Below, piece after piece: positions 1-64,000 of a stretch of 64,000 bases of DNA (position 1 is the first letter of the stretch; each line of letters opens with the position of its first letter). Both the position numbers and the translations under genes were made by a program. This stretch comes from Lysobacterales bacterium (GTDB lineage: Bacteria; Pseudomonadota; Gammaproteobacteria; Xanthomonadales; SZUA-36), in contig JAOUCS010000001.1 in the NCBI GenBank assembly GCA_029859645.1, positions 1-64,000 on the forward strand. Direction: 5' to 3'. Under the pieces are notes generated by a model. The model worked only from the letters and a program-made list of their open reading frames with translations, ran no database searches and had not been told where the DNA came from.

Positions 1-414
1 TACCCGGTCAGTAACGCACAGGAATTTCACAACTACGAAGGACAGTTTCCGGTAGGTGAGGAACTGGCCCTGGAGATCGTCAGGGACAAGTCAGACAAAA
101 CACTGGAAGTGGAAGTCTTGGAGCTTGCGTCGCTGGATGGTGAAGCAGTCGATTACCGGCTTACCGGCGGAAGATTCGAGGAACTGCCACTCAAGCAACG
201 GACTACCCGGTTCAGGGGTGTGCTGCTTTCGCGGCTGGAGCCTGACAGCCTGTTGGCGCGTCGGGGCTTGCGCCCGGGCGACATCATCACGGGTTGTAAC
301 CGGGTGAGCATCCAGGATCTGGAAGAGTTCAAGGTCGTGATCGAATCCGTGCGGGGCAGCCTGTTCCTGGAAGTTCGTCGCGAAGGAAGTGACTACGTCG
401 TCAGGCTGGACTGA
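1..414 (+). CDS. DegQ/HtrA-family periplasmic serine protease, C-terminal part (5' truncated by window edge)
   Basis: The reading frame is open from base 1 and ends at a TGA at 412-414, so only the last 137 residues are visible. The first 40 or so residues (NAQEFHNYEGQFPVGEEL, then a basic strand) look like the end of a first PDZ domain of a DegP/DegQ protease. The rest (RGVLLSRLEPDSLLARRGL, RPGDIITGCNRV) matches a second PDZ domain with its carboxylate-binding loop and the usual GLRPGDII turn. The trypsin-like catalytic domain would lie upstream of the window and is not seen. In this family the PDZ domains recognise misfolded envelope proteins and control oligomer size. The family assignment is from pattern recognition. 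A site-2 protease or another PDZ protease cannot be excluded, because the catalytic triad is outside the window. Confidence 0.7.
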   Translation, partial: YPVSNAQEFHNYEGQFPVGEELALEIVRDKSDKTLEVEVLELASLDGEAVDYRLTGGRFEELPLKQRTTRFRGVLLSRLEPDSLLARRGLRPGDIITGCNRVSIQDLEEFKVVIESVRGSLFLEVRREGSDYVVRLD

Positions 415-464
415 CCGGTGTTTTATCGACCAATCTGGATTATGCTGCTACTCAATCATCAAAG

Positions 465-1856
465 GTGATCAGAACCGTGTGTTATCTCTCGACCAGCGAC
501 CTCAATGAAAATCAGCAGCCAGTTCCACTGCTGCCTCTCAGTCAACAGCAGTTCGAAGCCTGGAAAGACCAGGCCTCGCCGGCCCATTTGAAATGGGTGG
601 AGGGCTCGGGGTTCACCGGCGCGGCCGGTCAGTCATGTGCGTTGCCGGGAGCGAACGGCAGTGTGGAAGGCTGGTTGCTGGGCGTGGGGCAAAAAGGCTT
701 TCTGTTTTCTCTCTCCAGCCATGCAGGCCGGTTGCCAAAAGGCGCTTATCACCTCGAATGCGACTGGTCAGCGCAGCAGCGGACGCAGGCCAGCCTGGGA
801 TGGGGCCTTGCCCTGTACCGGTTCGATCGTTACAAATCCCATGATCACTCCAGCCCATTGCTGGTCCTCGAACCCGACATCGAAAGCCAGGTTCGCTCCC
901 TGTATAGCGCCCAGTGCCTGGTGCGGGACCTGGTCAATACTCCGACCGAGCACATGGGGCCATCCGAATTGGCCGACGCCGTTATCCGGCAGGGTGATGC
1001 TTTCGGAGCGCAGACCAGGATCATCACCGGCGATGAACTTCTCACGGAGAATTTTCCGGCGATTCATGCTGTAGGCCGGGCCTCTACACGGGCGCCGCGG
1101 TTGATTGAAATGGATTGGGGAGAGGAAGAAGCGCCGCTACTCGTGCTGGTGGGCAAGGGCGTATGCTTCGACACGGGCGGTCTGGATTTGAAGACCGCGA
1201 CCGGCATGGCATTGATGAAGAAAGATATGGGCGGGGCGGCCCATGCGCTGGCCCTGGCGCGGCTGGTGATGGAAAATCGCTTGCCCGTTCGCGTGAAATT
1301 ACTAATTTCAGCCGTTGAGAATTCAGTCTCCGGGAATGCCTACCGGCCGGGTGACATCATTGCGACCCGCAAAGGATTGTCGGTGGAAATAGGAAATACC
1401 GATGCTGAAGGGCGGGTGGTGCTTTCTGATGCCCTGGCGCTGGCCTGTGAATCAGAACCCGACCTGGTGATTGACTTTGCCACGCTGACTGGCGCCGCGC
1501 GGATCGCCCTTGGCGCCGACCTGATGCCGGTTTTCAGTAACCGGGACGAAGTGGCTCGGGGCATCCAGGGGGCTGGTGAAGAAATGGAAGACCCGATCTG
1601 GACCATGCCGCTGTTCCGGCCCTATATCAAGCTGATCGAGAGCCCCATCGCCGATTTGAACAACAGCGGAAAGAGTAGCTACGGCGGTTGTATAACCGCT
1701 GCGCTATTTCTCGAACATTTTGTCGAACCTGAAATCCCCTGGGTTCATATTGACACTTTTGCCTGGAATCAGAGCGACCGCCCCGGCCGCCCGCAGGGTG
1801 GAGAGGCGCTCAGTTTGCGGGCCGTCTATCGCTACCTGCAGTCCAGGTACGGCTAG
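465..1856 (+). CDS. Leucyl aminopeptidase family (M17) protein
   Basis: This 463-residue protein belongs to the M17 di-zinc aminopeptidases, which remove N-terminal residues from peptides in the cytoplasm. The catalytic C-terminal domain is clear. GKGVCFDTGG carries the metal-ligand Lys and Asp, LKTATGMALMKKDMGGA follows with the next Lys and Asp, and NTDAEGR holds the family signature with metal-binding Asp and Glu and the catalytic Arg. The N-terminal ~150 residues are divergent, as is usual for the family. The start is a GTG with no strong ribosome-binding site, so the true start could be slightly different. It lies 50 bases after the DegQ-like gene in the same direction, so co-transcription is possible. 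Its specificity cannot be read from sequence; it resembles the shorter PepB/YwaD-like M17 members as much as PepA. Confidence 0.9.
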   Translation: MIRTVCYLSTSDLNENQQPVPLLPLSQQQFEAWKDQASPAHLKWVEGSGFTGAAGQSCALPGANGSVEGWLLGVGQKGFLFSLSSHAGRLPKGAYHLECDWSAQQRTQASLGWGLALYRFDRYKSHDHSSPLLVLEPDIESQVRSLYSAQCLVRDLVNTPTEHMGPSELADAVIRQGDAFGAQTRIITGDELLTENFPAIHAVGRASTRAPRLIEMDWGEEEAPLLVLVGKGVCFDTGGLDLKTATGMALMKKDMGGAAHALALARLVMENRLPVRVKLLISAVENSVSGNAYRPGDIIATRKGLSVEIGNTDAEGRVVLSDALALACESEPDLVIDFATLTGAARIALGADLMPVFSNRDEVARGIQGAGEEMEDPIWTMPLFRPYIKLIESPIADLNNSGKSSYGGCITAALFLEHFVEPEIPWVHIDTFAWNQSDRPGRPQGGEALSLRAVYRYLQSRYG

Positions 1857-1880
1857 CCGTTGCAGTCCGCCGCGGCGCCT

Positions 1881-2948
1881 TCAGTCCACAGGCGGGGCTA
1901 CTGACCGGCGCAGAACCAACTCGTGAGGAACAATGACCGGTTCCGCATCAGTACTTCTGCCGGTTTCAATTTCCCCTAACAGGCGAAGCATGACCTGTTC
2001 ACCGATGTCTTTTGCCGGTTGCCGCACCGAAGAGAGGGGCGGATCCATGATGGCGGCGTAACGAACGTCATCGAATCCGATCACGGATACGTCCTGCGGG
2101 ATTTTCAGTCCGGCCGATTTGATGGCGTGCATGCAACCCATCGCCATTTCGTCATTGGCGCAGAAAATGGCGGTTGGACGATGACGGTGCCGCAGCAGTT
2201 TCTGCGTGGCCTGGATGGCGCCCGTGATGGTCAAATTTCCCCCAACCACCCATCCGTCTTCTATCGAAAGGCCCGCCGCCAGCATCGACAAGCGATAGCC
2301 GTCCTCACGATCTTTGGTTAACAGCGAGGATTCCTGGCCGTGAATGAAGGCTATGCGCCGATGGCCCAGTTCCAGCAGGTAGTCGGTGACTTCGATGGCG
2401 GCAGCCTGGTTGTCGATATGCACGCTGGGATAGCCTGCGGCCTGCAATGAAACGATTTCGCAACCGACCACCACCGGCAGGCGGCGGTTGTTGTCGGAAG
2501 ACAGCACCGCGGTTCCAAAGGGCGAAACGCTGGCCAGCAGGACAATCCCGTCGGCTTGACGTGAGACCACCATCGCGCCGATCTCGTCTGCGGTCATGGT
2601 GTTGAATTGGGTTTCATTGATCAGCAGCGAGTAGCCGCTGGCATTCGCAACTTCGCGTAAACCCTTCATGACCTCGGTAAAAAAAGGATCTCCGACTGAA
2701 GGTAGAACCACCATGATGACCTTGGTTTTTCCGCGTCTGAAACTCTGCGCCAGGGGATTGGGCGAGTATCCGGTTTGCAGGATAGCGGCTTCCACCCGGT
2801 TGCGGGTGCTGGCCCTGACCCGGTCCGGGTCATTGACGCAACGGGAAACCGTAGCGATGGACACCTCTGCCAACCGTGCCACGTCCTTGATCGAAACCGG
2901 TTGTTTCGTAGTTACTTTTTTGCCCGGCGTGTTGGCGGTTTGACTCAT
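1881..2948 (-). CDS. LacI-family transcriptional repressor, probable xylose-operon regulator
   Basis: A 355-residue LacI/GalR regulator. After a short polar leader comes the helix-turn-helix (SIKDVARLAEVSIATVS) and the hinge helix (NPLAQSFRRGKT), then a periplasmic-binding-protein-like sensor domain with ATQKLLRHRHRPTAIFCANDEMA and SVIGFDDVRYA. It is transcribed divergently from xylB across a 126-base gap containing two perfect 14-bp palindromes of the LacI type. One lies close to its own start and one covers the xylB start site. That layout predicts repression of xylBA and autoregulation, relieved by xylose, a xylo-oligosaccharide or another sugar. The effector is inferred only from the neighbours. 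The C terminus extends to 355 residues, within the normal range. Confidence 0.92.
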   Translation of the reverse strand: MSQTANTPGKKVTTKQPVSIKDVARLAEVSIATVSRCVNDPDRVRASTRNRVEAAILQTGYSPNPLAQSFRRGKTKVIMVVLPSVGDPFFTEVMKGLREVANASGYSLLINETQFNTMTADEIGAMVVSRQADGIVLLASVSPFGTAVLSSDNNRRLPVVVGCEIVSLQAAGYPSVHIDNQAAAIEVTDYLLELGHRRIAFIHGQESSLLTKDREDGYRLSMLAAGLSIEDGWVVGGNLTITGAIQATQKLLRHRHRPTAIFCANDEMAMGCMHAIKSAGLKIPQDVSVIGFDDVRYAAIMDPPLSSVRQPAKDIGEQVMLRLLGEIETGRSTDAEPVIVPHELVLRRSVAPPVD

Positions 2949-2975
2949 GTGTTATCCGATTTCCCGACAGATGAA

Positions 2976-2991
2976 TTGTAAACGTTTACAA
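2976..2991. promoter_or_regulatory. LacI-type operator proximal to the repressor gene
   Basis: The perfect inverted repeat TTGTAAACGTTTACAA lies 28 bases upstream of the LacI ATG. It has the central CG and TGNAANCGNTTNCA form typical of LacI/GalR operators. Its position suggests autoregulation, and together with the copy at 3036 it could support looping (centres 59 bases apart). Confidence 0.8.
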
Positions 2992-3008
2992 AAGAAAGCG
3001 TCAATCGG

Positions 3009-3049
3009 TTGAGCGCGGTGTCGCACTGTGTATAATGTAAACGTTTACA
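3009..3049 (+). promoter_or_regulatory. xylB promoter with overlapping LacI-type operator
   Basis: A sigma-70-like promoter is visible: TTGAGC at 3009-3014, a 16-base spacer and a consensus TATAAT at 3031-3036. The palindrome TGTAAACGTTTACA at 3036-3049 starts on the last base of the -10 box and covers the expected transcription start, a classic repression geometry. The xylB ATG follows at 3075. Confidence 0.78.
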
Positions 3050-3074
3050 GTCATACCGGATAACGCTTCCAGCC

Positions 3075-4562
3075 ATGCAAACTGTCGTCGGAATTGACCT
3101 GGGCACCCAGTCCCTCAAAGTACTTTTTTATGATTTCTCCAACCGGCAGGTCGTTGCCTGTGAGAGTGCCGAGCTCGATCTGTATCAAAATGATGAGGGA
3201 GCCGCTGAGCAACAGGCGCACTGGTGGCTGAATGCATTGCACGAGGCCCTTGGCAAGGTGGATCCCGCCATTCGCCGGTCTGCAGTTGCTGCAGGTGTGT
3301 CCGGACAACAACATGGCTTCGTACCGCTGAGCAGGACGGGTGAAGTGCTTGCCCCGGTGAAGTTATGGTGCGACACATCGACGGTGGCTGAGTGTGACGA
3401 GATCATGGAGGCCTATGGAGGCCCGCAGCGTTGCCTGGAGGAAGTCGGAAACCTGGTGGTTCCGGGTTACACCGCCTCCAAGGTTCGTTGGTTCAGCAAG
3501 GAAAGCGAGGGATTGTACGAGCAGATGGATTGTATCTTGCTGCCCCATGATTACCTCAATTTTTACCTGACCGGCGAGCGCTGCATGGAGGCGGGGGATG
3601 CTTCAGGTACAGGATTCCTGGATATCCGTGGAAGAAAGTGGTCGGCTGACATGCTGGCTGCCATTGATCCGGATCACGACCTGGCCGGGTGTCTGCCCGA
3701 ATTGCGGCTAGAACCGGGAGTCATTGGCACGATCAGGCCTGAAGTGGCTCAACGAACGGGTTTGCCTGAAGGTATTCCGGTATCCACCGGCGGCGGCGAT
3801 AACATGATGGGCGCCATTGGCACCGGCAATGCATCCCGGGGCAAGATCACCATGAGCCTGGGAACGTCCGGAACCGTCTACGCCCATTCCGACCAGCCGA
3901 TCATCGACCCGCGCGGTGAAATCGCCGCCTTCTGTTCATCAACGGGTGGCTGGCTGCCACTCATGTGTACGATGAACTGCACCGTCACCACCGAACTGAT
4001 GCGCGGCATGCTGAAGGCTGATATCAGGGAATTCGAATCGGCTGTCAGCGGTTCTCCACGTGGCGCCGAAGGCATTATTACCATACCGTTTTTTAACGGC
4101 GAACGGACCCCGAACCTGCCTCGCGCCAAAGCCTGCATCGTGGGTCTGGACAGCCACAACGCCCGCCCCGAAAACCTGCTGCGCTCCGCGCTGGAAGGTG
4201 CAACTTTCGCCTTGCGTTACGGTGTAGAACGGCTAGGGGAACTGGGGATTGAAGCCTCGGAAATCCTGTTGACTGGTGGCGGCGTAGGCAGTTCCACCTG
4301 GCGTCAGGCTGTGGCCGATATCTGCAATGCTCCCGTAACGGTCCTGGATCAAAACGAGGGGGCATCATTTGGCGCCGCACTGCAGGCGCTTTCGGTGCTG
4401 GATCCGGGGGCTGAAGACGACCTGCAGGACCTTGCAGACCGCCACCTCAGCCGCAACGAGTTACTGTGTTGCGAGCCGAAAAAATCTTCCGTCAATTTTT
4501 ACAATGACACCTACCGGGACTACCAATCAGCGGTGGGTGCAATTACACCGCTTTATACTTGA
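3075..4562 (+). CDS. xylB: Xylulokinase
   Basis: A 495-residue FGGY-family sugar kinase that phosphorylates D-xylulose to xylulose 5-phosphate in the cytoplasm, the second step of the isomerase route of xylose use. The N terminus [16 protein letters not shown] is the phosphate-1 loop of the ASKHA fold. [12 protein letters not shown] is the xylulokinase-type substrate loop. [13 protein letters not shown] and [12 protein letters not shown] form the second phosphate region, and [14 protein letters not shown] is the adenosine motif. The length is normal for XylB. It starts 26 bases after the operator-covered promoter and is followed after 19 bases by xylA, so the two genes form an operon. The identity is supported both by sequence and by the xylA neighbour. 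Confidence 0.95.
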
Positions 4563-4581
4563 GTCAAAGGAAAAAAATATC

Positions 4582-5922
4582 ATGAGCAGGTCGTTATTTG
4601 TTGGACAGAAAGAATACTTTCCCGGGATTGACAGAATTGCCTACGAAGGTCCTGGTTCGGACAATCCGCTGAGTTTCAAGGCCTACGACCAGACGCGTGT
4701 CGTGGCCGGCAAAACCATGGAAGAGCATCTGCGTTTTGCTGTGGCTTACTGGCATACGTTCTGTGGCGGAGGTGGTGATCCATTCGGTCCCGGCACACGC
4801 AACTATGCCTGGGACACCGGTAGCACGCCGATGGACAGCGCACGAATGAAAGTAGACGCCGCTTTTGAATTTTTTACCAAGCTGAACGTTCCATTTTACT
4901 GTTTTCACGATCGAGACATGGCCCCGGAAGGAGACTCTGTAGCGGAATCTGAAGCAAACCTGCAAACACTGGTTGGCCTGGCTAAAGAAAGGCAGGATGC
5001 CTCGGGTATGAGGTTGTTGTGGGGAACCGCCAACCTGTTCTCGAACCCCCGCTACATGAATGGTGGCGCGACCAACCCGAACTTTCCGGTAGTGGCGCAT
5101 GCCGGCGCACAGGTAAAAGCGGCGCTGGAAGCCACGGTAGCTTTGGGTGGGCAAAACTACGTGTTCTGGGGTGGCCGTGAAGGCTACGCCTCGCTGTTCA
5201 ACACCGATACGAAAAGGGAATTGGAGCATTTCGCATGTTTCCTGACCATGGCCCGGGATTATGGACGTTCGATTGGTTTTGAAGGTACTTTTCTGATCGA
5301 GCCCAAACCAATGGAGCCGATGTATCACCAGTACGACGTGGACGCCCAGACTGTGATCGGTTTTCTGCGTCACCACGGCCTGGACCAGGATTTCAAACTC
5401 AATATCGAGGCCAACCACGCCACGCTGGCGGGTCACAGTTCAGAGCACGACCTGCAGATGTGTGTGGATGCGGGCATGCTGGGATCCATCGACGCCAACC
5501 GTGGCAATCCCCAGAATGGCTGGGATACGGACCAGTTCCCCACCAATATGTACGATTGCGTGCACAACATGATCGTGGTGCTGCAGGCCGGCGGACTGGG
5601 GCAGGGCGGTTTCAATTTCGACGCCAAGATCCGGCGAGAATCCACCGACCTGGAGGATCTGTTCCTGGGTCACATCGGTGGCATGGACGCTTATGCCCGT
5701 GCGCTGGTGATTGCCGACCGCATTGTCAGTGACGGCAGGCTGGAAGAGTTGAAGGCGGCGCGCTACGCCAGTTTCGCCGAAGCGGATGCTCAGCGATTCG
5801 AAGCCGGCGAGCTGAATCTCTCCGACCTGCGCGAGATTGCGGCAAACAACCCCGAGCCGGCGCTTGAGAGCGGCAAACAGGAGCGCGTCGAAAACCTGAT
5901 CAACGATTACATGTTTTCCTGA
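4582..5922 (+). CDS. xylA: Xylose isomerase
   Basis: A 446-residue class II xylose isomerase that interconverts D-xylose and D-xylulose using two divalent metals. Visible signatures are [13 protein letters not shown] (catalytic His and its Asp), [19 protein letters not shown] (metal-binding Glu), [14 protein letters not shown] and [20 protein letters not shown] (metal-binding Asp cluster). The start chosen is the ATG at 4582, preceded by an AAAGGAAAA ribosome-binding site. A longer in-frame extension exists but overlaps xylB and has no homologous sequence. It follows xylB by 19 bases and is followed only two bases after its stop by the GH26-like gene, which makes a single transcript likely. 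The LacI operator upstream of xylB should control it. Confidence 0.97.
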
Positions 5923-5924
5923 TT

Positions 5925-7061
5925 ATGCCCCGTAGCATGATGGTAATCATGGCCGCCATGGCGGCGGTCATGACCCTGCTTTCCTGCTACGCCGGAGAAC
6001 CCGCGCCTGAGCGAAAACGCCTGTTCATTATTGGGCAGGACCTGGGGTCTGTTCGGGACTATTACGCCAGCGAATGTTGTGCGACGCCGGATGGCAACAC
6101 GATGTATCTCAATTTTTATGGGCTGGCCTCTGAAGAATGGAGCTACGGCGGGCTGGGCATCGACCTGCAGGGCGAACCTGTCGAGCTTGAAATGGATTGG
6201 GGTGCAGGCCAAACCAGCGCCTGGAAATCAGCAACTGAATTTGATGGTGGCCTGGTGATTGGTTTGTCGATCACCGAAAGCGACGTGAAGGGCGGTTTGG
6301 CCCGGATCTCTGCAGGTGAGTTCGATGCCAATATCCACCAATTGGCGATGTTCACCAGGAAAATCGAAAAGCCCGTGTATTTGCGTATTGGCTACGAATT
6401 TGATGGCGGCTGGAATCCGGGCTATGAGAATTCGGACAACTATATAGCTGCTTTTCGCCATATTGTGGACGGTCTGAGAAAAGAGGGGGTTTCGCAGGTC
6501 GAATTCGTCTGGCAGTCTGCAGCGTTTCCGCTGGATATCCTGAACGATGGCGGCTATACGGATATTCGCCAGTGGTACCCGGGCGATGACTATGTCGACT
6601 GGATGGGCTTCTCATTGTTTCTGACCCCGGATGAGGGGCCGGCTGTGGACGCACGGTTTCAGCCGCCTACTGGCAGGGAACTGATTGGAAAAGTCCTCGA
6701 ACTGGCACGGGAGCGTGGCAAACCGGTGTTTATCGCCGAGGCATCTCCGCAAGGATACGACCTGAACCGCCGCACCAATGCCAACATCGCTCGTGACTGG
6801 GACGGGCCACAGGGTGAAGGCGTGCGCCAGGTCAGTGACGAAGACATTTGGAATGAATGGTTTGCCCCGGTGTTTGAATTGATGGAGCAGAACCGCGACG
6901 TTATTTACGCACTGGCCTATATAAACTGCCACTGGGACTCACAGGACATGTGGAATGCGCCCTACGAATCAGGCTACTGGGGCGACAGCCGTCTGCAGGT
7001 CAATCCCTACCTGGCGGAACGTTTCAACCGGGCGATAGAACACTGGCGGCGGCAGCACTGA
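5925..7061 (+). CDS. GH26-like glycoside hydrolase, predicted lipoprotein
   Basis: A 378-residue exported protein. The N terminus is a hydrophobic signal ending in LLSCYAG, a lipobox with the acylated Cys near residue 22. The body looks like a clan-A TIM-barrel hydrolase of the GH26 type. VYLRIGYEFDGGWN at about residues 150-163 carries the likely acid/base Glu, and PVFIAEASPQGY at about 270 carries the likely nucleophile Glu. VEFVWQSAAFP and YVDWMGFSLF fit the intervening barrel strands. GH26 enzymes are endo-mannanases, xylanases or related glycanases; which applies here cannot be told. Its place directly behind xylBA suggests a role in making xylose-yielding oligosaccharides at the cell surface or in the periplasm. 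The start is two bases after the xylA stop. Confidence 0.65.
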   Translation: MPRSMMVIMAAMAAVMTLLSCYAGEPAPERKRLFIIGQDLGSVRDYYASECCATPDGNTMYLNFYGLASEEWSYGGLGIDLQGEPVELEMDWGAGQTSAWKSATEFDGGLVIGLSITESDVKGGLARISAGEFDANIHQLAMFTRKIEKPVYLRIGYEFDGGWNPGYENSDNYIAAFRHIVDGLRKEGVSQVEFVWQSAAFPLDILNDGGYTDIRQWYPGDDYVDWMGFSLFLTPDEGPAVDARFQPPTGRELIGKVLELARERGKPVFIAEASPQGYDLNRRTNANIARDWDGPQGEGVRQVSDEDIWNEWFAPVFELMEQNRDVIYALAYINCHWDSQDMWNAPYESGYWGDSRLQVNPYLAERFNRAIEHWRRQH

Positions 7062-7067
7062 GGACGG

Positions 7068-7346
7068 ATGCAGAAACACGATGACTCGGCGGCCTGGCGG
7101 AGGTCCTGGGCGAACAGGCCATGCGTGAGCACAGCGATGGCGCTGGCAGGATTTTTTAACGCTACGTCCAGTTTCGCGGTACAGTTTGTTTTTCCCTGGC
7201 AGTTGTCCAACATGGGAAGCGCCGCCATCTTCTTTGTTTACTCGGCGCCCGGCCTGGTCGCATTCCTTTTGCTGGCCTGGCTGCTCCCGGAAACCAAGGG
7301 TGAATCGCTGGAAGAGCTGGAGTTGTTGTTAGCCGGAAAGCCATAG
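7068..7346 (+). pseudogene. C-terminal remnant of an MFS sugar porter
   Basis: The 92-residue frame contains only the last two transmembrane segments of a sugar-porter transporter. FNATSSFAVQFVFPWQL, then FFVYSAPGLVAFLLLAWLLPETKGESLEELELLL parallels the C terminus of the intact transporter at 20900-22312 (INSSISFIVQLVFPWEL, then LPETKGRSLEELEVEL). The remaining ten or so helices are missing. The first 35 residues are not membrane-like and the frame begins just after the GH26-like gene. This is best read as a xylose-transporter gene that lost about 80 percent of its 5' end by deletion. The remnant keeps its stop codon, which overlaps the GTG start of the next gene. No transport function is expected. 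Confidence 0.8.
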
Positions 7347-8356
7347 TGGAGAACAAAAAGAGGTCTGGATCACTGCTACCCTTTTTTACCTGGCTGCTGC
7401 TTTTTTACGCCGGCTGGTTCAGCCTCGTGTTACTGGGCGACCATCTGCATACGGCACTGGCGCACTGGCCGATGGCTGCAGCCATGGCGGTCGGATCATA
7501 CGTGGCGGGATCGACGCCGATGGGCGGAGGTACGGTGGGCTTCCCGGTGCTGGTCCTGTTGATGGACCTGCCGGCCATGCTCGGGCGGGATTTCAGTTTT
7601 GCCATCCAGGCGGTCGGCATGACCAGCGCCAGCATTTATATATTATGCCAGCGGCTGGAAATTGAATGGCCCATGTTGCGGGCAGCCCTGCCCGGCGCAT
7701 TGATTGGCACGCCACTGGGCATACTCTACGTAGCGCCGCTCGCTTCCGACCTGTTCATCAAGTTGTTGTTCGCCGCCATGTGGTGCAGTTTCGGCTTGTT
7801 GCACCTGCGCCGGATCAACGAGATCACCAGTTACACGGGCATGACGCCGCATGACATCGCTTTCGATCACAAGATTGGTTTTGCAGTAGGTTTGCTCGGG
7901 TCGTTGTCCATTTCGGCGATCACCGGTGTCGGTATCGACATGATGATTTACATGGTACTGGTGCTGTGGTGTCACGCGGATCTGAAAATTGCGATACCCA
8001 CGTCCGTTCTGCTGATGGCCTTTACCTCGCTGGTGGGGATTTCGGTGAAGTTGTTGCTGGGCGATGTCCAACCCGGAACCTTCGAGAACTGGCTGGCAGC
8101 CGCGCCGGTAGTCGCCATTGGGGCGCCGTTGGGTGCCTACGTGGTCAGCATCATCGGACGCCGTCCCACCCTGATCGTGGTGTCCATGCTTTGCGTGGTT
8201 CAATTCGTATGGACGCTGGTCCATGAGAGAGCCAACCTGACGGTCTGGAATGTGTCCGCCGCTTTATTGGGGGTAGTGCTGTTCCTGCTGCTGTTCCAGG
8301 ACATGTACCGCCACGGCTACCGCCTGGCGCGCCGAAATCGCCAGCACCTTGGCTAG
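7346..8356 (+). CDS. TauE/SafE-family inner-membrane permease
   Basis: A 336-residue polytopic membrane protein with about nine hydrophobic segments and the two glycine-rich repeats characteristic of the TauE/SafE (DUF81) family: GSTPMGGGTVGFPVLVLL near residue 60, and SISAITGVGIDMMIYMVLV near 190. Family members export sulfite, sulfoacetate or related organic anions, and many are uncharacterised. It starts with a GTG that overlaps the stop of the preceding MFS remnant (TAGTG), so it is probably translated as part of the xyl transcript. A substrate connected to sugar metabolism is possible but cannot be inferred. Alternative later starts lie within the first hydrophobic segment and are less likely. 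Confidence 0.85.
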   Translation: MENKKRSGSLLPFFTWLLLFYAGWFSLVLLGDHLHTALAHWPMAAAMAVGSYVAGSTPMGGGTVGFPVLVLLMDLPAMLGRDFSFAIQAVGMTSASIYILCQRLEIEWPMLRAALPGALIGTPLGILYVAPLASDLFIKLLFAAMWCSFGLLHLRRINEITSYTGMTPHDIAFDHKIGFAVGLLGSLSISAITGVGIDMMIYMVLVLWCHADLKIAIPTSVLLMAFTSLVGISVKLLLGDVQPGTFENWLAAAPVVAIGAPLGAYVVSIIGRRPTLIVVSMLCVVQFVWTLVHERANLTVWNVSAALLGVVLFLLLFQDMYRHGYRLARRNRQHLG

Positions 8357-8380
8357 CAAAACATCAAGCCGGAGATAAGC

Positions 8381-9355
8381 ATGGAAAAAGTCAGGTGGGG
8401 TATCGTCAGTACCGGAAGGATTACGCACCAGTTCGTGCAGGATTTCAAATATGTTTCCAATGGCGAAGTGATCGCTGTCGCCAGCCGGGCGCAGGAATCC
8501 GCCGAAGCCTTTGCCGCCGAATACGGCATTCCAAAAGCGTATGCCGGCTATCAACGGCTGCTGGATGACCCGCAAGTCGACGCCGTTTACGTGGCCACGC
8601 CGCACACGATGCACTACCGGAACACAGCCGATGCCATCGCGGCCGGTAAACACGTTTTGTGCGAGAAGCCATTCACGGCAACCCTCCGGGAAAGTGAAGA
8701 ACTGTTCAGGCTGGCGGGCCAGTCATCGGTTTTCGTGATGGAGGCTATGTGGACCTATTTTCTGCCGGCCATTCAAAAGGCCCGGCAATGGGTGAAAGAA
8801 GGCCGTATCGGCAAGTTGCGCCAGGTGAAGGCGGATTTCGGGTATCCGCAACTTCCTTACGACCCCAACCGGCGCGAGTACAACGCTGAACTCGCCGGCG
8901 GGTGCCTGCTGGAAATGGGGATTTACCCGATTGGATTGGCCTGGCTGTTTTTGCAGCAGGATCCGGTTGCTATGCGCGTAGTGGCACATAAGGCGCCCAA
9001 TGGCGTCGAGGATGACGTCGCAATGGTGTTTGACTATGGCGCAGACACCGAAGGCGCCACGGCGATGTTGGGCACCTCGTTCCGCAGCAAACTGCAAAAC
9101 TGGGCCTATATCATCGGTGAAGACTCTTATATCGCCATCCCGAACTTCTGGCGCGCCAGTGAATGCTCGCTGTATGAACTGGACACGCGGGTGGATCATT
9201 TTGAAGATGGCCGCAGCAGCCTGGGGTTCGTTTATGAAACCATTGCGAGTAACGAAGATATCCTGGCTGGCAGGCGGCAAGACAGCATCATGCCATGGGC
9301 CACGACGCTTCGCCTGCAGCAACACATGGCCAAGGTGCGAGACCTGTTTGAATGA
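8381..9355 (+). CDS. Gfo/Idh/MocA-family NAD(P)-dependent sugar dehydrogenase
   Basis: A 324-residue oxidoreductase. The Rossmann N terminus is WGIVSTGRITHQFVQDF, and the family lysine motif HVLCEKPFTATL is at about residues 88-99. The C-terminal alpha/beta domain includes AELAGGCLLEMGIYPIGLA, with the residues that line the sugar pocket. The overall pattern is that of the dihydrodiol dehydrogenase/D-xylose 1-dehydrogenase (NADP) branch. In the xyl cluster it could oxidise xylose or an aldose released by the neighbouring hydrolases, giving an oxidative branch next to the isomerase route. That specificity is inference. It has a GGAG ribosome-binding site (CCGGAGATAAGC then ATG) and lies 24 bases after the TauE-like gene. 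No recognisable gene follows on this strand until the TonB receptor. Confidence 0.85.
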   Translation: MEKVRWGIVSTGRITHQFVQDFKYVSNGEVIAVASRAQESAEAFAAEYGIPKAYAGYQRLLDDPQVDAVYVATPHTMHYRNTADAIAAGKHVLCEKPFTATLRESEELFRLAGQSSVFVMEAMWTYFLPAIQKARQWVKEGRIGKLRQVKADFGYPQLPYDPNRREYNAELAGGCLLEMGIYPIGLAWLFLQQDPVAMRVVAHKAPNGVEDDVAMVFDYGADTEGATAMLGTSFRSKLQNWAYIIGEDSYIAIPNFWRASECSLYELDTRVDHFEDGRSSLGFVYETIASNEDILAGRRQDSIMPWATTLRLQQHMAKVRDLFE

Positions 9356-9384
9356 GGGCGTCCTGCACCGATACCCGGGGCCGC

Positions 9385-9588
9385 TCACGCATCGTTTTCA
9401 GACCAGGCCTCGACGGAGAGTTCCCCGCCCTCAGATATCGAGAGCTTCAGCGTGATCGGGCGACAGCACACTTCGCAGTCCTCGATGTAGCTTTGCTCAG
9501 CGTTCGAAGCATCGGCGACCATGCTGATGGCTTCACCGCAATACGGGCATTGAACTGCCATTTCCTGTAAATAGTTCATCAGGTTCAT
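9385..9588 (-). CDS. CPXCG-motif cysteine-rich zinc-ribbon-like protein
   Basis: A 67-residue protein with VQCPYCGE near the N terminus and EDCEVCCRPI about 25 residues later. The two Cys pairs could bind one zinc. This is the conserved small CPXCG family of Proteobacteria, whose function is unknown. The C terminus is acidic (SVEAWSENDA). It is a single gene on the minus strand between two plus-strand blocks, so it probably has its own promoter. The first ATG is used here; a second Met at residue 4 is also possible. Confidence 0.85.
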   Translation of the reverse strand: MNLMNYLQEMAVQCPYCGEAISMVADASNAEQSYIEDCEVCCRPITLKLSISEGGELSVEAWSENDA

Positions 9589-9823
9589 TATGCGCTAATT
9601 CGCCAGTCATTGATGCGTGCCGGATGTTCTGTGCGCGGAGTTGGCGATGGCGACGGGTCAGATGATTGCCGCAATTAAATAGGGTTACGAGAGCCACACC
9701 GGCGGGATACCGCTTAAAGAAAAGGCTTATATTTACAATTTGTAAGCGCTTTCATTTTGCATTACTTTCGTTTATATTACGTGGATCACGATCGTCGATA
9801 AAGAGAGCAGAGGGCACTATACA
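9589..9823 (+). other. Intergenic region upstream of the TonB receptor
   Basis: About 235 bases without a convincing gene. It holds the LacI-type operator and promoter described separately (9741-9778), an AT-rich stretch around 9720-9780, and an unusually long leader (about 40 bases) between the -10 box and the TTG start at 9824. No other structure was recognised. Confidence 0.6.
9741..9778 (+). promoter_or_regulatory. LacI-type operator and probable promoter of the TonB receptor gene
   Basis: TGTAAGCGCTTTCA at 9741-9754 fits TGNAANCGNTTNCA at every fixed position. A candidate -10 TATATT lies at 9773-9778, and the sequence 17 bases before it (TTTCAT, 9750-9755) would be a weak -35 inside the operator. 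A repressor bound here would block polymerase. A weak -35 could also mean that an activator is involved. The half-sites differ slightly from the xylB operator, so either of the two LacI proteins encoded in the window could be the ligand. Confidence 0.65.
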
Positions 9824-12790
9824 TTGAAAAATCAAATACTTAGACTGAATCCACTGTCCAGCAGCATCGCGCTTGCTCTGGGCGCCGTGGGCGTCGCACC
9901 CGCTATTGCACAAGATTCCGATGCCGATGAAGCCGGCCTCATGGAGGAAGTTTTTGTCACAGGCGTCCGTCGAAGCCTGATCGATTCCGCTGATATCAAA
10001 CGCGACTCTGATGGTGTTGTTGACGCCATTACGGCGGAGGACATAGGCAAGTTCCCGGATACCAACCTGGCTGAAGCCATGTCGCGTATCACGGGTGTTT
10101 CCATCGACCGTGCGGCCCCCGGTGGTCCGCAGGGCGAAGGCCAGAGAATCACCGTCCGTGGTATTGGTGCGGACTATAACCTGGTGTTGCTGAATGGACG
10201 CCAGATGCCGGCGTCATCCATTCTCGATACAGATGCTTCAAGCTCCCGCGCATACAACTTTGCGAACCTGGCAGCTGAATCTGTGGCTGCGGTGGATGTT
10301 TATAAAACGAGTATGGCCGACATACCGACGGGTGGTATTGGTGCAACCGTAAATATCCGCACGGCAAGGCCTTTTGACATGGATGATCGTGTGGTCAGCC
10401 TCGGCGCGAAAGCCGTGACTGACAAATCAGCATTGCATGACAGCTGGACCCCCGAGGTATCCGGTATTTTTGCGGATACCTTCGCCGATGGGACGTTCGG
10501 TGTAGCCATCTCGGGCGTTTACCAGAAACGTAAGTATGGCTACAACCAGGCTGGTACAACCAGTGGCTGGAGATCTTTCAAAGGTTCTACCAATGATTGG
10601 GGCACGATTCCGCAGGAAGGTGATCCGGGTTCTGAAAACATCGAAAACCGTCCCGGGCCGGATGATACTTATTCCGTTCCCCAAAACCTGAATTACAGTG
10701 TAAATCGCGGTGAGCGTAAGCGGCTTAACGGGCAGTTGGTTCTGCAATGGCGTCCGATCGAAGAAGTGACTGCAACCTTCGATTACACCTATTCGCAGTT
10801 GAAGGTGGACACGCGCTCCAATGATCTGTCGGCCTGGATGAACTTTGGCCCGTCGTTCAGCTCCTGGACCGATGGCCCGGTTGCCGGTCCGCTGTTTTAT
10901 GGTGAAACCTATGAAGGCTACCCCACTGACGTAGCCGCGGGTGGTGCCGAGTACGGTGTCAAAACAACCAACAATTCAGCGGGTTTCAACCTGGAATGGA
11001 TTGTTCGGGATGGTTTGACTCTTTTCCTCGACTATCATCATTCAACCGCTGAGTCTAAGAAGAACAGCCCCTATGGTACCAACGCCGTTCTTGGCACAGC
11101 AGGCTTTTATCGTGGAACCACGCGGTTCGATTTCCGCCAGGATCTTCCAGTCCTCGAAATGGGCACGCCTGAAGGCCGCATCGAGCCGGACAAGCACCTG
11201 ACGACCGGCGCCAGTTTCCGGAACAGTTACATGAAGGCCAAGATCGACCAGCTGAACCTCAGTGGCGTTTATGATCTGAATGACACCATGAGCCTCGATT
11301 TCGGTTACACCTATACCAAGGTCAATAACCGTTCAGCTTTCTCCAACGTTCAGTACGATGACTGGGGCGGCAATGGTTCCCCGGACGATTATCCCAACGA
11401 AGTCTGGACGGTCACCTCGTTGCCGCAGTTTTTCGACAACATAGACGGTAGCGAAAACCCGAACCTGTTCCCCGAATTCATGTTCTGGGATTTCGAAACC
11501 GTTCGTGCATTGGCGGAAGCCGCACGTGGGCAGACCATGTTCGCTTCTGATGATTTCACGACAGATCGCAAAACCAAGGAAAAGACCAATAGTGCTTACC
11601 TCCAGTACCTCTGGACATTTGACCTGGGATCGATGCCGTCAAATTTCAGGGCGGGTATACGCTATGAAAAAACAAAAGTCACTTCCAGCGCGCTCGTCCC
11701 CATTGCCACCAAGATTCAGTGGGCCGGCACCAACGAATTCAATGTGCTGTTTGCTGATCCTGATTTCACCGAGCTGAAAGGTGATTATGACTACTTTTTG
11801 CCGAACTTCGATTTCAACATCGAGTTCATTGACAACCTGATCGGTCGAGCCAGTTACAGCCATACCATTGGTCGTCCGGGCTGGGGTGACATCCAGGGTG
11901 GACAAACCCTCTCCAGCCTCATCCGTATCGATGGTGGTACCGGCCAGCAGGGTGATCCGGGCCTGAAACCGCTTGAGTCAAAGAATATCGACCTGTCTCT
12001 CGAGTGGTATTACGGCACGGGCAGCTATCTTTCAGCCGGATACTTCCGCAAGAAGGTAGATAACTATGTCGGTGTGACCCAGATCACCTCGACACCGTTC
12101 GACCTGCCTCATCCGGGCCAGGGTGAGTGGTACAACGAATGTGCTGCGGCGACCGGCGGGACTGATTCGCAGGCGATACGCCAGTGCATCTTCGATACTT
12201 ACGGCGACGACCCGGCAGTAACCATCACCGGTGTGGGCGCAAATGGCTTCACCACTGGTTTTATCGATGGCCGCCAGGGTGCTGACCCTGCGTCAACGTT
12301 CGATATCCAGGTTCCTGCGAACCAGGACAAGGTCAAGATCGATGGCTGGGAGCTGGCCTGGCAGCACGTGTTTGGTGAGAGTGGGTTTGGTCTCATTGCC
12401 AACTATACGTTTGTTGATTCCGATGCGGGTTATGACAACGCGAGTCTGAACAACCAGTTTGCTATTGAGGGTCTCAGTAACTCGGCGAACGCTGTTGTCT
12501 TCTGGGAAAATTACGGCTGGTTGGTCCGAGCCGCCTATAACTGGCGCGACAAATTCCTGACGGCCAGGTTTGATGCCGGTGGTAACTCGAACCCGCTTTA
12601 TGTTGAAGCTTTTGGTCAGCTGGACGGAATCGTCAGTTACACCTTCGAGGAATCCGGTGTGACGCTGTTTGTTGAAGGTTTCAACCTGACGGATGAAACG
12701 CAGCGCGTGCAAGGGCGTACTTGGTACAATGCGAATTACGCGACGCAGACCGGCCGCCGTTATGGTGTTGGAGCTCGCTGGGTTTTCTAA
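9824..12790 (+). CDS. TonB-dependent outer-membrane receptor, probable oligosaccharide importer
   Basis: A 988-residue receptor. A signal peptide ends near APAIAQDSDADE. The plug domain contains EEVFVTGVRRSLIDSADIKR (a TonB-box-like region), DAITAEDIGKFPDTNLAEAM and VRGIGADYNLVLLNGRQMP. The rest is a 22-strand-type barrel rich in aromatic residues and ends in the outer-membrane sorting signal GVGARWVF. The plug is of the kind found in the Caulobacter/Xanthomonas-type receptors that take up complex carbohydrates. The start is a TTG at 9824, chosen because the signal peptide follows directly; the ribosome-binding site (GAGAGCAGAGGG) is a little distant. A palindromic terminator follows its stop, then the DUF6445-halogenase cassette. 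The substrate is inferred from the neighbouring glycosidases and the LacI operator only. Confidence 0.93.
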   Translation: MKNQILRLNPLSSSIALALGAVGVAPAIAQDSDADEAGLMEEVFVTGVRRSLIDSADIKRDSDGVVDAITAEDIGKFPDTNLAEAMSRITGVSIDRAAPGGPQGEGQRITVRGIGADYNLVLLNGRQMPASSILDTDASSSRAYNFANLAAESVAAVDVYKTSMADIPTGGIGATVNIRTARPFDMDDRVVSLGAKAVTDKSALHDSWTPEVSGIFADTFADGTFGVAISGVYQKRKYGYNQAGTTSGWRSFKGSTNDWGTIPQEGDPGSENIENRPGPDDTYSVPQNLNYSVNRGERKRLNGQLVLQWRPIEEVTATFDYTYSQLKVDTRSNDLSAWMNFGPSFSSWTDGPVAGPLFYGETYEGYPTDVAAGGAEYGVKTTNNSAGFNLEWIVRDGLTLFLDYHHSTAESKKNSPYGTNAVLGTAGFYRGTTRFDFRQDLPVLEMGTPEGRIEPDKHLTTGASFRNSYMKAKIDQLNLSGVYDLNDTMSLDFGYTYTKVNNRSAFSNVQYDDWGGNGSPDDYPNEVWTVTSLPQFFDNIDGSENPNLFPEFMFWDFETVRALAEAARGQTMFASDDFTTDRKTKEKTNSAYLQYLWTFDLGSMPSNFRAGIRYEKTKVTSSALVPIATKIQWAGTNEFNVLFADPDFTELKGDYDYFLPNFDFNIEFIDNLIGRASYSHTIGRPGWGDIQGGQTLSSLIRIDGGTGQQGDPGLKPLESKNIDLSLEWYYGTGSYLSAGYFRKKVDNYVGVTQITSTPFDLPHPGQGEWYNECAAATGGTDSQAIRQCIFDTYGDDPAVTITGVGANGFTTGFIDGRQGADPASTFDIQVPANQDKVKIDGWELAWQHVFGESGFGLIANYTFVDSDAGYDNASLNNQFAIEGLSNSANAVVFWENYGWLVRAAYNWRDKFLTARFDAGGNSNPLYVEAFGQLDGIVSYTFEESGVTLFVEGFNLTDETQRVQGRTWYNANYATQTGRRYGVGARWVF

Positions 12791-12812
12791 GCGCGTTCCA
12801 AATGGTAAGCAG

Positions 12813-12840
12813 AAAAAGCCGCTGAATTCAGCGGCTTTTT
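12813..12840. terminator. Intrinsic terminator after the TonB receptor
   Basis: A perfect 28-base palindrome with arms AAAAAGCCGCTGAA / TTCAGCGGCTTTTT. It forms a GC-rich hairpin with a T-run on the plus strand and would also work in reverse. It separates the receptor from the DUF6445 gene starting at 12866. Partial read-through would set receptor expression well above that of the downstream cassette. Confidence 0.85.
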
Positions 12841-12865
12841 CACATCAGGCGAGTATAGTAGATTC

Positions 12866-13579
12866 ATGTCCGACTTAGCGATCCAGGTAAATCCAAAGGC
12901 CTCGTTGCAGGTGCTCAATGTAGGACTTGAAAAAACGCCGGTTATTGTCATTGATGATTTTGCAGTCGATATCTCCGGAGTGATTGAACACGCCTGTAGT
13001 AATGTTGATTACGGACCTGACAGCACTTCAGCCTATCCCGGAATCAGGGGCGGTCTCCCGCGCAGTTATGTCAGGGCGGTCCTCAACCGGATTTACCGCT
13101 TACTGTTCCAGGTCTTCGCTGTACCCTCGAGTCTTGGAATGAAGACGGTGAATACGGTTTATTCCCTGATTGCCACGCCCGAAAACGAGTTATCGTCAGC
13201 GCAATGTGTCCCTCATTTTGACAGTACGGGCGCCTATTACCTGGCCGTTTTGCACTATCTGAACCCGGGTGATTATTGTGATACGGGGTTATTTCGCCAT
13301 CGTCCAACGGGTTTCGAAAAGATTCTGGAGAATCGGAGAGAGGCGTTTTTAGCATCCAGCAAGGCTTTTGTGGAAGCCAATGGGCCGCCAAAACAGGGCT
13401 ATTTAAAAGCCAGTGACGACCACTTTGAACTGTATGAGCAGATCGAATATAAACCCAATCGTTTGGTCGCTTACCCGGGTTGTTTGTTGCATTCGGGGCT
13501 GGTCGATCCGGCGGTTGACATCAATCCCGATCCCCGGACCGGCCGCCTGACGGCCAATATATTCGTTGACTTCAGCTAG
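12866..13579 (+). CDS. DUF6445 family protein, putative 2-oxoglutarate/Fe(II)-type oxygenase
   Basis: A 237-residue protein of the family found beside TonB receptors and tryptophan halogenases. QCVPHFDSTGAYYLAVLHYL at about residue 112 has an HxD iron-binding pair, LVAYPGCLLHSGL at about 205 gives the distal His, and GRLTANIFVDF at the C terminus gives an Arg that could bind 2-oxoglutarate. These positions match the facial triad of prolyl-hydroxylase-like oxygenases, so a hydroxylase role is plausible but unproven. There is no signal peptide, so it should be cytoplasmic. The ATG lies 26 bases after the receptor terminator. The halogenase gene follows after 20 bases, and the whole cassette to 18443 probably forms one transcript. 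Confidence 0.75.
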   Translation: MSDLAIQVNPKASLQVLNVGLEKTPVIVIDDFAVDISGVIEHACSNVDYGPDSTSAYPGIRGGLPRSYVRAVLNRIYRLLFQVFAVPSSLGMKTVNTVYSLIATPENELSSAQCVPHFDSTGAYYLAVLHYLNPGDYCDTGLFRHRPTGFEKILENRREAFLASSKAFVEANGPPKQGYLKASDDHFELYEQIEYKPNRLVAYPGCLLHSGLVDPAVDINPDPRTGRLTANIFVDFS

Positions 13580-13599
13580 GATGCTCCAGGAATCTTGCA

Positions 13600-15135
13600 A
13601 TGACTAAGCTCACCAGGCGCATCGTCATCGTGGGCGGAGGTTCCGCCGGCTGGCTCACGGCCGGAATCCTGGCCGCCGAACATTCTGTGTCATCGGATTC
13701 AGGCGTGCAGATTACCTTGGTGGAATCTCCGGATGTCAACCCGATAGGGGTCGGAGAAGGTACCTGGCCTTCGATGCGCCATACCCTGCAAAAGATGGGC
13801 CTGTCCGAAACTGATTTCGTCAGGGAGTGCGACGCCGCCTTCAAGCAGGCGTCCCGGTTTGATCGGTGGGTAACCGGGGAAAATAATGACAGCTACTATC
13901 ATCCTTTCACCCCGCCCCACGGCTTCGGGGAAGTCAACCTGGCTTCACAGTGGCGTGCGCTAGCCCCTGACCAGCCGTTTGCGGAGGTGGTCAGCCATCA
14001 GCCCCATCTATGTGCCTACGGTCTGGCGCCGAAGCAGATCACTGCGCCCGAATGGGCGGCAGTGGCCAACTATGCTTATCACCTGGATGCCGGCAAGTTC
14101 GGACAATTCCTGCAAAAACACTGCGTTGAAAAGCTTGGGGTCAAGCACATCCTCGACCACGTCAAAGGCGTAAAATCCGCGGACAATGGAGACATCGAGT
14201 CGCTCCTGACCGAGGCACATGGTGCTATCGAAGGAGACTTGTATATTGATTGCACGGGATTCTCCTCTCTGTTGCTGGGCCAGCATTTCGGTGTGCCGTT
14301 CATCAGCCTGAAAGACAGCCTGTTTTGCGACACCGCTTTGGCCATGCAAGTGCCCTATCCGGAGCCGGACAGCCCGGTGGCATCGGTCACGATATCGACA
14401 GCGCAAGAAGCTGGATGGATATGGGATATCGGCCTGCCAACGCGCCGTGGTACCGGCTACGTATATTCCAGCTCCCACACATCGGATGATGAAGCTGAAA
14501 GCGTGTTAAGGCATTACCTGCAGGACTTTGATGGTAATGCGCGCAAGATACCCATCAACCCGGGGCACCGGGAATTATTCTGGCATCGTAATTGTGTCGC
14601 TGTCGGGATCTCGGCTGGTTTTATCGAGCCGTTGGAAGCATCGGCGCTCGCGCTGATCGAATTATCCGCCGCCATGATCCGGGATGAGCTTCCGGTCAGC
14701 CGCGAGGCCATGGAGATCGTTTCGGAGCGTTATAACGAGCGATTCCGATATCGCTGGGATCGCATCATCGATTTTCTGAAATTGCACTATGTGCTCAGTC
14801 AGCGATCGGATTCGGATTTCTGGCTGGACAACCGCAAGCCGGAAACCATTCCCGGGCATTTGCTGCGACTGCTGGAATTATGGCGTTACCGGCCACCGTC
14901 GCGCAGGGATTTTCACGAACTCGAAGAAATCTTTCCTGCATCAAGTTACTGGTATGTGCTGTATGGCATGGGATTTGAACAGGCTGATGTCGATCAGAAG
15001 CGCTCTGATGATCCAATGCTGGCGCGGCAATTTTTCGAAGAAAATGCCGGTATGACTGAGAAATACATCCGGGGCTTGCCTTCCAACCGGCAACTGATTG
15101 AGCACATGGTCAAGCATGGAATCTATAAAATCTAA
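13600..15135 (+). CDS. Tryptophan-halogenase family flavoprotein (first copy)
   Basis: A 511-residue FAD-dependent halogenase-like protein. The N terminus IVIVGGGSAGWLTAGILAA is the FAD-binding GxGxxG loop. VGVGEGTWPSM-type sequence follows, and AFKQASRFDRW holds the Lys that in PrnA/RebH enzymes forms the lysine chloramine. The family WxWxIP motif is altered to GWIWDIGLP at about residue 270. The loop equivalent to SGFLEPLESTS reads SAGFIEPLEASA, so two signature positions deviate. Family members act on free tryptophan or other aromatic substrates with FADH2 from a separate reductase, which is not seen here. TonB-linked copies of this family have unknown substrates. It is preceded by DUF6445 and followed by SapC after 44 bases. 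Confidence 0.85.
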   Translation: MTKLTRRIVIVGGGSAGWLTAGILAAEHSVSSDSGVQITLVESPDVNPIGVGEGTWPSMRHTLQKMGLSETDFVRECDAAFKQASRFDRWVTGENNDSYYHPFTPPHGFGEVNLASQWRALAPDQPFAEVVSHQPHLCAYGLAPKQITAPEWAAVANYAYHLDAGKFGQFLQKHCVEKLGVKHILDHVKGVKSADNGDIESLLTEAHGAIEGDLYIDCTGFSSLLLGQHFGVPFISLKDSLFCDTALAMQVPYPEPDSPVASVTISTAQEAGWIWDIGLPTRRGTGYVYSSSHTSDDEAESVLRHYLQDFDGNARKIPINPGHRELFWHRNCVAVGISAGFIEPLEASALALIELSAAMIRDELPVSREAMEIVSERYNERFRYRWDRIIDFLKLHYVLSQRSDSDFWLDNRKPETIPGHLLRLLELWRYRPPSRRDFHELEEIFPASSYWYVLYGMGFEQADVDQKRSDDPMLARQFFEENAGMTEKYIRGLPSNRQLIEHMVKHGIYKI

Positions 15136-15179
15136 CCCCATCTAATCAAGCAACAAACGCGTAACTGCCGGAAACTGGA

Positions 15180-15908
15180 ATGCCAAATATTCAATTACTG
15201 AACAATGTGGATCACAAGAACCTGCGGGTGATAACGGATCGCTCTGCAGAATATGGCGACAATCAGTGGTTTGCTCCCACTTTTGCCCATGAGTTCAGGA
15301 ATCTGCAAAGCCATTACCCTATCGTTTTCACCAAGAACCCGGAAACAGGCCAGTTCCAGGCGGTCGCATTGCTGGGTTTTGAAGTTGATGAAAACCTGTA
15401 CCTGACTGATGAAGGCTGGGACGCTATGTATATTCCACTGAGTATTGTGCGACAGCCTTTCCTGATCGGGTTCCAGCAAAATAATGAAGAGGGTGTTACC
15501 AGCGTGGAACCCGTGATTTCGGTCAACATGGACAGCCCCAGGATCAGTGAAACGCAAGGCGAACCGGTTTTTCTGGAACATGGCGGCAACAGTGAATACC
15601 TCGAGCAGATCAACTCATTGTTGAAAATTGTCCACGAAGGGCACGAACGCAACCAGGATTTCGTCGATATGTTGCTTGGCATGGATTTACTGGAATCATT
15701 CGTGCTGGACGTCGAGCTCAATGACGGGTCGGAACACCGTATGTCGGGATTCTATACCATCAATGAAACGTCACTGCGTGGCCTGACCGGCGATGACCTG
15801 GTGATATTGAACAATAATGGTTATCTCGAAGCGGTTTATATGGCCATCGCATCGCTTGCAAATATTTCCACCCTGGTTGAAAAGAAGAACCGGAAGATGG
15901 GTCTTTGA
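15180..15908 (+). CDS. SapC-family protein
   Basis: A 242-residue protein resembling the SapC family, named after a Campylobacter S-layer-associated protein. Recognisable features are RSAEYGDNQWFAPTFAHEF near the N terminus, YPIVFTKNPETGQFQAVALLG, and a central YIPLSIVRQPFLIGFQ. There is no signal peptide or membrane segment. The second half is acidic. SapC genes recur in TonB receptor loci of aquatic Alpha- and Gammaproteobacteria together with tryptophan halogenases and cupin-like proteins, which is the arrangement here. The molecular function is unknown. The ATG is preceded by a weak GGAAACTGGA site and the next gene starts 6 bases after its stop. Confidence 0.85.
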   Translation: MPNIQLLNNVDHKNLRVITDRSAEYGDNQWFAPTFAHEFRNLQSHYPIVFTKNPETGQFQAVALLGFEVDENLYLTDEGWDAMYIPLSIVRQPFLIGFQQNNEEGVTSVEPVISVNMDSPRISETQGEPVFLEHGGNSEYLEQINSLLKIVHEGHERNQDFVDMLLGMDLLESFVLDVELNDGSEHRMSGFYTINETSLRGLTGDDLVILNNNGYLEAVYMAIASLANISTLVEKKNRKMGL

Positions 15909-15914
15909 TCAGCT

Positions 15915-16928
15915 GTGCTGAATATCAAGGAAAATGTGAAGGAAATAAGGGGCATCAGCCCCCATGAAATGCCGGACGAAATCCTGCGTTCTACCCAGCC
16001 TTTGTTGCTCAAGGGACTGGTCGGCGACTGGCCCATGGTACAAGCTGCAAAAAAATCCGCACGTGATGCAGACCTCTACCTTCGTCAGTTCAACCAGGAT
16101 GAAACCGTGGGCGCCTTTTTTGGCGAGCCGAATGCGCAGGGCAGGGTGTATTACAACGAAGACCTGAGCGGGTTCAATTACCAGCCGGTCATCGTGAAAC
16201 TCGACGAGGTGCTGGATAAACTGCAGCAGCACCTGGCTGATCAGCAGGCCCCGGCTTTTTATGTGGGTTCTACACCCGTGGACAAATGCCTGCCGGGTTT
16301 CAGAGATGAAAACGACATCGAGTTTGATGATTTCGACCCCCTGGTAAGCATCTGGATCGGCAACCGGACCCGAATTGCGGCACATTTCGATGTACCGGAC
16401 AATGTGGCCTGTTGCGCTGCCGGCCGGCGCAGGTTCATTCTTTTTCCACCTTCGGAAATAAGAAATCTCTATGTCGGTCCGCTGGACTTCAACCCGGGCG
16501 GGCAGAGCATCAGCATGGTGGATTTCAATCAACCGGATTATGAAACGTTCCCCAGGTTTCGGGATGCCCTGCAAAACGCCCAGGTTGCGGAGATGGAGCC
16601 CGGAGACGCCATTTTCATACCGAGCATGTGGTGGCATCATGTCGAGGCGCTGGATGGCTTCAACGTCTTGATCAATTACTGGTGGCGACAATCGCCGTCT
16701 TTCATGGATTCACCGGCAAACGTACTTGAACATGCTCTGCTCAGCCTGCGCGATCTGCCGGCGGAGCAGCGCAGGGCGTGGCATGAGGTTTTCAAATTCT
16801 ACATTTTCGATTACAACGAGGGTGCGATCGAGCATATCCCCGAGAAACGCCGCGGCGTGCTGGCGCCGATAGATGACAGCATAGCGCGCAGACTCAGGGC
16901 CAAGCTACTGAAGAGGCTCAATCGATAG
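15915..16928 (+). CDS. Cupin-like JmjC-type protein (cupin_8), putative hydroxylase
   Basis: A 337-residue protein of the factor-inhibiting-HIF-like JmjC group. The N terminus shows a typical helical arm (ILRSTQPLLLKGLVGDWPM). The iron site is visible as AAHFDVPDNVACC (HxD) at about residue 155 and WWHHVEAL (distal His) at about 240. RRRFILFPP between them matches the core beta-strand, and INYWWRQSP follows the distal His. Such proteins hydroxylate protein side chains or small molecules using 2-oxoglutarate and oxygen. In this cassette the partner could be the TonB receptor ligand or the halogenase product, but there is no direct evidence. The start is a GTG six bases after SapC. An ATG inside the frame at about residue 20 is an alternative. 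Confidence 0.82.
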   Translation: MLNIKENVKEIRGISPHEMPDEILRSTQPLLLKGLVGDWPMVQAAKKSARDADLYLRQFNQDETVGAFFGEPNAQGRVYYNEDLSGFNYQPVIVKLDEVLDKLQQHLADQQAPAFYVGSTPVDKCLPGFRDENDIEFDDFDPLVSIWIGNRTRIAAHFDVPDNVACCAAGRRRFILFPPSEIRNLYVGPLDFNPGGQSISMVDFNQPDYETFPRFRDALQNAQVAEMEPGDAIFIPSMWWHHVEALDGFNVLINYWWRQSPSFMDSPANVLEHALLSLRDLPAEQRRAWHEVFKFYIFDYNEGAIEHIPEKRRGVLAPIDDSIARRLRAKLLKRLNR

Positions 16929-16958
16929 CACCCCGATTCAGGAAAACACGAGGCAAAC

Positions 16959-18443
16959 ATGGATCAGAAGATCAACAAGGTAGTCATCGCTGGTGGAGGT
17001 ACCGCCGGTTGGATGGCCGCGGCAGCCATTTCAAAGATTTTGGGCAAAGTGCTCGATATCACGCTGATTGAATCCGATGAAATTGGCACGGTTGGCGTCG
17101 GAGAAGCCACCATTCCTCCGCTGATGTCATACCACCAGTTACTGGATATCAAGGAACAGGACTTCATGGCAGCTACCCAGGCTACCTTCAAACTGGGAAT
17201 CGCCTTCGAAGGCTGGCGTGACGTCAATGAGAACTACATTCACTCGTTTGGCACCACCGGAAGGGATCACTGGACAGCCGGCTTTCAGCATTTCTGGCTG
17301 AAGGACCGCAGCAGGGGGTCGACCCGGGATTATGGCGAATATTGCCTCGAACTGATTGCGGCGGAGCACAACAAGTTTGCCCACCTGCCAAAAGCCGGGT
17401 TGAATTACGCTTACCATATCGATGCCACGCTCTACGCTCGGTTCCTTCGTAAGTTCAGCGAGGGATTTGGCGTCAAGCGTGTCGAGGGCAAGATCAACCA
17501 GGTCGCGACCTGGCCGGAAAATGGCTTTATCAAATCGCTAACCCTGGAATCAGGGCAGGTGATTGAGGGAGACCTGTTTATCGACTGCACCGGGTTCAGG
17601 GGCTTGCTGATCGAGCAGACGCTGAAAACCGGCTACAAGGACTGGTCGCACTGGCTGCCCTGTGACAGCGCCGTGGCTGTACAGACTGAATCCCTGATTG
17701 AAGCGATCCCGTATACACGGGCCATTGCGCATGAATCCGGCTGGCAGTGGCGTATTCCGCTGCAGCACCGGGTGGGCAATGGCATGGTCTACAGCAGCCA
17801 GTACATTGACGATGACGATGCCAAAAGAAAACTGCTGAAAAATATTTCGGGCGGACGCTTGACGGATCCGCTGCAGATCAAGTTCAGAACCGGCCGTCGG
17901 CTGAAAAACTGGAACAAAAACTGCATCGCGCTGGGCCTGGCCAGTGGTTTCCTGGAGCCGCTGGAGTCGACCAGTATCCACCTGATTCAGCGCGGCGTGC
18001 TGCGCCTGATGCAGTTATTTCCCATTACCGGCATCAAGCAGCCGGATGTCGACGAATACAACAAGCAGAGCCTGCTTGAAATCCACAACATCAGGGATTT
18101 CATCATTCTGCATTACAAGGTCACCAACCGGCAGGACAGTCCTTTCTGGCGTTATTGCCGGTCGATGCAAGTGCCGGACTCGCTGCAGCACCGGATAGAC
18201 CTGTTCAGGGAATCGGCCCGGGTTTTCAAAATTCCGAATGAGCTGTTTGGCGAAAACTCCTGGATACAGGTCATGCTGGGCCAGGGCCTGATACCGGAGC
18301 AGTACCACCAGACGGTGGATGTCATGGGCGACCAGGAATTAACCCGCTTCATGGAAAATATTCGGACCCACGTCGAGCGCACGGTGGCCAAGCTGCCGAA
18401 CCACCAGGCGTATGTTGAGCAGTACTGTAAAGCGAAAGCCTGA
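16959..18443 (+). CDS. Tryptophan-halogenase family flavoprotein (second copy)
   Basis: A 494-residue FAD-dependent halogenase-like protein with all family signatures intact. These are VVIAGGGTAGWMAAAAI (FAD loop), GVGEATIPPLM, ATFKLGIAFEGW with the catalytic-type Lys, GWQWRIPLQHR (the WxWxIP motif that blocks mono-oxygenation), and LASGFLEPLESTSIHL with the catalytic Glu region. It is therefore a better candidate for a working halogenase than the copy at 13600. The two copies are clearly diverged, so they are not a recent duplication. No flavin reductase gene is seen nearby, so reduced flavin would come from elsewhere. The ATG is preceded by ACACGAGGCAAAC and the gene ends the cassette; the GH1 promoter follows. 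Confidence 0.9.
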   Translation: MDQKINKVVIAGGGTAGWMAAAAISKILGKVLDITLIESDEIGTVGVGEATIPPLMSYHQLLDIKEQDFMAATQATFKLGIAFEGWRDVNENYIHSFGTTGRDHWTAGFQHFWLKDRSRGSTRDYGEYCLELIAAEHNKFAHLPKAGLNYAYHIDATLYARFLRKFSEGFGVKRVEGKINQVATWPENGFIKSLTLESGQVIEGDLFIDCTGFRGLLIEQTLKTGYKDWSHWLPCDSAVAVQTESLIEAIPYTRAIAHESGWQWRIPLQHRVGNGMVYSSQYIDDDDAKRKLLKNISGGRLTDPLQIKFRTGRRLKNWNKNCIALGLASGFLEPLESTSIHLIQRGVLRLMQLFPITGIKQPDVDEYNKQSLLEIHNIRDFIILHYKVTNRQDSPFWRYCRSMQVPDSLQHRIDLFRESARVFKIPNELFGENSWIQVMLGQGLIPEQYHQTVDVMGDQELTRFMENIRTHVERTVAKLPNHQAYVEQYCKAKA

Positions 18444-18470
18444 ACAGGCCTTGAAGATAATTAACTTACT

Positions 18471-18512
18471 TTGATAAATCTATCGGGTACAGCTAGAATG
18501 TAAACGCTTACA
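18471..18512 (+). promoter_or_regulatory. GH1-operon promoter with overlapping LacI-type operator
   Basis: TTGATA at 18471-18476, a 17-base spacer and TAGAAT at 18494-18499 make a good sigma-70-like promoter. The palindrome TGTAAACGCTTACA at 18499-18512 starts on the last base of the -10 box, exactly as at xylB. It would control the GH1, LacI, MFS and downstream hydrolase genes. Confidence 0.78.
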
Positions 18513-18540
18513 TTTTTATTTGGGGCCGACAAACATTGGT

Positions 18541-19886
18541 ATGAAGATCGTTTTACCTCCCGGCTCCATCATGCATTCTCCTGACTTCCTGTTCGGTTCT
18601 GCGACTTCGTCCTACCAGATCGAAGGCGGGGCGGACTACCGCCTTCCCTGCATCTGGGATACTTTTTGCGAAAAAGCCGGAACGATCCGCGACCGCTCCA
18701 ATGGAAGCGTCGCCTGCGATCATTTTTCCCGGTGGCGGGAAGATGTGGACCTGATGGCCGAACTGGGGCTGGATGCTTACCGGTTTTCGGTGTCGTGGCC
18801 GCGACTCATCAACGCTGATGGGTCTGTGCGCGAGGAGGGAGTTGCATTCTACATCCAGTTGCTCGACCACTTGAGCACTTACGATATCCGGCCATTCGTC
18901 ACGCTCTACCATTGGGATCTTCCTCAGTATTTGCAAGATGAAGGCGGCTGGTTGAACCGTGAAACCGCCTTCCGGTTCCGGGATTATGCAGACCTGGTGA
19001 CGAAAGAGTTCGGTACCCGGGTTTATTCCTATGCCACCCTCAATGAGCCCTTTTGCAGCGCTTACTATGGCTATGAAACCGGTATGCATGCCCCGGGGCT
19101 GCAGGACAGGACCCTTGGGAAAAAGGCTGCCCACCACTTGTTGCTCGCGCATGGACTGGCCATGCCGGTTCTTCAGCGGAACAGTCCCGAATCGCTGAAT
19201 GGTATCGTTCTGAATTTCACGCCTTGCTACCCCGCTACTGATTCCGCAGCCGATCAGGATGCGGCCCGCGTGGCCGATGAAACGTTCAACCAGTGGTATA
19301 TCAAGCCCCTGATGGAGGGAGCATACCCTTCCATTATCGACCATATCCCTGAATCTGAACGGCCGGAAGTTTTGCCGGGCGACCTCGACAGCATGGCTCA
19401 CCCGCTGGATTTCCTGGGAGTCAACTACTATCGCGGGCCCTATACCGGGCGGACGAGCAGCGGCCGTTTGTGCAGCTGCCGCCTGCGGGCACCTCCTTGA
19501 CGGCCATGGGTTGGGAGATTTATCCGGACGCATTTACCGACTTGCTGTTGTCATTGAACCGGAGATACCGTTTACCTCCACTCTACATAACGGAGAACGG
19601 TGCCGCGGTGGATGACCGCATCGAGCAGGGCGAGGTCAATGACATTCGACGAATCCGTTATTTTCAGGAACACCTCGAGGCCTTGCACGAGGCGCTGGAG
19701 CAGGGAGTGGATGTGCGCGGCTATTTTGCCTGGAGCCTGATGGATAATTTTGAATGGGCTGAGGGTTACGAGAAACGGTTTGGTATTGTGCATGTGGACT
19801 ATGCCACCCAGAAAAGAACCATCAAGGCCAGCGGGCTCTCGTTCCGCGACATGCTGAATCGTCGAAAGCAGCTGGTGGCGGCCTGA
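18541..19886 (+). pseudogene. GH1 beta-glycosidase, interrupted by a single-base frameshift
   Basis: The first reading frame (to a TGA at 19498-19500) encodes a normal GH1 N-terminal part: DFLFGSATSSYQIEGG, FSVSWPRLI, YHWDLPQYLQDEGGW, and the acid/base motif TLNEPF. It breaks after LDFLGVNYYRGPY. The remaining protein continues in another frame from about 19440: MGWEIYPDAFTDLLL, the nucleophile motif YITENG, and FAWSLMDNFEWAEGYEKRFG. One added or lost base near the GGGCCCTATA run at 19436-19445 restores a full-length enzyme of about 448 residues. It may be a real inactivating mutation, a programmed or phase-variable shift, or a sequencing error. No other decay is visible, which favours a recent event or an error. 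The start is uncertain: ATG 18541 is used, while TTG 18520 and ATG 18571 are alternatives. Confidence 0.88.
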
Positions 19887-19887
19887 C

Positions 19888-20895
19888 ATGGCGACGATTT
19901 ACGAAGTTTCGGAACTCGCCGGCGTTTCCCTGGCCACTGTTTCCCGTGTCATGAACGACAGTGGCAAGGTCACTGCAAAAACCCGTAAGAAGGTCAAAGC
20001 CGCCATGCGGGAACTGGGCTACCGGCCGAATTCGATCGCTCGGTCGCTGGCGTCAAGCCGCACCGACAGCGTTGGCGTGCTCGTGCCCATGTTTTACGGC
20101 CCGTTTTACGGAGAAATTCTGAGCGGGATCGAAACGGAACTGCGTGATGCCGGCAAGCACGTGATCATTACCGCCGGGCACAGTGACAAGGCGAGTGAGG
20201 AAGCGGGCATCGAGTTTCTGCTGTCACGAAATTGTGACGCCCTGATCCTGCACGTCGACGCGGTTGACGATGATTACCTGAAGAAGCTGTGTCGCGAATC
20301 AGTTCCGATCGTGGTGATCGGCCGGCACGTTGCTGGATTTGAAGATCATTGCATTAACCTCGACAATGAACTGGGCGGTTACCTTGCAACAAAATCGGTC
20401 CTGGTGCTGGGTCATAAAAAGCTGGCGTATATTTCCGGACCGCTCTGGAAGCACGATGCCCACGACCGCTTGCAAGGCCACAAGCGGGCCCTGATGGAAC
20501 ATGGCCTCGAGTTCAATGCGCAACTCCTGTACGAGGGAAACTTCCGGGAAGCCAGCGGCAGCCGGGGATTGGAGGAACTGCTGCGAATCGGGCAACCCTT
20601 CTCGGCGGTCATCTGCGCCAACGACGAGATGGCGGCGGGCGCCCTGGGTGTCGCGCGGGAAAGAGGCCTGGAGATTCCGGAAGACCTTTCCGTGATAGGA
20701 TTCGATAACGTATTTTTTACCCGTTATTTCAGACCCAAGCTATCCACCATCGACTATCAGATCAGCGGAATGGGACAAATGGCTGCGCGTGCGGTGCTTA
20801 AAATTGTCTATGGCGATAAAGATCTCGAGGTTCAGAACATGTTCCAACCCACCGTAGTCATGCGTTCCTCCGTCACATGTAAAACAGGCCCATAA
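19888..20895 (+). CDS. LacI-family transcriptional regulator of the glycosidase operon
   Basis: A 335-residue LacI/GalR regulator. The helix-turn-helix is TIYEVSELAGVSLATVSRVM at the very N terminus, followed by the hinge helix NSIARSLASSRT and a sensor domain with GVLVPMFYGPFYGEIL, FSAVICANDEMAAGALGVA and SVIGFDNVFF. The ATG lies one base after the GH1 stop, so it is co-transcribed with the glycosidase and probably regulates that operon through the operator at 18499. Because all three operators in the window share the same consensus, cross-talk with the repressor at 1881-2948 is possible. The ligand is unknown; a beta-glucoside or xyloside is likely by context. Confidence 0.92.
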   Translation: MATIYEVSELAGVSLATVSRVMNDSGKVTAKTRKKVKAAMRELGYRPNSIARSLASSRTDSVGVLVPMFYGPFYGEILSGIETELRDAGKHVIITAGHSDKASEEAGIEFLLSRNCDALILHVDAVDDDYLKKLCRESVPIVVIGRHVAGFEDHCINLDNELGGYLATKSVLVLGHKKLAYISGPLWKHDAHDRLQGHKRALMEHGLEFNAQLLYEGNFREASGSRGLEELLRIGQPFSAVICANDEMAAGALGVARERGLEIPEDLSVIGFDNVFFTRYFRPKLSTIDYQISGMGQMAARAVLKIVYGDKDLEVQNMFQPTVVMRSSVTCKTGP

Positions 20896-20899
20896 AACT

Positions 20900-22312
20900 A
20901 TGACACCAGGTATTCGTTTCACCATGCGAGTGGCGTTAACCGTTGCACTCGGTGGGTTTCTCATGGGCTTTGACGCCTCCGTGATTTCAGGTGTCGTTGG
21001 CTTTATCGAGCCGGAGTTTGAACTCAGTAAATTTGAATTGGGCTGGGCCGTCGCTTCGCTCACGCTCACGTCAACTCTGGCGATGATGCTGGCCGGCCCG
21101 ATCAGCGATCGTTTTGGTCGCCGCCCGGTGCTCAAAGTAGCCGCCCTGCTGTTTACAGTCTCAGCGTTGGCTTCAGCAGTTGCGCCGGACTACATCACGC
21201 TGGTGGCGGCGCGCATGCTGGGGGGCTTCGGGGTGGGGGCGGCGCTGATTATCGCTCCCATGTACATTGCCGAGATTGCCCCGCCATCGGTGCGTGGCAG
21301 GCTGGTCTCTTTCAACCAGTTGAACATTGTCATCGGCATCTCGGCGGCCTATTTCAGCAACTATCTCATTCTCAGTCTCGGCCAGTCAGACCTTGGCTGG
21401 GCCCAGTCTCTCAGGATAGCGGACTGGAACTGGCGCTGGATGCTGGGTGTGGAGGCTCTGCCGGCCATATTCTATTTCTTCGCGCTGCTGTTCGTGCCCG
21501 AGAGCCCGCGGTGGCTGGTCATGCGTGGCAGGACCCGGGACGCCCTGGACATCATGGAACAGGTGAGTGGGCCGGAGCAGGCCAACACTGATCTGCAAGC
21601 CGTGCAGCAGTCACTGGATGCAGAAGCCAATGAAGAAAAAGGTTCGCTGAAGGACCTGTTCCAGCCCGCCATGAAGCTGGTATTGACGATCGGTATTTCG
21701 GTTGCCATCCTGCAGCAAATTACCGGTATCAATTCCGTGTTCTTCTATGCACCGATGATTTTTGAGCAGTCAGGGATCGGCACCGATGCCGCCTTCATGC
21801 AGGCCGTGCTGGTAGGTCTTGTGAACCTGGTATTCACGGTAACAGCCATCCTGCTGATCGATAAGCTGGGGCGGCGGCCGCTGATGCTGACGGGTCTGTT
21901 TATCATCGCATTTTGCATGTTATTACTGGCCTATGGTTTCAGTTCGGCCAGTTATACAGACAGTGGCGAACTGATGGGTGTAAATCCGGTACTGATACTG
22001 ATCGGCATCCTGGGTTTCGTGGCCGGCTTTGCCATTTCACTCGGTCCGGTAATGTGGGTTCTGTTTTCAGAGTTATTTCCCAACCGGATTCGCGGTATTG
22101 CGATATCGTTCGTTGGGTTGATCAATTCTTCGATCAGCTTCATTGTGCAACTGGTTTTTCCCTGGGAACTGGAAAACTTCGGGCCATCGATCACTTTCCT
22201 GATCTACGGGGCATTTGCCGTTGCGGGATTGATTTTCGTCTGGCGCACCCTGCCTGAAACCAAGGGGCGCAGCCTGGAAGAGCTCGAAGTCGAGCTGGTA
22301 TCCAGAAAATAG
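20900..22312 (+). CDS. MFS sugar-porter family transporter
   Basis: A 470-residue, 12-helix transporter of the sugar-porter family (XylE/GLUT type), which couples monosaccharide entry to protons or cations across the inner membrane. Signatures are GFDASVISGVVGFIEP in helix 1, DRFGRRPVLK after helix 2, PESPRWLVMRGR at the end of helix 6, QQITGINSVFFYAP in helix 7 with the sugar-binding Gln-Gln and Asn, DKLGRRPLML, and PETKGRSLEELE at the C terminus. It begins five bases after the LacI stop. The remnant at 7068-7346 shares its C-terminal signature, so this gene probably carries the sugar-import function for both clusters. The exact sugar cannot be determined. Confidence 0.93.
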   Translation: MTPGIRFTMRVALTVALGGFLMGFDASVISGVVGFIEPEFELSKFELGWAVASLTLTSTLAMMLAGPISDRFGRRPVLKVAALLFTVSALASAVAPDYITLVAARMLGGFGVGAALIIAPMYIAEIAPPSVRGRLVSFNQLNIVIGISAAYFSNYLILSLGQSDLGWAQSLRIADWNWRWMLGVEALPAIFYFFALLFVPESPRWLVMRGRTRDALDIMEQVSGPEQANTDLQAVQQSLDAEANEEKGSLKDLFQPAMKLVLTIGISVAILQQITGINSVFFYAPMIFEQSGIGTDAAFMQAVLVGLVNLVFTVTAILLIDKLGRRPLMLTGLFIIAFCMLLLAYGFSSASYTDSGELMGVNPVLILIGILGFVAGFAISLGPVMWVLFSELFPNRIRGIAISFVGLINSSISFIVQLVFPWELENFGPSITFLIYGAFAVAGLIFVWRTLPETKGRSLEELEVELVSRK

Positions 22313-22327
22313 AAGGAATTATCGATC

Positions 22328-23623
22328 ATGCGGATAACTACACGCCTGTTCCCCGTGCTCATTTTGTTGTTTGGTTCACTCCATGCGTCCGGGCCTGCGG
22401 AGGTCATTCCGGTTGAGGTCGTGCAGAAGCAGGGCAGATATGTGCTGGAAAGAGCAGGTGAACCTTACACCATCAGGGGCGCCGGCCTGGAATACAGTGA
22501 TATTGCTGTTCTTGTTTCGCATGGCGGGAACTCGATCCGTACCTGGCGGACCAACAACGCCGAGTCAAGCGGACTAGAAGTGCTTGATAATGCCTGGAAG
22601 CACGGGGTCACAGTAACGCTGTGCATTGAAATCGGCCGTGAACGGCACGGTTTTGACTATGATGATGAAGCAGCCGTTGCTGCACAGCTGGAATTTGCCC
22701 GCGGAGAAGTGATGAAGTACAAAGACCATCCTGCCTTGTTGGTATGGATGATCGGCAATGAGCCCAATCTCCATTTCAAGAATCCGAAAGTGTTCGACGC
22801 AATCAACGATATTTCAGAGATGATTCACGAAGTAGACGGAAATCATCCGACCACGACGGCCCTGGCCGGCTTCAATGCCGAACTGGCCGGCCTGATTGAA
22901 ACGCGTGCCCCTGACCTGGACTTTGTCAGTATCCAGATGTACGGCGACATCGTGAACCTGCCGCGCTACCTGAATGAGACGGGGTTTAACAAGCCCTACA
23001 TGGTGACGGAATGGGGCGCGGTGGGGCACTGGGAAGTGCGGAAAACCACCTGGGGCGCGCCGGTTGAGCAGAACAGCACAGACAAGGCCGCCAATTATCT
23101 GAAGAGCTACGAGGTCGCCATTGCTTCGGACCCGGATCACGTGCTGGGGTCTTATGTCTTTCTGTGGGGTCAGAAACAGGAACGCACGCCGACCTGGTAC
23201 GGCATGTTCCTCGCAGACGGCAAGAAAACGGAAGCCATCGACACGATGCATTACATCTGGACAGGTGCGTGGCCGGAAAACCGTTCACCACAGATCGAGG
23301 TGATGCAATTGGATTCCAGGACTTCCGCCGAAGACATCATATTGAGCGCTGGGGGCAGCTACGATGCGTTGTTGACTGCCCGGGATCCCGATGGTGACAC
23401 GCTGACTTATCACTGGGAGGTTCTGCGTGAAAGCGAGGCAACCCAGGATGGGGGGGACAAAGAGGACGTTCCCGAGTCGATCGGCGGGCTGCTGGACCGG
23501 ACCGACACACCGGCCGTCAATTTGAAGGCGCCCGGAGAGGCGGGCGCTTTCCGCCTGTTTGTTTATGTTTACGACGGCCAGGGCAACGCTGGTCACGCCA
23601 ATATCCCGTTCCTGGTGCAATAG
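22328..23623 (+). CDS. Secreted clan-A glycoside hydrolase (GH5/GH2-like) with C-terminal Ig-like domain
   Basis: A 431-residue exported protein with a signal peptide (LFPVLILLFGSLHASG). The TIM-barrel part shows LVWMIGNEPNLHF at about residue 140 (the Asn-Glu acid/base pair) and KPYMVTEWGAVGHW at about 222 (nucleophile Glu). RGAGLEYSDI and NSIRTWRTNN near the N terminus resemble the GH2/GH5 barrel entry. The last ~100 residues (ILSAGGSYDALLTARDPDGD, and FRLFVYVYDGQGNAGH) form a PKD/cadherin-like beta domain. No lipobox is seen, so it is periplasmic or secreted. The substrate is unknown; the beta-glucan or beta-glycoside context comes from the GH1 and GH94-like neighbours. It starts 16 bases after the transporter stop behind a good AGAAGGAATT ribosome-binding site. 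Confidence 0.75.
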   Translation: MRITTRLFPVLILLFGSLHASGPAEVIPVEVVQKQGRYVLERAGEPYTIRGAGLEYSDIAVLVSHGGNSIRTWRTNNAESSGLEVLDNAWKHGVTVTLCIEIGRERHGFDYDDEAAVAAQLEFARGEVMKYKDHPALLVWMIGNEPNLHFKNPKVFDAINDISEMIHEVDGNHPTTTALAGFNAELAGLIETRAPDLDFVSIQMYGDIVNLPRYLNETGFNKPYMVTEWGAVGHWEVRKTTWGAPVEQNSTDKAANYLKSYEVAIASDPDHVLGSYVFLWGQKQERTPTWYGMFLADGKKTEAIDTMHYIWTGAWPENRSPQIEVMQLDSRTSAEDIILSAGGSYDALLTARDPDGDTLTYHWEVLRESEATQDGGDKEDVPESIGGLLDRTDTPAVNLKAPGEAGAFRLFVYVYDGQGNAGHANIPFLVQ

Positions 23624-23625
23624 TT

Positions 23626-26600
23626 GTGGCGGAGGTCTTCTGGGGCGAATCGCTGGTCAGGGACGCCGCAACAGGCGGCACTGGGTCGCTTACTGAGCGC
23701 GACGGTGAGGTGTTTTACAAAATATCCAACTACCATGAAATGGCGCCGTTCCTGATGGCCATTGTCAGCGGTTCTGATCACTGGATGTACGTTTCCAGCA
23801 CCGGCGGACTGACCTGTGGGCGCAGAAATCCTTCCAGCGCGCTCTTTCCTTACTGCACCGACGACAAAATCCATGATGCCTGGTCGACTACCGGGCCCTA
23901 CAGCTGTCTGCTGGTTTCAAAAGCGGGGCGGACTTCTTTATGGAAACCATTTTTTGCCCAGGTCGATGTTTACGGGGTGGAGCGTAACCTGTACAAGAAC
24001 CTGGCGGGGAACCGGCTGATTTTTGAAGAAATCAATCACAGTTTGGGCTTGACCTTCAGCTCTTGCTGGTCAAGCAGTGAGCGGTATGGCTTTGTCAGAA
24101 AAACGGTCCTGCAGAACCGTGGCGATGAAGATGTCCAGCTTGCAGTGCTCGACGGCTTGCGCAACATCCTGCCCTACGGAGTCACTCAGTCCCTGCAAAG
24201 TGAAATGAGCACCTTGCTGGATGCTTACAAGAAAACCGAAGCCGTTCCCGGCTACCCGGCTGCACTTTATTCGCTGAGCTCCATTCCGACGGACCGTGCC
24301 GAACCCAGCGAGGCTTTGATCACGACGATTGCCTGGACGGTTGGCCTTGAAAGTCCGGGGCTGCTGCTCAGTGAGGATCAGCTGCGAGCCTTTGAGACCG
24401 GCCAGCGACTGCGTTCTGAATCAACCAGCAATGGCAAGCGTGGAGCGTTTTTTGTCCATGCTTCCATCGAATTATCGCCGGGCGAGGATAGCAGCTGGTA
24501 CCTGGTTTCTGATGTAAACCAGGGTCCGTCGCAGGTGGTGGGCCTGCTAGAACAGATAGAACAGGGTATCGATGCCCAGCTGATTGAAGCGGATATAGAG
24601 CAAGGCACGCAACGCATTCTGCAACGGGTGGGCGATGCCGACGGCTGCCAGTTGTCATCGGATGCGCTGGTTGCGGGCCGGCATTTTTCCAATACGCTGT
24701 TCAATATCATGCGCGGGGGCCTTTTTTACGACGATTACTGGTTTCCCTGCAACGATTTCAGGCAGTTCGTGGCAACCTGGAACAGGCCCCTGCTGCCGCT
24801 TTTTGATCAGCTGTTCGCATCCTGTCAGCAAAACGTCTCCAGGTTTGACGTTTTCGAGGCCGTGCAGCGCAGTGAAAGTGCCGACATGGTGCGCATGGCG
24901 CTGGAGTATTTACCACTGACTTTCAGCCGGCGTCACGGCGATCCAAGCCGACCGTGGAATCGGTTTTCCATTGATATCAAGAACCCTGACGGCTCGGATA
25001 AACTTTATTACGAGGGTAACTGGCGTGATATTTTCCAGAATTGGGAAGCGCTCGCATTATCCTATCCGGAGTTCATTGAGAGTTTTATTGCCAAGTTCGT
25101 AAACGCCTCTACGGCGGATGGCTACAATCCGTACCGGATTACTCGAGAGGGTTTTGAATGGGAAGTTCTCGACCTGGAGGATCCGTGGTCGAATATCGGC
25201 TACTGGGGTGACCACCAGGTCAATTACCTGGTAAAACTGCTCGAATTGTCCCGGCGCTACCACCCGGGAATGCTTTCCGGACTGCTCACTGAAAAAATAT
25301 TCGTTTATGCCGACGTACCGTACCGGATCAGGGCCTACCAATCGCTGGTCAATGATCCCCGTAACAGCGTTGATTATGATCGGGAACGGGCCGAGGCGAT
25401 CGAAGCCCGGGTTAAAGAAACAGGCAGTGACGGTCGTCTGGTGGTTTCGGAAGATGGTTTAATTTACCGCGTTTCCCTGCTGGAGAAACTGCTGGTTCCA
25501 GCCTTGTCGAAGCTGGGTAATTTTGTTCCGGGTGGCGGAATATGGATGAACACGCAGCGCCCGGAATGGAACGATGCCAACAATGCGTTGGTCGGTTACG
25601 GCTTGTCGATGGTCACGCTCTGCTACCTGAGGCGTTACATGGTCCTGCTCCAGGAACTGCTGGGGCAGGAGGAAGGGACGGAATATTCGCTGTCTGTTGA
25701 AGTAGCAGTGTTCCTCGCCGGCATTCAGCAACTGCTGAACGCGAATGCGTCACTGCTCGGTTCTGCGGTGCTGCCGGGCGACCGGAAACAGATCATGGAT
25801 GGCCTGGGGGAGTTGTCGGAAGCATACCGCGGGTCGGTGTATCGGGGCTTCTCCGGTGAGTGTTCGGTTATCGACTCGTCACATTTGAAGTCTTTTCTGG
25901 AATTAGCGGTGGCCTGGCTGGACCATGGATTGGCGCATAGTCGACGCGAGGACGGATTGTATCACTCCTACAATCTGATCGACTTTGGCAAAGATGGTTA
26001 TAAAGTCGAATACCTGCAGGAGATGCTGGAAGGGCAGGTGGCCGTGCTGAGTTCGGGTTTTCTCGATCCGGCTTCCAGCCTTGATTTGCTGAACGCATTA
26101 AGAGAAAGTGCTTTATATCGTTCTGATCAGAACAGCTATATTCTCTATCCGAAAAACACGCTTCAGCCTTTTATTGAGAAAAATATCATCGATGACGCCG
26201 CGATTCAGGACAACGAGTGGCTCAGGAGCCAGCTCGGTTCGGGTAATCGGAAAATCATCGAGCAGGATGTTAGCGGCAAAATTCATTTCAACGGCAGGTT
26301 CAGAAACGCCGAGGAACTTCGTTGCGCGCTGAAACAGGAGCCCGGGATCAGCAGGGAAGAAATCCAGGCAGTGATATCAGTATTTGAAGACGTTTTCGCG
26401 CACCGGCAGTTCACCGGCCGTTCTGGAGCCATGTACAAGTATGAAGGGCTCGGCTGTATCTACTGGCACATGGTCTCCAAGCTGTTGCTGGCTGATGCTG
26501 AGTGCATTGAAGCAGCTGTTCGGACAGGGTCGGACCAGAGCATCATCGACAGTCTCCTGTCGCACTTCGATGAAATCCAGGCTGGACTGGGCGTTCACAA

Positions 26601-27063
26601 GACGCCTGCAGACTACGGGGCCGTGCCACTGGATCCCTATTCACATACGACCGGTTTTAGCGGTGTTCAGCAGCCCGGCATGACGGGCCAGGTGAAAGAA
26701 GACATAATCTCGCGATTCATGCAACTGGGTGTTCGCGTGGAGGGTGGAGTGCTGGCGTTCTCGCCTTTTATGCTGGACAAGGCCGAATTTACCCGGCGAC
26801 CAGAGACCTGGCGGCACGTGGCGGGAGGTGAGGAACTGATTCTGGAGCTCGAGCCTGGCTCCCTGGCCTTCAGTTTGTGCGGCGTACCGGTCATTTACCG
26901 GCTGGCTGATTCGGCCCGGATCCGGGTTTTTACTTGCGACGGTGGTTCGGAGTCAGTCAAGGGGAACAGTCTGGACAAGAACTGGTCTGCAGTTCTTTTC
27001 CGGCGTGACAAACGCATCAGCAAGTTGATCGTTGACCTGCCAGAGTCGACATTGCGGCAGTAA
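23626..27063 (+). CDS. Very large GH94-like putative glycoside phosphorylase/hydrolase
   Basis: A 1145-residue cytoplasmic protein (no signal peptide) starting with a GTG three bases after the preceding stop. The N-terminal ~330 residues look like a beta-sandwich (RTSLWKPFFAQVDVYG, RKTVLQNRGDEDVQL). The central part resembles the alpha/alpha-six barrel of cellobiose-phosphorylase-like proteins: RGGLFYDDYWFPCNDFRQF, GNWRDIFQNWEALALSYPEF, GYWGDHQVNYLVKLLELS and IWMNTQRPEWNDANNA. It is longer than typical GH94 enzymes (about 800 residues) and I do not see the standard GH94 catalytic region clearly. It may belong to a GH94-related but separate family. In this operon it would cleave an imported oligosaccharide, perhaps with phosphate. 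This assignment is by resemblance and context, not by a diagnostic motif. Confidence 0.6.
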   Translation: MAEVFWGESLVRDAATGGTGSLTERDGEVFYKISNYHEMAPFLMAIVSGSDHWMYVSSTGGLTCGRRNPSSALFPYCTDDKIHDAWSTTGPYSCLLVSKAGRTSLWKPFFAQVDVYGVERNLYKNLAGNRLIFEEINHSLGLTFSSCWSSSERYGFVRKTVLQNRGDEDVQLAVLDGLRNILPYGVTQSLQSEMSTLLDAYKKTEAVPGYPAALYSLSSIPTDRAEPSEALITTIAWTVGLESPGLLLSEDQLRAFETGQRLRSESTSNGKRGAFFVHASIELSPGEDSSWYLVSDVNQGPSQVVGLLEQIEQGIDAQLIEADIEQGTQRILQRVGDADGCQLSSDALVAGRHFSNTLFNIMRGGLFYDDYWFPCNDFRQFVATWNRPLLPLFDQLFASCQQNVSRFDVFEAVQRSESADMVRMALEYLPLTFSRRHGDPSRPWNRFSIDIKNPDGSDKLYYEGNWRDIFQNWEALALSYPEFIESFIAKFVNASTADGYNPYRITREGFEWEVLDLEDPWSNIGYWGDHQVNYLVKLLELSRRYHPGMLSGLLTEKIFVYADVPYRIRAYQSLVNDPRNSVDYDRERAEAIEARVKETGSDGRLVVSEDGLIYRVSLLEKLLVPALSKLGNFVPGGGIWMNTQRPEWNDANNALVGYGLSMVTLCYLRRYMVLLQELLGQEEGTEYSLSVEVAVFLAGIQQLLNANASLLGSAVLPGDRKQIMDGLGELSEAYRGSVYRGFSGECSVIDSSHLKSFLELAVAWLDHGLAHSRREDGLYHSYNLIDFGKDGYKVEYLQEMLEGQVAVLSSGFLDPASSLDLLNALRESALYRSDQNSYILYPKNTLQPFIEKNIIDDAAIQDNEWLRSQLGSGNRKIIEQDVSGKIHFNGRFRNAEELRCALKQEPGISREEIQAVISVFEDVFAHRQFTGRSGAMYKYEGLGCIYWHMVSKLLLADAECIEAAVRTGSDQSIIDSLLSHFDEIQAGLGVHKTPADYGAVPLDPYSHTTGFSGVQQPGMTGQVKEDIISRFMQLGVRVEGGVLAFSPFMLDKAEFTRRPETWRHVAGGEELILELEPGSLAFSLCGVPVIYRLADSARIRVFTCDGGSESVKGNSLDKNWSAVLFRRDKRISKLIVDLPESTLRQ

Positions 27064-27113
27064 CCCGGTTGATCGTTATGCCCGGCCGGCGTCGATATCC
27101 GGCACGGCTGATT

Positions 27114-28217
27114 TCAGAGCAGTACAAAGCTGGTGATCGCCACCACCGTCGTGGCCAGCAACAACAGCGTGACGTATGAAATCCCGATACAGCTGTACTT
27201 GACGAACGTCAACACCCAGCCCTGTTGATACACGCGCTTGAGCGAAAGCAACATGTAGATGGGCACCCAGATGCAGAGTGCCGCCGTGAGGGCGTTGGCG
27301 GCCGTGGTGATCGCCCCGGTTTCAGCGGGATCCTGCCATCCTGCGAACGCATTGGCGAGCATGATGATCAGCAGGACCACGAAAGCAAAAGAATGATTGT
27401 GCAACGCAAAAATCAGGTGCTCGACATAGTACTTTTTGGCGAACAAGTACCAGAACTTGAAAAGCAGGGCTACGATCGGCAGCAGGACAAACATCGTGGC
27501 GGGCAACAGGTCAAATATCTTATCGGTAATCAGGTTTGGATTAGCCTCGATTTCCTTTCCTTTCTGCGGTGATTGCGCTATTTCATCGTTGATCCAGTCA
27601 TTAACCTTGTCCGGCAGAAACGAAATGATCAAAGGATTGGTTTCGCGGTCCCAGGGTTTGTCATTGAACTGGATGCGGTCTTGATCATCCTCATCCCCAT
27701 CCTCAATTTCCTTGATCCCGGATTCGATTTCTGCGGCCAGTTCAGGGTCCAGTTTTTCCAGCGCCTGGTCCAGCTTCTCCCGGTCCAGCTTCTCCTGGTC
27801 CTCGGTTTCTATTTGAATACTTTTGATGGTCTCGCCTTCCTCGTCAGTTTCGGTATGGATCTGGATGGAATTGGTGGCAAGAATCGTCGCAAGGAAAAAA
27901 AAGATGAGACTGGAAAATATATAAAGTCGCAGGGGTGGAACGTAGCGGAATCTTTTTCCATCCAGGTAATCACGAGTCAGTTTTCCGGGCCGGAACAGTA
28001 AAGGCTTGATGGTGCGCATGAAACGCGAATCGAAATCCAGGAAGTCTTCCAGCAGCTCCCGCATCAAAACGGGAAAAAAGCGCAGGAAATTTTTGTCGGG
28101 CTGGCCGCAGTAGTGACAAAAGGGTCCCTGCAATCCGGTTCCGCAGTTCATGCAACTGGCCGAACCAGCAAGCCGCTTGCTGGAAATGGTCAATGCCTTG
28201 TTGTTATTTGTGCTCAT
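27114..28217 (-). CDS. DUF3667-like membrane protein with N-terminal zinc ribbon
   Basis: A 367-residue protein. Residues ~22-40 form a zinc ribbon (CMNCGTGLQGPFCHYCGQ). Then comes the DUF3667-type segment LRELLEDFLDFDSRFMRTIKPLL and RPGKLTRDYLDGKRFRYVPP, one transmembrane helix (YIFSSLIFFFLATILA), a long acidic loop of about 100 residues rich in Glu/Asp, and four C-terminal membrane segments. Its function is unknown. The last base pairs of its start overlap the stop of the upstream epimerase gene (ATGA), so the two are translationally coupled. The acidic loop between helices is unusually long and charged. Confidence 0.82.
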   Translation of the reverse strand: MSTNNNKALTISSKRLAGSASCMNCGTGLQGPFCHYCGQPDKNFLRFFPVLMRELLEDFLDFDSRFMRTIKPLLFRPGKLTRDYLDGKRFRYVPPLRLYIFSSLIFFFLATILATNSIQIHTETDEEGETIKSIQIETEDQEKLDREKLDQALEKLDPELAAEIESGIKEIEDGDEDDQDRIQFNDKPWDRETNPLIISFLPDKVNDWINDEIAQSPQKGKEIEANPNLITDKIFDLLPATMFVLLPIVALLFKFWYLFAKKYYVEHLIFALHNHSFAFVVLLIIMLANAFAGWQDPAETGAITTAANALTAALCIWVPIYMLLSLKRVYQQGWVLTFVKYSCIGISYVTLLLLATTVVAITSFVLL

Positions 28218-29200
28218 GACAGCAACCCTCTGGTTTCCATCCAGTCCCTGGTGATTTCGATCAGTGTGCGGATGGGGGTGAAACGGTAATTCAATGCCTG
28301 CATGGCCTTGCTGGAGTCACAGTTCACGCGGTAGGACACCATGGCTGCGGACTCCGGTGTAATATCGGGCGGATTTCCGGTAAAGCGGGCCGCCGCAGCA
28401 TTGGCGTAACCCCACGCACTCATGACCCACGCAGGCGCAGCTATGCCCGGGACTCGCCGGTCCAGAACCTCGCCGACAATTTTAACGACCCCGGTGAAAT
28501 CCGCATATTCGCCGCCCAGCAGGTATTTCTCGCCGCTACGGCCCTGATGAAACGCCTGCACATGCGCCTTTGCAATTTCCCGCACATCACAGAAATTGCC
28601 GCCGCCAGGTGGAGCGGCGTACAGTTTCCCCCGGTTAACCATGCGGATCATGCGTGACCAGTTGTTCTGATCGCCCGGGCCGAGAATATGAGCAGGATTC
28701 AGGATGACCGCATCGATTTCCATCTCTCGCGTGGCCTGCAGTACAGATTCTTCAGCCAGGTGCTTGCTGCGCACGTAGTTGATCCAGTCGGTTTGACCGG
28801 TCCGTTCACTTCGCTCATCCAGTTCGCAATGTCTGAAACCCCAGGTGGTAAAGCTGGACGTGTGGATGAAGCGTTTAGCCTGAGCATTGGCGGCGGCATC
28901 GAGCATGTTTTGTGTGCCATCGATATTGACCCGGTCCTGTAATTCATTATTTCGAGACCAGAAGTTTGTACTGGCGCCGACATGAAACACGGCGTCGACC
29001 TGCTGCGGAATCGCCTCCATGACCGACTGACGGTCGGTCAGGTCACCCTGGTGGATAGACACCGGCAAGCCCTTGATTTCACCCAACAGCGAGTCGTCAC
29101 GAACCAACACATGGGTGTGCCAGCCCTGCCTGAGAAGTTCCCGGGCCAGGTTGGAGCCGACAAAACCGGTCGCCCCGCTGAGAAATGCCGTGAGGCTCAT
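28214..29200 (-). CDS. NAD-dependent epimerase/dehydratase family protein (extended SDR)
   Basis: A 328-residue extended short-chain dehydrogenase. The N-terminal nucleotide loop is AFLSGATGFVGSNLARELL. VDAVFHVGAST follows, and the catalytic Tyr and Lys are in WINYVRSKHLAEESVL (YxxxK). NPAHILGPGD fits the dihydroflavonol-reductase/3-beta-HSD-like branch of the family. Substrates in this branch range from sterols to lipids and hopanoid intermediates, and none can be chosen here. It precedes the DUF3667 gene with a 4-base overlap and is divergent from the MATE pump. Confidence 0.87.
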   Translation of the reverse strand: MSLTAFLSGATGFVGSNLARELLRQGWHTHVLVRDDSLLGEIKGLPVSIHQGDLTDRQSVMEAIPQQVDAVFHVGASTNFWSRNNELQDRVNIDGTQNMLDAAANAQAKRFIHTSSFTTWGFRHCELDERSERTGQTDWINYVRSKHLAEESVLQATREMEIDAVILNPAHILGPGDQNNWSRMIRMVNRGKLYAAPPGGGNFCDVREIAKAHVQAFHQGRSGEKYLLGGEYADFTGVVKIVGEVLDRRVPGIAAPAWVMSAWGYANAAAARFTGNPPDITPESAAMVSYRVNCDSSKAMQALNYRFTPIRTLIEITRDWMETRGLLS

Positions 29201-29235
29201 GGCCCGTTGTTACTCCTGTACAATCATCGCTGCGC

Positions 29236-30612
29236 ATGAACAGTATAACCAAACATAAAAACCATCCGGCCGAAATTGCCAGGACCATGCGACTGGCCAC
29301 CCCAGTGATTATCGGGCAATTGGCGGTGTTCAGTATGAACTTTGTAGACACGGTCATGGCTGGCCGCTTGCCGGAGAAAGAAATCGCCCTGGCCGCCCTG
29401 GGTATTGGTGGTGCGGTGTGGTCTTCAATGCTGATGTTTATTCTTGGCACCTTGATGGTGGTTCAGCCCAGCGTGGCTCAACTGGACGGTGCACAGATGA
29501 AATCCGAGGCTGCCTCGCAAACCCGGCAGGCATTCTGGATAGCACTGGCCCTGGGTGTGCCGTTTGCGCTGGTCTGCACGTTCAGCGAGGCGCTTCTCAC
29601 CGGGTTCGGAATTGACCCGGTGATCGTACCTGAGGCCGCCGGCTACCTGCGAGCGATGGCCTGGGGCGCTCCGGCCCTCAGCCTGGTGTTTCTGCTGCGA
29701 TTTTTCAGCGAAGGAACGGGCAATACCACCCCGACCATGCTCTATGGAGTCGCCGGCGCGCTGCTGAACATACCGCTCAATTACGTGCTGATGTATGGGA
29801 AGCTCGGATTTCCAGCGCTGGGGACCGTGGGCTGCGGCTATGCAACTTCCATAGTTATCTGGCTGCAGCTCCTGTTGTTGTTTCTCTATATCCATAAACA
29901 CCGCCACTATCAGCCGTTTGCCCTGATGTCCTACCTTGAGTCGCCAAGCTGGCCGAAAATCTGGTCGCTGTTGAAAGTGGGCCTCCCTATTGCAGTGGCC
30001 ATTTTCGTCGAGGGCAGCCTGTTTGTAGGCGCTGCCCTGTTGATTGGGCGGCTGGGCCCGATCCCGGCAGCCGCCCACCTGATTGCGATCAATTTTTCGG
30101 CGCTGATGTTCATGATCCCCATTGGTCTGGCCAGCGCGATCTCTATCCGGGTGGGTAATGCCATCGGGCGGGGTGAACTGGATTCAGCGCGCTATACGGG
30201 CATTATTGGCGTTGTCATTGTGCTCGGATTCCAGACGGTCAGCGCCACCTGCATGTTTTTATTTCCCGAGTTGATTGTCAGTATCTACACTGATGACCTG
30301 GTGGTTGCGCCGCTGGCGGTCAGCCTGCTGTTTTACGCCGCAATCTTTCAGTACCCCGACGGGTTACAGATGGTGGCGGCAGGGGCTTTGCGTGGCTACA
30401 AGGATACGCGTAAGCCGATGTTGTACATGGTGATTTCTTTCTGGATTGTAGGCATGACGCTGGGGTACAACCTGACGTTCAACCGGGGCATGGGACCCGC
30501 GGGCATGTGGATAGGGATGATAGCCGGCCTGACGATTGCATCAGCACTGATGCTCCGGCGCTTTCAGCATACCAGTAAAAAACGGATTCGCGATCAGCAC
30601 CTGTCCATCTAG
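29236..30612 (+). CDS. MATE-family multidrug/cation antiporter
   Basis: A 458-residue, 12-helix exporter of the NorM/DinF-type MATE family, which expels cationic or amphipathic compounds in exchange for sodium or protons. Features are TPVIIGQLAVFSMNFVDTVMAGRL in the first helix and loop, FSEGTGNTTPTMLYG, and GAALLIGRLGPIPAAAHLIAINF beginning the second half, with internal repeat symmetry. The start ATG at 29236 overlaps nothing and faces the divergent epimerase gene 36 bases away. Its TAG stop shares the CTAG palindrome with the stop of the convergent PspC gene. Confidence 0.93.
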   Translation: MNSITKHKNHPAEIARTMRLATPVIIGQLAVFSMNFVDTVMAGRLPEKEIALAALGIGGAVWSSMLMFILGTLMVVQPSVAQLDGAQMKSEAASQTRQAFWIALALGVPFALVCTFSEALLTGFGIDPVIVPEAAGYLRAMAWGAPALSLVFLLRFFSEGTGNTTPTMLYGVAGALLNIPLNYVLMYGKLGFPALGTVGCGYATSIVIWLQLLLLFLYIHKHRHYQPFALMSYLESPSWPKIWSLLKVGLPIAVAIFVEGSLFVGAALLIGRLGPIPAAAHLIAINFSALMFMIPIGLASAISIRVGNAIGRGELDSARYTGIIGVVIVLGFQTVSATCMFLFPELIVSIYTDDLVVAPLAVSLLFYAAIFQYPDGLQMVAAGALRGYKDTRKPMLYMVISFWIVGMTLGYNLTFNRGMGPAGMWIGMIAGLTIASALMLRRFQHTSKKRIRDQHLSI

Positions 30613-30911
30613 GAACCGTTTTCCAGGTCCCTGAAACGTTTTTCGAGATCTGAAATCCGTTGATTACGCTCCGACAATTCGGGTGAAGACAGGCCTTCGG
30701 TTGATCGGGTCCGGCCGGGCATGTGTTCTTCAAAAAGCATGAAAAGCACTGCCAGCACCGCGTAGGTGACCAGCGCCCACAGCGTTTTGGTCAGCAGGAA
30801 TGCGACGAACAGAGCACGAAGCACCCAGACGTTCCATCGGAACGCCTGGGCGAGGCCGGCACAGACGCCGGCGAGTAGAGATCCTTCAATCCGTTCGGCT
30901 TTCATTCTCAT
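30609..30911 (-). CDS. PspC-domain protein
   Basis: A 100-residue protein. Residues ~8-60 form the PspC domain (GSLLAGVCAGLAQAFRWNVWVLRALFV split by a short turn) followed by a membrane segment (LWALVTYAVLAVLFMLF). The C-terminal 30 residues form a charged coiled-coil-like helix (SERNQRISDLEKRFRDLENG). PspC senses envelope stress and modulates PspA. Its start overlaps the pspA stop by 4 bases (ATGA), so both are one operon. No pspB is present between them, unlike E. coli. The stop is convergent with the MATE gene. Confidence 0.88.
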   Translation of the reverse strand: MRMKAERIEGSLLAGVCAGLAQAFRWNVWVLRALFVAFLLTKTLWALVTYAVLAVLFMLFEEHMPGRTRSTEGLSSPELSERNQRISDLEKRFRDLENGS

Positions 30912-31633
30912 GAGGTGCCTGATGTTTCCACGTTATCAGAGGGTTCTGCAGTTTCCGGGGCATGCATGCCGGCGACACGCTTCTTCAGGCGTTCGAGTTC
31001 TTCCTCGATTTCTGGGTCAGCTGCTTTCTGGGCTGGCGCACTCCAGCCTGAAGTAACCGTTCCACCGACTTCGTAAGAGGCCACCCGCGCTTCGAGGTTA
31101 TCCACCTGCGCCTGCAGGCGGTCGAAGCGCCCCATGGCCCGGCGAATTTTACGCTCACCCGGTGACAGCCTCTCACGTGCAGGCGCGGTAACGGAACCCG
31201 GGGTCTTGCCGGTTTCGAGGCCCTTGAGCTTGCTCTTTGATTCGGCAAGCTTGCTCTTGAGCGTGAGCATATCCTCTTCCATCTGCGTCACCCGCGCACG
31301 CACATTTTTCTGTTCGTCGATCACCGATTCATGGCGGTGAGATAACTCAGCCCTGGCCTTGAGGGCGGCGCGTGCGAGGTCATCGCGGTCCTCCGCAACT
31401 GCTTTTTCGGCTCGCCCCTGCCACTGGTCGACTTCTTCGGCAAGCTGGTTTTCGAGACGGTCGAGGTGCTGTTGTTCAGCCAGCAATTCTGCACAGGCCT
31501 GGCGAGCTTCCTCGCTGGCATCCTCCATTTCACGGATCAGCGCCCGTAACAGTTTTTCCGGATCTTCCGCTTTCTCGATAAGGGAATTGACGTTTGCAGC
31601 GATAACGTAACGCAGGCGAGAGAAGGCTCCCAT
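30908..31633 (-). CDS. pspA: PspA/IM30-family envelope-stress protein
   Basis: A 241-residue, almost wholly alpha-helical protein. The N terminus MGAFSRLRYVIAANVNSLIEKA is the membrane-binding amphipathic helix of PspA/Vipp1. It is followed by long coiled coils (DPEKLLRALIREMEDASEEARQ), and the C-terminal third ends in an acidic helix (EEELERLKKRVAGM). PspA maintains inner-membrane integrity under stress and can restrain a sigma-54 activator in E. coli. No pspF is seen in the window. The ATG at 31633 was preferred over a GTG-type extension upstream because the conserved N terminus starts here and an AGGAGATATTC site precedes it. Confidence 0.92.
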   Translation of the reverse strand: MGAFSRLRYVIAANVNSLIEKAEDPEKLLRALIREMEDASEEARQACAELLAEQQHLDRLENQLAEEVDQWQGRAEKAVAEDRDDLARAALKARAELSHRHESVIDEQKNVRARVTQMEEDMLTLKSKLAESKSKLKGLETGKTPGSVTAPARERLSPGERKIRRAMGRFDRLQAQVDNLEARVASYEVGGTVTSGWSAPAQKAADPEIEEELERLKKRVAGMHAPETAEPSDNVETSGTS

Positions 31634-31874
31634 GAATATCTCCTGTCTGTTCAAAATAAGGTAATATTCAATATGCAGAATTCATGCCATTCGAATAAAG
31701 TTCATAAAAACAATAATTTAATTGGATTATCGGCTCAGCCCACCAGGCTTCGATGGCGGATTTGACACAATCTTGGCGAACTGTCAGCAAGCAGGACCGT
31801 TGCCTGGTACTTTCGGCATTGTGAACAGCGGCGTATCGAAACTAAAATAGAACCTGCATCCAACAGGACCTTTC
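31634..31874. other. Divergent intergenic region between pspA and sppA
   Basis: About 240 bases, AT-rich near 31660-31725 and without a credible ORF. I looked for a sigma-54 -24/-12 element as in the E. coli psp promoter and did not find a convincing one on the minus strand. Promoters for both flanking genes must lie here but are not clear enough to call. Confidence 0.5.
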
Positions 31875-33722
31875 ATGAGCGCCCATCAATCATTTTTCGT
31901 GAGATTTTTCCGGGGTATCTGGCACTTTATCGATGGCACCCGCAAAGTCATCCTTAATCTCGTCTTTTTTCTCGTTTTGTACATCGTTGTTTTGACGATG
32001 CTGGATACCGACGAAACATTGCTGCTCCAGCCAGACACGGCCCTGCTGCTCCAGCCCTACGGGGATGTGGTTGAACAGTACAGTGGCACGCCGTTGGATT
32101 ACGTTCTGCAACAAGCGACGGAAACCACGCGGTCTGAAACACGTTTACGTGACCTGGTCCAGGCGGTGCGCCGGGCCAGCAACGATCCGAACATTGTCAG
32201 GTTGGTGATAGACCCGAATTACATGAGGCGTATCGGGCTGGCTTCCCTGCTGGAACTGGATGCGGCTATCGCTGAGTTCAAGTCTTCGGGCAAGCCCGTG
32301 GTAGCGCTGGTCGACAACCTGGGCCAGCAGCAGTACTTCCTCGCGTCCATGGCTGATGAAATATGGATGAATCCGCGCGGGACGGTTTGGATTGACGGTT
32401 TTTCGGCATACCGGCAGTTTTACCGGGAAGGTATTGAAAAGCTCGAAATCGAGGTCAACCTGTTTCGCGCCGGCAAGTATAAATCGGCGATGGAACCCTG
32501 GATCCGCGATGACATGTCACCCGAGGCCAAAGAAGCCAACCTGTTCTGGATCGGCAGTCTGTGGCAGCAATACCTGGATGTGATTTCCCGCCAGCGCGGA
32601 ATTCCACTGGAGAACCTGACTCATGCGCTAAATCATTTTGCCGATCTTCTGGATGCAGCAGAAGGTGATTTCGCCCAAATGGCGCTCGATCTTGGACTGG
32701 TCGACCAATTGCTTGACCGGCCGGAAGCAAACGCCATTCTGGCGACCAGCGGGGCCCAGGGAGAGGGCAGCGAGGGCTACCGCCAGGTCAGTATGGACCA
32801 TTACCTGGCGCTGACTGATGTACAGCACCGTCCGAAGTCTTCTTCAAGGGTGAAAGTGGTGGTCGCCGAAGGTGAAATCGTGAGAGGTACACAGCCCCAG
32901 GGTATCGTCGGCGCGGTGTCGCTATCGAAGAAATTGAGGGCGGCTGCGGAAGACAAGAACATCAAGGCGGTCGTTTTACGCGTCAACAGCCCGGGTGGTG
33001 ACGCCTTTGCATCAGAGATCATCCGCCGCGAAATCCAGGCCCTGAAGGAAATGGGGAAAACCGTGGTTGTGTCGATGGGTAATGTCGCTGCTTCAGGCGG
33101 ATACTGGATCGCGATGGGGGCTGACGAGGTCTGGGCCAGTCCTTCAACGATCACGGGTTCCATCGGTGTTTATGGCATTCTGCCGACATTCTCCCGTCCG
33201 CTGGCGAAACTGGGCATCCACACGGACGGCGTGGGCACGACACCACTGTCCGGTAAATTGCGCCTGGACCGTCCATTGGACCCGGACCTCAGGCGAATAT
33301 TCCAACGGGCTACCGAACGTACCTACGAAGATTTCGTTGCACTCGTGGCGCAATCGCGACAGATGGAACCGGAAGACGTCTACAGCGTGGCCCAGGGCAG
33401 GGTGTGGAGCGGCAGCCAGGCAAAAGTCAGGGGCCTGGTCGATCAAACCGGCACGCTGCAGCAGGCGGTTGATGCGGCAGCCCGAATTGCGGGTTTGGGC
33501 AACGATTACGATATGGTCTATGACGAGTGGGAACTCAGTGCGGCGGAGGCTTTCCTGTTCGAAATGATCGGCAGTGCGATGGCGCGTCTCGATCTGGGGG
33601 TCTCAAGCCTGGGGCCGTTCCATAACACCCTGCTGGAAAATATTCTGAGTGATTTACGCGTCCTTTCGAGCAGTAATGAAGGCCTGACGATCGCTGCGCA
33701 TTGCCTCTGCGATGTCCAGTAA
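31875..33722 (+). CDS. sppA: Signal peptide peptidase SppA, 67-kDa type
   Basis: A 615-residue inner-membrane serine protease of family S49 that degrades cleaved signal peptides. The single N-terminal helix ([19 protein letters not shown]) anchors it with the body in the periplasm. The tandem ClpP-like domains carry the catalytic Lys in [13 protein letters not shown] at about residue 200 and the catalytic Ser in [16 protein letters not shown] at about 403. The length is that of the E. coli-type two-domain SppA rather than the short archaeal or Bacillus type. The last codons overlap the start of the following SDR gene by 11 bases. The divergent pspA neighbour fits an envelope-stress context. 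Confidence 0.94.
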
Positions 33723-34482
33723 TTCGCCCTGGCGGCTGGCAGGTCAGCGAGCCCTGGTGACCGGGGCAAGCAGCGGAATCGGGCTGGCAACGGCCCGGGA
33801 AATGGCGGTGCTGGGTGCGGACCTGGTACTCGTGGCTCGCGGTAAACAGCGTCTCGCTAGCGCGAAAAACGCCATTGAATTGGTGGCTCCGGGTTGCCGC
33901 ATTGAAATAGTCTCGGCGGATCTGTCACTGGAAGAAGACCGCCAGCGGCTGGTCGATGATCTGAAGGGTGCGGTTCAGATCCTGGTCAACAACTCGGGTA
34001 CCAACATCCGCAAAAGGATGGAGGAACTCAGCCTGGATGAGTATCGCACCGTCCAGGAGGCGAACCTGGTTTCATGCTTCGAGATGTGCCGCCTGCTTTA
34101 TCCGCTGTTAAAAAGCAGCGCGCCGGCGTGCGTGGTCAATAATGCTTCAGTGGCCGGTTTGACGCACCTGAGAACCGGTGCGCCTTATGGCATGAGCAAG
34201 GCGGCGATGATCCAGCTGACCCGCAACCTGGCGGTGGAGTGGGCAGAAGATGACATCCGGGTTAACGCGGTAGCGCCCTGGTACATCAACACGCCACTGG
34301 CCGGACAGGTCCTGCAGGATCCGGATTATCGCCGGCAGGTGCTGGAGCGGACGCCGATGGGCCGGGTGGGGGAAGTGGAGGAATGCGCCCGCGCCATTGC
34401 CTTTCTGTGCCTGCCCGCTGCAAGCTACATCACCGGCCAGTGCCTCGCAGTAGACGGCGGCTTCAGCGTCTATGGTTTCTGA
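33712..34482 (+). CDS. Short-chain dehydrogenase/reductase (classical SDR)
   Basis: A 256-residue classical [20 protein letters not shown] is the NAD(P) loop, [12 protein letters not shown] the NNxG motif, and [10 protein letters not shown] with [11 protein letters not shown] gives the catalytic Ser-Tyr-Lys. [18 protein letters not shown] is the typical C terminus. The first residues and the pattern around [14 protein letters not shown] resemble tropinone-reductase-like SDRs, which act on many ketones. The ATG at 33712 lies inside the last codons of sppA, so translation is coupled. The physiological substrate is unknown. Confidence 0.88.
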
Positions 34483-34493
34483 CCGGGTTACCT

Positions 34494-34928
34494 TTAATAT
34501 CGTTTCGTGGGATCAGGCAAACCGCTGTGCAGCAGCCAGCGCTTGCTTTCTTTGTTATAGCGCCATTCCTGCTCGTCCAGTATGGTGCGCTCGACCGCCT
34601 GGTTGGCATTGAACATCTTTATTTCTACCTGTTGCCTGGCAGTCATTCCTTCGTCGAACACCCCGGTAGAACGCACGGTGTACGCCGTGACCTTGAAAAG
34701 ACGGAGCCGGTCCAGGTCCAGCCGGGATATCGGGTGTTCGGCCATGTATTCAGGCGCGATAAAATCGGCAGCAGCATCCCACTGGCTCCAGCGAATAATG
34801 GTCTCGTATTGTTTGAACGCTTCTCCCCTGCTTTTGCTGACCTGGTTGCTGCTACAAGCTGTCAGCACCAGCATGACCAGTACCCAAATTGATATGAATT
34901 TTGTAGATGCGTGCATTCCTTGCCTCAT
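34494..34928 (-). CDS. Hypothetical lipoprotein
   Basis: A 144-residue protein with a signal peptide (ISIWVLVMLVLTACSSNQ) ending in a lipobox (LTAC), so the mature protein starts at Cys near residue 25. The mature part (KQYETIIRWSQWDAAADFIAP, ending VKNEWRYNKESKRWLLHSG-like) resembles small periplasmic NTF2-like or DUF4440-type folds by its Trp-rich C-terminal strand, but no family is assigned with confidence. An ATG at residue 5 is an equally good start. It is convergent with the SDR gene and 26 bases downstream of the diacylglycerol kinase stop region on the same strand. Confidence 0.7.
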   Translation of the reverse strand: MRQGMHASTKFISIWVLVMLVLTACSSNQVSKSRGEAFKQYETIIRWSQWDAAADFIAPEYMAEHPISRLDLDRLRLFKVTAYTVRSTGVFDEGMTARQQVEIKMFNANQAVERTILDEQEWRYNKESKRWLLHSGLPDPTKRY

Positions 34929-34954
34929 AGGTTTTTGTACCGGAGCATTGTAAC

Positions 34955-35323
34955 TTACCTCAGGTTCAGCCAGAGAATGGGTATCCAGGCGATACCGATC
35001 ACTATCCAGCAGAAAAAAACTGCAGCTGAACCCATGTCTTTGGCCCGGCCTGACAGGTCATGAAACTCGTGACCAATGCGATCCACAACGTTTTCGACGG
35101 CCGAGTTGAGTAATTCTACAATAATGATCAAACCCAGAGGGGAAACCAGCAGAATCCACTGCTCGATCGTTTTTGCGACGAAAAACGAGGCAGCAAACAA
35201 CACAGCGGATATGACCACGTCCGCCCGGAAAGCCGCTTCATTTTGCCAACAGGCCCGGATTCCATTGATGGAGTATCCGGTGGCCGCCAGCAGGCCTTTC
35301 AGTCCGTTGTCTTCGCGCTTCAT
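34955..35323 (-). CDS. dgkA: Diacylglycerol kinase
   Basis: A 122-residue integral membrane kinase with three transmembrane helices. It phosphorylates diacylglycerol to phosphatidic acid and recycles lipid released during periplasmic glucan or LPS modification. The family signature ELLNSAVENVVDRIGHEFH is clear, and the N terminus GLLAATGYSINGIRACWQNEAAFRADV matches the amphipathic surface helix and first membrane entry (written here as one continuous region of about residues 9-34). It overlaps the DUF1579-like gene by four bases (ATGA). The length and motif make the assignment firm. Confidence 0.94.
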   Translation of the reverse strand: MKREDNGLKGLLAATGYSINGIRACWQNEAAFRADVVISAVLFAASFFVAKTIEQWILLVSPLGLIIIVELLNSAVENVVDRIGHEFHDLSGRAKDMGSAAVFFCWIVIGIAWIPILWLNLR

Positions 35324-35853
35324 GAATCGCCCGGTTGCCGGGTATAACGCCCGTCAAAAAGCACGGTCCAGTTATTTCCCTCATCTCTGCTGGCTTCCCA
35401 CAACTGGCGCACGCTGCCGTCAGGATCCGGTGTCCAGCTGATGCGATGGAGTGCTTCGCCGTTGCCATCCCGGACCGGCCTCTTACCGCTCAGGACCATC
35501 GAGCCATCCTGCCAGCCACCGTCCAACAGGAGCAGCGTACCGCTACTGTCTACCCAGGTCTGGTGCCAGCGACCGGTGGCCTTGTCATAGATATTGAAAC
35601 TGGTGCCGCTGATGCCACCTGGCCCGGCACCCTGCCAGTTTTCCTGCAGGGCACAGCCGTTATGGATGGCATGGATGGAGTTGGTGCCCGCGGGCTGATC
35701 GTTTGACGTGACGTCCCAGTCACCGACCCAAAAATCGAACTGCCGATACTCCGGCGTGTCACAGAGTTTTGCCGGTACTGGAGTACCGGGTTCAGTTTCC
35801 TGTGCCGTCACGAGAATCGGTATCAACAGCAACAGTGAAAGCAAGAATTTCAT
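35320..35853 (-). CDS. DUF1579-like secreted protein
   Basis: A 177-residue protein with a cleavable signal (FLLSLLLLIPILVTAQE). The mature part has YRQFDFWVGDWDVTSN, GCALQENWQGAGPGGISGTSFNIYD split over two strands, and RWHQTWVDSSGTLL, the pattern of the DUF1579/calycin-like lipid- or haem-binding beta-barrel family. The role is unknown. The ATG at 35853 is chosen because a GAGGAACC site precedes it and the signal peptide starts there; a longer frame exists upstream but overlaps the divergent prlC region. It is coupled to dgkA downstream. Confidence 0.8.
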   Translation of the reverse strand: MKFLLSLLLLIPILVTAQETEPGTPVPAKLCDTPEYRQFDFWVGDWDVTSNDQPAGTNSIHAIHNGCALQENWQGAGPGGISGTSFNIYDKATGRWHQTWVDSSGTLLLLDGGWQDGSMVLSGKRPVRDGNGEALHRISWTPDPDGSVRQLWEASRDEGNNWTVLFDGRYTRQPGDS

Positions 35854-35916
35854 CGCTGGTTCCTCTATAAATTTGGCAACCATGCTAACATTCGCCGCTT
35901 GCCCGATGTGGATATT

Positions 35917-37983
35917 ATGAAAGTAGATAATCAAATGCAAAACCCTTTAAACCAATCCGGCCAGCCGTTTCGGCTGCCCGATTTTCCGGCCATCGAGCCA
36001 GACCATGTCATGCCGGCGCTGACCGCGTTGTTGCAGGACTACCATGACGGTATCAAGCAATGGCTGGCTGAGGGCGGGGAATCCGGTTGGTCCATGGTCG
36101 AGCAGGAAATTGCCTGGGCAGACGAACTGAACCGTGCATGGTCGCCGGTATCCCATCTCAATTCGGTGGCGGACAGCCTGTCTCTCAGAAAGGCTTATAA
36201 CGCTGGCCTCGAACGGCTGACGGAACACGAAAACTGGCGACAACAGCACCGGGGGATTTTTGAGGCATACCGGAAGTTGAAGGATTCTGCCGCATTTGCG
36301 GACCTGAGTCCGGTTCAGCAGAGAATCATAGAGCTCGAATTGCGCGACTTTCACCTGGCCGGCGTAGGGCTGGCGGACAGCGACCAGGAAGTTTACCGCA
36401 CGCTGGTCATGCGCCTGAGCAAGCTGGGTTCGCAGTTCTCTGAAAACGTGATCGATGCGACCCAGGCGTGGACGCTGCATTTTGAAGACACGGCCCGCCT
36501 GGCCGGGTTGCCGGCCGCTGAAATGAAGATGCTCCAGGGGATTGCGGGCGTCCATGAGCGGCAAGGCTGGATGGTGGATCTCAGCGCACCCTGTTTTCAC
36601 GCGATCATCACCCATGCGGATGACCGCGAACTCAGGCGTGAGATTTACACGGCCTACGTGACCCGCGCATCCGACCAGGGCCCATCGGCCGGGCAATGGG
36701 ACAATATGCCGTTGATCCAGGAAATATTGTCGCTGAGGCACCAGTTGGCAAAGCTTTTGGGATTCCATAATTACGTTGAGCTGGCCCTGGCCAGGAGGAT
36801 GGCCGAGACCCCCGAATCGGTGAACGATTTTCTGCAGAACCTCGCAAGCCGGGCTCGACCCGAAGCGAAGCGGCAATATGAATTGCTGCTAAAGTTCGCG
36901 CAGTCCCGGGGTGCTGAGCTGCCACTGGAGGCATGGGACATTGCCTTCTGGTCTGAGCGTTACCGCCAGTCTGAATTGCAGTTGTCAGATGAAGAGCTGA
37001 AGCCTTATTTCCCCCTCGAAAACATGTTGTCAGCGTTGTTCTTTACCGCGCACCAGTTGTTTGGAGCCACGCTGGAGCTGGATGAAAATATCGAGGCATG
37101 GCACCCGGACGTCCGTTTTTACTGGCTACAGGACCGTGCCGGCCAGAGAATCGCAGGGCTTTACATGGACCTTTTTGCACGCAGGGACAAGCGCGGTGGC
37201 GCATGGATGGATGTGTGTCTTTCACGCAGGGCGCTGGAATCCGGCAACCAGTTGCCGATGGCTTATCTGACCTGTAACTTTGCGCCGCCGGTCGAGGATC
37301 AGCCTTGCCTGATGACGCATGATGATGTCCAGACCCTTTTTCATGAATTTGGGCACTGCCTGCATCACATGCTGACAGAAATTGATTGGCCGCAGGTGAA
37401 CGGCATCAATAGCGTCGAATGGGATGCAGTAGAGTTACCCAGCCAGTTGCTTGAGAACTGGTGCTGGGAGGACGAGATCCTGACCCGGTTTGCACGGCAC
37501 TACCAGGATGGCAGGGCCATGCCTGGCGAACTGAAGAACCGCTTACTTCGGTCGAGAAACTTCCAGAAAGCGCTGTTCCTGGTCAGGCAACTGGAGTACG
37601 CCTTGTGCGACCTGCGCCTGCATCTCGATTATGACCCGGAACATCCGGTCAACCCGCTGGAGGTATTGAATGAAGTCCGCCGGGAAGTGTCGGTGGTGCC
37701 AGTCCCGGAGTGGAACCGTTTTCTCGACAGTTTTGGCCATATTTTCGGTGGCGGTTACGCGGCAGGATACTATAGTTACCTGTGGGCCGAACAACTGGCT
37801 GCAGACGCCTGGGGAAGGTTTCGGGCGGAAGGTACGCTGCAACCAGCTACCGGTGACGCACTGCGCCGGGAAATTCTGTCGGTTGGCGCTTCACGCCCTG
37901 CGATGGATTCGTTCATCGCCTTCCGGGGACGGCCACCCGAGCCTGGGCCCCTGCTTGAGAGTTACGGTTTAAAGGAAACATGA
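35917..37983 (+). CDS. prlC: Oligopeptidase A (M3 family metallopeptidase)
   Basis: A ~688-residue cytoplasmic zinc metallopeptidase that degrades short peptides, including cleaved signal peptides. The zinc site DDVQTLFHEFGHCLHHML (HEFGH) is at about residue 475, with the third ligand in VEWDAVELPSQLLENW about 30 residues on. GINSVEWDAVELPSQ and FGGGYAAGYYSYLWAEQ are strong PrlC/Dcp-type signatures. The length is as expected for PrlC (about 680). The start is uncertain among TTG 35899, ATG 35917 and ATG 35935; the middle ATG is used here. In E. coli prlC is also a general peptide-disposal enzyme, and its nearness to sppA is consistent with that. xthA starts five bases after its stop. Confidence 0.94.
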   Translation: MKVDNQMQNPLNQSGQPFRLPDFPAIEPDHVMPALTALLQDYHDGIKQWLAEGGESGWSMVEQEIAWADELNRAWSPVSHLNSVADSLSLRKAYNAGLERLTEHENWRQQHRGIFEAYRKLKDSAAFADLSPVQQRIIELELRDFHLAGVGLADSDQEVYRTLVMRLSKLGSQFSENVIDATQAWTLHFEDTARLAGLPAAEMKMLQGIAGVHERQGWMVDLSAPCFHAIITHADDRELRREIYTAYVTRASDQGPSAGQWDNMPLIQEILSLRHQLAKLLGFHNYVELALARRMAETPESVNDFLQNLASRARPEAKRQYELLLKFAQSRGAELPLEAWDIAFWSERYRQSELQLSDEELKPYFPLENMLSALFFTAHQLFGATLELDENIEAWHPDVRFYWLQDRAGQRIAGLYMDLFARRDKRGGAWMDVCLSRRALESGNQLPMAYLTCNFAPPVEDQPCLMTHDDVQTLFHEFGHCLHHMLTEIDWPQVNGINSVEWDAVELPSQLLENWCWEDEILTRFARHYQDGRAMPGELKNRLLRSRNFQKALFLVRQLEYALCDLRLHLDYDPEHPVNPLEVLNEVRREVSVVPVPEWNRFLDSFGHIFGGGYAAGYYSYLWAEQLAADAWGRFRAEGTLQPATGDALRREILSVGASRPAMDSFIAFRGRPPEPGPLLESYGLKET

Positions 37984-37987
37984 AGCC

Positions 37988-38755
37988 ATGAAAATTGCCT
38001 CCTGGAATGTCAACTCCCTGAATGTCAGGCTGCCCCACGTGCTGGCCTGGTGTGATGCAGCACAACCGGATGTGCTGGCCCTGCAGGAGACCAAGCTGCC
38101 CGATGACCGCTTTCCTGCTGAGGAACTGAAAAGCGCCGGATATCACAGCATTTACTCGGGTCAGAAAACCTACAATGGTGTTGCGGTATTGAGCCGGCAA
38201 CAAGCCAGCGATCCGATCACCGACATTCCCGGCCTGGATGACCCGCAGCGACGAATCCTGGCCGTTACTGTTGGTGATATTCGTATTATCGACCTCTACG
38301 TCGTCAACGGCAGCGAAGTCGGGTCCGAGAAGTTTGGATACAAGCTGCATTGGCTGGACAAGGTCACCGAGTGGATAGGAACGGAAATGCAGCAGCATGA
38401 TAAAGTCGTCGTGCTGGGGGATTTCAACATCGCACCGGATGACCGGGACGTCTATGACCCGGCCGCCTGGGAAGAGAAAATCCTGTGCAGTACACCGGAA
38501 CGCGACGCGCTGAAAAGAATACTCGGACTGGGACTCATTGATACCTTTCGGTTGTTCGACCAGGAAGAACGGATCTGGAGCTGGTGGGATTACCGGATGA
38601 ACATGTTCCGCCGCAAACTGGGTTTGCGAATCGACCTGGTGCTGGCGTCGAGCGCCATGACTGAATGCTGTACTGCGAGTTACATCGATATCGAGCCGCG
38701 CAGGCAGGAGCGGCCGTCAGACCATGCGCCTGCCATCGCGGAATTTGATCAGTAA
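37988..38755 (+). CDS. xthA: Exodeoxyribonuclease III
   Basis: A 255-residue AP endonuclease/3'-exonuclease of the EEP superfamily that removes blocked 3' ends and incises abasic sites. Signatures are KIASWNVNSLNVRLPHV (first metal Asn), LALQETKLPDDRF (metal-binding Glu), NGVAVLSR, VVLGDFNIAPDDRDVYDP (Asp-Asn pair), RIDLVLAS and RPSDHAPAIAEF (catalytic Asp-His). The length is normal. The ATG follows prlC by four bases. Its stop overlaps by seven bases the 3' end of the convergent glutaredoxin fusion gene. Confidence 0.95.
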   Translation: MKIASWNVNSLNVRLPHVLAWCDAAQPDVLALQETKLPDDRFPAEELKSAGYHSIYSGQKTYNGVAVLSRQQASDPITDIPGLDDPQRRILAVTVGDIRIIDLYVVNGSEVGSEKFGYKLHWLDKVTEWIGTEMQQHDKVVVLGDFNIAPDDRDVYDPAAWEEKILCSTPERDALKRILGLGLIDTFRLFDQEERIWSWWDYRMNMFRRKLGLRIDLVLASSAMTECCTASYIDIEPRRQERPSDHAPAIAEFDQ

Positions 38756-39672
38756 GCAGGAACCGAAGAATCGATCTCCATCGACCAGGCGTGGATACCG
38801 CCCGCAACGTTGCTGATGTTGGTGAACCCCTGCTTACGGAAATACTCGGCAGCCCCCATGCTTGAATTACCGTGATGGCACAGGAATGCGATCGCGGTGT
38901 CTTTCGGTAATTGTTCGAGTTGTTCCATGGTTTCCCGGTCCAGCCCGCGGGCGCCTTCGATGGACGCGCGCGCCCGCTCGTCTTCGCCGCGCACGTCAAC
39001 CAGCGTGATCGAACCTGATTTGAGTGCTTCGGCCAGTTCCTGAACGGTCATTTGCCTGACAGGAGCCGGCGCCATCGGCAATTCGATGGCCAGGCCTTCG
39101 CCCTGCATGGTGGACACCCAATCAATCACCGCGTCCCGGGCGCGTTGTGCTGTGGCGATGTCCATCAGGACCTTGATGCCATTGGATTCACTGACAATTT
39201 CATGTCCCTGCGCAGGTGCGAGGTTGAACTGGGAACTCCAGTTGGCATCAATCGCAAAATGCAGGCCGATGCCTTCATGTCCTTCCATCGCCTCGAGGAT
39301 CTTTTCAGCGGCTGCCGGGGTTACGGTGATATCCGGTGCGGTCCGGTCAGGCTGTTCCATCCCCAGGGTCTGGTGTAATTCGCCTGAGTTAAGCATGGTG
39401 AGCACTATGTCACAGCCGCCAACCAGTTCGCCGTCGATGTAAAGCTGGGGAATGGTTGGCCAGTTGCCGTAAACCTTGATGCCCTCACGTATTTCAGCGT
39501 CGTCAAGCACGTTAACGGCCACGTAATCGGGGATGACGCTGTCCAGGGCGGCCACCGTCTTGGCCGAAAAACCGCACTGGGGTTGCTGCGGCGTGCCCTT
39601 CATGAACAGGACAACCTTGTTGTTGCTCACGTAATTTTCAATTTTACTCTTTACTGCGTCATTGATTTCCAT
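38749..39672 (-). CDS. Monothiol glutaredoxin (Grx4 type) fused to IscA-like and rhodanese domains
   Basis: A 307-residue three-part protein. Residues ~1-105 form a monothiol glutaredoxin with the CGFS active site (QPQCGFSAKTV) and WPTIPQLYIDGELVGGCDI, which binds glutathione and an Fe-S cluster. Residues ~112-200 (DITVTPAAAEKILEAMEG, GLHFAIDANWSSQF) resemble an A-type Fe-S carrier domain but lack the usual conserved Cys residues. Residues ~210-300 form a rhodanese domain with LVDVRGEDERARASIEGA and the active-site loop FLCHHGNSSMGAAEYF. E. coli GrxD has only the first domain. The fusion links cluster carriage with sulfur transfer. It is a single gene convergent with xthA. Confidence 0.88.
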   Translation of the reverse strand: MEINDAVKSKIENYVSNNKVVLFMKGTPQQPQCGFSAKTVAALDSVIPDYVAVNVLDDAEIREGIKVYGNWPTIPQLYIDGELVGGCDIVLTMLNSGELHQTLGMEQPDRTAPDITVTPAAAEKILEAMEGHEGIGLHFAIDANWSSQFNLAPAQGHEIVSESNGIKVLMDIATAQRARDAVIDWVSTMQGEGLAIELPMAPAPVRQMTVQELAEALKSGSITLVDVRGEDERARASIEGARGLDRETMEQLEQLPKDTAIAFLCHHGNSSMGAAEYFRKQGFTNISNVAGGIHAWSMEIDSSVPAY

Positions 39673-39740
39673 AGCTTATTCCGGGTTCCGTGGCTGCTGT
39701 CGTCTCAAGTACAGCATAAATGAGGTTAATTTCTGCGATA

Positions 39741-40049
39741 TCAAGAATCATTCCAGCCATAATCGATCGTAATCTCTGTATTTGCCTCCATGTCGACCAG
39801 CGCATAACAGTGCAAACCGTCCATTTCAGCGGTGGGTTTGTCGGCATGGTTCATGTAGCGCATTTCGTTTTTTCCGTCATGGCCGGTCCAGCCACCCTGG
39901 TCATTTTCAATCCAGAGCACGTGGGCGCCGTCCTCTTCCACCACCGGTCCGTCATAAACGCCAATCAACTGTCCTGACTGCAGCGGGCGGGCGGCGAACA
40001 GGCCCTTGCCATGAATGCGGGAGGCCGCGATGTAAACCAGGCTGTTCAA
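39741..40049 (-). CDS. SET-domain protein
   Basis: A 102-residue protein that is essentially a minimal SET lysine-methyltransferase domain. The features are SRIHGKGLFAARPLQSGQLIG split by a glycine turn at the N terminus, MRYMNHADKPTAEM (the NH-SAM motif region) in the middle, and NTEITIDYGWND at the end. Bacterial SET proteins of this size modify proteins or are of unknown role. Post-SET cysteines are absent. Its start overlaps the stop of the 390-residue unknown gene by four bases, so the two are co-expressed. Confidence 0.82.
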   Translation of the reverse strand: MNSLVYIAASRIHGKGLFAARPLQSGQLIGVYDGPVVEEDGAHVLWIENDQGGWTGHDGKNEMRYMNHADKPTAEMDGLHCYALVDMEANTEITIDYGWNDS

Positions 40050-41218
40050 TGGCGTGTCTTTGACTGGCTGGGATCGGGCAGCAATGTGCGGGATTTTTCA
40101 TCATAAAGAATGGTCCCGGGGAAGGCCACGGTATGCACGCCGGGAACATGCTGGCGGATGTGGGCATGAATATCGTTCAGTCCGTCGGGACAGAGCGGGT
40201 AATAGTGATCGACGCGGTCAGAGGAACAGACTGTAATCGCAACGGTGCCCAGTTCAGCAAAGCTGTGTTCGGTGATCGTCGCGTCTCCCTCGGAACATGC
40301 AGCCGCCGGTTGCTTGAAAAATGTACCCTCCAGCAGTTTATCGCTGCCCCGGCGGGTGAAGCGGACATCCAGTCCATGGGCGTTGAGCGTCGTCAGGTAT
40401 TGCCGTATTTCGCGGGTCCAGTTGCCGTAGCCTTCCGCTAGCCCCTGCCTTTCAGCCTGGTGTCCCGCGCCTTTTCCCTCTGTCGACCAGCTGTCGAAGG
40501 TTTCGAAGCAGGTAGTTACCTGGCCGTTATCCCATACAAACCGCTGTCCGCTATCGTTTTCCACCTCGACCGGGCCGGCTTGTCCGCTAAGCGCGGCGTC
40601 CAGCAGTTCCCATAGCGGCAGGAAACCAAAATGTTCCAGTTGCAGTCGCAACATCGCGTTCAGGTCGGTCAGGGTCATGAAACGGGCATGGCTGATGGAA
40701 ACTGAAAATGCGGTTTGCATCCAGGCAGCCGAGTGGGCCGAAACCTGGCCCTCTTCGAGGAATCGGTATTCCATCTGCTGCCCCAACTCATTCACCAGCT
40801 GTGCCGGCCCATGCAAAACCACCGGTAACAACTGCAACGGGCCCAGCGGGATGTTGTCGCCGGGCTGCAACCCGGCAGCCGGCATTTTTCCGGCCTGGGC
40901 TGCGATACTGACCAGGCCGGCTTTGAAATCTTCAGCTTTGGCGCTGGTGGCCGTGGCTTCCAGTGACCGGAATACCGGGTATGACGGGCACAGGACTTGC
41001 GTCTGGTCATAGAGGGCGCCAGCCAGGATCAGGCTGCAGTGAGATACCTCGGGAAGTAGTGCTTTCAGGTCCGCGGCCACGTGAGCCAGCAGCTGCTCGG
41101 CATCAGAATTCCCGAGCAGAGCAGGGCGTTTTGCGTCCGCCCCATAAAAACGGGTCGCATCGGTTTCGATGGCTACCAGGATTCGGTAGAAACGGGTCTC
41201 CCCAGGCTGCGACGCCAT
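40046..41218 (-). CDS. Uncharacterised 390-residue protein
   Basis: I do not recognise this family. The protein is soluble, with no signal peptide or membrane segment. Its N terminus (ETRFYRILVAIETDATRFY) and a central region (SISHARFMTLTDLNAMLRLQ, HFGFLPLWELLDAALSG) appear well folded, with a long hydrophilic C-terminal third ending in a proline/serine-rich tail. Cysteines are few and unpatterned. It starts one base before the YkvA-like gene ends on the same strand and overlaps the SET-domain gene at its 3' end, so it sits in a compact operon YkvA-like, unknown, SET. It could be a substrate or partner of the SET protein, but that is only positional inference. Confidence 0.6.
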   Translation of the reverse strand: MASQPGETRFYRILVAIETDATRFYGADAKRPALLGNSDAEQLLAHVAADLKALLPEVSHCSLILAGALYDQTQVLCPSYPVFRSLEATATSAKAEDFKAGLVSIAAQAGKMPAAGLQPGDNIPLGPLQLLPVVLHGPAQLVNELGQQMEYRFLEEGQVSAHSAAWMQTAFSVSISHARFMTLTDLNAMLRLQLEHFGFLPLWELLDAALSGQAGPVEVENDSGQRFVWDNGQVTTCFETFDSWSTEGKGAGHQAERQGLAEGYGNWTREIRQYLTTLNAHGLDVRFTRRGSDKLLEGTFFKQPAAACSEGDATITEHSFAELGTVAITVCSSDRVDHYYPLCPDGLNDIHAHIRQHVPGVHTVAFPGTILYDEKSRTLLPDPSQSKTRH

Positions 41219-41782
41219 TCAGAACAGCGAGAAAGGGGACTTGCCGCTCCCGCCTTTTCCTCTTGAGCGGCGGCTGCGCATGCGGGAATGAAGCTGTTTG
41301 CGGCGTTCCTCCAGCCAGTCAGAACGTTCCATTTCCAAGGCTTCCTGTCCCAGGCGATTGGATTCGGCAGCACGGAATACACAAAAATCCTGGTATGCCT
41401 GGATTTCATGTTTGAGTTCCCGGCTTACCATTTCAATCATGATGGCATCATCGAGAAAACCCAGCCCGGGAATGTCATCCGGTATCAGGTCTTCTGGCTC
41501 TGAAAAATAAGCGAGCGCTTCCAGTACGCGTGTACGGTCATCTTTCTCCAGGCCCCAGCCACTGTCGATGACCATTCCGATCAGTGTCTCCATCCGGTTC
41601 ATTCGTTCACGGATAAAATCGGAGGTATCGGATTGCCACACCTCCGCCAGGAGTTTGCGGGCGTTGGCAATGACCGCATCCTCATCCAGGTCGCCGGTCT
41701 TTTGCCTCGCGTCCAGCATCACTTTTTTGAAATAGTCAAGATCTTCGTTGCTCAGTTCGAAGGTTATTTCCATCGACATCAT
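41219..41782 (-). CDS. YkvA-like (DUF1232) protein
   Basis: A 187-residue protein. The central part, RVLEALAYFSEPEDLIPDDI then GLGFLDDAIMIEMV, matches the YkvA/DUF1232 core (a conserved AYFxxPxDLIPD turn). The N terminus is an acidic helical stretch and the C terminus is a basic tail (RRKQLHSRMRSRRSRGKGG) that could bind nucleic acid or acidic lipid. Unlike most DUF1232 proteins the core is not strongly hydrophobic, so membrane insertion is doubtful. ATG 41782 follows a GGGAGAAC site; Met at residues 2 and 4 are alternatives. It is the first gene of the YkvA-unknown-SET group and lies 77 bases after the LEA14 stop. Confidence 0.75.
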   Translation of the reverse strand: MMSMEITFELSNEDLDYFKKVMLDARQKTGDLDEDAVIANARKLLAEVWQSDTSDFIRERMNRMETLIGMVIDSGWGLEKDDRTRVLEALAYFSEPEDLIPDDIPGLGFLDDAIMIEMVSRELKHEIQAYQDFCVFRAAESNRLGQEALEMERSDWLEERRKQLHSRMRSRRSRGKGGSGKSPFSLF

Positions 41783-41859
41783 GTTCTCCCGGAATATATC
41801 CGTTTCATGAGATTAGCCTAAAACGCCGGCTTTCCGCCGTCAATCGCGTTTCCTTCGGA

Positions 41860-42411
41860 TCAGAACTGTTCTTCCCTGGTGAGCCCTTTGGCCCGCGTGA
41901 CGGCAGATCTGAAATAGCCTGGCTTGCCCGGGACAGGATAAAGGTGTCCCTTGTGCGCAAAACTCAGATAGCCGTCCTCGACTGTGCGAACCCGGCCCTC
42001 GAGGTCAAAAGGCAGACTTTTTACCTCCTTGCTAGCCAGTGATTCCAACAGGTTGCGGCTGAACTCGTCAGGTAACTCCTCAACATTGACCTCTTCCACG
42101 GAGTTGGCGCCGATCAGCAGTTCGAACTCCCTGTTTTCGCGAGTCAGTTGCACGCCGTTGACGGTCACCGTGATATCGATCATCGAAATGTTCATCGGCA
42201 CGCCGTTCTGGTTTCGTATATCAAAATCAGCGGCCAGGCGGTCATCGATCAGGCTCATACTTGAAATACTGATGAAAGGTGGTCTTCCCTTGATGATATT
42301 GGGGCCGCAGGAGACGAGAAATACAACGGCTGCGGCCAGCAATAATACCAGCGGCAAAATTCGGGGGCGGTCAGCAGAATTCAATTGTGAATGGGATTGC
42401 ATATGTGGCAC
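41860..42411 (-). CDS. LEA14-like (water-stress/hypersensitive-response domain) lipoprotein
   Basis: A 183-residue exported protein with a signal and lipobox (LAAAVVFLVSCGPN). The mature domain (FISISSMSLIDDRLAADFDIRNQNGVPMNI, given here in parts at residues ~47-76, then LIGANSVEEVNVEELPDE) has the pattern of the LEA14/WHy beta-sandwich, in which a strand with N-x-N repeats is typical. In bacteria these are envelope lipoproteins of unknown function, often linked to stress. The start overlaps the 3' end of the oppF-like gene by 31 bases; ATG 42402 is an alternative that still overlaps. It closes the mla-opp transcript. Confidence 0.78.
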   Translation of the reverse strand: MPHMQSHSQLNSADRPRILPLVLLLAAAVVFLVSCGPNIIKGRPPFISISSMSLIDDRLAADFDIRNQNGVPMNISMIDITVTVNGVQLTRENREFELLIGANSVEEVNVEELPDEFSRNLLESLASKEVKSLPFDLEGRVRTVEDGYLSFAHKGHLYPVPGKPGYFRSAVTRAKGLTREEQF

Positions 42412-43376
42412 CTCACCTTATGAGCGCAATTTTGCGACGATTCCGGCGCAGCAACAACTGTCTCGGACGGCATGTTGACCAGGCATGGATCAAATACCTC
42501 CGGACAGCGCATATGAAACACGCAGCCAGCCGGGGGAGTCAAGGGCGAAGGCTGCTCACCGCCCAGAACCAATGGACGCGGGTGGCCGGGATCAGCGACT
42601 GGAACAGCCTGCAGCAGGGACTTGGTGTAAGGATGGGCGGGCGCGGCGAACAGGGTCTGCGCTGGACCTGTTTCCAAGAGTTTACCCAGGTACATCACAC
42701 CGACCGAATCCGCCAGCTTACGCACCACCGCCAGGTCATGGGAAACGAAAATGAAAGCAATCCCCCGCTTTACCCTCAGATCCTTAATCACCTTGATGAT
42801 GCGTGACTGCACGCGGACATCGAGTGAAGACACCGGCTCATCTGCGATGATCAGGCTGGGCCGGGTGATCACGGCGCGCGCCAACGCTACCCGCTGCCGC
42901 TGACCACCGGAAAGTTCCTGCGGATATCGATTGGCCAGGGCGGGGTCGAGGTCCACGGTTTCCAGGCTGGCCGCAACCTGTGCCGGTCTTTCCGCCGGGT
43001 TGCCGATCCGGAAATGCTCAAGAGGTTCGGTCAGCGCCTGGCGAACGGTGCGCCGCGGGCTGAGTGACGCCAGCGAATCCTGGAATACCAGCTGAATGTC
43101 CTTGCGGGCTGAATTCAAATCGGACTTATTCATCGTGAACAGGTCGTTGCCGCGGAACAGCGCCTGGCCAGCATTCGGTTTAACCAGTTGCAGAATCGCG
43201 TGAGCCAGAGATGACTTACCCGATCCGGATTCACCGACCAGCCCGTAGATTTCACCCGCCGCGATGTCCAGGCTGACCCCGCGTACAGCCCGGAGTGGTT
43301 TGCGAGAGCCGGCGGCCGGGGGATATTCGACAGACAGGTTGCGAATACTGAGCAGGGTTGGTGATCGCTGCGGCAT
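42381..43376 (-). CDS. ABC transporter ATP-binding protein, oligopeptide type (OppF-like)
   Basis: A 331-residue ATPase. Walker A is GLVGESGSGKSSLAHAIL, the signature is LSGGQRQRVALARA and Walker B is PSLIIADEPVSSLDV. The C-terminal extension CVFHMRCPEVFDPC is the OppF/DppF cysteine-rich tail (possible Fe-S site). It powers uptake of peptides or related solutes as a heterodimer with the OppD-like subunit. The start overlaps the oppD stop by one base. The transporter appears complete: binding protein, two permeases and two ATPases. Confidence 0.92.
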   Translation of the reverse strand: MPQRSPTLLSIRNLSVEYPPAAGSRKPLRAVRGVSLDIAAGEIYGLVGESGSGKSSLAHAILQLVKPNAGQALFRGNDLFTMNKSDLNSARKDIQLVFQDSLASLSPRRTVRQALTEPLEHFRIGNPAERPAQVAASLETVDLDPALANRYPQELSGGQRQRVALARAVITRPSLIIADEPVSSLDVRVQSRIIKVIKDLRVKRGIAFIFVSHDLAVVRKLADSVGVMYLGKLLETGPAQTLFAAPAHPYTKSLLQAVPVADPGHPRPLVLGGEQPSPLTPPAGCVFHMRCPEVFDPCLVNMPSETVVAAPESSQNCAHKVRCHICNPIHN

Positions 43377-44173
43377 CAGGCAACTGCCCCGGTGGTGTAA
43401 GACAGCAGTTGCCTGGTACAGGGGTGCTGTGGCTGCTTGAAAAGGTTCTCGACTTCGGCGGTCTCAACGATTACTCCGTCAAGCATGACCATGACCCGGT
43501 CTGCATATTGCGCAACAACACCCAGGTCGTGGGTGATCAGCAGGATGGCCGTACCGTACTCCCGGCCCAGCTTCGTCAGCTGGTCCAGCACCTGGGCCTG
43601 AGTAGTGACATCCAGCGCCGTCGTTGGCTCGTCTGCAATCAATACGGCGGGGCGGCATGACATGGCCATGGCGATCATCACCCTTTGCCGCATGCCGCCG
43701 GAAAGCTGGTGGGGATAACTTCTGAAGATTCGTTCAGGATCAGCAAAACCTACCTGCTGCAGCATCTTGATAGTCCGGTCCCGGGCTTCGTTTCGCGCCG
43801 ATCCCAGGTGGCGCCTGAGCACACTGCTGACCTGGTGGCCGCAACTGAACACCGGGTCCAGCGCCGTCAGCGGTTCCTGGAAAATCATGGAAATTTCGTT
43901 GCCCCTGAGCTTTCGCAGCGAGGCCGGTGGCAGGTCGCTGCAGTCAGTACCGTTCAGCTCAATCGCCCCGGCCGTCACCTGCCAGTGGCTGGCGGGAAGG
44001 AGCCCCATGATGGCTTCAGCAGTCTTGGTTTTGCCGCAGCCGGATTCTCCCACCAACGCCAGTATTTCGCCTTTCCGAAGATCAAAGCCGATCTCGCTCA
44101 CAATGGCCGGCGCCCCGGGCTCCAGGGTACTCTTTACCGTCAGCTTGCTGATTCTCAATGCCGGCTGGTTCAC
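43376..44173 (-). CDS. ABC transporter ATP-binding protein, oligopeptide type (OppD-like)
   Basis: A 265-residue ATPase with Walker A ([19 protein letters not shown]), Q-loop ([16 protein letters not shown]), signature ([15 protein letters not shown]) and Walker B ([14 protein letters not shown]). It lacks the long C-terminal tail of classic OppD and ends soon after the switch region ([10 protein letters not shown]), so it is about 60 residues shorter than E. coli OppD. The start is a GTG overlapping the OppC stop. It pairs with the OppF-like subunit. Confidence 0.92.
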
Positions 44174-45015
44174 AAGGCTGCCTGTTTTGGATCAAAGGAG
44201 TCCTGCAGTGCATCCGACAACAGGTTGAAGCCCAGCAGCAGCAGGAACAACATGATGGATGCAGCGAGAAAATTGTTGAAATGTCCCGCCAGCACTTCCT
44301 GGGTGCTTTCCGCCAGCATCAGGCCCCAGCTGACGCCATCCTGCACGCCCAGTCCCAGGAAACTGAGGATAACCTCGGTCTTGATCGCGGCGACAAATGA
44401 AATGCTGGCCTGGATCAGCAGAATATGCAGCGTGTTGGGCAGCACGTGGCGCATCAGAATAAGCCAGGAGGGCAAGCCAATCGCACGGGCCGACAGAACG
44501 AATTCCCTGGACTTGATCTTCATGACCTCTGCCCGGGCCAGCCGGGCGGTTGCCGTCCAGAAAGTTGCGATCATCGCCACGTGCATCGCCCACGGTAATC
44601 CCTGCAAGGCAAACGCAACCGCGGCGACAAACAGGTAGAAAGGAATCGAGTCCAGCACGCCGGCCAGCCACAGTACGGTGCCATCGGCAAGGGTGTTGCT
44701 GCGCCAACCTGCGACAGCGCCGAGTGCCGCACCCAGCGCAGTGGACAGCAGTGAAACGACGATGCCGATTTCAAACGCGGTGCGTACGCTGTAAACGGCA
44801 CGTTCAAAGATATCCTGTCCCAGCTGGTTGGTGCCAAACCACCAGGTCGAGCCTGGCGATGCCCAGCGCTCGCCATCAGCGGCAGACCAGTTCTGACCGG
44901 CCCATCCTGCCCAGACGGCCACGGCCAGCAGGAAAAAGAAAATCACTATGACCAAACCGGTGAGCCCGCTACGACTGATTCTCATTTTTCGTCGGGCCAG
45001 TATTTCAGTAGCCAC
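44170..45015 (-). CDS. ABC transporter permease, oligopeptide type (OppC-like)
   Basis: A ~281-residue inner-membrane permease with six helices. WWFGTNQLGQDIFERAVYS is the typical OppC periplasmic segment. EFVLSARAIGLPSWLILMRHVLPN is the EAA loop that contacts the ATPases (residues ~180-203). The start chosen is a GTG at 45015 that overlaps the OppB stop (TAGTG), as at the OppB/SBP junction; ATG 44985 is an alternative, and the longer in-frame extension upstream overlaps oppB and looks non-coding. Together with OppB it forms the membrane channel. Confidence 0.9.
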   Translation of the reverse strand: MATEILARRKMRISRSGLTGLVIVIFFFLLAVAVWAGWAGQNWSAADGERWASPGSTWWFGTNQLGQDIFERAVYSVRTAFEIGIVVSLLSTALGAALGAVAGWRSNTLADGTVLWLAGVLDSIPFYLFVAAVAFALQGLPWAMHVAMIATFWTATARLARAEVMKIKSREFVLSARAIGLPSWLILMRHVLPNTLHILLIQASISFVAAIKTEVILSFLGLGVQDGVSWGLMLAESTQEVLAGHFNNFLAASIMLFLLLLGFNLLSDALQDSFDPKQAAL

Positions 45016-45953
45016 TACGCAATCCTCGGATCGACCAGCTTGTAAATGAAATCCGTGAACAGCTGGATCACGATGAAGGCGACGGCCGTCAGCCCCACAA
45101 CCGCTTTCAGGACCGGTTGGTCGCCACTGGTGACTGCATCGAAAGTGGCTTTGCCGATCCCCGGGATACCGAAATAACTCTCGATCAGCAGGCTTCCTGA
45201 AATCACTACCAGCGGGATGGTGTACATGAACCGGGTGATGATCGGTACCAGGCTGTTCTTGAGTACGTGCCGCCACAGGATGGTCATCGTTGAAGCGCCA
45301 TAAGCCCTTGCAGTTCGGATGTGGTCTTTACCGGCCTCTTCGACGAAAACTGCACGAAAGAAACGGGTGTTATAGCCCACCGTGATGAAAATCAGCGAAA
45401 GCGTGGGTACTGTCACGTAATAGAGGTAGCTGGCAAGTCCGCTGACTTGCCAGCCACGAACCGGGAACAGGTTGAGGCCGTAAGGCGTGCACAGCAGAAC
45501 CTGCAGAAAGATGATGACCACCAGGAAGCTGATGCTCATACCGGTCACCGAGAAACCGGTGATCAAGCGATCCGTCCATTGGTCTTTCTTGCCCGTGGCC
45601 AGCAATGCCAGGGCGATGCCAAGCAAGTTGCCCAGAATGAAGCCTGGCAGCATCAACGCCAGCGTCACCGGGATGGTTTTTTGCAGAATACGGTTGACCG
45701 ACTCGCCCGAGGAATTCGAGGCGCCGAGGTTGAAAGTGAACAGGTCTGCCAGGTAATGGCCGTATCGCACGACAAAGGACTGGTTGTAACCCAGTTGTTC
45801 CCGTACTTCGGCGATTTGCTCGGTGGTCGCATTCTTACCGATAAGGGTATAAGTCTGATCCGGCCCGAACCATACCATCAGCGAAAAACTGATGAAGGTG
45901 ACGCCCAGGATCAGCAGGCCGCCATGGCTCAGTTTACGCAAAAACCAGGGCAC
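45015..45953 (-). CDS. ABC transporter permease, oligopeptide type (OppB-like)
   Basis: A 312-residue permease with six helices. It has the OppB N terminus (FLRKLSHGGLLILGVTFISF), a long periplasmic loop (QIAEVREQLGYNQSFVVRYG) and the EAA loop DHIRTARAYGASTMTILWRHVLKN (about residues 200-223, listed in two parts). GTG start overlapping the TAG of the binding-protein gene. It is the first permease of the Opp-like transporter. Confidence 0.92.
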   Translation of the reverse strand: MPWFLRKLSHGGLLILGVTFISFSLMVWFGPDQTYTLIGKNATTEQIAEVREQLGYNQSFVVRYGHYLADLFTFNLGASNSSGESVNRILQKTIPVTLALMLPGFILGNLLGIALALLATGKKDQWTDRLITGFSVTGMSISFLVVIIFLQVLLCTPYGLNLFPVRGWQVSGLASYLYYVTVPTLSLIFITVGYNTRFFRAVFVEEAGKDHIRTARAYGASTMTILWRHVLKNSLVPIITRFMYTIPLVVISGSLLIESYFGIPGIGKATFDAVTSGDQPVLKAVVGLTAVAFIVIQLFTDFIYKLVDPRIA

Positions 45954-47785
45954 TATGGGACCTGTTCAACCGTAGTGGCGCCAGGGCTGCCGGTATGGAC
46001 AAACCTGAAGAAAAATCCTCCGACGAACGAACGGTCAGGCAGCATCCTGAAGTTGCGGCTCCATAACAGGATAAGTTTGCGGGATACGCCGCTGATGGTG
46101 GCGCAGTCATCAATCACGATCCGGTTCATGTTGCGATACATGGTGGTTCGCAGCGGCGAACTCTGCATACTGGAGCTTGACTGGTACAAGCGGTCGAATT
46201 CATCATTTTGATAGTTGGCGCTGTTTGACCCGGGCGACGCATTGGGCCCATAAAACAATTGCATCGTGTTCTCGGCATCCGGATAGTCCATCGTCCAGCC
46301 CGTTGTCACCAGCATCACTTCGCGATTGAGGTAGGCTTTCGCATAATCTCCATAGGTCGCAAAAGTCAGCGGGCGGATCTTTTCAGGGGGATAGCCAATA
46401 TCTCCGAGAAAACTCCTGAATTGCTCAAACATCTGCCGCTCAGTGACGCTGGACGGAAATCCGTACTCGAGCACGGGCAGGTTTGCAGGGTTCCAGCCGT
46501 GTTCCGCCAGCAGCGCCCTGGCGCCATCCAGGTCACGCTTGACAGAAGACTGGTCCTGTTGCGGATCAAATTCAGGCGCTGCCGGAGGAATGATGCCGGG
46601 AAACACCTGGCCAATGTTGTAGTAAAAGACTTCGTTTCGCTTTGGCCAGTCGAAGGCCTTGATGATGGCGCAACGCAGCGCCCTGTTCCGCACATTCTGG
46701 AGCGGATCGGGATGCTCGCCAATCTTGCTGTCGGACATGTTGAAATCAGTATGGACGAACCCGGATTCAAGGTTGGCCAGCAAGTGGTATTTTTCCGCCA
46801 GCGTCGCCTCCAGCGTAGGGGGATCGCGCCGTTGCAGGACCTGGTCGAACTGACTGACGGGCACTTTTACGAAATCCAGTTCACCGGCCAGGAAGGCATT
46901 CCAGCGAGACGCATCCTCGGCGATAAACTCCAGTTCGATCCGGTCGGTAAAAGGCGGCGCCAGCCCCTCCAGGGCATCCAGGCCGTAACTTCCATGCAGG
47001 GCCGGGTCAAAGCCCTCAGCCTCCAGGCTGAAAGGCTCCTGCCGAAACCCTGGGTTTCGAAGCAGCACGGCTCCGGCACTGTTGAACCGTTGCAGTTTGA
47101 AAGGACCGGATCCGACCGGATGAATGGCGAATTCCTGTCCGTAATGCTCCACCGCCTCCCGCGGAACAATAGCCGAGTAGCCCTGCGCCAGCGTGTGGAC
47201 CAGTTGCGGGAACGGAGCAACCAGCTGGATCTGCAGTGTGCGGTCATCCAGCGCCTTCAGGCCCGGAATATCCTGCTGATAATCGGAACCGTTCTCTTTC
47301 CATTCATCCAGCCCGACAATTCGGCCCTGCCACAGCCAGGTTCCCTGCGCGCGGGTTTTTGGATCGAACTGCCGCTTGATTGAATAGACAAAATCTTCAG
47401 CGCGAAGGGCGCGGCCCTGGCCGTTGGGGAAGGCATCATCATCGATAAAATGAACCCCGGGTTTGATTCCGATCGTGTAAATCAGGCCATCAGACGATAC
47501 CTGGGGCAGGCCGTCCGCCAGGTTGGGCTCAACCTGGTAGGGCCGGGCCAGGTATTTATAACGGTACAGCGTATCGTACAGGTTGACCGCCAGGAAATTG
47601 GCATAGATATTCGACGCCTGGGCCGGGTCGAGGCTGCTGGGAGCGCCGTCCATCGCATGCCGGTAAATACGGTAACTGTGGTCCGCTCCGGGTTCGGCGG
47701 ATGAACGATCATCGCAGGCCGTAACCGCCAGCAGGGCGATGGCGGCCAGGCATAATGTCAGCAGTTTGGCAGTGAACGGGATCAC
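45953..47785 (-). CDS. Extracellular solute-binding protein, family 5 (OppA/DppA-like lipoprotein)
   Basis: A 610-residue periplasmic binding protein with a signal peptide and lipobox (IALLAVTACDDRS), so it is tethered to a membrane. The family-5 pattern is clear: YRHAMDGAPSSLDPAQ, then EPNLADGLPQVSSDGLIYT, and later NRALRCAIIKAFDW and YPDAENTMQLFYG. It binds peptides or related solutes for the OppBCDF-like channel. It is somewhat longer than E. coli OppA (543). Start: GTG 47785 is used since the signal peptide begins there; a TTG at 47812 overlaps the MlaA stop and is an alternative. The gene follows mlaA with little or no gap, tying peptide transport to the Mla operon. Confidence 0.9.
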   Translation of the reverse strand: MIPFTAKLLTLCLAAIALLAVTACDDRSSAEPGADHSYRIYRHAMDGAPSSLDPAQASNIYANFLAVNLYDTLYRYKYLARPYQVEPNLADGLPQVSSDGLIYTIGIKPGVHFIDDDAFPNGQGRALRAEDFVYSIKRQFDPKTRAQGTWLWQGRIVGLDEWKENGSDYQQDIPGLKALDDRTLQIQLVAPFPQLVHTLAQGYSAIVPREAVEHYGQEFAIHPVGSGPFKLQRFNSAGAVLLRNPGFRQEPFSLEAEGFDPALHGSYGLDALEGLAPPFTDRIELEFIAEDASRWNAFLAGELDFVKVPVSQFDQVLQRRDPPTLEATLAEKYHLLANLESGFVHTDFNMSDSKIGEHPDPLQNVRNRALRCAIIKAFDWPKRNEVFYYNIGQVFPGIIPPAAPEFDPQQDQSSVKRDLDGARALLAEHGWNPANLPVLEYGFPSSVTERQMFEQFRSFLGDIGYPPEKIRPLTFATYGDYAKAYLNREVMLVTTGWTMDYPDAENTMQLFYGPNASPGSNSANYQNDEFDRLYQSSSSMQSSPLRTTMYRNMNRIVIDDCATISGVSRKLILLWSRNFRMLPDRSFVGGFFFRFVHTGSPGATTVEQVP

Positions 47786-47808
47786 GGGGTTCAGCTTACC
47801 CCAGCAGG

Positions 47809-48543
47809 TCAATACTCTTCCAATAAAGCGTCATAATCCGGTTGTGGCGGATCGCCATCATAGATTTTGAATTCACGGTTCTGCAGCCAAACGTCCCTGA
47901 CCAGTACATAGGGATCGTTCGCCGCGTCCAGTTCGGCCTGGAAGGGCAGCAATTCGGCTCGCAATGAAATCAGGTCCACGACCAGTGGGATGTAATTGTT
48001 GTACTCGCGGATGGCGAAACTGACCGGGTGAAAGTAGCCGTAAAACCCGCGGCCAATGAAATCGCGCGCCGTGTAAGGTCCAAAGATTGGCATTACCAGG
48101 TAACGGCTGTCTCTCCATCCCCAGACGGCAAGCGTCTGCCCAAAATCTTCATCATATTTGGGCATGTCCAGCTTGGTTGCGACATCGACGAAACCCAGCA
48201 TCCCAACCGTTGAATTCATCAGGAACCTGCCGGTTGCTGTCATTGAGTCTTCAAACTTTCCCTGCAGGATCAAGTTGATAAAGGTAACCGGATAGGACAG
48301 GTTTCTGAAGAAATTCCGTACCCCACGCTGGGGCGCATCGGGCATGACGTAATCGTAGCCCTTCGCAACCGGTCTGAAAATCGCGTTGTCGAAGGCCATG
48401 TTGAACGAATGAATTTTTCGGTTATAGGCTTCCCAAGGGTCACGTTCCGGATCGGTCATGGTGACCTGCTGGCTGGAGCAACCGGCCAGGATGAGCAGCT
48501 GCATCAGCCCAGCGGCCACATAGACGAGGGTTTTTCGGGTCAC
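47809..48543 (-). CDS. mlaA: Phospholipid-binding outer-membrane lipoprotein MlaA
   Basis: A 244-residue lipoprotein (signal with LILAGCSSQ lipobox) of the VacJ/MlaA family. It removes mislocalised phospholipid from the outer leaflet of the outer membrane and hands it to MlaC. Signatures are DPWEAYNRKIHSFNMAFD near the N terminus and GFVDVATKLDMPKYDEDFGQTLAVWG (split, residues ~130-155), followed by RYLVMPIFGPYTARDFIG. Start GTG 48543, four bases overlapping mlaB. In E. coli mlaA is elsewhere on the chromosome; here it is part of the mla operon. Confidence 0.94.
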   Translation of the reverse strand: MTRKTLVYVAAGLMQLLILAGCSSQQVTMTDPERDPWEAYNRKIHSFNMAFDNAIFRPVAKGYDYVMPDAPQRGVRNFFRNLSYPVTFINLILQGKFEDSMTATGRFLMNSTVGMLGFVDVATKLDMPKYDEDFGQTLAVWGWRDSRYLVMPIFGPYTARDFIGRGFYGYFHPVSFAIREYNNYIPLVVDLISLRAELLPFQAELDAANDPYVLVRDVWLQNREFKIYDGDPPQPDYDALLEEY

Positions 48544-48860
48544 GGGTTCTTCACTTCCCTGCCTGAAAGATTCAGAAGCTCAGTGGCTTCGCTCAAGCTG
48601 GCGAGACTCATCAGGCTGGAAGGGGCATTGATGTATTTCAGTGGCTCAGCGGGCGCCTGCCTGGAAGCCTGCCATTCCAGCAGCAAAGCCAGCCCGGCGC
48701 TGTCGGCGGCAGTCACCTTCGACAGGTCCACTGTCGCAGGCAGGCCGGACATAATGTTCCGGGCACGCTGGTAGAGATCGGGAACGGACTCGAAAGTCAG
48801 TTCGCCGGTCAGATAAGCGCAGCCTTCTTCGCCTGCATCGATGGAGCCCAATTCAGTCAT
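48540..48860 (-). CDS. mlaB: MlaB-like STAS-domain protein
   Basis: A 106-residue cytoplasmic STAS protein (TELGSIDAGEEGCAYLTGEL, then VDLSKVTAADSAGLALLLEW with the Ser-Ala-Gly-Leu helix cap). MlaB binds MlaF and controls transporter assembly and activity. The ATG at 48860 overlaps the mlaC end by eight bases and is preferred over an upstream Met in the same frame. The gene is in the conserved position between mlaC and mlaA. Confidence 0.88.
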   Translation of the reverse strand: MTELGSIDAGEEGCAYLTGELTFESVPDLYQRARNIMSGLPATVDLSKVTAADSAGLALLLEWQASRQAPAEPLKYINAPSSLMSLASLSEATELLNLSGREVKNP

Positions 48861-49470
48861 TGATCTTGAAAGTGCCCGCAATGATTTCTTCTGTCACCTG
48901 ATCAATTCCATCTGCGGCCACGCGAGGTGAAATCTGGTTGCGAAAGGTGATGACATAGGAAATGCCTTCAACGGTTACATCAAACGCTTTCCAGCCAAGG
49001 TCTGTTTTACGAAATGCATAATCCACCGGTGCAAAGCCCCCGTTTTCAAGCTTGATGCGCGTGCGAACCCGGGTCAGTTTATCCGTGTTTTTTCCTTTCA
49101 TCGGCAGCACTTCAAGCTGCTTGTCAGAGCGGAATTCCAGCAGGCCATCGGCATAACGGTTGACCAGGACATTACTCATGGCATCTGCAAAAGCGCCCAG
49201 TTGCTCATCGCTGATACCCCGTCCCGCTTTGCCCAGTATAAGGCGTGCAGAATATTCCAGATCCAGCAGGCTCAGCAGGTCTTCACGCACGATGGCCCGA
49301 AGCTTTTGGGGGTCTGTTTCGAATTCTGCCCGTCGCTCATCCAGCGTTTGCAGCATATTGGACGAAGTTTCTTCGATGATCGTCAGCGGGTCGCGCTCAT
49401 CGACGTTATTGGCTTGCGTCACCTGAGTGACAAACAGTAATAAGGCAGCCCAAAAAATATGTTTCATCAT
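48853..49470 (-). CDS. mlaC: Periplasmic phospholipid shuttle MlaC
   Basis: A 205-residue protein with a signal peptide (HIFWAALLLFVTQVTQA). The mature domain (LREDLLSLLDLEYSARLILGK region, then VVLPMKGKNTDKLTRVRTRI-like strands and GFAPVDYAFRKTDLGWKAFDV) matches the MlaC/Ttg2D fold with a lipid-binding pocket. It carries phospholipid between MlaA and the MlaFEDB inner-membrane complex. Start ATG 49470 or the next ATG; it overlaps the mlaD stop. Confidence 0.92.
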   Translation of the reverse strand: MMKHIFWAALLLFVTQVTQANNVDERDPLTIIEETSSNMLQTLDERRAEFETDPQKLRAIVREDLLSLLDLEYSARLILGKAGRGISDEQLGAFADAMSNVLVNRYADGLLEFRSDKQLEVLPMKGKNTDKLTRVRTRIKLENGGFAPVDYAFRKTDLGWKAFDVTVEGISYVITFRNQISPRVAADGIDQVTEEIIAGTFKIND

Positions 49471-49937
49471 TCCTCTTTATCCGATCCGGCGTTGAACAAA
49501 TACTTACCGATTATCTGTTCCAGAACAAGAGCCGACTGGGTGATGAACAGTTCATCGCCATTCGTAAGCATGTCCGGAGCTCCACCCGGTTCCAGCCCGA
49601 TATAGCGGTCGCCCAGCACACCCGATGTGAAGACGGATGCTCCCGTGTCTGAAGGTATCTCGTTAAACCGGGAAGACACTTTCATATGAACGATCGCTTC
49701 AAAGGTGACAGGGTCCAGCTCAACGGATTCAACCATGCCGACTGTCACCCCGCCGATTTTTACCGGAGCCCGGTCGCGCAGATCGCCGATATTGGTGAAC
49801 CGGGCGCTGATGGTATAGGTTTCCTTGCCCAGTTCCTGCCCGTAGTCTGTTGCCCGCGTGGCCAGCCAGATCAGGGCGGCAATCCCAAGCAGCAGAAAAA
49901 CTCCAGATGCGAATTCAACTTTGTAGTTCGCACGCAT
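49467..49937 (-). CDS. mlaD: MCE-domain protein MlaD
   Basis: A 156-residue protein with one N-terminal membrane helix (FASGVFLLLGIAALIWLA) and an MCE domain (YTISARFTNIGDLRDRAPV, then GGVTVGMVESVELD). Six MlaD subunits form the periplasmic ring of the phospholipid transporter. A short C-terminal helix ends DKEE. Nine bases separate it from mlaE. The order F-E-D-C-B is the canonical one. Confidence 0.94.
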   Translation of the reverse strand: MRANYKVEFASGVFLLLGIAALIWLATRATDYGQELGKETYTISARFTNIGDLRDRAPVKIGGVTVGMVESVELDPVTFEAIVHMKVSSRFNEIPSDTGASVFTSGVLGDRYIGLEPGGAPDMLTNGDELFITQSALVLEQIIGKYLFNAGSDKEE

Positions 49938-49946
49938 AGCAATACC

Positions 49947-50738
49947 TCATGTCAGGAATGACGTCATGATGAAGTCAAAAATCAGAATCAGTACAGAGCT
50001 CAAAACCACCGTGTTGGTCGTGGCGGTTCCTACTCCAGCGCCGGTGGGGCGGGCGGAATATCCGAAATAAACGGCTATCAGGCTGACTGTGCCGCCAAAT
50101 ACGAAGCTTTTCCAGACACCGCCGATGAAGTCTTTTTGAAAATAAATGCTGGTCTGCAGCTTACTCCAGAAAATACCCGAATCCAGGTCCATCACGCCGA
50201 TGGAAAAAACAACGCTGCCGAGAATAGCCATCGCATTGAACATCGCGGTCAACAGCGGTACGGAAATCAGGCCGGCGGCAAAACGCGGCAGCGCGATCCG
50301 GTGGATGGGATCGATCGCCATCAGTTCCATCGCCTCAATCTGGTTGGTGGCCTTCATCAGGCCAATTTCGGCCGTGATTGATGTACCGGCACGACCGGCG
50401 AACAGCAGTGCGGTGAGTACAGGCCCCAGTTCCCGGAACAGTGATTTCCCGACCAGCACGGAAACCTGGTCGGAAGCGCCGAACTGCTCAAGCGCGTTGA
50501 TTGCCTGTAATGACAGCACCATGCCGACGAAGAAACCACAAATCATGATGATGACCAGTGAGCGGGCGCCGATCAGGTACGTTTGCTGCATGACCGTTTG
50601 TATCTGGGTCAAGCTGAACCGGATGCCGGCCAGCATCCGAAACAGGAACAGCAGGCACTGGCCTGCCTGGGATACAGGGCCGCTGATCACGCCCGTTCGA
50701 TTTTCCAGGTTCACTTTGCTCAATCCAGCAGCCTCCAA
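49947..50738 (-). CDS. mlaE: Phospholipid ABC transporter permease MlaE
   Basis: A ~263-residue inner-membrane permease with about five helices. The MlaE family pattern ELGPVLTALLFAGRAGTSIT, then AEIGLMKATNQIEAMELMAI (containing the conserved Glu-rich cytoplasmic loop) is clear, as is the C-terminal SSVLILIFDFIMTSFL. It forms the channel with MlaF ATPase and MlaD. Start: a TTG at 50738 overlapping the end of mlaF is used; TTG 50723 or GTG 50714 are possible, all giving overlap or near-overlap. Confidence 0.92.
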   Translation of the reverse strand: MEAAGLSKVNLENRTGVISGPVSQAGQCLLFLFRMLAGIRFSLTQIQTVMQQTYLIGARSLVIIMICGFFVGMVLSLQAINALEQFGASDQVSVLVGKSLFRELGPVLTALLFAGRAGTSITAEIGLMKATNQIEAMELMAIDPIHRIALPRFAAGLISVPLLTAMFNAMAILGSVVFSIGVMDLDSGIFWSKLQTSIYFQKDFIGGVWKSFVFGGTVSLIAVYFGYSARPTGAGVGTATTNTVVLSSVLILIFDFIMTSFLT

Positions 50739-51544
50739 GGCGCGCCGGGAGGTTCATAGTGAAATGGAATGGGCCCTTCAACCCGACCATTCATGAACTG
50801 GCTGACGCCCGGATCGGAACTGTCAATCAGGTCCCGAGGCGCTCCTTCACCGGCGATTCTGGAAGAAGCGATGATGTAGCAGTAGTCGACCAGGTTGCTG
50901 ATCTGATTGACGTTATGAGTAACGATCACACTGGTCAGGCCCAGGGCGTTATTGGTTTCACGCATCAGTCTGCGGATGGTTGAAACCGCAATGGGATCCA
51001 GTCCTGTCAACGGCTCGTCGTACAGCATGATATCGGGATCCAGCACCACAGATCGGGCAAAAGCGATCCGGCGCGCCATACCGCCGGACAATTCATGAGG
51101 CATGCGGTCTTCCGTGCCGCCGAGGCCGACAGCGCTCAATTTGCTCATGACCACTCGCCGGACCAGGGGTTCCGGCAGGGAGGTGTGTTCCCGGATGGGT
51201 GTGGCGATGTTCTCAAAAACGGTCAGGTCGGTAAACAAGGCGCCGTCCTGCAACAGTACGCCAATGTCCCGGCGGAAGAGTTTCAGTTCACGGTCTGACA
51301 TCGCAGAAATCAACTGGCCATTGATCTCAATCGTGCCTTCATCGGGACGGAGTTGTCCGGAGATCAAGCGCAGGATAGTGGTCTTGCCTGCGCCGCTGGG
51401 CCCCATGAAAGCCACGATCGAGCCCCGCTGGATGTCCATGCTGACACCGTCAAGGATGGTCCGACGTCCACGACAGAACACCAGGTCCCTGATTCGGATG
51501 ATCGGATCATCCGCTTTGATGCTGTTATTGCCGGACTCGTCCAT
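50720..51544 (-). CDS. mlaF: Phospholipid ABC transporter ATP-binding protein MlaF
   Basis: A 274-residue ATPase. Walker A is VAFMGPSGAGKTTILRLI, the Q-loop is IGVLLQDGALFTDLTVFENI (split), the signature is LSGGMARRIAFARSV and Walker B is IMLYDEPLTGLDP. The short C terminus (FHYEPPGAPWRLLD) resembles the MlaF tail that contacts MlaB. The ATG at 51544 is preceded by CAGGATACC. A frame extension to 51604 runs into the upstream terminator and is not supported. A possible -10 (TACAAT, 51572-51577) lies between the ncRNA terminator and this start, so the mla operon seems to have its own promoter. Confidence 0.94.
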   Translation of the reverse strand: MDESGNNSIKADDPIIRIRDLVFCRGRRTILDGVSMDIQRGSIVAFMGPSGAGKTTILRLISGQLRPDEGTIEINGQLISAMSDRELKLFRRDIGVLLQDGALFTDLTVFENIATPIREHTSLPEPLVRRVVMSKLSAVGLGGTEDRMPHELSGGMARRIAFARSVVLDPDIMLYDEPLTGLDPIAVSTIRRLMRETNNALGLTSVIVTHNVNQISNLVDYCYIIASSRIAGEGAPRDLIDSSDPGVSQFMNGRVEGPIPFHYEPPGAPWRLLD

Positions 51545-51602
51545 CGGTATCCTGAAAGCACACGGAGCATAATTGTAGAGGATATGGAGATGTTTTGGAC
51601 AC

Positions 51603-51633
51603 AAAAAAAGAGAGGAGGCTTGCGCCTCCTCTC
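51603..51633 (-). terminator. Intrinsic terminator of the candidate ncRNA
   Basis: A perfect 10-bp stem (GAGAGGAGGC / GCCTCCTCTC, 51610-51619 and 51624-51633) with a four-base loop is followed on the minus strand by seven T (51609-51603). It stops minus-strand transcripts just before the mlaF promoter region. Confidence 0.88.
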
Positions 51634-52185
51634 CGTGTAGAAGTATTGGAACTCCGCACTGGTGGACTGCAGATCCTCCTTGGCCTTTCCAACTCCGTCC
51701 GATTCCTCAGTACTCTGCCTCTGGGCTTCGGTCGCGGGACTTCTACTCCCGCCTTATTTCTCGACGTCTTTCGGTCTTCCGATTCCACAGGGTTGCGCCC
51801 GTTTCCTCGTCGGTTTCCAGAACTTGCGTTCCTTTCACCTCTCGGCTCTTCCGGCTCGCGCCTTCCAAGCTCTGGACTTTCCGCTGCCGAAGCTGCTTCT
51901 TGTCCGTGATCGTCCGAAGCGTGAACTTCTCCGATCTTTTTCGACCTTCTTCAGCGCTAACTGGTTCCAGTCTGTCGACCTGCTGAGGCTTGCACCTCCT
52001 GGCGTCTATCTCAAGGGATCGCGTCTCCCTTTCGAGTCACCCTTCTTTGGTACGACCGACTTTTGCAGAGCCCGGTCTGGGTGACGTGCTCAGTACCATG
52101 TGAGCACTTTAGCCGTCTTCCGTAACCCTCCTTAATGCCTTCCGGCGGGTCGGCCGTCCGGCCGGTGGGTTTCGTCTAACGGGGT
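51603..52185 (-). ncRNA. Candidate structured, GGA-rich non-coding RNA
   Basis: This 580-base stretch between mltF and mlaF has no credible protein gene. On the minus strand it has a good sigma-70-like promoter (TTGACA, 17 bases, TAATTT), and it ends in a 10-bp GC-rich hairpin followed by seven T. By hand count about 26 GGA triplets occur on this strand between 52140 and 51600, against about 6 on the other. Several hairpins are visible: 52151-52164 with a GGAC loop, 52086-52107 (7-bp stem), 52010-52036 (9-bp stem with a 2-base bulge) and 51734-51752. GGA-loaded RNAs often sequester CsrA/RsmA, so a CsrB/RsmZ-like role is possible. It does not look like tmRNA, RNase P RNA or 6S RNA. An open frame of about 97 codons without an ATG (51743-52035) overlaps it and is not convincing. 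Confidence 0.6.
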
Positions 52186-52385
52186 ATTAAAATTACTCCT
52201 CGAAGATCGGCCTGTCAATACAGTTCGATGACAGCTTAGGAGTCAAAATTCAAGACTTGCCTCATGTCCGATTGCCAAGTTACTGAATTATTACAAGTCG
52301 CAAAAATTTCCCAATTTCTGCGTTTGCGACGAACCGAATTTTACGGTTAAAAAATGATCACACCGGAAATCAAAGAGCAGATACT
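52186..52385. other. AT-rich intergenic region upstream of mltF
   Basis: The 200 bases upstream of mltF are AT-rich and without a gene. They contain the ncRNA promoter on the minus strand and must contain the mltF promoter on the plus strand, which I cannot place with confidence. The short inverted repeat AACCGTAAAATTCGGTT (minus-strand reading, about 52333-52349) may be a protein-binding site. Confidence 0.45.
52190..52218 (-). promoter_or_regulatory. Sigma-70-like promoter of the candidate ncRNA
   Basis: On the minus strand, TTGACA at 52218-52213 is separated by exactly 17 bases from TAATTT at 52195-52190. The expected start is near 52184. The -35 box is a perfect consensus, unusual among the promoters in this window. 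Confidence 0.7.
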
Positions 52386-53957
52386 ATGACTCTCATGCTG
52401 AAAAAATCTTTCCTGATGTTCCTGTTGCTGGCCCTCGCAGCCTGCGGAAAAGCTCAGTCCGAGTCAGCGGAATCTGCACCTGTTTCCAACCAGCGAGAAT
52501 CTGTCGAACCGGTTGAGCAAGCCGCCGAAAACCATCAGGCCCTGGCCAGAAAGCAGGCGCCCAGGATGACGCTCGACCAGATCCAGGAAGACCTGGATAT
52601 TCCCGGGCTGTCGCGACCCTGGACCGGTGACCTCGATGGTATGGTGGAGAGGAGGCTGGTCAGAGTGCTCACCGTCTACGGCCTGGGCAGGTATTACGTG
52701 GATAACGGGCAGGAAAAGGGAATGACCTTTGAGCTGATGAAAATGTTCGAGGGTGAGCTGAACAAGCGATTCGGCAATAAGGCTCTGCCGATCCACCTGG
52801 TATTTATCCCGGTCGCCCGTGACGAACTGATCAGGGGCCTGGTTGAGGGCCGGGGCGACATTGCTGCAGCTGGATTGACGATTACTTCTGATCGGCAGGA
52901 ATTGATCGAGTTTTCAGATCCGATGACAAGGACACTGTCGGAGGTTCTCGTCACGGGCCCGTCCGCGCCCGAGGTCAACCGGCTTGAAGACCTGGCCGGC
53001 AGGGACGTTTATCTGCGGGCATCCAGCAGCTACCGGTCCAGCCTGGAAGACATTAATCGCCGGTTTCGCGAGCAGGGGCTGGAAGAAATCGTCATTCAGT
53101 ACATATCTGAACACCTGGAAGACGAGGATTTGTTGGAAATGGTAAACAGTGGATCGCTGGAATGGGCGGTAGTGGATGATTACAAAGCCGATGTCTGGGC
53201 GAGTGTTTTTGAAAATCTGATCGTGCGCAAGGATATCGAGTTTCGCAAGGGTGGACAGCTGGGGTTTGCCCTGCGCAAAGACAGCCCTGAATTGAGGGAG
53301 TTCGTCAACGGCTTCGTCAAGGGGCATCGCCAGGGTACGCTGAAGGGCAATATCCTGATCAAGCGATATGTCGATAACTTCGATTGGTCAAAGAACATCC
53401 TGGGCGCTGCCGATTACGAAAGATTCCTGGAGGTTGTGAATATTTTTGAGAAGTACGGTAATCAATATGGGATTGATTACCTGATTGTCACTGCACAGGG
53501 CTACCAGGAGTCCCAGCTGAAGCAATCCGCCAGGAGCAAGGCCGGGGCGGTCGGTATCATGCAGTTGTTACCCAGCACGGCGGCGGATCCAAATGTAGGA
53601 ATCAGCGATATTTCCACGGTTGAAGCAAATATTCATGCGGGTATCCGATACCTTGATTTCCTGCGAAACCGATATTTCAGCGACTTGTGGACGGACGAAC
53701 TCAACCAGACACTGTTCGCCCTGGCGGCCTATAATGCGGGTCCGGCTCGCGTCGCCAGGCTGCGACAAAAAGCAGCCGCGCAGGGTTACGACCCGAACAA
53801 GTGGTTTGACCATGTGGAAGTGATAGCGGCAAAAGAAATCGGGCGGGAAACGGTCCAGTATGTCGCAAATATCCTGAAATACTATGTGGTTTACCGCCTG
53901 AGTATTGTTCGCACGCTGCAGAGGCGTGAAGAGCGAGAGCAACAAGCAATCCATTAA
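52386..53957 (+). CDS. mltF: Membrane-bound lytic murein transglycosylase F (MltF-like)
   Basis: A 523-residue lipoprotein (signal FLMFLLLALAACGKAQ with lipobox LAAC). Residues ~85-315 form an ABC-type amino-acid-binding-like domain (KGMTFELMKMFEGELNKRFG, then GRGDIAAAGLTITSDRQEL). Residues ~345-500 form an SLT goose-type lysozyme domain with YQESQLKQSARSKAGAVGIM (catalytic Glu), AAYNAGPARVARLR and YVANILKYYVVYR. It cleaves glycan strands to give anhydromuropeptides. The regulatory N-terminal domain is as in E. coli MltF. The start is the ATG at 52386 after CAAAGAGCAG; a second Met at residue 4 is possible. Confidence 0.92.
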   Translation: MTLMLKKSFLMFLLLALAACGKAQSESAESAPVSNQRESVEPVEQAAENHQALARKQAPRMTLDQIQEDLDIPGLSRPWTGDLDGMVERRLVRVLTVYGLGRYYVDNGQEKGMTFELMKMFEGELNKRFGNKALPIHLVFIPVARDELIRGLVEGRGDIAAAGLTITSDRQELIEFSDPMTRTLSEVLVTGPSAPEVNRLEDLAGRDVYLRASSSYRSSLEDINRRFREQGLEEIVIQYISEHLEDEDLLEMVNSGSLEWAVVDDYKADVWASVFENLIVRKDIEFRKGGQLGFALRKDSPELREFVNGFVKGHRQGTLKGNILIKRYVDNFDWSKNILGAADYERFLEVVNIFEKYGNQYGIDYLIVTAQGYQESQLKQSARSKAGAVGIMQLLPSTAADPNVGISDISTVEANIHAGIRYLDFLRNRYFSDLWTDELNQTLFALAAYNAGPARVARLRQKAAAQGYDPNKWFDHVEVIAAKEIGRETVQYVANILKYYVVYRLSIVRTLQRREEREQQAIH

Positions 53958-53992
53958 ATGTATTCAACTACTGACCTATCGAGGTAAAAACC

Positions 53993-54394
53993 ATGTCCGA
54001 AATGGCATTTGAAGTCACCCTGAACGCCCCCTATGCGGAAGCCGTGGATCAGGTGATCGAAGCACTGAAGCAGGAAGGCTTCGGCGTGCTGACCCGGATT
54101 GATGTGCACGATACGCTGAAGGAGAAGCTGGGCGTCGAGTTTCGCAACTACAGCATTCTTGGGGCCTGTAACCCACCCCTGGCACACAAGGCGCTGAGCC
54201 ACCGTCCCGACGCGGGCCTGATGCTGCCATGCAATGTCATTGTTGAGGAAGTTGAGGACGGGACGCTGGTGCGGATCGTCGATCCGGCAGCGATGATGCA
54301 GGCCGGCGGCCTTGCCGGGGACCCGGCAATGGAAGAGGTCGGTGGCGAAGCGGGCAGTCGTTTGCAGCGCGTTGCCCGGTCGCTGTCCGGCTGA
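53993..54394 (+). CDS. DUF302 family protein
   Basis: A 133-residue soluble protein. MAFEVTLNAPYAEAVDQVIEAL, KQEGFGVLTRIDVHDTLKEKLG and YSILGACNPPLAHKALSHRP (two parts each) are the characteristic DUF302 sequence, an alpha/beta fold similar to haem- or metal-associated domains. Function unknown. No signal peptide, so cytoplasmic. A good AGGTAAAAACC precedes the ATG. It lies 35 bases after mltF on the same strand. Confidence 0.9.
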   Translation: MSEMAFEVTLNAPYAEAVDQVIEALKQEGFGVLTRIDVHDTLKEKLGVEFRNYSILGACNPPLAHKALSHRPDAGLMLPCNVIVEEVEDGTLVRIVDPAAMMQAGGLAGDPAMEEVGGEAGSRLQRVARSLSG

Positions 54395-54470
54395 GCAAAG
54401 CCCTCATTCGCCTTGACGAACCGGCATTCAGGGTCAAAGATAAAAAACAATCCACTCCGGGAATCTTTTC

Positions 54471-54734
54471 ATGACCTGTAATTCAAATGCCGGGCTGCTG
54501 CTGCGCGTTGCCGGCTTGAGCCTGTTCGTCCTCTTGTTGCCTGCGATTGCGCTGGCCGCGGGCGTTGGAGGTTCGATGCTGTCGATCGGTTCGGCGGCCG
54601 GTGTTGCCGTGATGGGAACGGCTCGTGGCGTCTATACGTTCTTCGGCCATCTCAAGTGGTCATGGGCCATCCTGCTGGGCTATCTCGCCAGCATCGGGAC
54701 TCATTTCATGGTCAATGCTTCGCTGTTCACCTGA
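54471..54734 (+). CDS. Small predicted membrane protein
   Basis: An 87-residue protein with a hydrophobic N terminus (VAGLSLFVLLLPAIALA), a glycine/serine-rich middle (GVGGSMLSIGSAAGVAVMG) and a second hydrophobic helix (WSWAILLGYLASIGTHFMV). It may be a two-helix inner-membrane protein, or the first helix may be a cleaved signal. I do not recognise a family. Its TGA overlaps the ATG of the following APC permease (TGATG), so it is translated together with it and could be an accessory subunit. No strong ribosome-binding site of its own is seen (GGGAATC). Confidence 0.6.
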   Translation: MTCNSNAGLLLRVAGLSLFVLLLPAIALAAGVGGSMLSIGSAAGVAVMGTARGVYTFFGHLKWSWAILLGYLASIGTHFMVNASLFT

Positions 54735-56032
54735 TGATTAACTCAAAAGAACAACGGGACGCGGGTCTCAAGAAAGAGATTGGTCAGCTGGGCTTCGGCG
54801 CCATTGCGCTGAATGGGACCATTGGCGCAGGGATTTTCGCTTTGCCGGCGATTGCGCTGGAACGGGCCGGGCTTCTCAGCCCCTGGATATACGTGGCCTG
54901 TGGCGTGCTGATCATGGCGATCGTATTCGTATTCGCCCGTGTGGCGAGTTATTTTTCCGACACCGGCGGGCCGGTGACGTATGCAACACGAGCTTTCGGG
55001 CCTTTCGTCGGCTTCCAGGCCGGTTGGTTGCTGACATTGTCTCGCGCCGCTGCTTTTGCTGCCAACGCTCACCTTATGGTCACCTATGCGGGCTGGTTCT
55101 GGGCACCGCTGGCGGATGGAACGGCGCACCTGGTTGCCGTGGCCCTGGTCTGCGTGGCGCTTACAGCCATCAATATCATCGGCATCAAGCAGGGCATGAT
55201 GGCAATCTTTGCTCTTACCGTGCTCAAGCTGTTACCGCTGGTGCTGCTCGTCTTCCTCGGCATCAGCCAGACCAACCCGGAGATTTTTGCCGCCGCTGAA
55301 ATCCCGTCGCTTGGTTCCATGGGTGAAACGATGCTGATCGTTTTTTATGCCTTCGTCGGCTTCGAAAGCGCCGTGATACCGGCCGGAGAGGCCCGCAACG
55401 CCAAGCGGGATATTCCGTTGGCCCTGGTGCGCACCATCCTGGCAATCACCGTGTTCTATTTCCTGATCCAGATTGTCACCATTTCAGTTGCTCCGGATGT
55501 AGCCGGCAGCAAAACGCCGCTGGCTGATGTGGCGATGATCCTGATGGGGTCGATTGGTGCAGGAATCCTGACCATGGGCGCGGTATTTTCCATCACGGGC
55601 AACCTCACATCGAGCATGTTGTCGGCGCCCAGGATGCTTTACGCCATGGGTCAGCTGGGCAGTCTTCCCGGCTGGTTCGGGCAGGTTCATCCGCGTTTTC
55701 ACACACCATCCAACGCCATCCTTTTCTATGCAGCCTTCTCACTGGTGCTCGCATTGAGTGGTGGCTTTGTATTCCTGGCCGTGATCAGCACCATCGTGCG
55801 CCTGATGGTTTACGTGATGTGTATTGCGACACTGCCGGTACTGCACCGCAAGCTGGGCGAATACGAGGGGCAGTTCAGGCTCTATGGCGGGATGTTGGTT
55901 CCTTTCGTCGCACTGGTCATCAGTATCTGGTTAATGACCCATGCTTCGCTCAAGTCATGGCTCACGACAGGCGCTTTTTTGTTGGTCGGCGGGGTACTGT
56001 ATCTGTTAACCCGGCGCACCGGCCGGGATTGA
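54734..56032 (+). CDS. APC-superfamily amino-acid permease
   Basis: A 432-residue, 12-helix transporter. The N terminus KKEIGQLGFGAIALNGTIGAGIF contains the helix-1 substrate loop (GTIGAGIF), PVTYATRAFGPFVGFQAGWL is helix 3, and FYAFVGFESAVIPAGEARN is helix 6 with the conserved Glu. RDIPLALVRTI follows as in YjeH/YhdG-like permeases. The family exchanges or imports amino acids with protons; the substrate is not determined. ATG 54734 overlaps the small membrane gene stop. It ends 14 bases before the convergent RND gene stop. Confidence 0.92.
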   Translation: MINSKEQRDAGLKKEIGQLGFGAIALNGTIGAGIFALPAIALERAGLLSPWIYVACGVLIMAIVFVFARVASYFSDTGGPVTYATRAFGPFVGFQAGWLLTLSRAAAFAANAHLMVTYAGWFWAPLADGTAHLVAVALVCVALTAINIIGIKQGMMAIFALTVLKLLPLVLLVFLGISQTNPEIFAAAEIPSLGSMGETMLIVFYAFVGFESAVIPAGEARNAKRDIPLALVRTILAITVFYFLIQIVTISVAPDVAGSKTPLADVAMILMGSIGAGILTMGAVFSITGNLTSSMLSAPRMLYAMGQLGSLPGWFGQVHPRFHTPSNAILFYAAFSLVLALSGGFVFLAVISTIVRLMVYVMCIATLPVLHRKLGEYEGQFRLYGGMLVPFVALVISIWLMTHASLKSWLTTGAFLLVGGVLYLLTRRTGRD

Positions 56033-56046
56033 CGGCACTACAGGCC

Positions 56047-59000
56047 CTAATCGAGCTCAGCCAGCGGCCGGTAGGGAATGCGGTAAAACTTCGTGTACAG
56101 CACCGGCACGATGATCAGGGTCAATACCGTGGCAAATCCCAGCCCGAACATGATCGTGACCGCCATGCTCTCGAAAAAGGCGTCTCCGAGTAACGGCAGC
56201 ATGCCGAGGATCGTAGTAATCGCAGCCATCGACACGGGTCGCACACGGCTGATGCCTGAATCGAACACCGCCTGGTAGGGCTCTTTGCCCGATTTCATCT
56301 CGGTGTTGATCTGATCCAGCAGCACGATACCGTTTTTGAGAAGCATGCCCGACAGGCTGAGCAGTCCAAGCAAGGCCATGAAACCGAACGGTTTGTTCAT
56401 CAGCAACAGTCCCGTTGTGACACCGATGATGGCCAGTGGAACGGTGGCCCAGATCACCAGCGGCGCCCGCACGGCATTGAACAAAAGCACTGTAATCACG
56501 AACATCGCCAGATAGCCCATTGGCAGCGACATGAAAACAGCTTCCTGGGCATCTCTCGACGTTTCGTACTCGCCGCCCCATTCAAGGCTGTAACCTTCAG
56601 GAAGCTCGATGGCCTCGATTTGCGGGCGAATCCGGGCAAACAGGTCGTTGGCTGTCTCGGTGCCGAAAGCGTCCGGATCGGTCAACACGGAAAGAGTCCG
56701 TTTGCGGTCACGCCGCTGGATCAGTGCGTCTTCCCACTCGGTACGGAATTCATCAACGACTTCGACAATCTGAACGTATCGCTGAAACGAAGTACTCCAT
56801 AGCTGCACATCATGGATGGAATCTATGCTCAGCCTTTCTTCATCGGGTAGCCGGACCATGATCGGCATCAGGTTGGTGCCTTCGCGGTAAAGTCCTACGC
56901 GTAATCCTGAAAAACTCATCAACAGGGAATTATCGAGATCCCGCTTGTTGATACCCAGGCGTCTCGCGTTGGCCTCGTTCAGCTGCGGCCGCAGCATCTT
57001 GCTGCGCTCACGCCAGTCATCGCGGACGCCGGTTGCTCCCGGGTCGTCATGCATAATGGCCTTGGCCTTCACGGCGAGTTGCCTCAGGATGGTGGGATCC
57101 GGGCCGATAAACCGCGCCTCGATCTTGGCGGCTGGCGAGGGCCCGATATCCAGCCGCTTGAACTTCACGTCCGCTTCCGGGTAGTTCAGTTCAAGGAAAT
57201 CGTCCACTTCTTCCATCAGCACAGGCAGGTCTTCCGCGTTTTTTGCCCTGAACATCAGCTGTGCGTAACTGGAATAGGCGGCTTCAGGCGCATAAGTCAG
57301 CATGAATCGGGGCATTCCGCCGCCGATCACAGCGTGGGCAAAGGCATAACGCGGGTCGTCTCCGAGGGCTTGCTGAATTTCGACAACATACTCGTCGGTC
57401 GCCCGGATATCAGTGCCCTCGGGAAGCCAGAGATCCACCAGGAAAATAGGTGTGGTCGATGGTGGGAAAAAGGCCTGCTGCACCTGGCCAAAACCGGCTA
57501 CAGCTGCAAACAGCATCAGCACCATTGCGAGCACCGTCAAGGCGCGATGCCGCATACAAAAATCGAGTAATACCCGGTAAATCGTAAACAGAATGCCCTG
57601 GTAGGGTTCGCCAGGCTGCTCGCCGGTTGCCGCCGCGTCACGGATGTCTTCTCTGAAAAACAGTGAGCAGAAAAACGGTGTCAGGGTGATCGCGGTGAAC
57701 CAGCTCAAAAACAACGAATACATCAGCACCCAGAACAATGAACCGACAAATTCACCGGTAGAGTCCGGCGAGAGGCCGATCGGCGCAAACGCCAGGATGG
57801 CAATCACGGTAGCTCCCAGCAGTGGCCACATGGTCTGTTTGACAATCGCGTTGGCCGCCTCCAACCGGGTAAGGCCGCGCTTGAGACCAATCAATACGCC
57901 TTCCGTGACGACGATGGCGTTGTCCACCAGCATGCCCAGGGCAATGATCAGGGCGCCCAGCGAGATACGTTGCAATTCCAGCCCGTGGTTTTGCATCAGG
58001 ATAAAAGTGCCGCTACACGTCAGGAACAGGATTAGACCGATCAGAATTCCGCTGCGAAAACCCATGAAGAACAGCAACACGACAATCACGATCGCGACCG
58101 CTGCAACCAGGTTAAACAGGAATGAGGAAACCGATTTCTCGACCTCCCGTGGCTGGTTGTAGATGCCGTGCATTTCCATGCCGACTGGCGTGATACGTTG
58201 CAGGGAGAGGAGCTTTGCTTCCACCGCCCTGCCGATGTCGACGACGTTTACGCCGTCGGTAAATGCCACCCCGACCACCAGTGCCTGCTTACCGCCAAAC
58301 CGCATGATTCGGTCCGGGACCTCGGCATAACCCTGGAAGACGTCTGCCACGTCTCCAAGATAAATCAGTTGCTGCGAAGCCGGCTCACTGATCAGCAACT
58401 GTTCCAGTTGTTCAACATCGGTGAACTCGCCGGTTGGATTGATGCGGACGGACTCGGATCCGGCGCGAATTTCCCCGGCATTGGATACGACATTCTGGGT
58501 TTCCAGCAGGGAATAAATGCGCTGGATTGAAATTCCAAGCGCTGCCAGCCTGGCCTGCGAAATTTCGACGAACACCTGCCTTTCCCGGTTTCCGGATACG
58601 TCGACCCTGGCCACACCGTCCACCAGCACCAGTTCCCGGCGGATATAATCGACATAATCTTCCAGTTCACCATAGCTGTAGCCCGGTCCGGTAACGGCGA
58701 ACATCAGTCCGAACACGTCGCCAAAATCGTCCAGGATCAGGGGTTCGCTGGTTCCGGGTGGCAATTCTCCCCGAATCACCATGTCTCGTACCCGGCGGCG
58801 CAGGTTATCCCACTCCTGCTCGAGCTCCGCGCCGCCATAAGTCCTCTCAATCTGTGGGGTGATTTGTGAAAGCCCGGCACTCGAGGTCGATCTGACCTTG
58901 TCCAGGGAAGCCATCTGCTGCAGCGCCTGCTCAACCGGGTAAGTGACCTCTTCTTCCACCTGCTGTGCCGAAGCACCCGGGTAGCCGACAATGATTTTTG

Positions 59001-59133
59001 CTTCCTTGATCGTGAAAGGCGGGTCTTCCAGTTGTCCCAGCGAGAAAAAAGCCGTCATGCCGCCCACACCGAAAATCAGCACCAGCATCCAGCTGATGAC
59101 TTTCTTTTCAATGGCGAACTGCGAAGGGAGCAT
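56047..59133 (-). CDS. RND-family efflux pump, inner-membrane component
   Basis: A 1028-residue HAE1-type RND transporter with 12 helices in two repeats. Proton-relay region GALIIALGMLVDNAIVVTEGVL (two parts) is in helix 4. Other family positions are GYPGASAQQVEEEVTYPVEQAL, ETQNVVSNAGEIRAGSESV and GLLSLSGMLLKNGIVLLDQINTE (two parts). It exports drugs, solvents or lipids across the envelope with a TolC-like partner, none of which is in the window. Its start overlaps the adaptor stop by one base (TGATG), so translation is coupled. It resembles the AcrB/MmtB-like branch with a divergent porter region. Confidence 0.93.
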   Translation of the reverse strand: MLPSQFAIEKKVISWMLVLIFGVGGMTAFFSLGQLEDPPFTIKEAKIIVGYPGASAQQVEEEVTYPVEQALQQMASLDKVRSTSSAGLSQITPQIERTYGGAELEQEWDNLRRRVRDMVIRGELPPGTSEPLILDDFGDVFGLMFAVTGPGYSYGELEDYVDYIRRELVLVDGVARVDVSGNRERQVFVEISQARLAALGISIQRIYSLLETQNVVSNAGEIRAGSESVRINPTGEFTDVEQLEQLLISEPASQQLIYLGDVADVFQGYAEVPDRIMRFGGKQALVVGVAFTDGVNVVDIGRAVEAKLLSLQRITPVGMEMHGIYNQPREVEKSVSSFLFNLVAAVAIVIVVLLFFMGFRSGILIGLILFLTCSGTFILMQNHGLELQRISLGALIIALGMLVDNAIVVTEGVLIGLKRGLTRLEAANAIVKQTMWPLLGATVIAILAFAPIGLSPDSTGEFVGSLFWVLMYSLFLSWFTAITLTPFFCSLFFREDIRDAAATGEQPGEPYQGILFTIYRVLLDFCMRHRALTVLAMVLMLFAAVAGFGQVQQAFFPPSTTPIFLVDLWLPEGTDIRATDEYVVEIQQALGDDPRYAFAHAVIGGGMPRFMLTYAPEAAYSSYAQLMFRAKNAEDLPVLMEEVDDFLELNYPEADVKFKRLDIGPSPAAKIEARFIGPDPTILRQLAVKAKAIMHDDPGATGVRDDWRERSKMLRPQLNEANARRLGINKRDLDNSLLMSFSGLRVGLYREGTNLMPIMVRLPDEERLSIDSIHDVQLWSTSFQRYVQIVEVVDEFRTEWEDALIQRRDRKRTLSVLTDPDAFGTETANDLFARIRPQIEAIELPEGYSLEWGGEYETSRDAQEAVFMSLPMGYLAMFVITVLLFNAVRAPLVIWATVPLAIIGVTTGLLLMNKPFGFMALLGLLSLSGMLLKNGIVLLDQINTEMKSGKEPYQAVFDSGISRVRPVSMAAITTILGMLPLLGDAFFESMAVTIMFGLGFATVLTLIIVPVLYTKFYRIPYRPLAELD

Positions 59134-60233
59134 CAGAGGCCCTGTTCACGCTGCATCGGGCGCACCCACATGCCTTCCTCTACTGCATTCACACCGGCGG
59201 CAATGATTAATTCCCCTTCTTCAAGCCCATCCCGTATCGCTATCTGACTGCCGGTCAGTTGTCCGACGACTACATCGCGCCGGGACGCCCGCATGGTCAC
59301 AGGATCGACCACCCACACCTGCTTGAATTCCGAATCCAGGGGTTCTTCCTCGGCGCTGAAAACGGCTTCGATGGGCACCAGGGTCATGTGAGCCGCCTCC
59401 TCCTCGAACAACCGTGACAGATCGGCAATCACCGTCGCGCTCATGCCCGGCAGCACATTCAGGTCGTCGGGTACGGGCAGGGAAAAAGTCACTTTGTAAG
59501 TCAGGGTGGCGACGTCCGCCTCGGTTTCATGTTCCTTGTAGTGCGCGGTGAAAGTCCGGTCGGCGTCAGATCCGAACCGTACCTGGACGGGTTGGGGGTC
59601 GCGGTTGGACTGGGTCCTTTCAACCCGCGCAATGATGGATTCGGGGACATCGACCGACACGTCGATCATCTTGATGGTCTGGATGATCAGCACCACTTGG
59701 CCCGGAGCGACCGATTCGTAATTTTCAGCCAGGCGTCGTGCGACCACCCCGTCGAAGGGAGCGAACAGCTGAGTGTAGTCCAGGTTGTTCTGTGCGCGTT
59801 CCAGGTGGGATTCAGCCACTTTCATCACCGCCAGTCTCTGGTCGTAATCTGCCTGGGAAATCAGTTGGCGGCCGATCAGTTCGGCAGAGCGCTTGAACTG
59901 GGCGACGGTCAGGTCATACTCGGCGCGGGCCTTGTTCAGTGCAGCCCGGTAATCTGATGGATCCAGGCGTGCCAGCAAATCGCCCTGCCTGACTTCGATA
60001 CCCCGGTTGGCCGGAAATTCGATCAACTCGCCACCCACCCGGAAAGCGAGATCAGCCACGTCGGAGGCGCGTACCTCACCGGGGAACGACCGGATCAACA
60101 ATGCATCCGGGCCCTCGACCGTGAAGAGCTTGGCGGGTCTCGCTACTTCAGGTGGCGGCGGAGGTTCCGGCCGGGAACAGGCGGTGGCCAGGATCAGGGG
60201 GGTTACAACCAGCAAAGCAAAAAAAGGGTTCAC
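59133..60233 (-). CDS. RND efflux periplasmic adaptor (membrane fusion protein)
   Basis: A 366-residue HlyD/AcrA-type lipoprotein (signal FALLVVTPLILATACSRPE with lipobox). The lipoyl/barrel half-motifs are RRFPGEVRASDVADLAFRVGG-like sequence near residue 45, the coiled-coil hairpin is ALNKARAEYDLTVAQFKRSAEL, and LFAPFDGVVARRLAENYESV (split) gives the second half of the lipoyl domain. It couples the RND pump to an outer-membrane channel. The start is a GTG at 60233 behind an AGGAGG site. It lies 52 bases after the rquA stop in the same direction, so read-through from the frd operon is possible. Confidence 0.93.
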   Translation of the reverse strand: MNPFFALLVVTPLILATACSRPEPPPPPEVARPAKLFTVEGPDALLIRSFPGEVRASDVADLAFRVGGELIEFPANRGIEVRQGDLLARLDPSDYRAALNKARAEYDLTVAQFKRSAELIGRQLISQADYDQRLAVMKVAESHLERAQNNLDYTQLFAPFDGVVARRLAENYESVAPGQVVLIIQTIKMIDVSVDVPESIIARVERTQSNRDPQPVQVRFGSDADRTFTAHYKEHETEADVATLTYKVTFSLPVPDDLNVLPGMSATVIADLSRLFEEEAAHMTLVPIEAVFSAEEEPLDSEFKQVWVVDPVTMRASRRDVVVGQLTGSQIAIRDGLEEGELIIAAGVNAVEEGMWVRPMQREQGL

Positions 60234-60285
60234 GAAACAGGTCCTCCTACGTGAGGCCTATCTTACACGGGAGTCCAATGCCGGT

Positions 60286-61053
60286 TTACAGACTCAGAAC
60301 AATTTTCTGATAGAGTCCGCCGAAATAGAATTCGGAGTCGAGTTGCTCCGGTTTGACACTTTCAGGGAAGAAAGCCGGTAACTCTTCGCGCCAGAGGTCC
60401 ATCGCAAACGGCTCAAGCCAGGTCAGGATGGGTTTCATCACGTAGCGCATCGGATTGCTGCGTTTCGGGCCATGGTAATCGACGAAGATCACCTTGCCGC
60501 CCGGGCGGGTGACGCGGATGGCTTCCTCGACGGTTTTACGGCGGGCATATTCGGGTTGTTCGTGCAGCAGGAAAAACACTACGGTCTCATCGAAACTGTC
60601 ATCCGGGAATGCCATAGCGGTGGAGTCCTGCAGATGAGCTGCGACGTTTTGATGGCGTTCCAGTTTCTTCCTGACGTTATCGATCTGGATCGGGGCGACA
60701 TCCAGTACGTCCAGTTTTGAACCGGTTTTTGACAAATGGTCAGCAACACGGTTGGAGAAATCTCCATAAACACAGGCGACCTGCAGCACCCGGCTGTTGG
60801 ATTCAACAGTCATTTCGTCGAGTACGGCAGCTGTGAGGCGTTTCATATTTCCCCACAGGATCAGGTTGACAACCCATTCACGTTCAAAGAAGTAGAATGA
60901 CTTCGGGTGCAGGTAGGCCCACCAGTACGTGTCCTGCAAGTATTCAGGTATTTCCGGCACTGGATTAACGGCCACAGGGCTTGGTTCAGTCGCAGAAAAT
61001 CCTTCTACGCTGTAATCAAAATTTTCAGCTACTGCTCTCGAATCGTCGTTCAT
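60286..61053 (-). CDS. rquA: Rhodoquinone biosynthesis methyltransferase-like protein RquA
   Basis: A 255-residue protein of the RquA branch of class I methyltransferase-fold proteins, which swap the methoxy group of ubiquinone for an amino group to make rhodoquinone. The N-terminal signature YLQDTYWWAYLHP and EREWVVNLILWGNMKRL is specific to this family. VLQVACVYGDFSNRVADHL is the altered SAM loop (normal UbiE has a GCGTG-like loop), and VVFFLLHEQPEYARRKT and VIFVDYHGPKRSNPMRYVM complete it. Its direct position after frdD strongly supports a link to fumarate respiration, since rhodoquinol has a low potential suited to fumarate reduction. The ATG is 6 bases beyond the frdD stop. Confidence 0.9.
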   Translation of the reverse strand: MNDDSRAVAENFDYSVEGFSATEPSPVAVNPVPEIPEYLQDTYWWAYLHPKSFYFFEREWVVNLILWGNMKRLTAAVLDEMTVESNSRVLQVACVYGDFSNRVADHLSKTGSKLDVLDVAPIQIDNVRKKLERHQNVAAHLQDSTAMAFPDDSFDETVVFFLLHEQPEYARRKTVEEAIRVTRPGGKVIFVDYHGPKRSNPMRYVMKPILTWLEPFAMDLWREELPAFFPESVKPEQLDSEFYFGGLYQKIVLSL

Positions 61054-61059
61054 CGCTGC

Positions 61060-61401
61060 TCATACTTTGTACAAATAAAAAGCCGTCATCACGGTGCCGA
61101 TAAAGGCAACCAGGTAGACGGTATTGGCTACTACCTTGTCTTTCCTCACCCCAAAATCGTGAAACACGACTCTCAGGCGATGAGCAGCATGCCACAAAGC
61201 GAGCGATATTACGACGAACAGGCTCAGTTTGCCTAGCCCATTCGTCGCAAATTGATGAATATTTTCAAATTGTAAGCCTTCCGGCACCCGTCCAAGAGCG
61301 ATCAGCAAAAACAAAGTAATGAGTGCCGGGAATATAAAAGCCGCGATGGTACCGCCGGCGGCGAACAGGCCCCAGACAACAGATTTTTTCGCAATAGTCA
61401 T
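61060..61401 (-). CDS. frdD: Fumarate reductase subunit D
   Basis: A 113-residue membrane anchor with three hydrophobic helices (VWGLFAAGGTIAAFIFPALI, then LSLFVVISLALWHAAHRLRVV, then VVANTVYLVAFIGTVMTAF). HAAHRLR with the conserved His and Arg fits FrdD, which with FrdC forms the quinol site. It is encoded 4 bases after frdC and followed by rquA. No haem ligand pattern as in SdhCD is seen, consistent with the haem-free E. coli FrdCD type. Confidence 0.93.
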   Translation of the reverse strand: MTIAKKSVVWGLFAAGGTIAAFIFPALITLFLLIALGRVPEGLQFENIHQFATNGLGKLSLFVVISLALWHAAHRLRVVFHDFGVRKDKVVANTVYLVAFIGTVMTAFYLYKV

Positions 61402-61402
61402 G

Positions 61403-61798
61403 TCAGATCACTCCTGCAAGCCAGAAAACAAACAGCGTAACGACAATCCAGGCTGCGTAGTGGCCGATGACGATGACCCGGTCCGGCAGTTTCTGTTCGC
61501 CCAGTTGCAGCGGCATGGCCTTGGGCGCCAGTTTGAACCAGTCGAATGTCATGAAGAACAGGTAAAAAATCAACGAAAAGGCATGGAATGCCACCCATCC
61601 GGGACCGGTGAATTCAGCAATAAATTCAGCCCAGCGCCCGGGGGAGTCCGCCAGGGCGGCCAGGCCGACTATCGAGATAAAGCAGTATATGGCGACCAGT
61701 ATGCAGGTAACCTCCCGCAGCATGTAACGCTTGTAACGCCCGTTGCGCATGTACCACGTGGTCTTTGAAACGGGACGGACATAAGGTTGACGGCTCAT
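61403..61798 (-). CDS. frdC: Fumarate reductase subunit C
   Basis: A 131-residue membrane anchor with three helices. The N terminus PYVRPVSKTTWYMRNGRYKR and YMLREVTCILVAIYCF match E. coli FrdC (PYVRP, YMLRE). WFKLAPKAMPLQLGEQKLPD gives the loop between helices 2 and 3. It anchors FrdAB to the cytoplasmic face and supplies part of the quinol-binding pocket, with FrdD. Its ATG overlaps the frdB stop by 4 bases. Confidence 0.94.
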   Translation of the reverse strand: MSRQPYVRPVSKTTWYMRNGRYKRYMLREVTCILVAIYCFISIVGLAALADSPGRWAEFIAEFTGPGWVAFHAFSLIFYLFFMTFDWFKLAPKAMPLQLGEQKLPDRVIVIGHYAAWIVVTLFVFWLAGVI

Positions 61799-62535
61799 GA
61801 TTTACCTCCCGGCAATTTCTGTTTCCACCATTCGATGGCGCCGTCCACTTTCATCTGCTGAACGGCGGCCGCCGGATCGACACTCTTGGGGCAGACCTCC
61901 GAGCAGGCGCCTACGAAAGAACAGTCCCAGACGCCATCATGATCAGCCAGAATATCCAGCCGCTCCGATTTCCCCTGGTCGCGGGAATCGATATTGTAGC
62001 GGTGCGCAAGGGTCAGCACGGCCGGGCCGATGAAAGATGAATCCAGCGCATACTGTGGGCAGGCCGCGTAGCAACACATGCAATTGACGCACATGGTGTA
62101 CTGCTTGAACTTGTACAGCGCGCCGCGCGACTGGTTGTATTCCTCGTTTTCCGGCGGTGGGTCATCCTTGCGGATGATGTAGGGTTTGGCGCGCTGAAGT
62201 TTTTCCATCACGTCGTCGAGCACCACCACCAGGTCCCGCTCGATGGGGAAATTTTCCAGCGGTTCGATGCGCACCTGGTCGGGCAGGTCCCTGACAAACG
62301 TTTTGCAGGTCAGGCTGGGTTCGCCGTTGACCATCATGCCGCAACTGCCACAGACCATCATGTGGCAGGACCAGCGGTAAGACAGCGTTGTATCGAGGTT
62401 TTCCTTGACGTAGTTGATCGCATCCAGGATGGCCCAGTCTTCTTCACAGGGTACCGAGTATTTCTGGAAACGCGGTTCCTTGTCTTGCTCCGGATCGTAC
62501 CGCAGTACTTCCAGTTCGAGTTGCCTGACGCTCAT
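61795..62535 (-). CDS. frdB: Fumarate reductase iron-sulfur subunit
   Basis: A 246-residue electron-transfer subunit. The N-terminal plant-type [2Fe-2S] site is SCHMMVCGSCGMMVNGEPSL with the distal Cys in LTCKTF. The [4Fe-4S] site is CVNCMCCYAACP, and the [3Fe-4S] site is CSFVGACSEVCPKSVDP. These pass electrons from quinol to the flavin in FrdA. The ATG at 62535 is used because it has a GGAAGGAGAA site and overlaps the frdA stop (ATGA); a longer frame upstream is not homologous. Confidence 0.96.
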   Translation of the reverse strand: MSVRQLELEVLRYDPEQDKEPRFQKYSVPCEEDWAILDAINYVKENLDTTLSYRWSCHMMVCGSCGMMVNGEPSLTCKTFVRDLPDQVRIEPLENFPIERDLVVVLDDVMEKLQRAKPYIIRKDDPPPENEEYNQSRGALYKFKQYTMCVNCMCCYAACPQYALDSSFIGPAVLTLAHRYNIDSRDQGKSERLDILADHDGVWDCSFVGACSEVCPKSVDPAAAVQQMKVDGAIEWWKQKLPGGKS

Positions 62536-64000
62536 TTCTCCTTCCCCCCCGAGTAATCGCGCACGCCTGGTTGGGAGCGGGTGATGGTGACATCCAGCCA
62601 TTCGATTCGCGGTCTGCCGTCTTGCTGCCGATAGGCCAGCGAATGCTTCAGGAAGTGTTCGTCGTCACGTTCGGTATAATCGAGGCGCTGGTGGGCGCCA
62701 CGGGACTCGCGGCGCTCCAGTGAACCCTCTGCCACGGTTTCGGCGACGTCCAGCATGTTGCGCAGTTCCAGAGCCTGCTGCAGATCAGTGTTGAAAACGT
62801 TGCTCTTGTCGTGGACTTCGATGTTGTTATATCGCTGCCGCAGGCCGGCGATACGTTCACAGGCTTCCAGTGCGCCGGCCTCATCACGGTAAATACCGGC
62901 GCCTTCCTCCAGCGTGGTCTTCATATCACGACGGATTCCGGCAATGGATTCATCGCTGCCGCTTTGCTGCAGCAATTCACGTATCCAGGTGACTACTGCT
63001 TCGGCCTGTTCTATGAGGGCAGGGTCATCTTCTCTGCGGCCGGCTTCCCTGGCGTAAACGGCGGCACGTTCCGCCGAGCGTTTGCCGGACACCAGCAGGT
63101 CGGTCAGCGAGTTGGAGCCCAGTCGGTTGGCGCCATGCAGGCCGGAACAGGCCGTTTCGCCGATCGCAAACAGCCCTGGCATCGGGGTCTCGCCGTTGAT
63201 GTTGCTGTCGATGCCGCCCATCATGAAATGGATGACCGGTCTGACCGGTACCGGATCGGTTACCGGGTCGTGACCCACGTAGGAAGCGGCCAGTTCCCGC
63301 ACCAGCGGTAATCGCTCATTGATTTTCTTCTCACCGAGGTGACGCATGTCGAGCAGGACACAGTCTCCCCAGGGGGTTTCGACCGTGTTGCCTTTTTTCT
63401 GCTCATGCCAGAAAGCCTGGCTGAGGCGGTCGCGTGGACCCAGCTCCATGGTTTTAAGGACGGGTTCGCCGACCGGTGTTTCCGGCCCCATGCCGTAATC
63501 CTGCAGATAGCGGTAACCATCCTTGTTGACCAGGATGCCGCCTTCACCGCGACAGCCTTCGGTCAGCAGGATGCCAGTACCGGGCAAGCCAGTGGGGTGG
63601 TACTGCACGAATTCCATATCTTTCAACGGAACGCCGGCGCGGTAGGCCATGGCCATGCCGTCACCGGTCTTGATGGCGCCGTTGGTGGTGAACGGAAAAA
63701 CCTGCCCGCCGCCGCCGGTGGCCATGATCACCACCGGAGCCAGGAACGAGAAGAAGCGTCCGCTGCGCATCTCCATCGCCACCACGCCACGACATTTGCC
63801 GTTCTTGTGCAGCAGGTCTATGGCGAAATATTCGTCATAGCGCTTGATCGTCGGAAACTGCAAGGATGTCTGAAAAAGCGTGTGCAGGATATGGAAGCCG
63901 CTTTTGTCAGCCGCGTACCAGGTCCGCTTCTTTTTCATGCCGCCAAAAGGCCGCACCGCAACCGAGCCATCGTCCTCGCGGCTCCAGGGACAACCCCAGT
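62532..64000 (-). CDS. frdA: Fumarate reductase flavoprotein subunit (5' end outside window)
   Basis: The C-terminal ~488 residues of FrdA are visible; the start lies beyond base 64000. The open frame continues to the window end (GCPWSREDDGSVAVRPFGGM is in frame). Signatures are GFHILHTLFQTSLQF, MATGGGGQVFPFTTNGAI, the FrdA-type VQYHPTGLPGTGILLTEGCR (two parts), YRYLQDYGMGPETP, and HLGEKKINERLPLV. The substrate His/Arg loop and GLHGANRLGSNSLTDLL (FAD ribityl region) are intact. It resembles E. coli FrdA rather than SdhA (YLQDYGMGPETP, HLGEKK). It reduces fumarate to succinate and is the upstream gene of frdBCD-rquA. Confidence 0.95.
   Translation of the reverse strand, partial: WGCPWSREDDGSVAVRPFGGMKKKRTWYAADKSGFHILHTLFQTSLQFPTIKRYDEYFAIDLLHKNGKCRGVVAMEMRSGRFFSFLAPVVIMATGGGGQVFPFTTNGAIKTGDGMAMAYRAGVPLKDMEFVQYHPTGLPGTGILLTEGCRGEGGILVNKDGYRYLQDYGMGPETPVGEPVLKTMELGPRDRLSQAFWHEQKKGNTVETPWGDCVLLDMRHLGEKKINERLPLVRELAASYVGHDPVTDPVPVRPVIHFMMGGIDSNINGETPMPGLFAIGETACSGLHGANRLGSNSLTDLLVSGKRSAERAAVYAREAGRREDDPALIEQAEAVVTWIRELLQQSGSDESIAGIRRDMKTTLEEGAGIYRDEAGALEACERIAGLRQRYNNIEVHDKSNVFNTDLQQALELRNMLDVAETVAEGSLERRESRGAHQRLDYTERDDEHFLKHSLAYRQQDGRPRIEWLDVTITRSQPGVRDYSGGKEK

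What the first reader, a model, noticed from the sequence alone, without database searches (positions are those of the whole stretch)
51603..52185. GGA-rich structured RNA upstream of the mla operon
Seen: a ~580-base region with no credible protein gene has a TTGACA-17-TAATTT promoter, a 10-bp terminator hairpin with seven T, at least four stable hairpins (one with a GGAC loop) and about 26 GGA triplets on the minus strand against about 6 on the plus strand. Known: RNAs such as CsrB and RsmZ carry many GGA motifs in loops and sequester CsrA/RsmA. Inference: this is an undescribed non-coding RNA, perhaps a CsrA antagonist of unusual length for its kind. I cannot place it in a known RNA family.
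Basis: partly seen in the sequence, partly recalled or inferred. Interest (0 to 1): 0.65.

Follow-up and report, generated by a model that had tools for sequence, protein, structure and literature searches.

The report
New pseudoknotted noncoding RNA beside mlaF
An uncultured family of bacteria carries a previously uncatalogued, intricately folded RNA gene with its own promoter and terminator; the fold is conserved, but the proposed job of soaking up the regulator CsrA is not supported, so its function is open.

Summary
In detail: the minus strand of 51603-52185 is a free-standing RNA gene (TTGACA-17-TAATTT, intrinsic terminator, 28 GGA against 6 on the other strand). No Rfam family matches. 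Homologues occur in 33 of 39 genomes of its family (inferred to be SZUA-36, Lysobacterales) and 3 of 4 genomes of a second family; none was confirmed elsewhere in the samples searched.

Covariation supports a conserved core. One pseudoknot (hairpin loop with the stretch before the terminator) co-varies; a second (UGGUAC/GUACCA) is nearly invariant. Two near-invariant strings, GAGAUAGACG and CGUCGAUAAA, form a stem that can carry an expandable arm. Members lengthen a 5' arm or this middle arm, not both (28 of 28, though from few lineages).

It is not a leader of mla: it ends before mlaF and elsewhere lies convergent to ychF-like or glnE-like genes. CsrA sequestration is not supported: GGA is above chance in 28 of 31 members, but A(N)GGA is below chance in 18 of 31 and GGA is hardly more unpaired than average, unlike E. 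coli CsrB. I read it as a new family of structured, trans-acting RNA, probably a scaffold. Expression and function are inferred.

The parts
51603..52183 (-). The RNA gene (start about 52183, inferred from the -10 box; end at the T run)
   Evidence: Promoter and terminator read from the sequence; homologues
52213..52218 (-). -35 box TTGACA
   Evidence: TTGACA in 30 of 31 SZUA-36 members with a readable 5' end, TTGACT in one; TTGACC or TTGACT in the three f5 loci
52190..52195 (-). -10 box TAATTT, 17 nt after the -35 box
   Evidence: TA-N3-T at the same spacing in 31 of 31
52276..52287 (-). Upstream element TTCAN4-5YTTG, about 56 nt before the -35 box
   Evidence: At 55-56 nt, one substitution allowed, in 25 of 25 f1 loci outside g7/g10 for which the script found a promoter
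52325..52337 (-). Upstream element TTCGNTTYRTCGCA (core match TCGGTTCGTCGCA), 106 nt before the -35 box
   Evidence: Up to two substitutions allowed: at 96-107 nt in 24 loci, at 7 nt in 3 loci of g7/g10, not found in the three f5 loci; L019 has too little upstream DNA. The one exact match in the window; five more with one mismatch, 6 in all against 1.5 expected
52086..52107 (-). Hairpin GTGCTCA/TGAGCAC whose loop carries UGGUAC
   Evidence: Two-sided changes at six of six pairs in A1, which includes this RNA, and in A5, 18 relatives without it
52093..52098 (-). Pseudoknot 1, loop strand UGGUAC
   Evidence: 98.1% of cells paired with the homologue of 52048-52053, but 4 of 6 pairs never vary and 2 vary on one side only
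52048..52053 (-). Pseudoknot 1, partner GUACCA
52003..52012 (-). Invariant string GAGAUAGACG, 5' strand of the core stem
   Evidence: Invariant in 30 of 30 rows of A1 and 18 of 18 of A5
51767..52002 (-). Middle arm (arm B), 236 nt here, 6-558 nt in relatives
   Evidence: Arm lengths; folds
51754..51766 (-). CGUCGAGAAAUAA, 3' strand of the core stem and the A-rich string after it (CGUCGAUAAANAA in most relatives)
   Evidence: the four stem pairs never vary in A5, so they rest on complementarity
51734..51752 (-). Hairpin GCGGG/CCCGC whose loop holds GUAGAAGU
51739..51746 (-). Pseudoknot 2, loop strand GUAGAAGU
   Evidence: 8-bp complement of 51637-51644; matched loop-tail pairs score 390 against 316 +/- 13 for shuffled pairs, 0 of 2000
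51637..51644 (-). Pseudoknot 2, tail strand ACUUCUAC, just before the terminator
51603..51633 (-). Intrinsic terminator: 10-bp hairpin and seven U
   Evidence: covarying stem in A2
50720..51544 (-). mlaF, next gene on the same strand, with a TACAAT -10-like box after the RNA terminator (neighbour, not part)
52386..53957 (+). mltF, divergent neighbour (not part)

Best explanation
A new family of free-standing, trans-acting structured RNA. Shown by sequence: its own conserved promoter with two spaced upstream elements, a compact core with a stem between two near-invariant strings, a pseudoknot joining a hairpin loop to the 3' tail that co-varies, a likely second pseudoknot, and one expandable arm at either of two places. 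Inferred: it is transcribed under a regulator that reads the upstream elements, ends at the intrinsic terminator, folds into a stable object and acts in trans as a scaffold (for proteins or for further copies of itself), the core doing the conserved work and the arm serving as an adjustable peripheral extension. The GGA excess is then mostly a by-product of short G+C stems set in purine-rich internal loops and linkers.
For: No Rfam match. Homologues: blastn 31 of 101 relatives, all in one family; covariance models 33 of 39 family genomes plus family f5, 3 of 4 genomes. Two-sided changes in 17 of 30 pairs of the 5' core, 16 of 33 of the 3' domain; 94.6% of cells paired against 32-42% when the partner is slid. 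Pseudoknot 2: 390 against 316 +/- 13, 0 of 2000. Promoter: TTGACA in 30 of 31, upstream elements at nearly fixed distance. Free-standing: terminator before mlaF; in g7 (L030) the RNA lies convergent to ychF and in f5 (L077, L101, L102) convergent to glnE (gene names are my reading of the translations). Arms not both long in 28 of 28. RNase P in the own genome and 6S in 35 of 39 family genomes are encoded elsewhere, so it does not replace them.
Against: No expression data. No partner, ligand or phenotype is known, so 'scaffold' is the default for such a fold, not a result. G024 has mlaF (82% identical) with no RNA upstream and no match elsewhere, though it is only 77% complete. Pseudoknot 1 and the core stem hardly vary, so they rest on complementarity only. 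Pseudoknot 2 is only 4-5 bp in many members; of seven members looked at singly, L010, L023, L024 and L025 pair best with their own tail, L006, L007 and L021 do not; and the shuffle ignores relatedness. The arm exclusivity follows lineages, so it may reflect few events. Arm A folds either as one long rod or as an array.
Confidence: 0.5

Rival explanations
1. A CsrA/RsmA antagonist: the many GGA motifs bind CsrA dimers and titrate them, the arms adding binding sites.
For: GGA above expectation in 28 of 31 members, z 2.5 in the window RNA; arms expand with GGA-bearing hairpin units; csrA in 31 of 39 family genomes, three copies in this genome; GGA somewhat better kept than other triplets in the 3' domain and in arm B of seven relatives.
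Against: A(N)GGA below expectation in 18 of 31 members; GGA at most 0.14 more unpaired than average, CsrB 0.36, CsrC 0.19; three homologues without excess; 2 of 15 core GGA positions kept in 90% or more; a strongly conserved core and tail pseudoknot is not what a sponge needs.
Confidence: 0.14
2. A cis-acting leader of the mla operon (riboswitch or attenuator) whose terminator is conditional.
For: Upstream of and co-oriented with mlaF in 29 of 29 loci with a readable mlaF and in g10 (L079); ends in a terminator.
Against: In g7 (L030) and in family f5 the RNA is elsewhere and convergent to its downstream neighbour; 23 of 29 loci have a TACAAT box in the stretch before the mlaF match; no alternative antiterminator pairing was seen, although I did not search for one systematically.
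Confidence: 0.06
3. A trans-acting base-pairing sRNA (Hfq or ProQ type) in which the structured core protects a seed region.
For: Independent promoter and terminator with a U tail; regulated-looking promoter.
Against: Length and fold are far beyond usual seeds (recalled); part of the conserved unpaired sequence is accounted for by pseudoknots; no target search was made.
Confidence: 0.12
4. A ribozyme or ligand-binding RNA: the near-invariant GAGAUAGACG/CGUCGAUAAANAA strings are a catalytic or binding core.
For: Invariance of core strings across two families; pseudoknotted closure.
Against: No resemblance to a known ribozyme or riboswitch in Rfam; no substrate known; no co-oriented gene directly downstream in L030, L077, L101 and L102.
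Confidence: 0.1
5. An RNA part of a mobile element or defence module.
For: In f5 the locus lies next to a transposase-like ORF of the REP-associated kind (my reading).
Against: Kept at the mlaF locus in most genera of one family; one copy found in the own genome and no secure second copy elsewhere; no linked reverse transcriptase or nuclease noticed in the ORF lists, which I did not search with family models.
Confidence: 0.03

Closest known systems
CsrB/CsrC, RsmX/Y/Z, Xanthomonas RsmU (CsrA/RsmA-sequestering RNAs)
   Same: Hairpins and many GGA; variable number of GGA-bearing hairpin units (that CsrB-type RNAs vary so is recalled); own promoter and terminator as in CsrB (recalled).
   Different: No A(N)GGA excess, GGA hardly more unpaired than average, GGA positions little conserved in the core, conserved core with pseudoknots. 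RsmU is processed from a 3'-UTR and its two forms have four and three GGA (PMC7694677, passages seen).
Large ornate RNAs GOLLD, ROOL, OLE (PMC12286853; abstract and Main section seen)
   Same: Large structured RNA, elaborate covarying fold, function open.
   Different: No sequence match in Rfam, which is recalled to hold these families; shorter core and other taxa (recalled). Whether it forms homo-oligomers is untested.
raiA motif RNA / ModT (PMC11706538; abstract seen)
   Same: Conserved structured RNA acting in trans, its mechanism long open.
   Different: No Rfam match to it here (that Rfam holds raiA is recalled); raiA is in Bacillota and Actinomycetota.
6S RNA and RNase P RNA
   Same: Structured RNAs of a few hundred nucleotides with independent genes.
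   Different: Both found elsewhere: RNase P in this genome, 6S in this genome and 34 others of 39.

Membership tests
CsrB/RsmZ-type CsrA antagonists | Match to a covariance model of the family in Rfam | tested here: not met
   No match at gathering score in the window; at E up to 5 only a chance Tymo_tRNA-like hit at the RNA; in ten homologous loci hits at E up to 1 lie outside the RNA
CsrB/RsmZ-type CsrA antagonists | Excess of A(N)GGA motifs | tested here: not met
   16 against 13.1 expected here, below expectation in 18 of 31 members; CsrB 21 against 9.2, CsrC 15 against 5.9 (overlapping patterns, so AAGGA counts twice, in the shuffles too)
CsrB/RsmZ-type CsrA antagonists | GGA displayed in loops or single strands | tested here: not met
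   Mean unpaired probability of GGA 0.47 against 0.43 overall; above average in 25 of 31 members but by 0.14 at most; CsrB 0.80 against 0.44, CsrC 0.61 against 0.42
CsrB/RsmZ-type CsrA antagonists | GGA positions conserved among homologues | tested here: inconclusive
   Core 2 of 15 kept in 90% or more; 5' core 0.41 against 0.53 for other triplets, 3' domain 0.64 against 0.51; arm B 0.64 against 0.45 in seven relatives; arm A 0.42 against 0.35 in twelve; CsrB was not put through this test
CsrB/RsmZ-type CsrA antagonists | Binds and titrates CsrA | not testable with these tools
   Needs a gel shift or pull-down
Riboswitch or attenuator leader of mla | Always upstream of and co-oriented with the regulated gene | tested here: not met
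   True in 29 of 29 mlaF loci, but not in g7 (L030) or f5 (L077, L101, L102)
Large ornate free-standing RNAs (as a kind) | Elaborate secondary structure supported by covariation | tested here: met
Large ornate free-standing RNAs (GOLLD, ROOL, OLE, raiA as families) | Sequence and structure match to the family model | tested here: not met
   No Rfam match; that Rfam holds these models is recalled
Large ornate free-standing RNAs | RNA-only homo-oligomer | not testable with these tools
   Needs mass photometry or cryo-EM
RNase P RNA / 6S RNA | Is the genome's only copy of that RNA | tested here: not met
   RNase P at G000:C193, 6S at G000:C234

The most novel reading that the evidence does not exclude
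A new class of bacterial RNA machine: a knotted core, invariant across two families at GAGAUAGACG and nearly so at CGUCGAUAAA, that works together with one interchangeable, length-variable arm placed at either of two sites. The arm would act as a tunable reach or valency module of an RNP or of an RNA-only assembly, produced under a dedicated upstream regulator.
Probability: 0.3. Interest if true: 0.8.

Novelty: new variant of a known kind. Interest (0 to 1): 0.55.

Why it matters
Large structured bacterial RNA classes are few, and their functions are mostly open (PMC12286853, Main section, for GOLLD, ROOL and OLE). This one comes with usable covariance models, a co-varying tail pseudoknot, a natural experiment in where an arm may be attached, and a strictly spaced promoter. 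It also shows how a GGA count can mislead: CsrB passes the context and accessibility tests that this RNA fails.

Tried and rejected
CsrA sponge: tested against E. coli CsrB and CsrC and the genome's own RNase P and for GGA retention; not supported. RNase P and 6S: found elsewhere. Rfam at lenient thresholds: chance hits only (the microRNA-model hits in L077 at 74-199 lie away from the RNA).

Wider homologues: hits in G178, G554, G168, G234, G496, G564 at E 0.002-0.01. I examined five of the six; G168 (E 0.0095) was not followed. G178 and G554 have no R2 match. G234 (L103) has a terminator between two pstS-like genes (my reading) that matches R2 and R3 weakly, and I judge it chance. G564 (L098) and G496 (L099) have no R2 support beside the R3 hit. 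The phylum sample gave the own genome only (1 of 239). Pattern scan of 28 stretches: L051, L052 and L057 have no match to the core profile and are taken as chance; the other 25 match.

Second copies: G035's two hits are one RNA split over two contigs (127 bp, 100% identical); G038's two copies are 91% alike in a genome with 6% contamination, so paralogues are not established.

Own errors: one search used a wrong-frame mlaF translation, replaced. One search took wrong tails for L007, L010, L025, L101 and L102 and was replaced (29 rows, 28 distinct), which leaves out the divergent members L030, L077, L079-L081, L101, L102.

Papers: PMC8767757 turned out to concern SZUA-363 and was dropped; PMC3971182 passages were seen and not used. 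In print: listings of searches (3 papers, passages of two seen; 10 of 59 listed; 11 of 12; 8 of 1589; 8 of 99) were seen; none of the titles and abstract starts shown describes this RNA.

Rows dropped: L008, L009, L013, L019 were left out of the alignment; L030 was not used for models R1 and R2, L013 not for R1, L039 and L045 not for R2; L013 and L015 are not among the 31; L013, L030, L039, L045 are not in the arm count of 28.

Full report
What is there. The minus strand of 51603-52185 is an RNA gene between mltF and mlaF. The GGA excess is about 2.5 standard deviations above dinucleotide shuffles, less than the raw 28 against 6 suggests. The strand folds better than its shuffles (z -2.8), its complement less so (z -1.7). 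ARAGORN finds no tRNA or tmRNA in the window, and no Rfam family matches.

Who has it. blastn finds it in 31 of 101 relatives, all within family f1. Covariance models R1 and R3 find it in 33 of 39 genomes of f1. Of the six without, two have mlaF at a contig edge (G028, G036), three have no close mlaF in the assembly (G002, G007, G034; best matches 31-40% identical), and G024 has mlaF without the RNA upstream. R3 also finds family f5, 3 of 4 genomes, at E 1e-22 to 4e-14, and R2 independently matches the adjoining 3' domain there. Nothing convincing was found in the other genomes of the order sample (398), the class sample (369) or the phylum sample (239), which overlap (stricter filters, so weak relatives may be missed). 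Family f1 is probably SZUA-36 of the Lysobacterales: contigs of G038 and G006 have the lengths of QIKV01000052.1 (isolate SZUA-36) and SHZL01000036.1, and a paper lists SHZL01 under 'Lysobacterales; SZUA-36' (PMC11080526, passage seen). This is an inference.

It is a gene of its own. It sits upstream of mlaF in 29 of 29 loci with a readable mlaF and in g10 (L079), but the upstream neighbour changes (mltF found in 7 of 30 loci, some of them with too little flank; another membrane-protein gene in two g8 genomes). In g7 (L030) it lies between a lysC-like gene and ychF, convergent to ychF; in f5 it is convergent to glnE. Gene names here are my reading of the translations. 23 of 29 loci have a TACAAT box in the stretch before the mlaF match. 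TTGACA is kept in 30 of 31 members and TA-N3-T at 17 nt in 31 of 31. Upstream, TTCAN4-5YTTG lies 55-56 nt from the -35 box in 25 of 25 f1 loci outside g7/g10, and TTCGNTTYRTCGCA lies 96-107 nt from it in 24 of these (the 25th, L019, has too little upstream DNA) and 7 nt from it in three loci of g7/g10. In the three f5 loci the second of these elements is not found and the first not at that distance (script allowing one or two substitutions; 31 of 38 loci had a promoter it recognised). The window holds five further one-mismatch matches to TTCGNTTYRTCGCA, more than expected (6 in all against 1.5), so it is not unique to this gene. This looks like a regulator's site.

Fold. In the 5' core 17 of 30 predicted pairs have two-sided changes, in the 3' domain 16 of 33. 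On an alignment of 18 RNAs that reaches g7, g10 and one f5 member, the named structure pairs 94.6% of cells, against 87.2% for shuffled partners and 32-42% for slid ones, with 14 of 28 pairs changed on both sides. The hairpin that carries UGGUAC changes on both sides at six of six pairs; UGGUAC with GUACCA is nearly invariant, and the GACG/CGUC stem is invariant, so both rest on complementarity. Pseudoknot 2 is better supported: the loop after CGUCGAUAAANAA pairs with the tail before the terminator, GUAGAAGU/ACUUCUAC here, GUAGUC/GACUAC in L010, UGGAAGA/UCUUCCA in L024, CGGUAAG/UUUACCG in L025; matched pairs score 390 against 316 +/- 13 (0 of 2000 shuffles of 28 distinct rows). Against it: many members have only 4-5 bp; of seven looked at singly L006, L007 and L021 score better with some other member's tail; and the shuffle ignores relatedness.

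Two alternative arms. The 5' stretch up to GCCGACCC is 30-31 nt in 11 members and 98-436 nt in 17; the middle arm (B) is then 18-558 nt and 6-17 nt respectively. No member of 28 has both long. Two cautions: L010 and L011 have a middle arm of only 18-20 nt, so nearly none, and arm type follows genus, so the 28 are far fewer independent events; I built no tree. The 5' stretch grows in about 56-nt steps (100, 156, 209-214, 436), with a 28/56-nt period in L019; L009's arm B has 34- and 58-nt repeats. Units are short G+C stems separated by purine-rich stretches, which would explain much of the GGA count; single-sequence folds give either rods or arrays.

The CsrA idea. In CsrB, A(N)GGA is 21 against 9.2 expected and GGA is unpaired 0.80 against 0.44; CsrC 15 against 5.9 and 0.61 against 0.42. 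In the window RNA the figures are 16 against 13.1 and 0.47 against 0.43; the genome's RNase P, as a structured control, has 5 against 3.6 and 0.40 against 0.37. Over the 31 members computed, GGA is above expectation in 28 (z 2 or more in 11), A(N)GGA is below expectation in 18, and GGA is more unpaired than average in 25 but by 0.14 at most. GGA positions are not better kept than other triplets in the 5' core (0.41 against 0.53), but are in the 3' domain (0.64 against 0.51) and in arm B of seven relatives (0.64 against 0.45). csrA is in 31 of 39 genomes, 21 of 22 of the better ones, which is nearly universal and so weak evidence. A Xanthomonas RNA binds RsmA in vitro even after its GGA motifs are changed (PMC7694677, passages seen), so counts alone cannot exclude binding.

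Reading. Shown: a new RNA family, independent gene, conserved fold, a co-varying tail pseudoknot, arms of two types, spaced promoter elements. Inferred: transcription, regulation, and action in trans as a stable scaffold. Closest in kind are the large ornate RNAs and raiA/ModT (PMC12286853, abstract and Main section seen; PMC11706538, abstract seen), none of which it matches in Rfam. I found no description in print in searches, of which only the listed top was seen.

Noticed in passing
52276-52287 and 52325-52337 (minus strand): Two upstream elements keep their distance to the promoter to within a few bases in nearly all f1 members examined; in g7/g10 one of them is 99 nt closer, right at the -35 box. 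Regulator unknown.
   Followed up: partly
L030 1260-1720, L077 1773-2170, L101 1365-1780: The RNA gene has moved: ychF/lysC-like neighbourhood in g7, glnE-like gene and a transposase-like ORF in family f5.
   Followed up: yes
G000 (C209, C90, C143): This genome carries three csrA copies while most relatives carry one.
   Followed up: no
L109 (G024:C250): mlaF 82% identical to the window's MlaF but no RNA upstream: a loss, a move or a binning error.
   Followed up: partly
L045/L085 and L012 (G038): Two RNA versions 91% alike in one MAG with 6% contamination; one contig ends inside the RNA, the other begins about 200 nt before it.
   Followed up: partly
L077 74-199: Sub-threshold microRNA-model hits on both strands at the start of the glnE-like region; taken as chance.
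   Followed up: no
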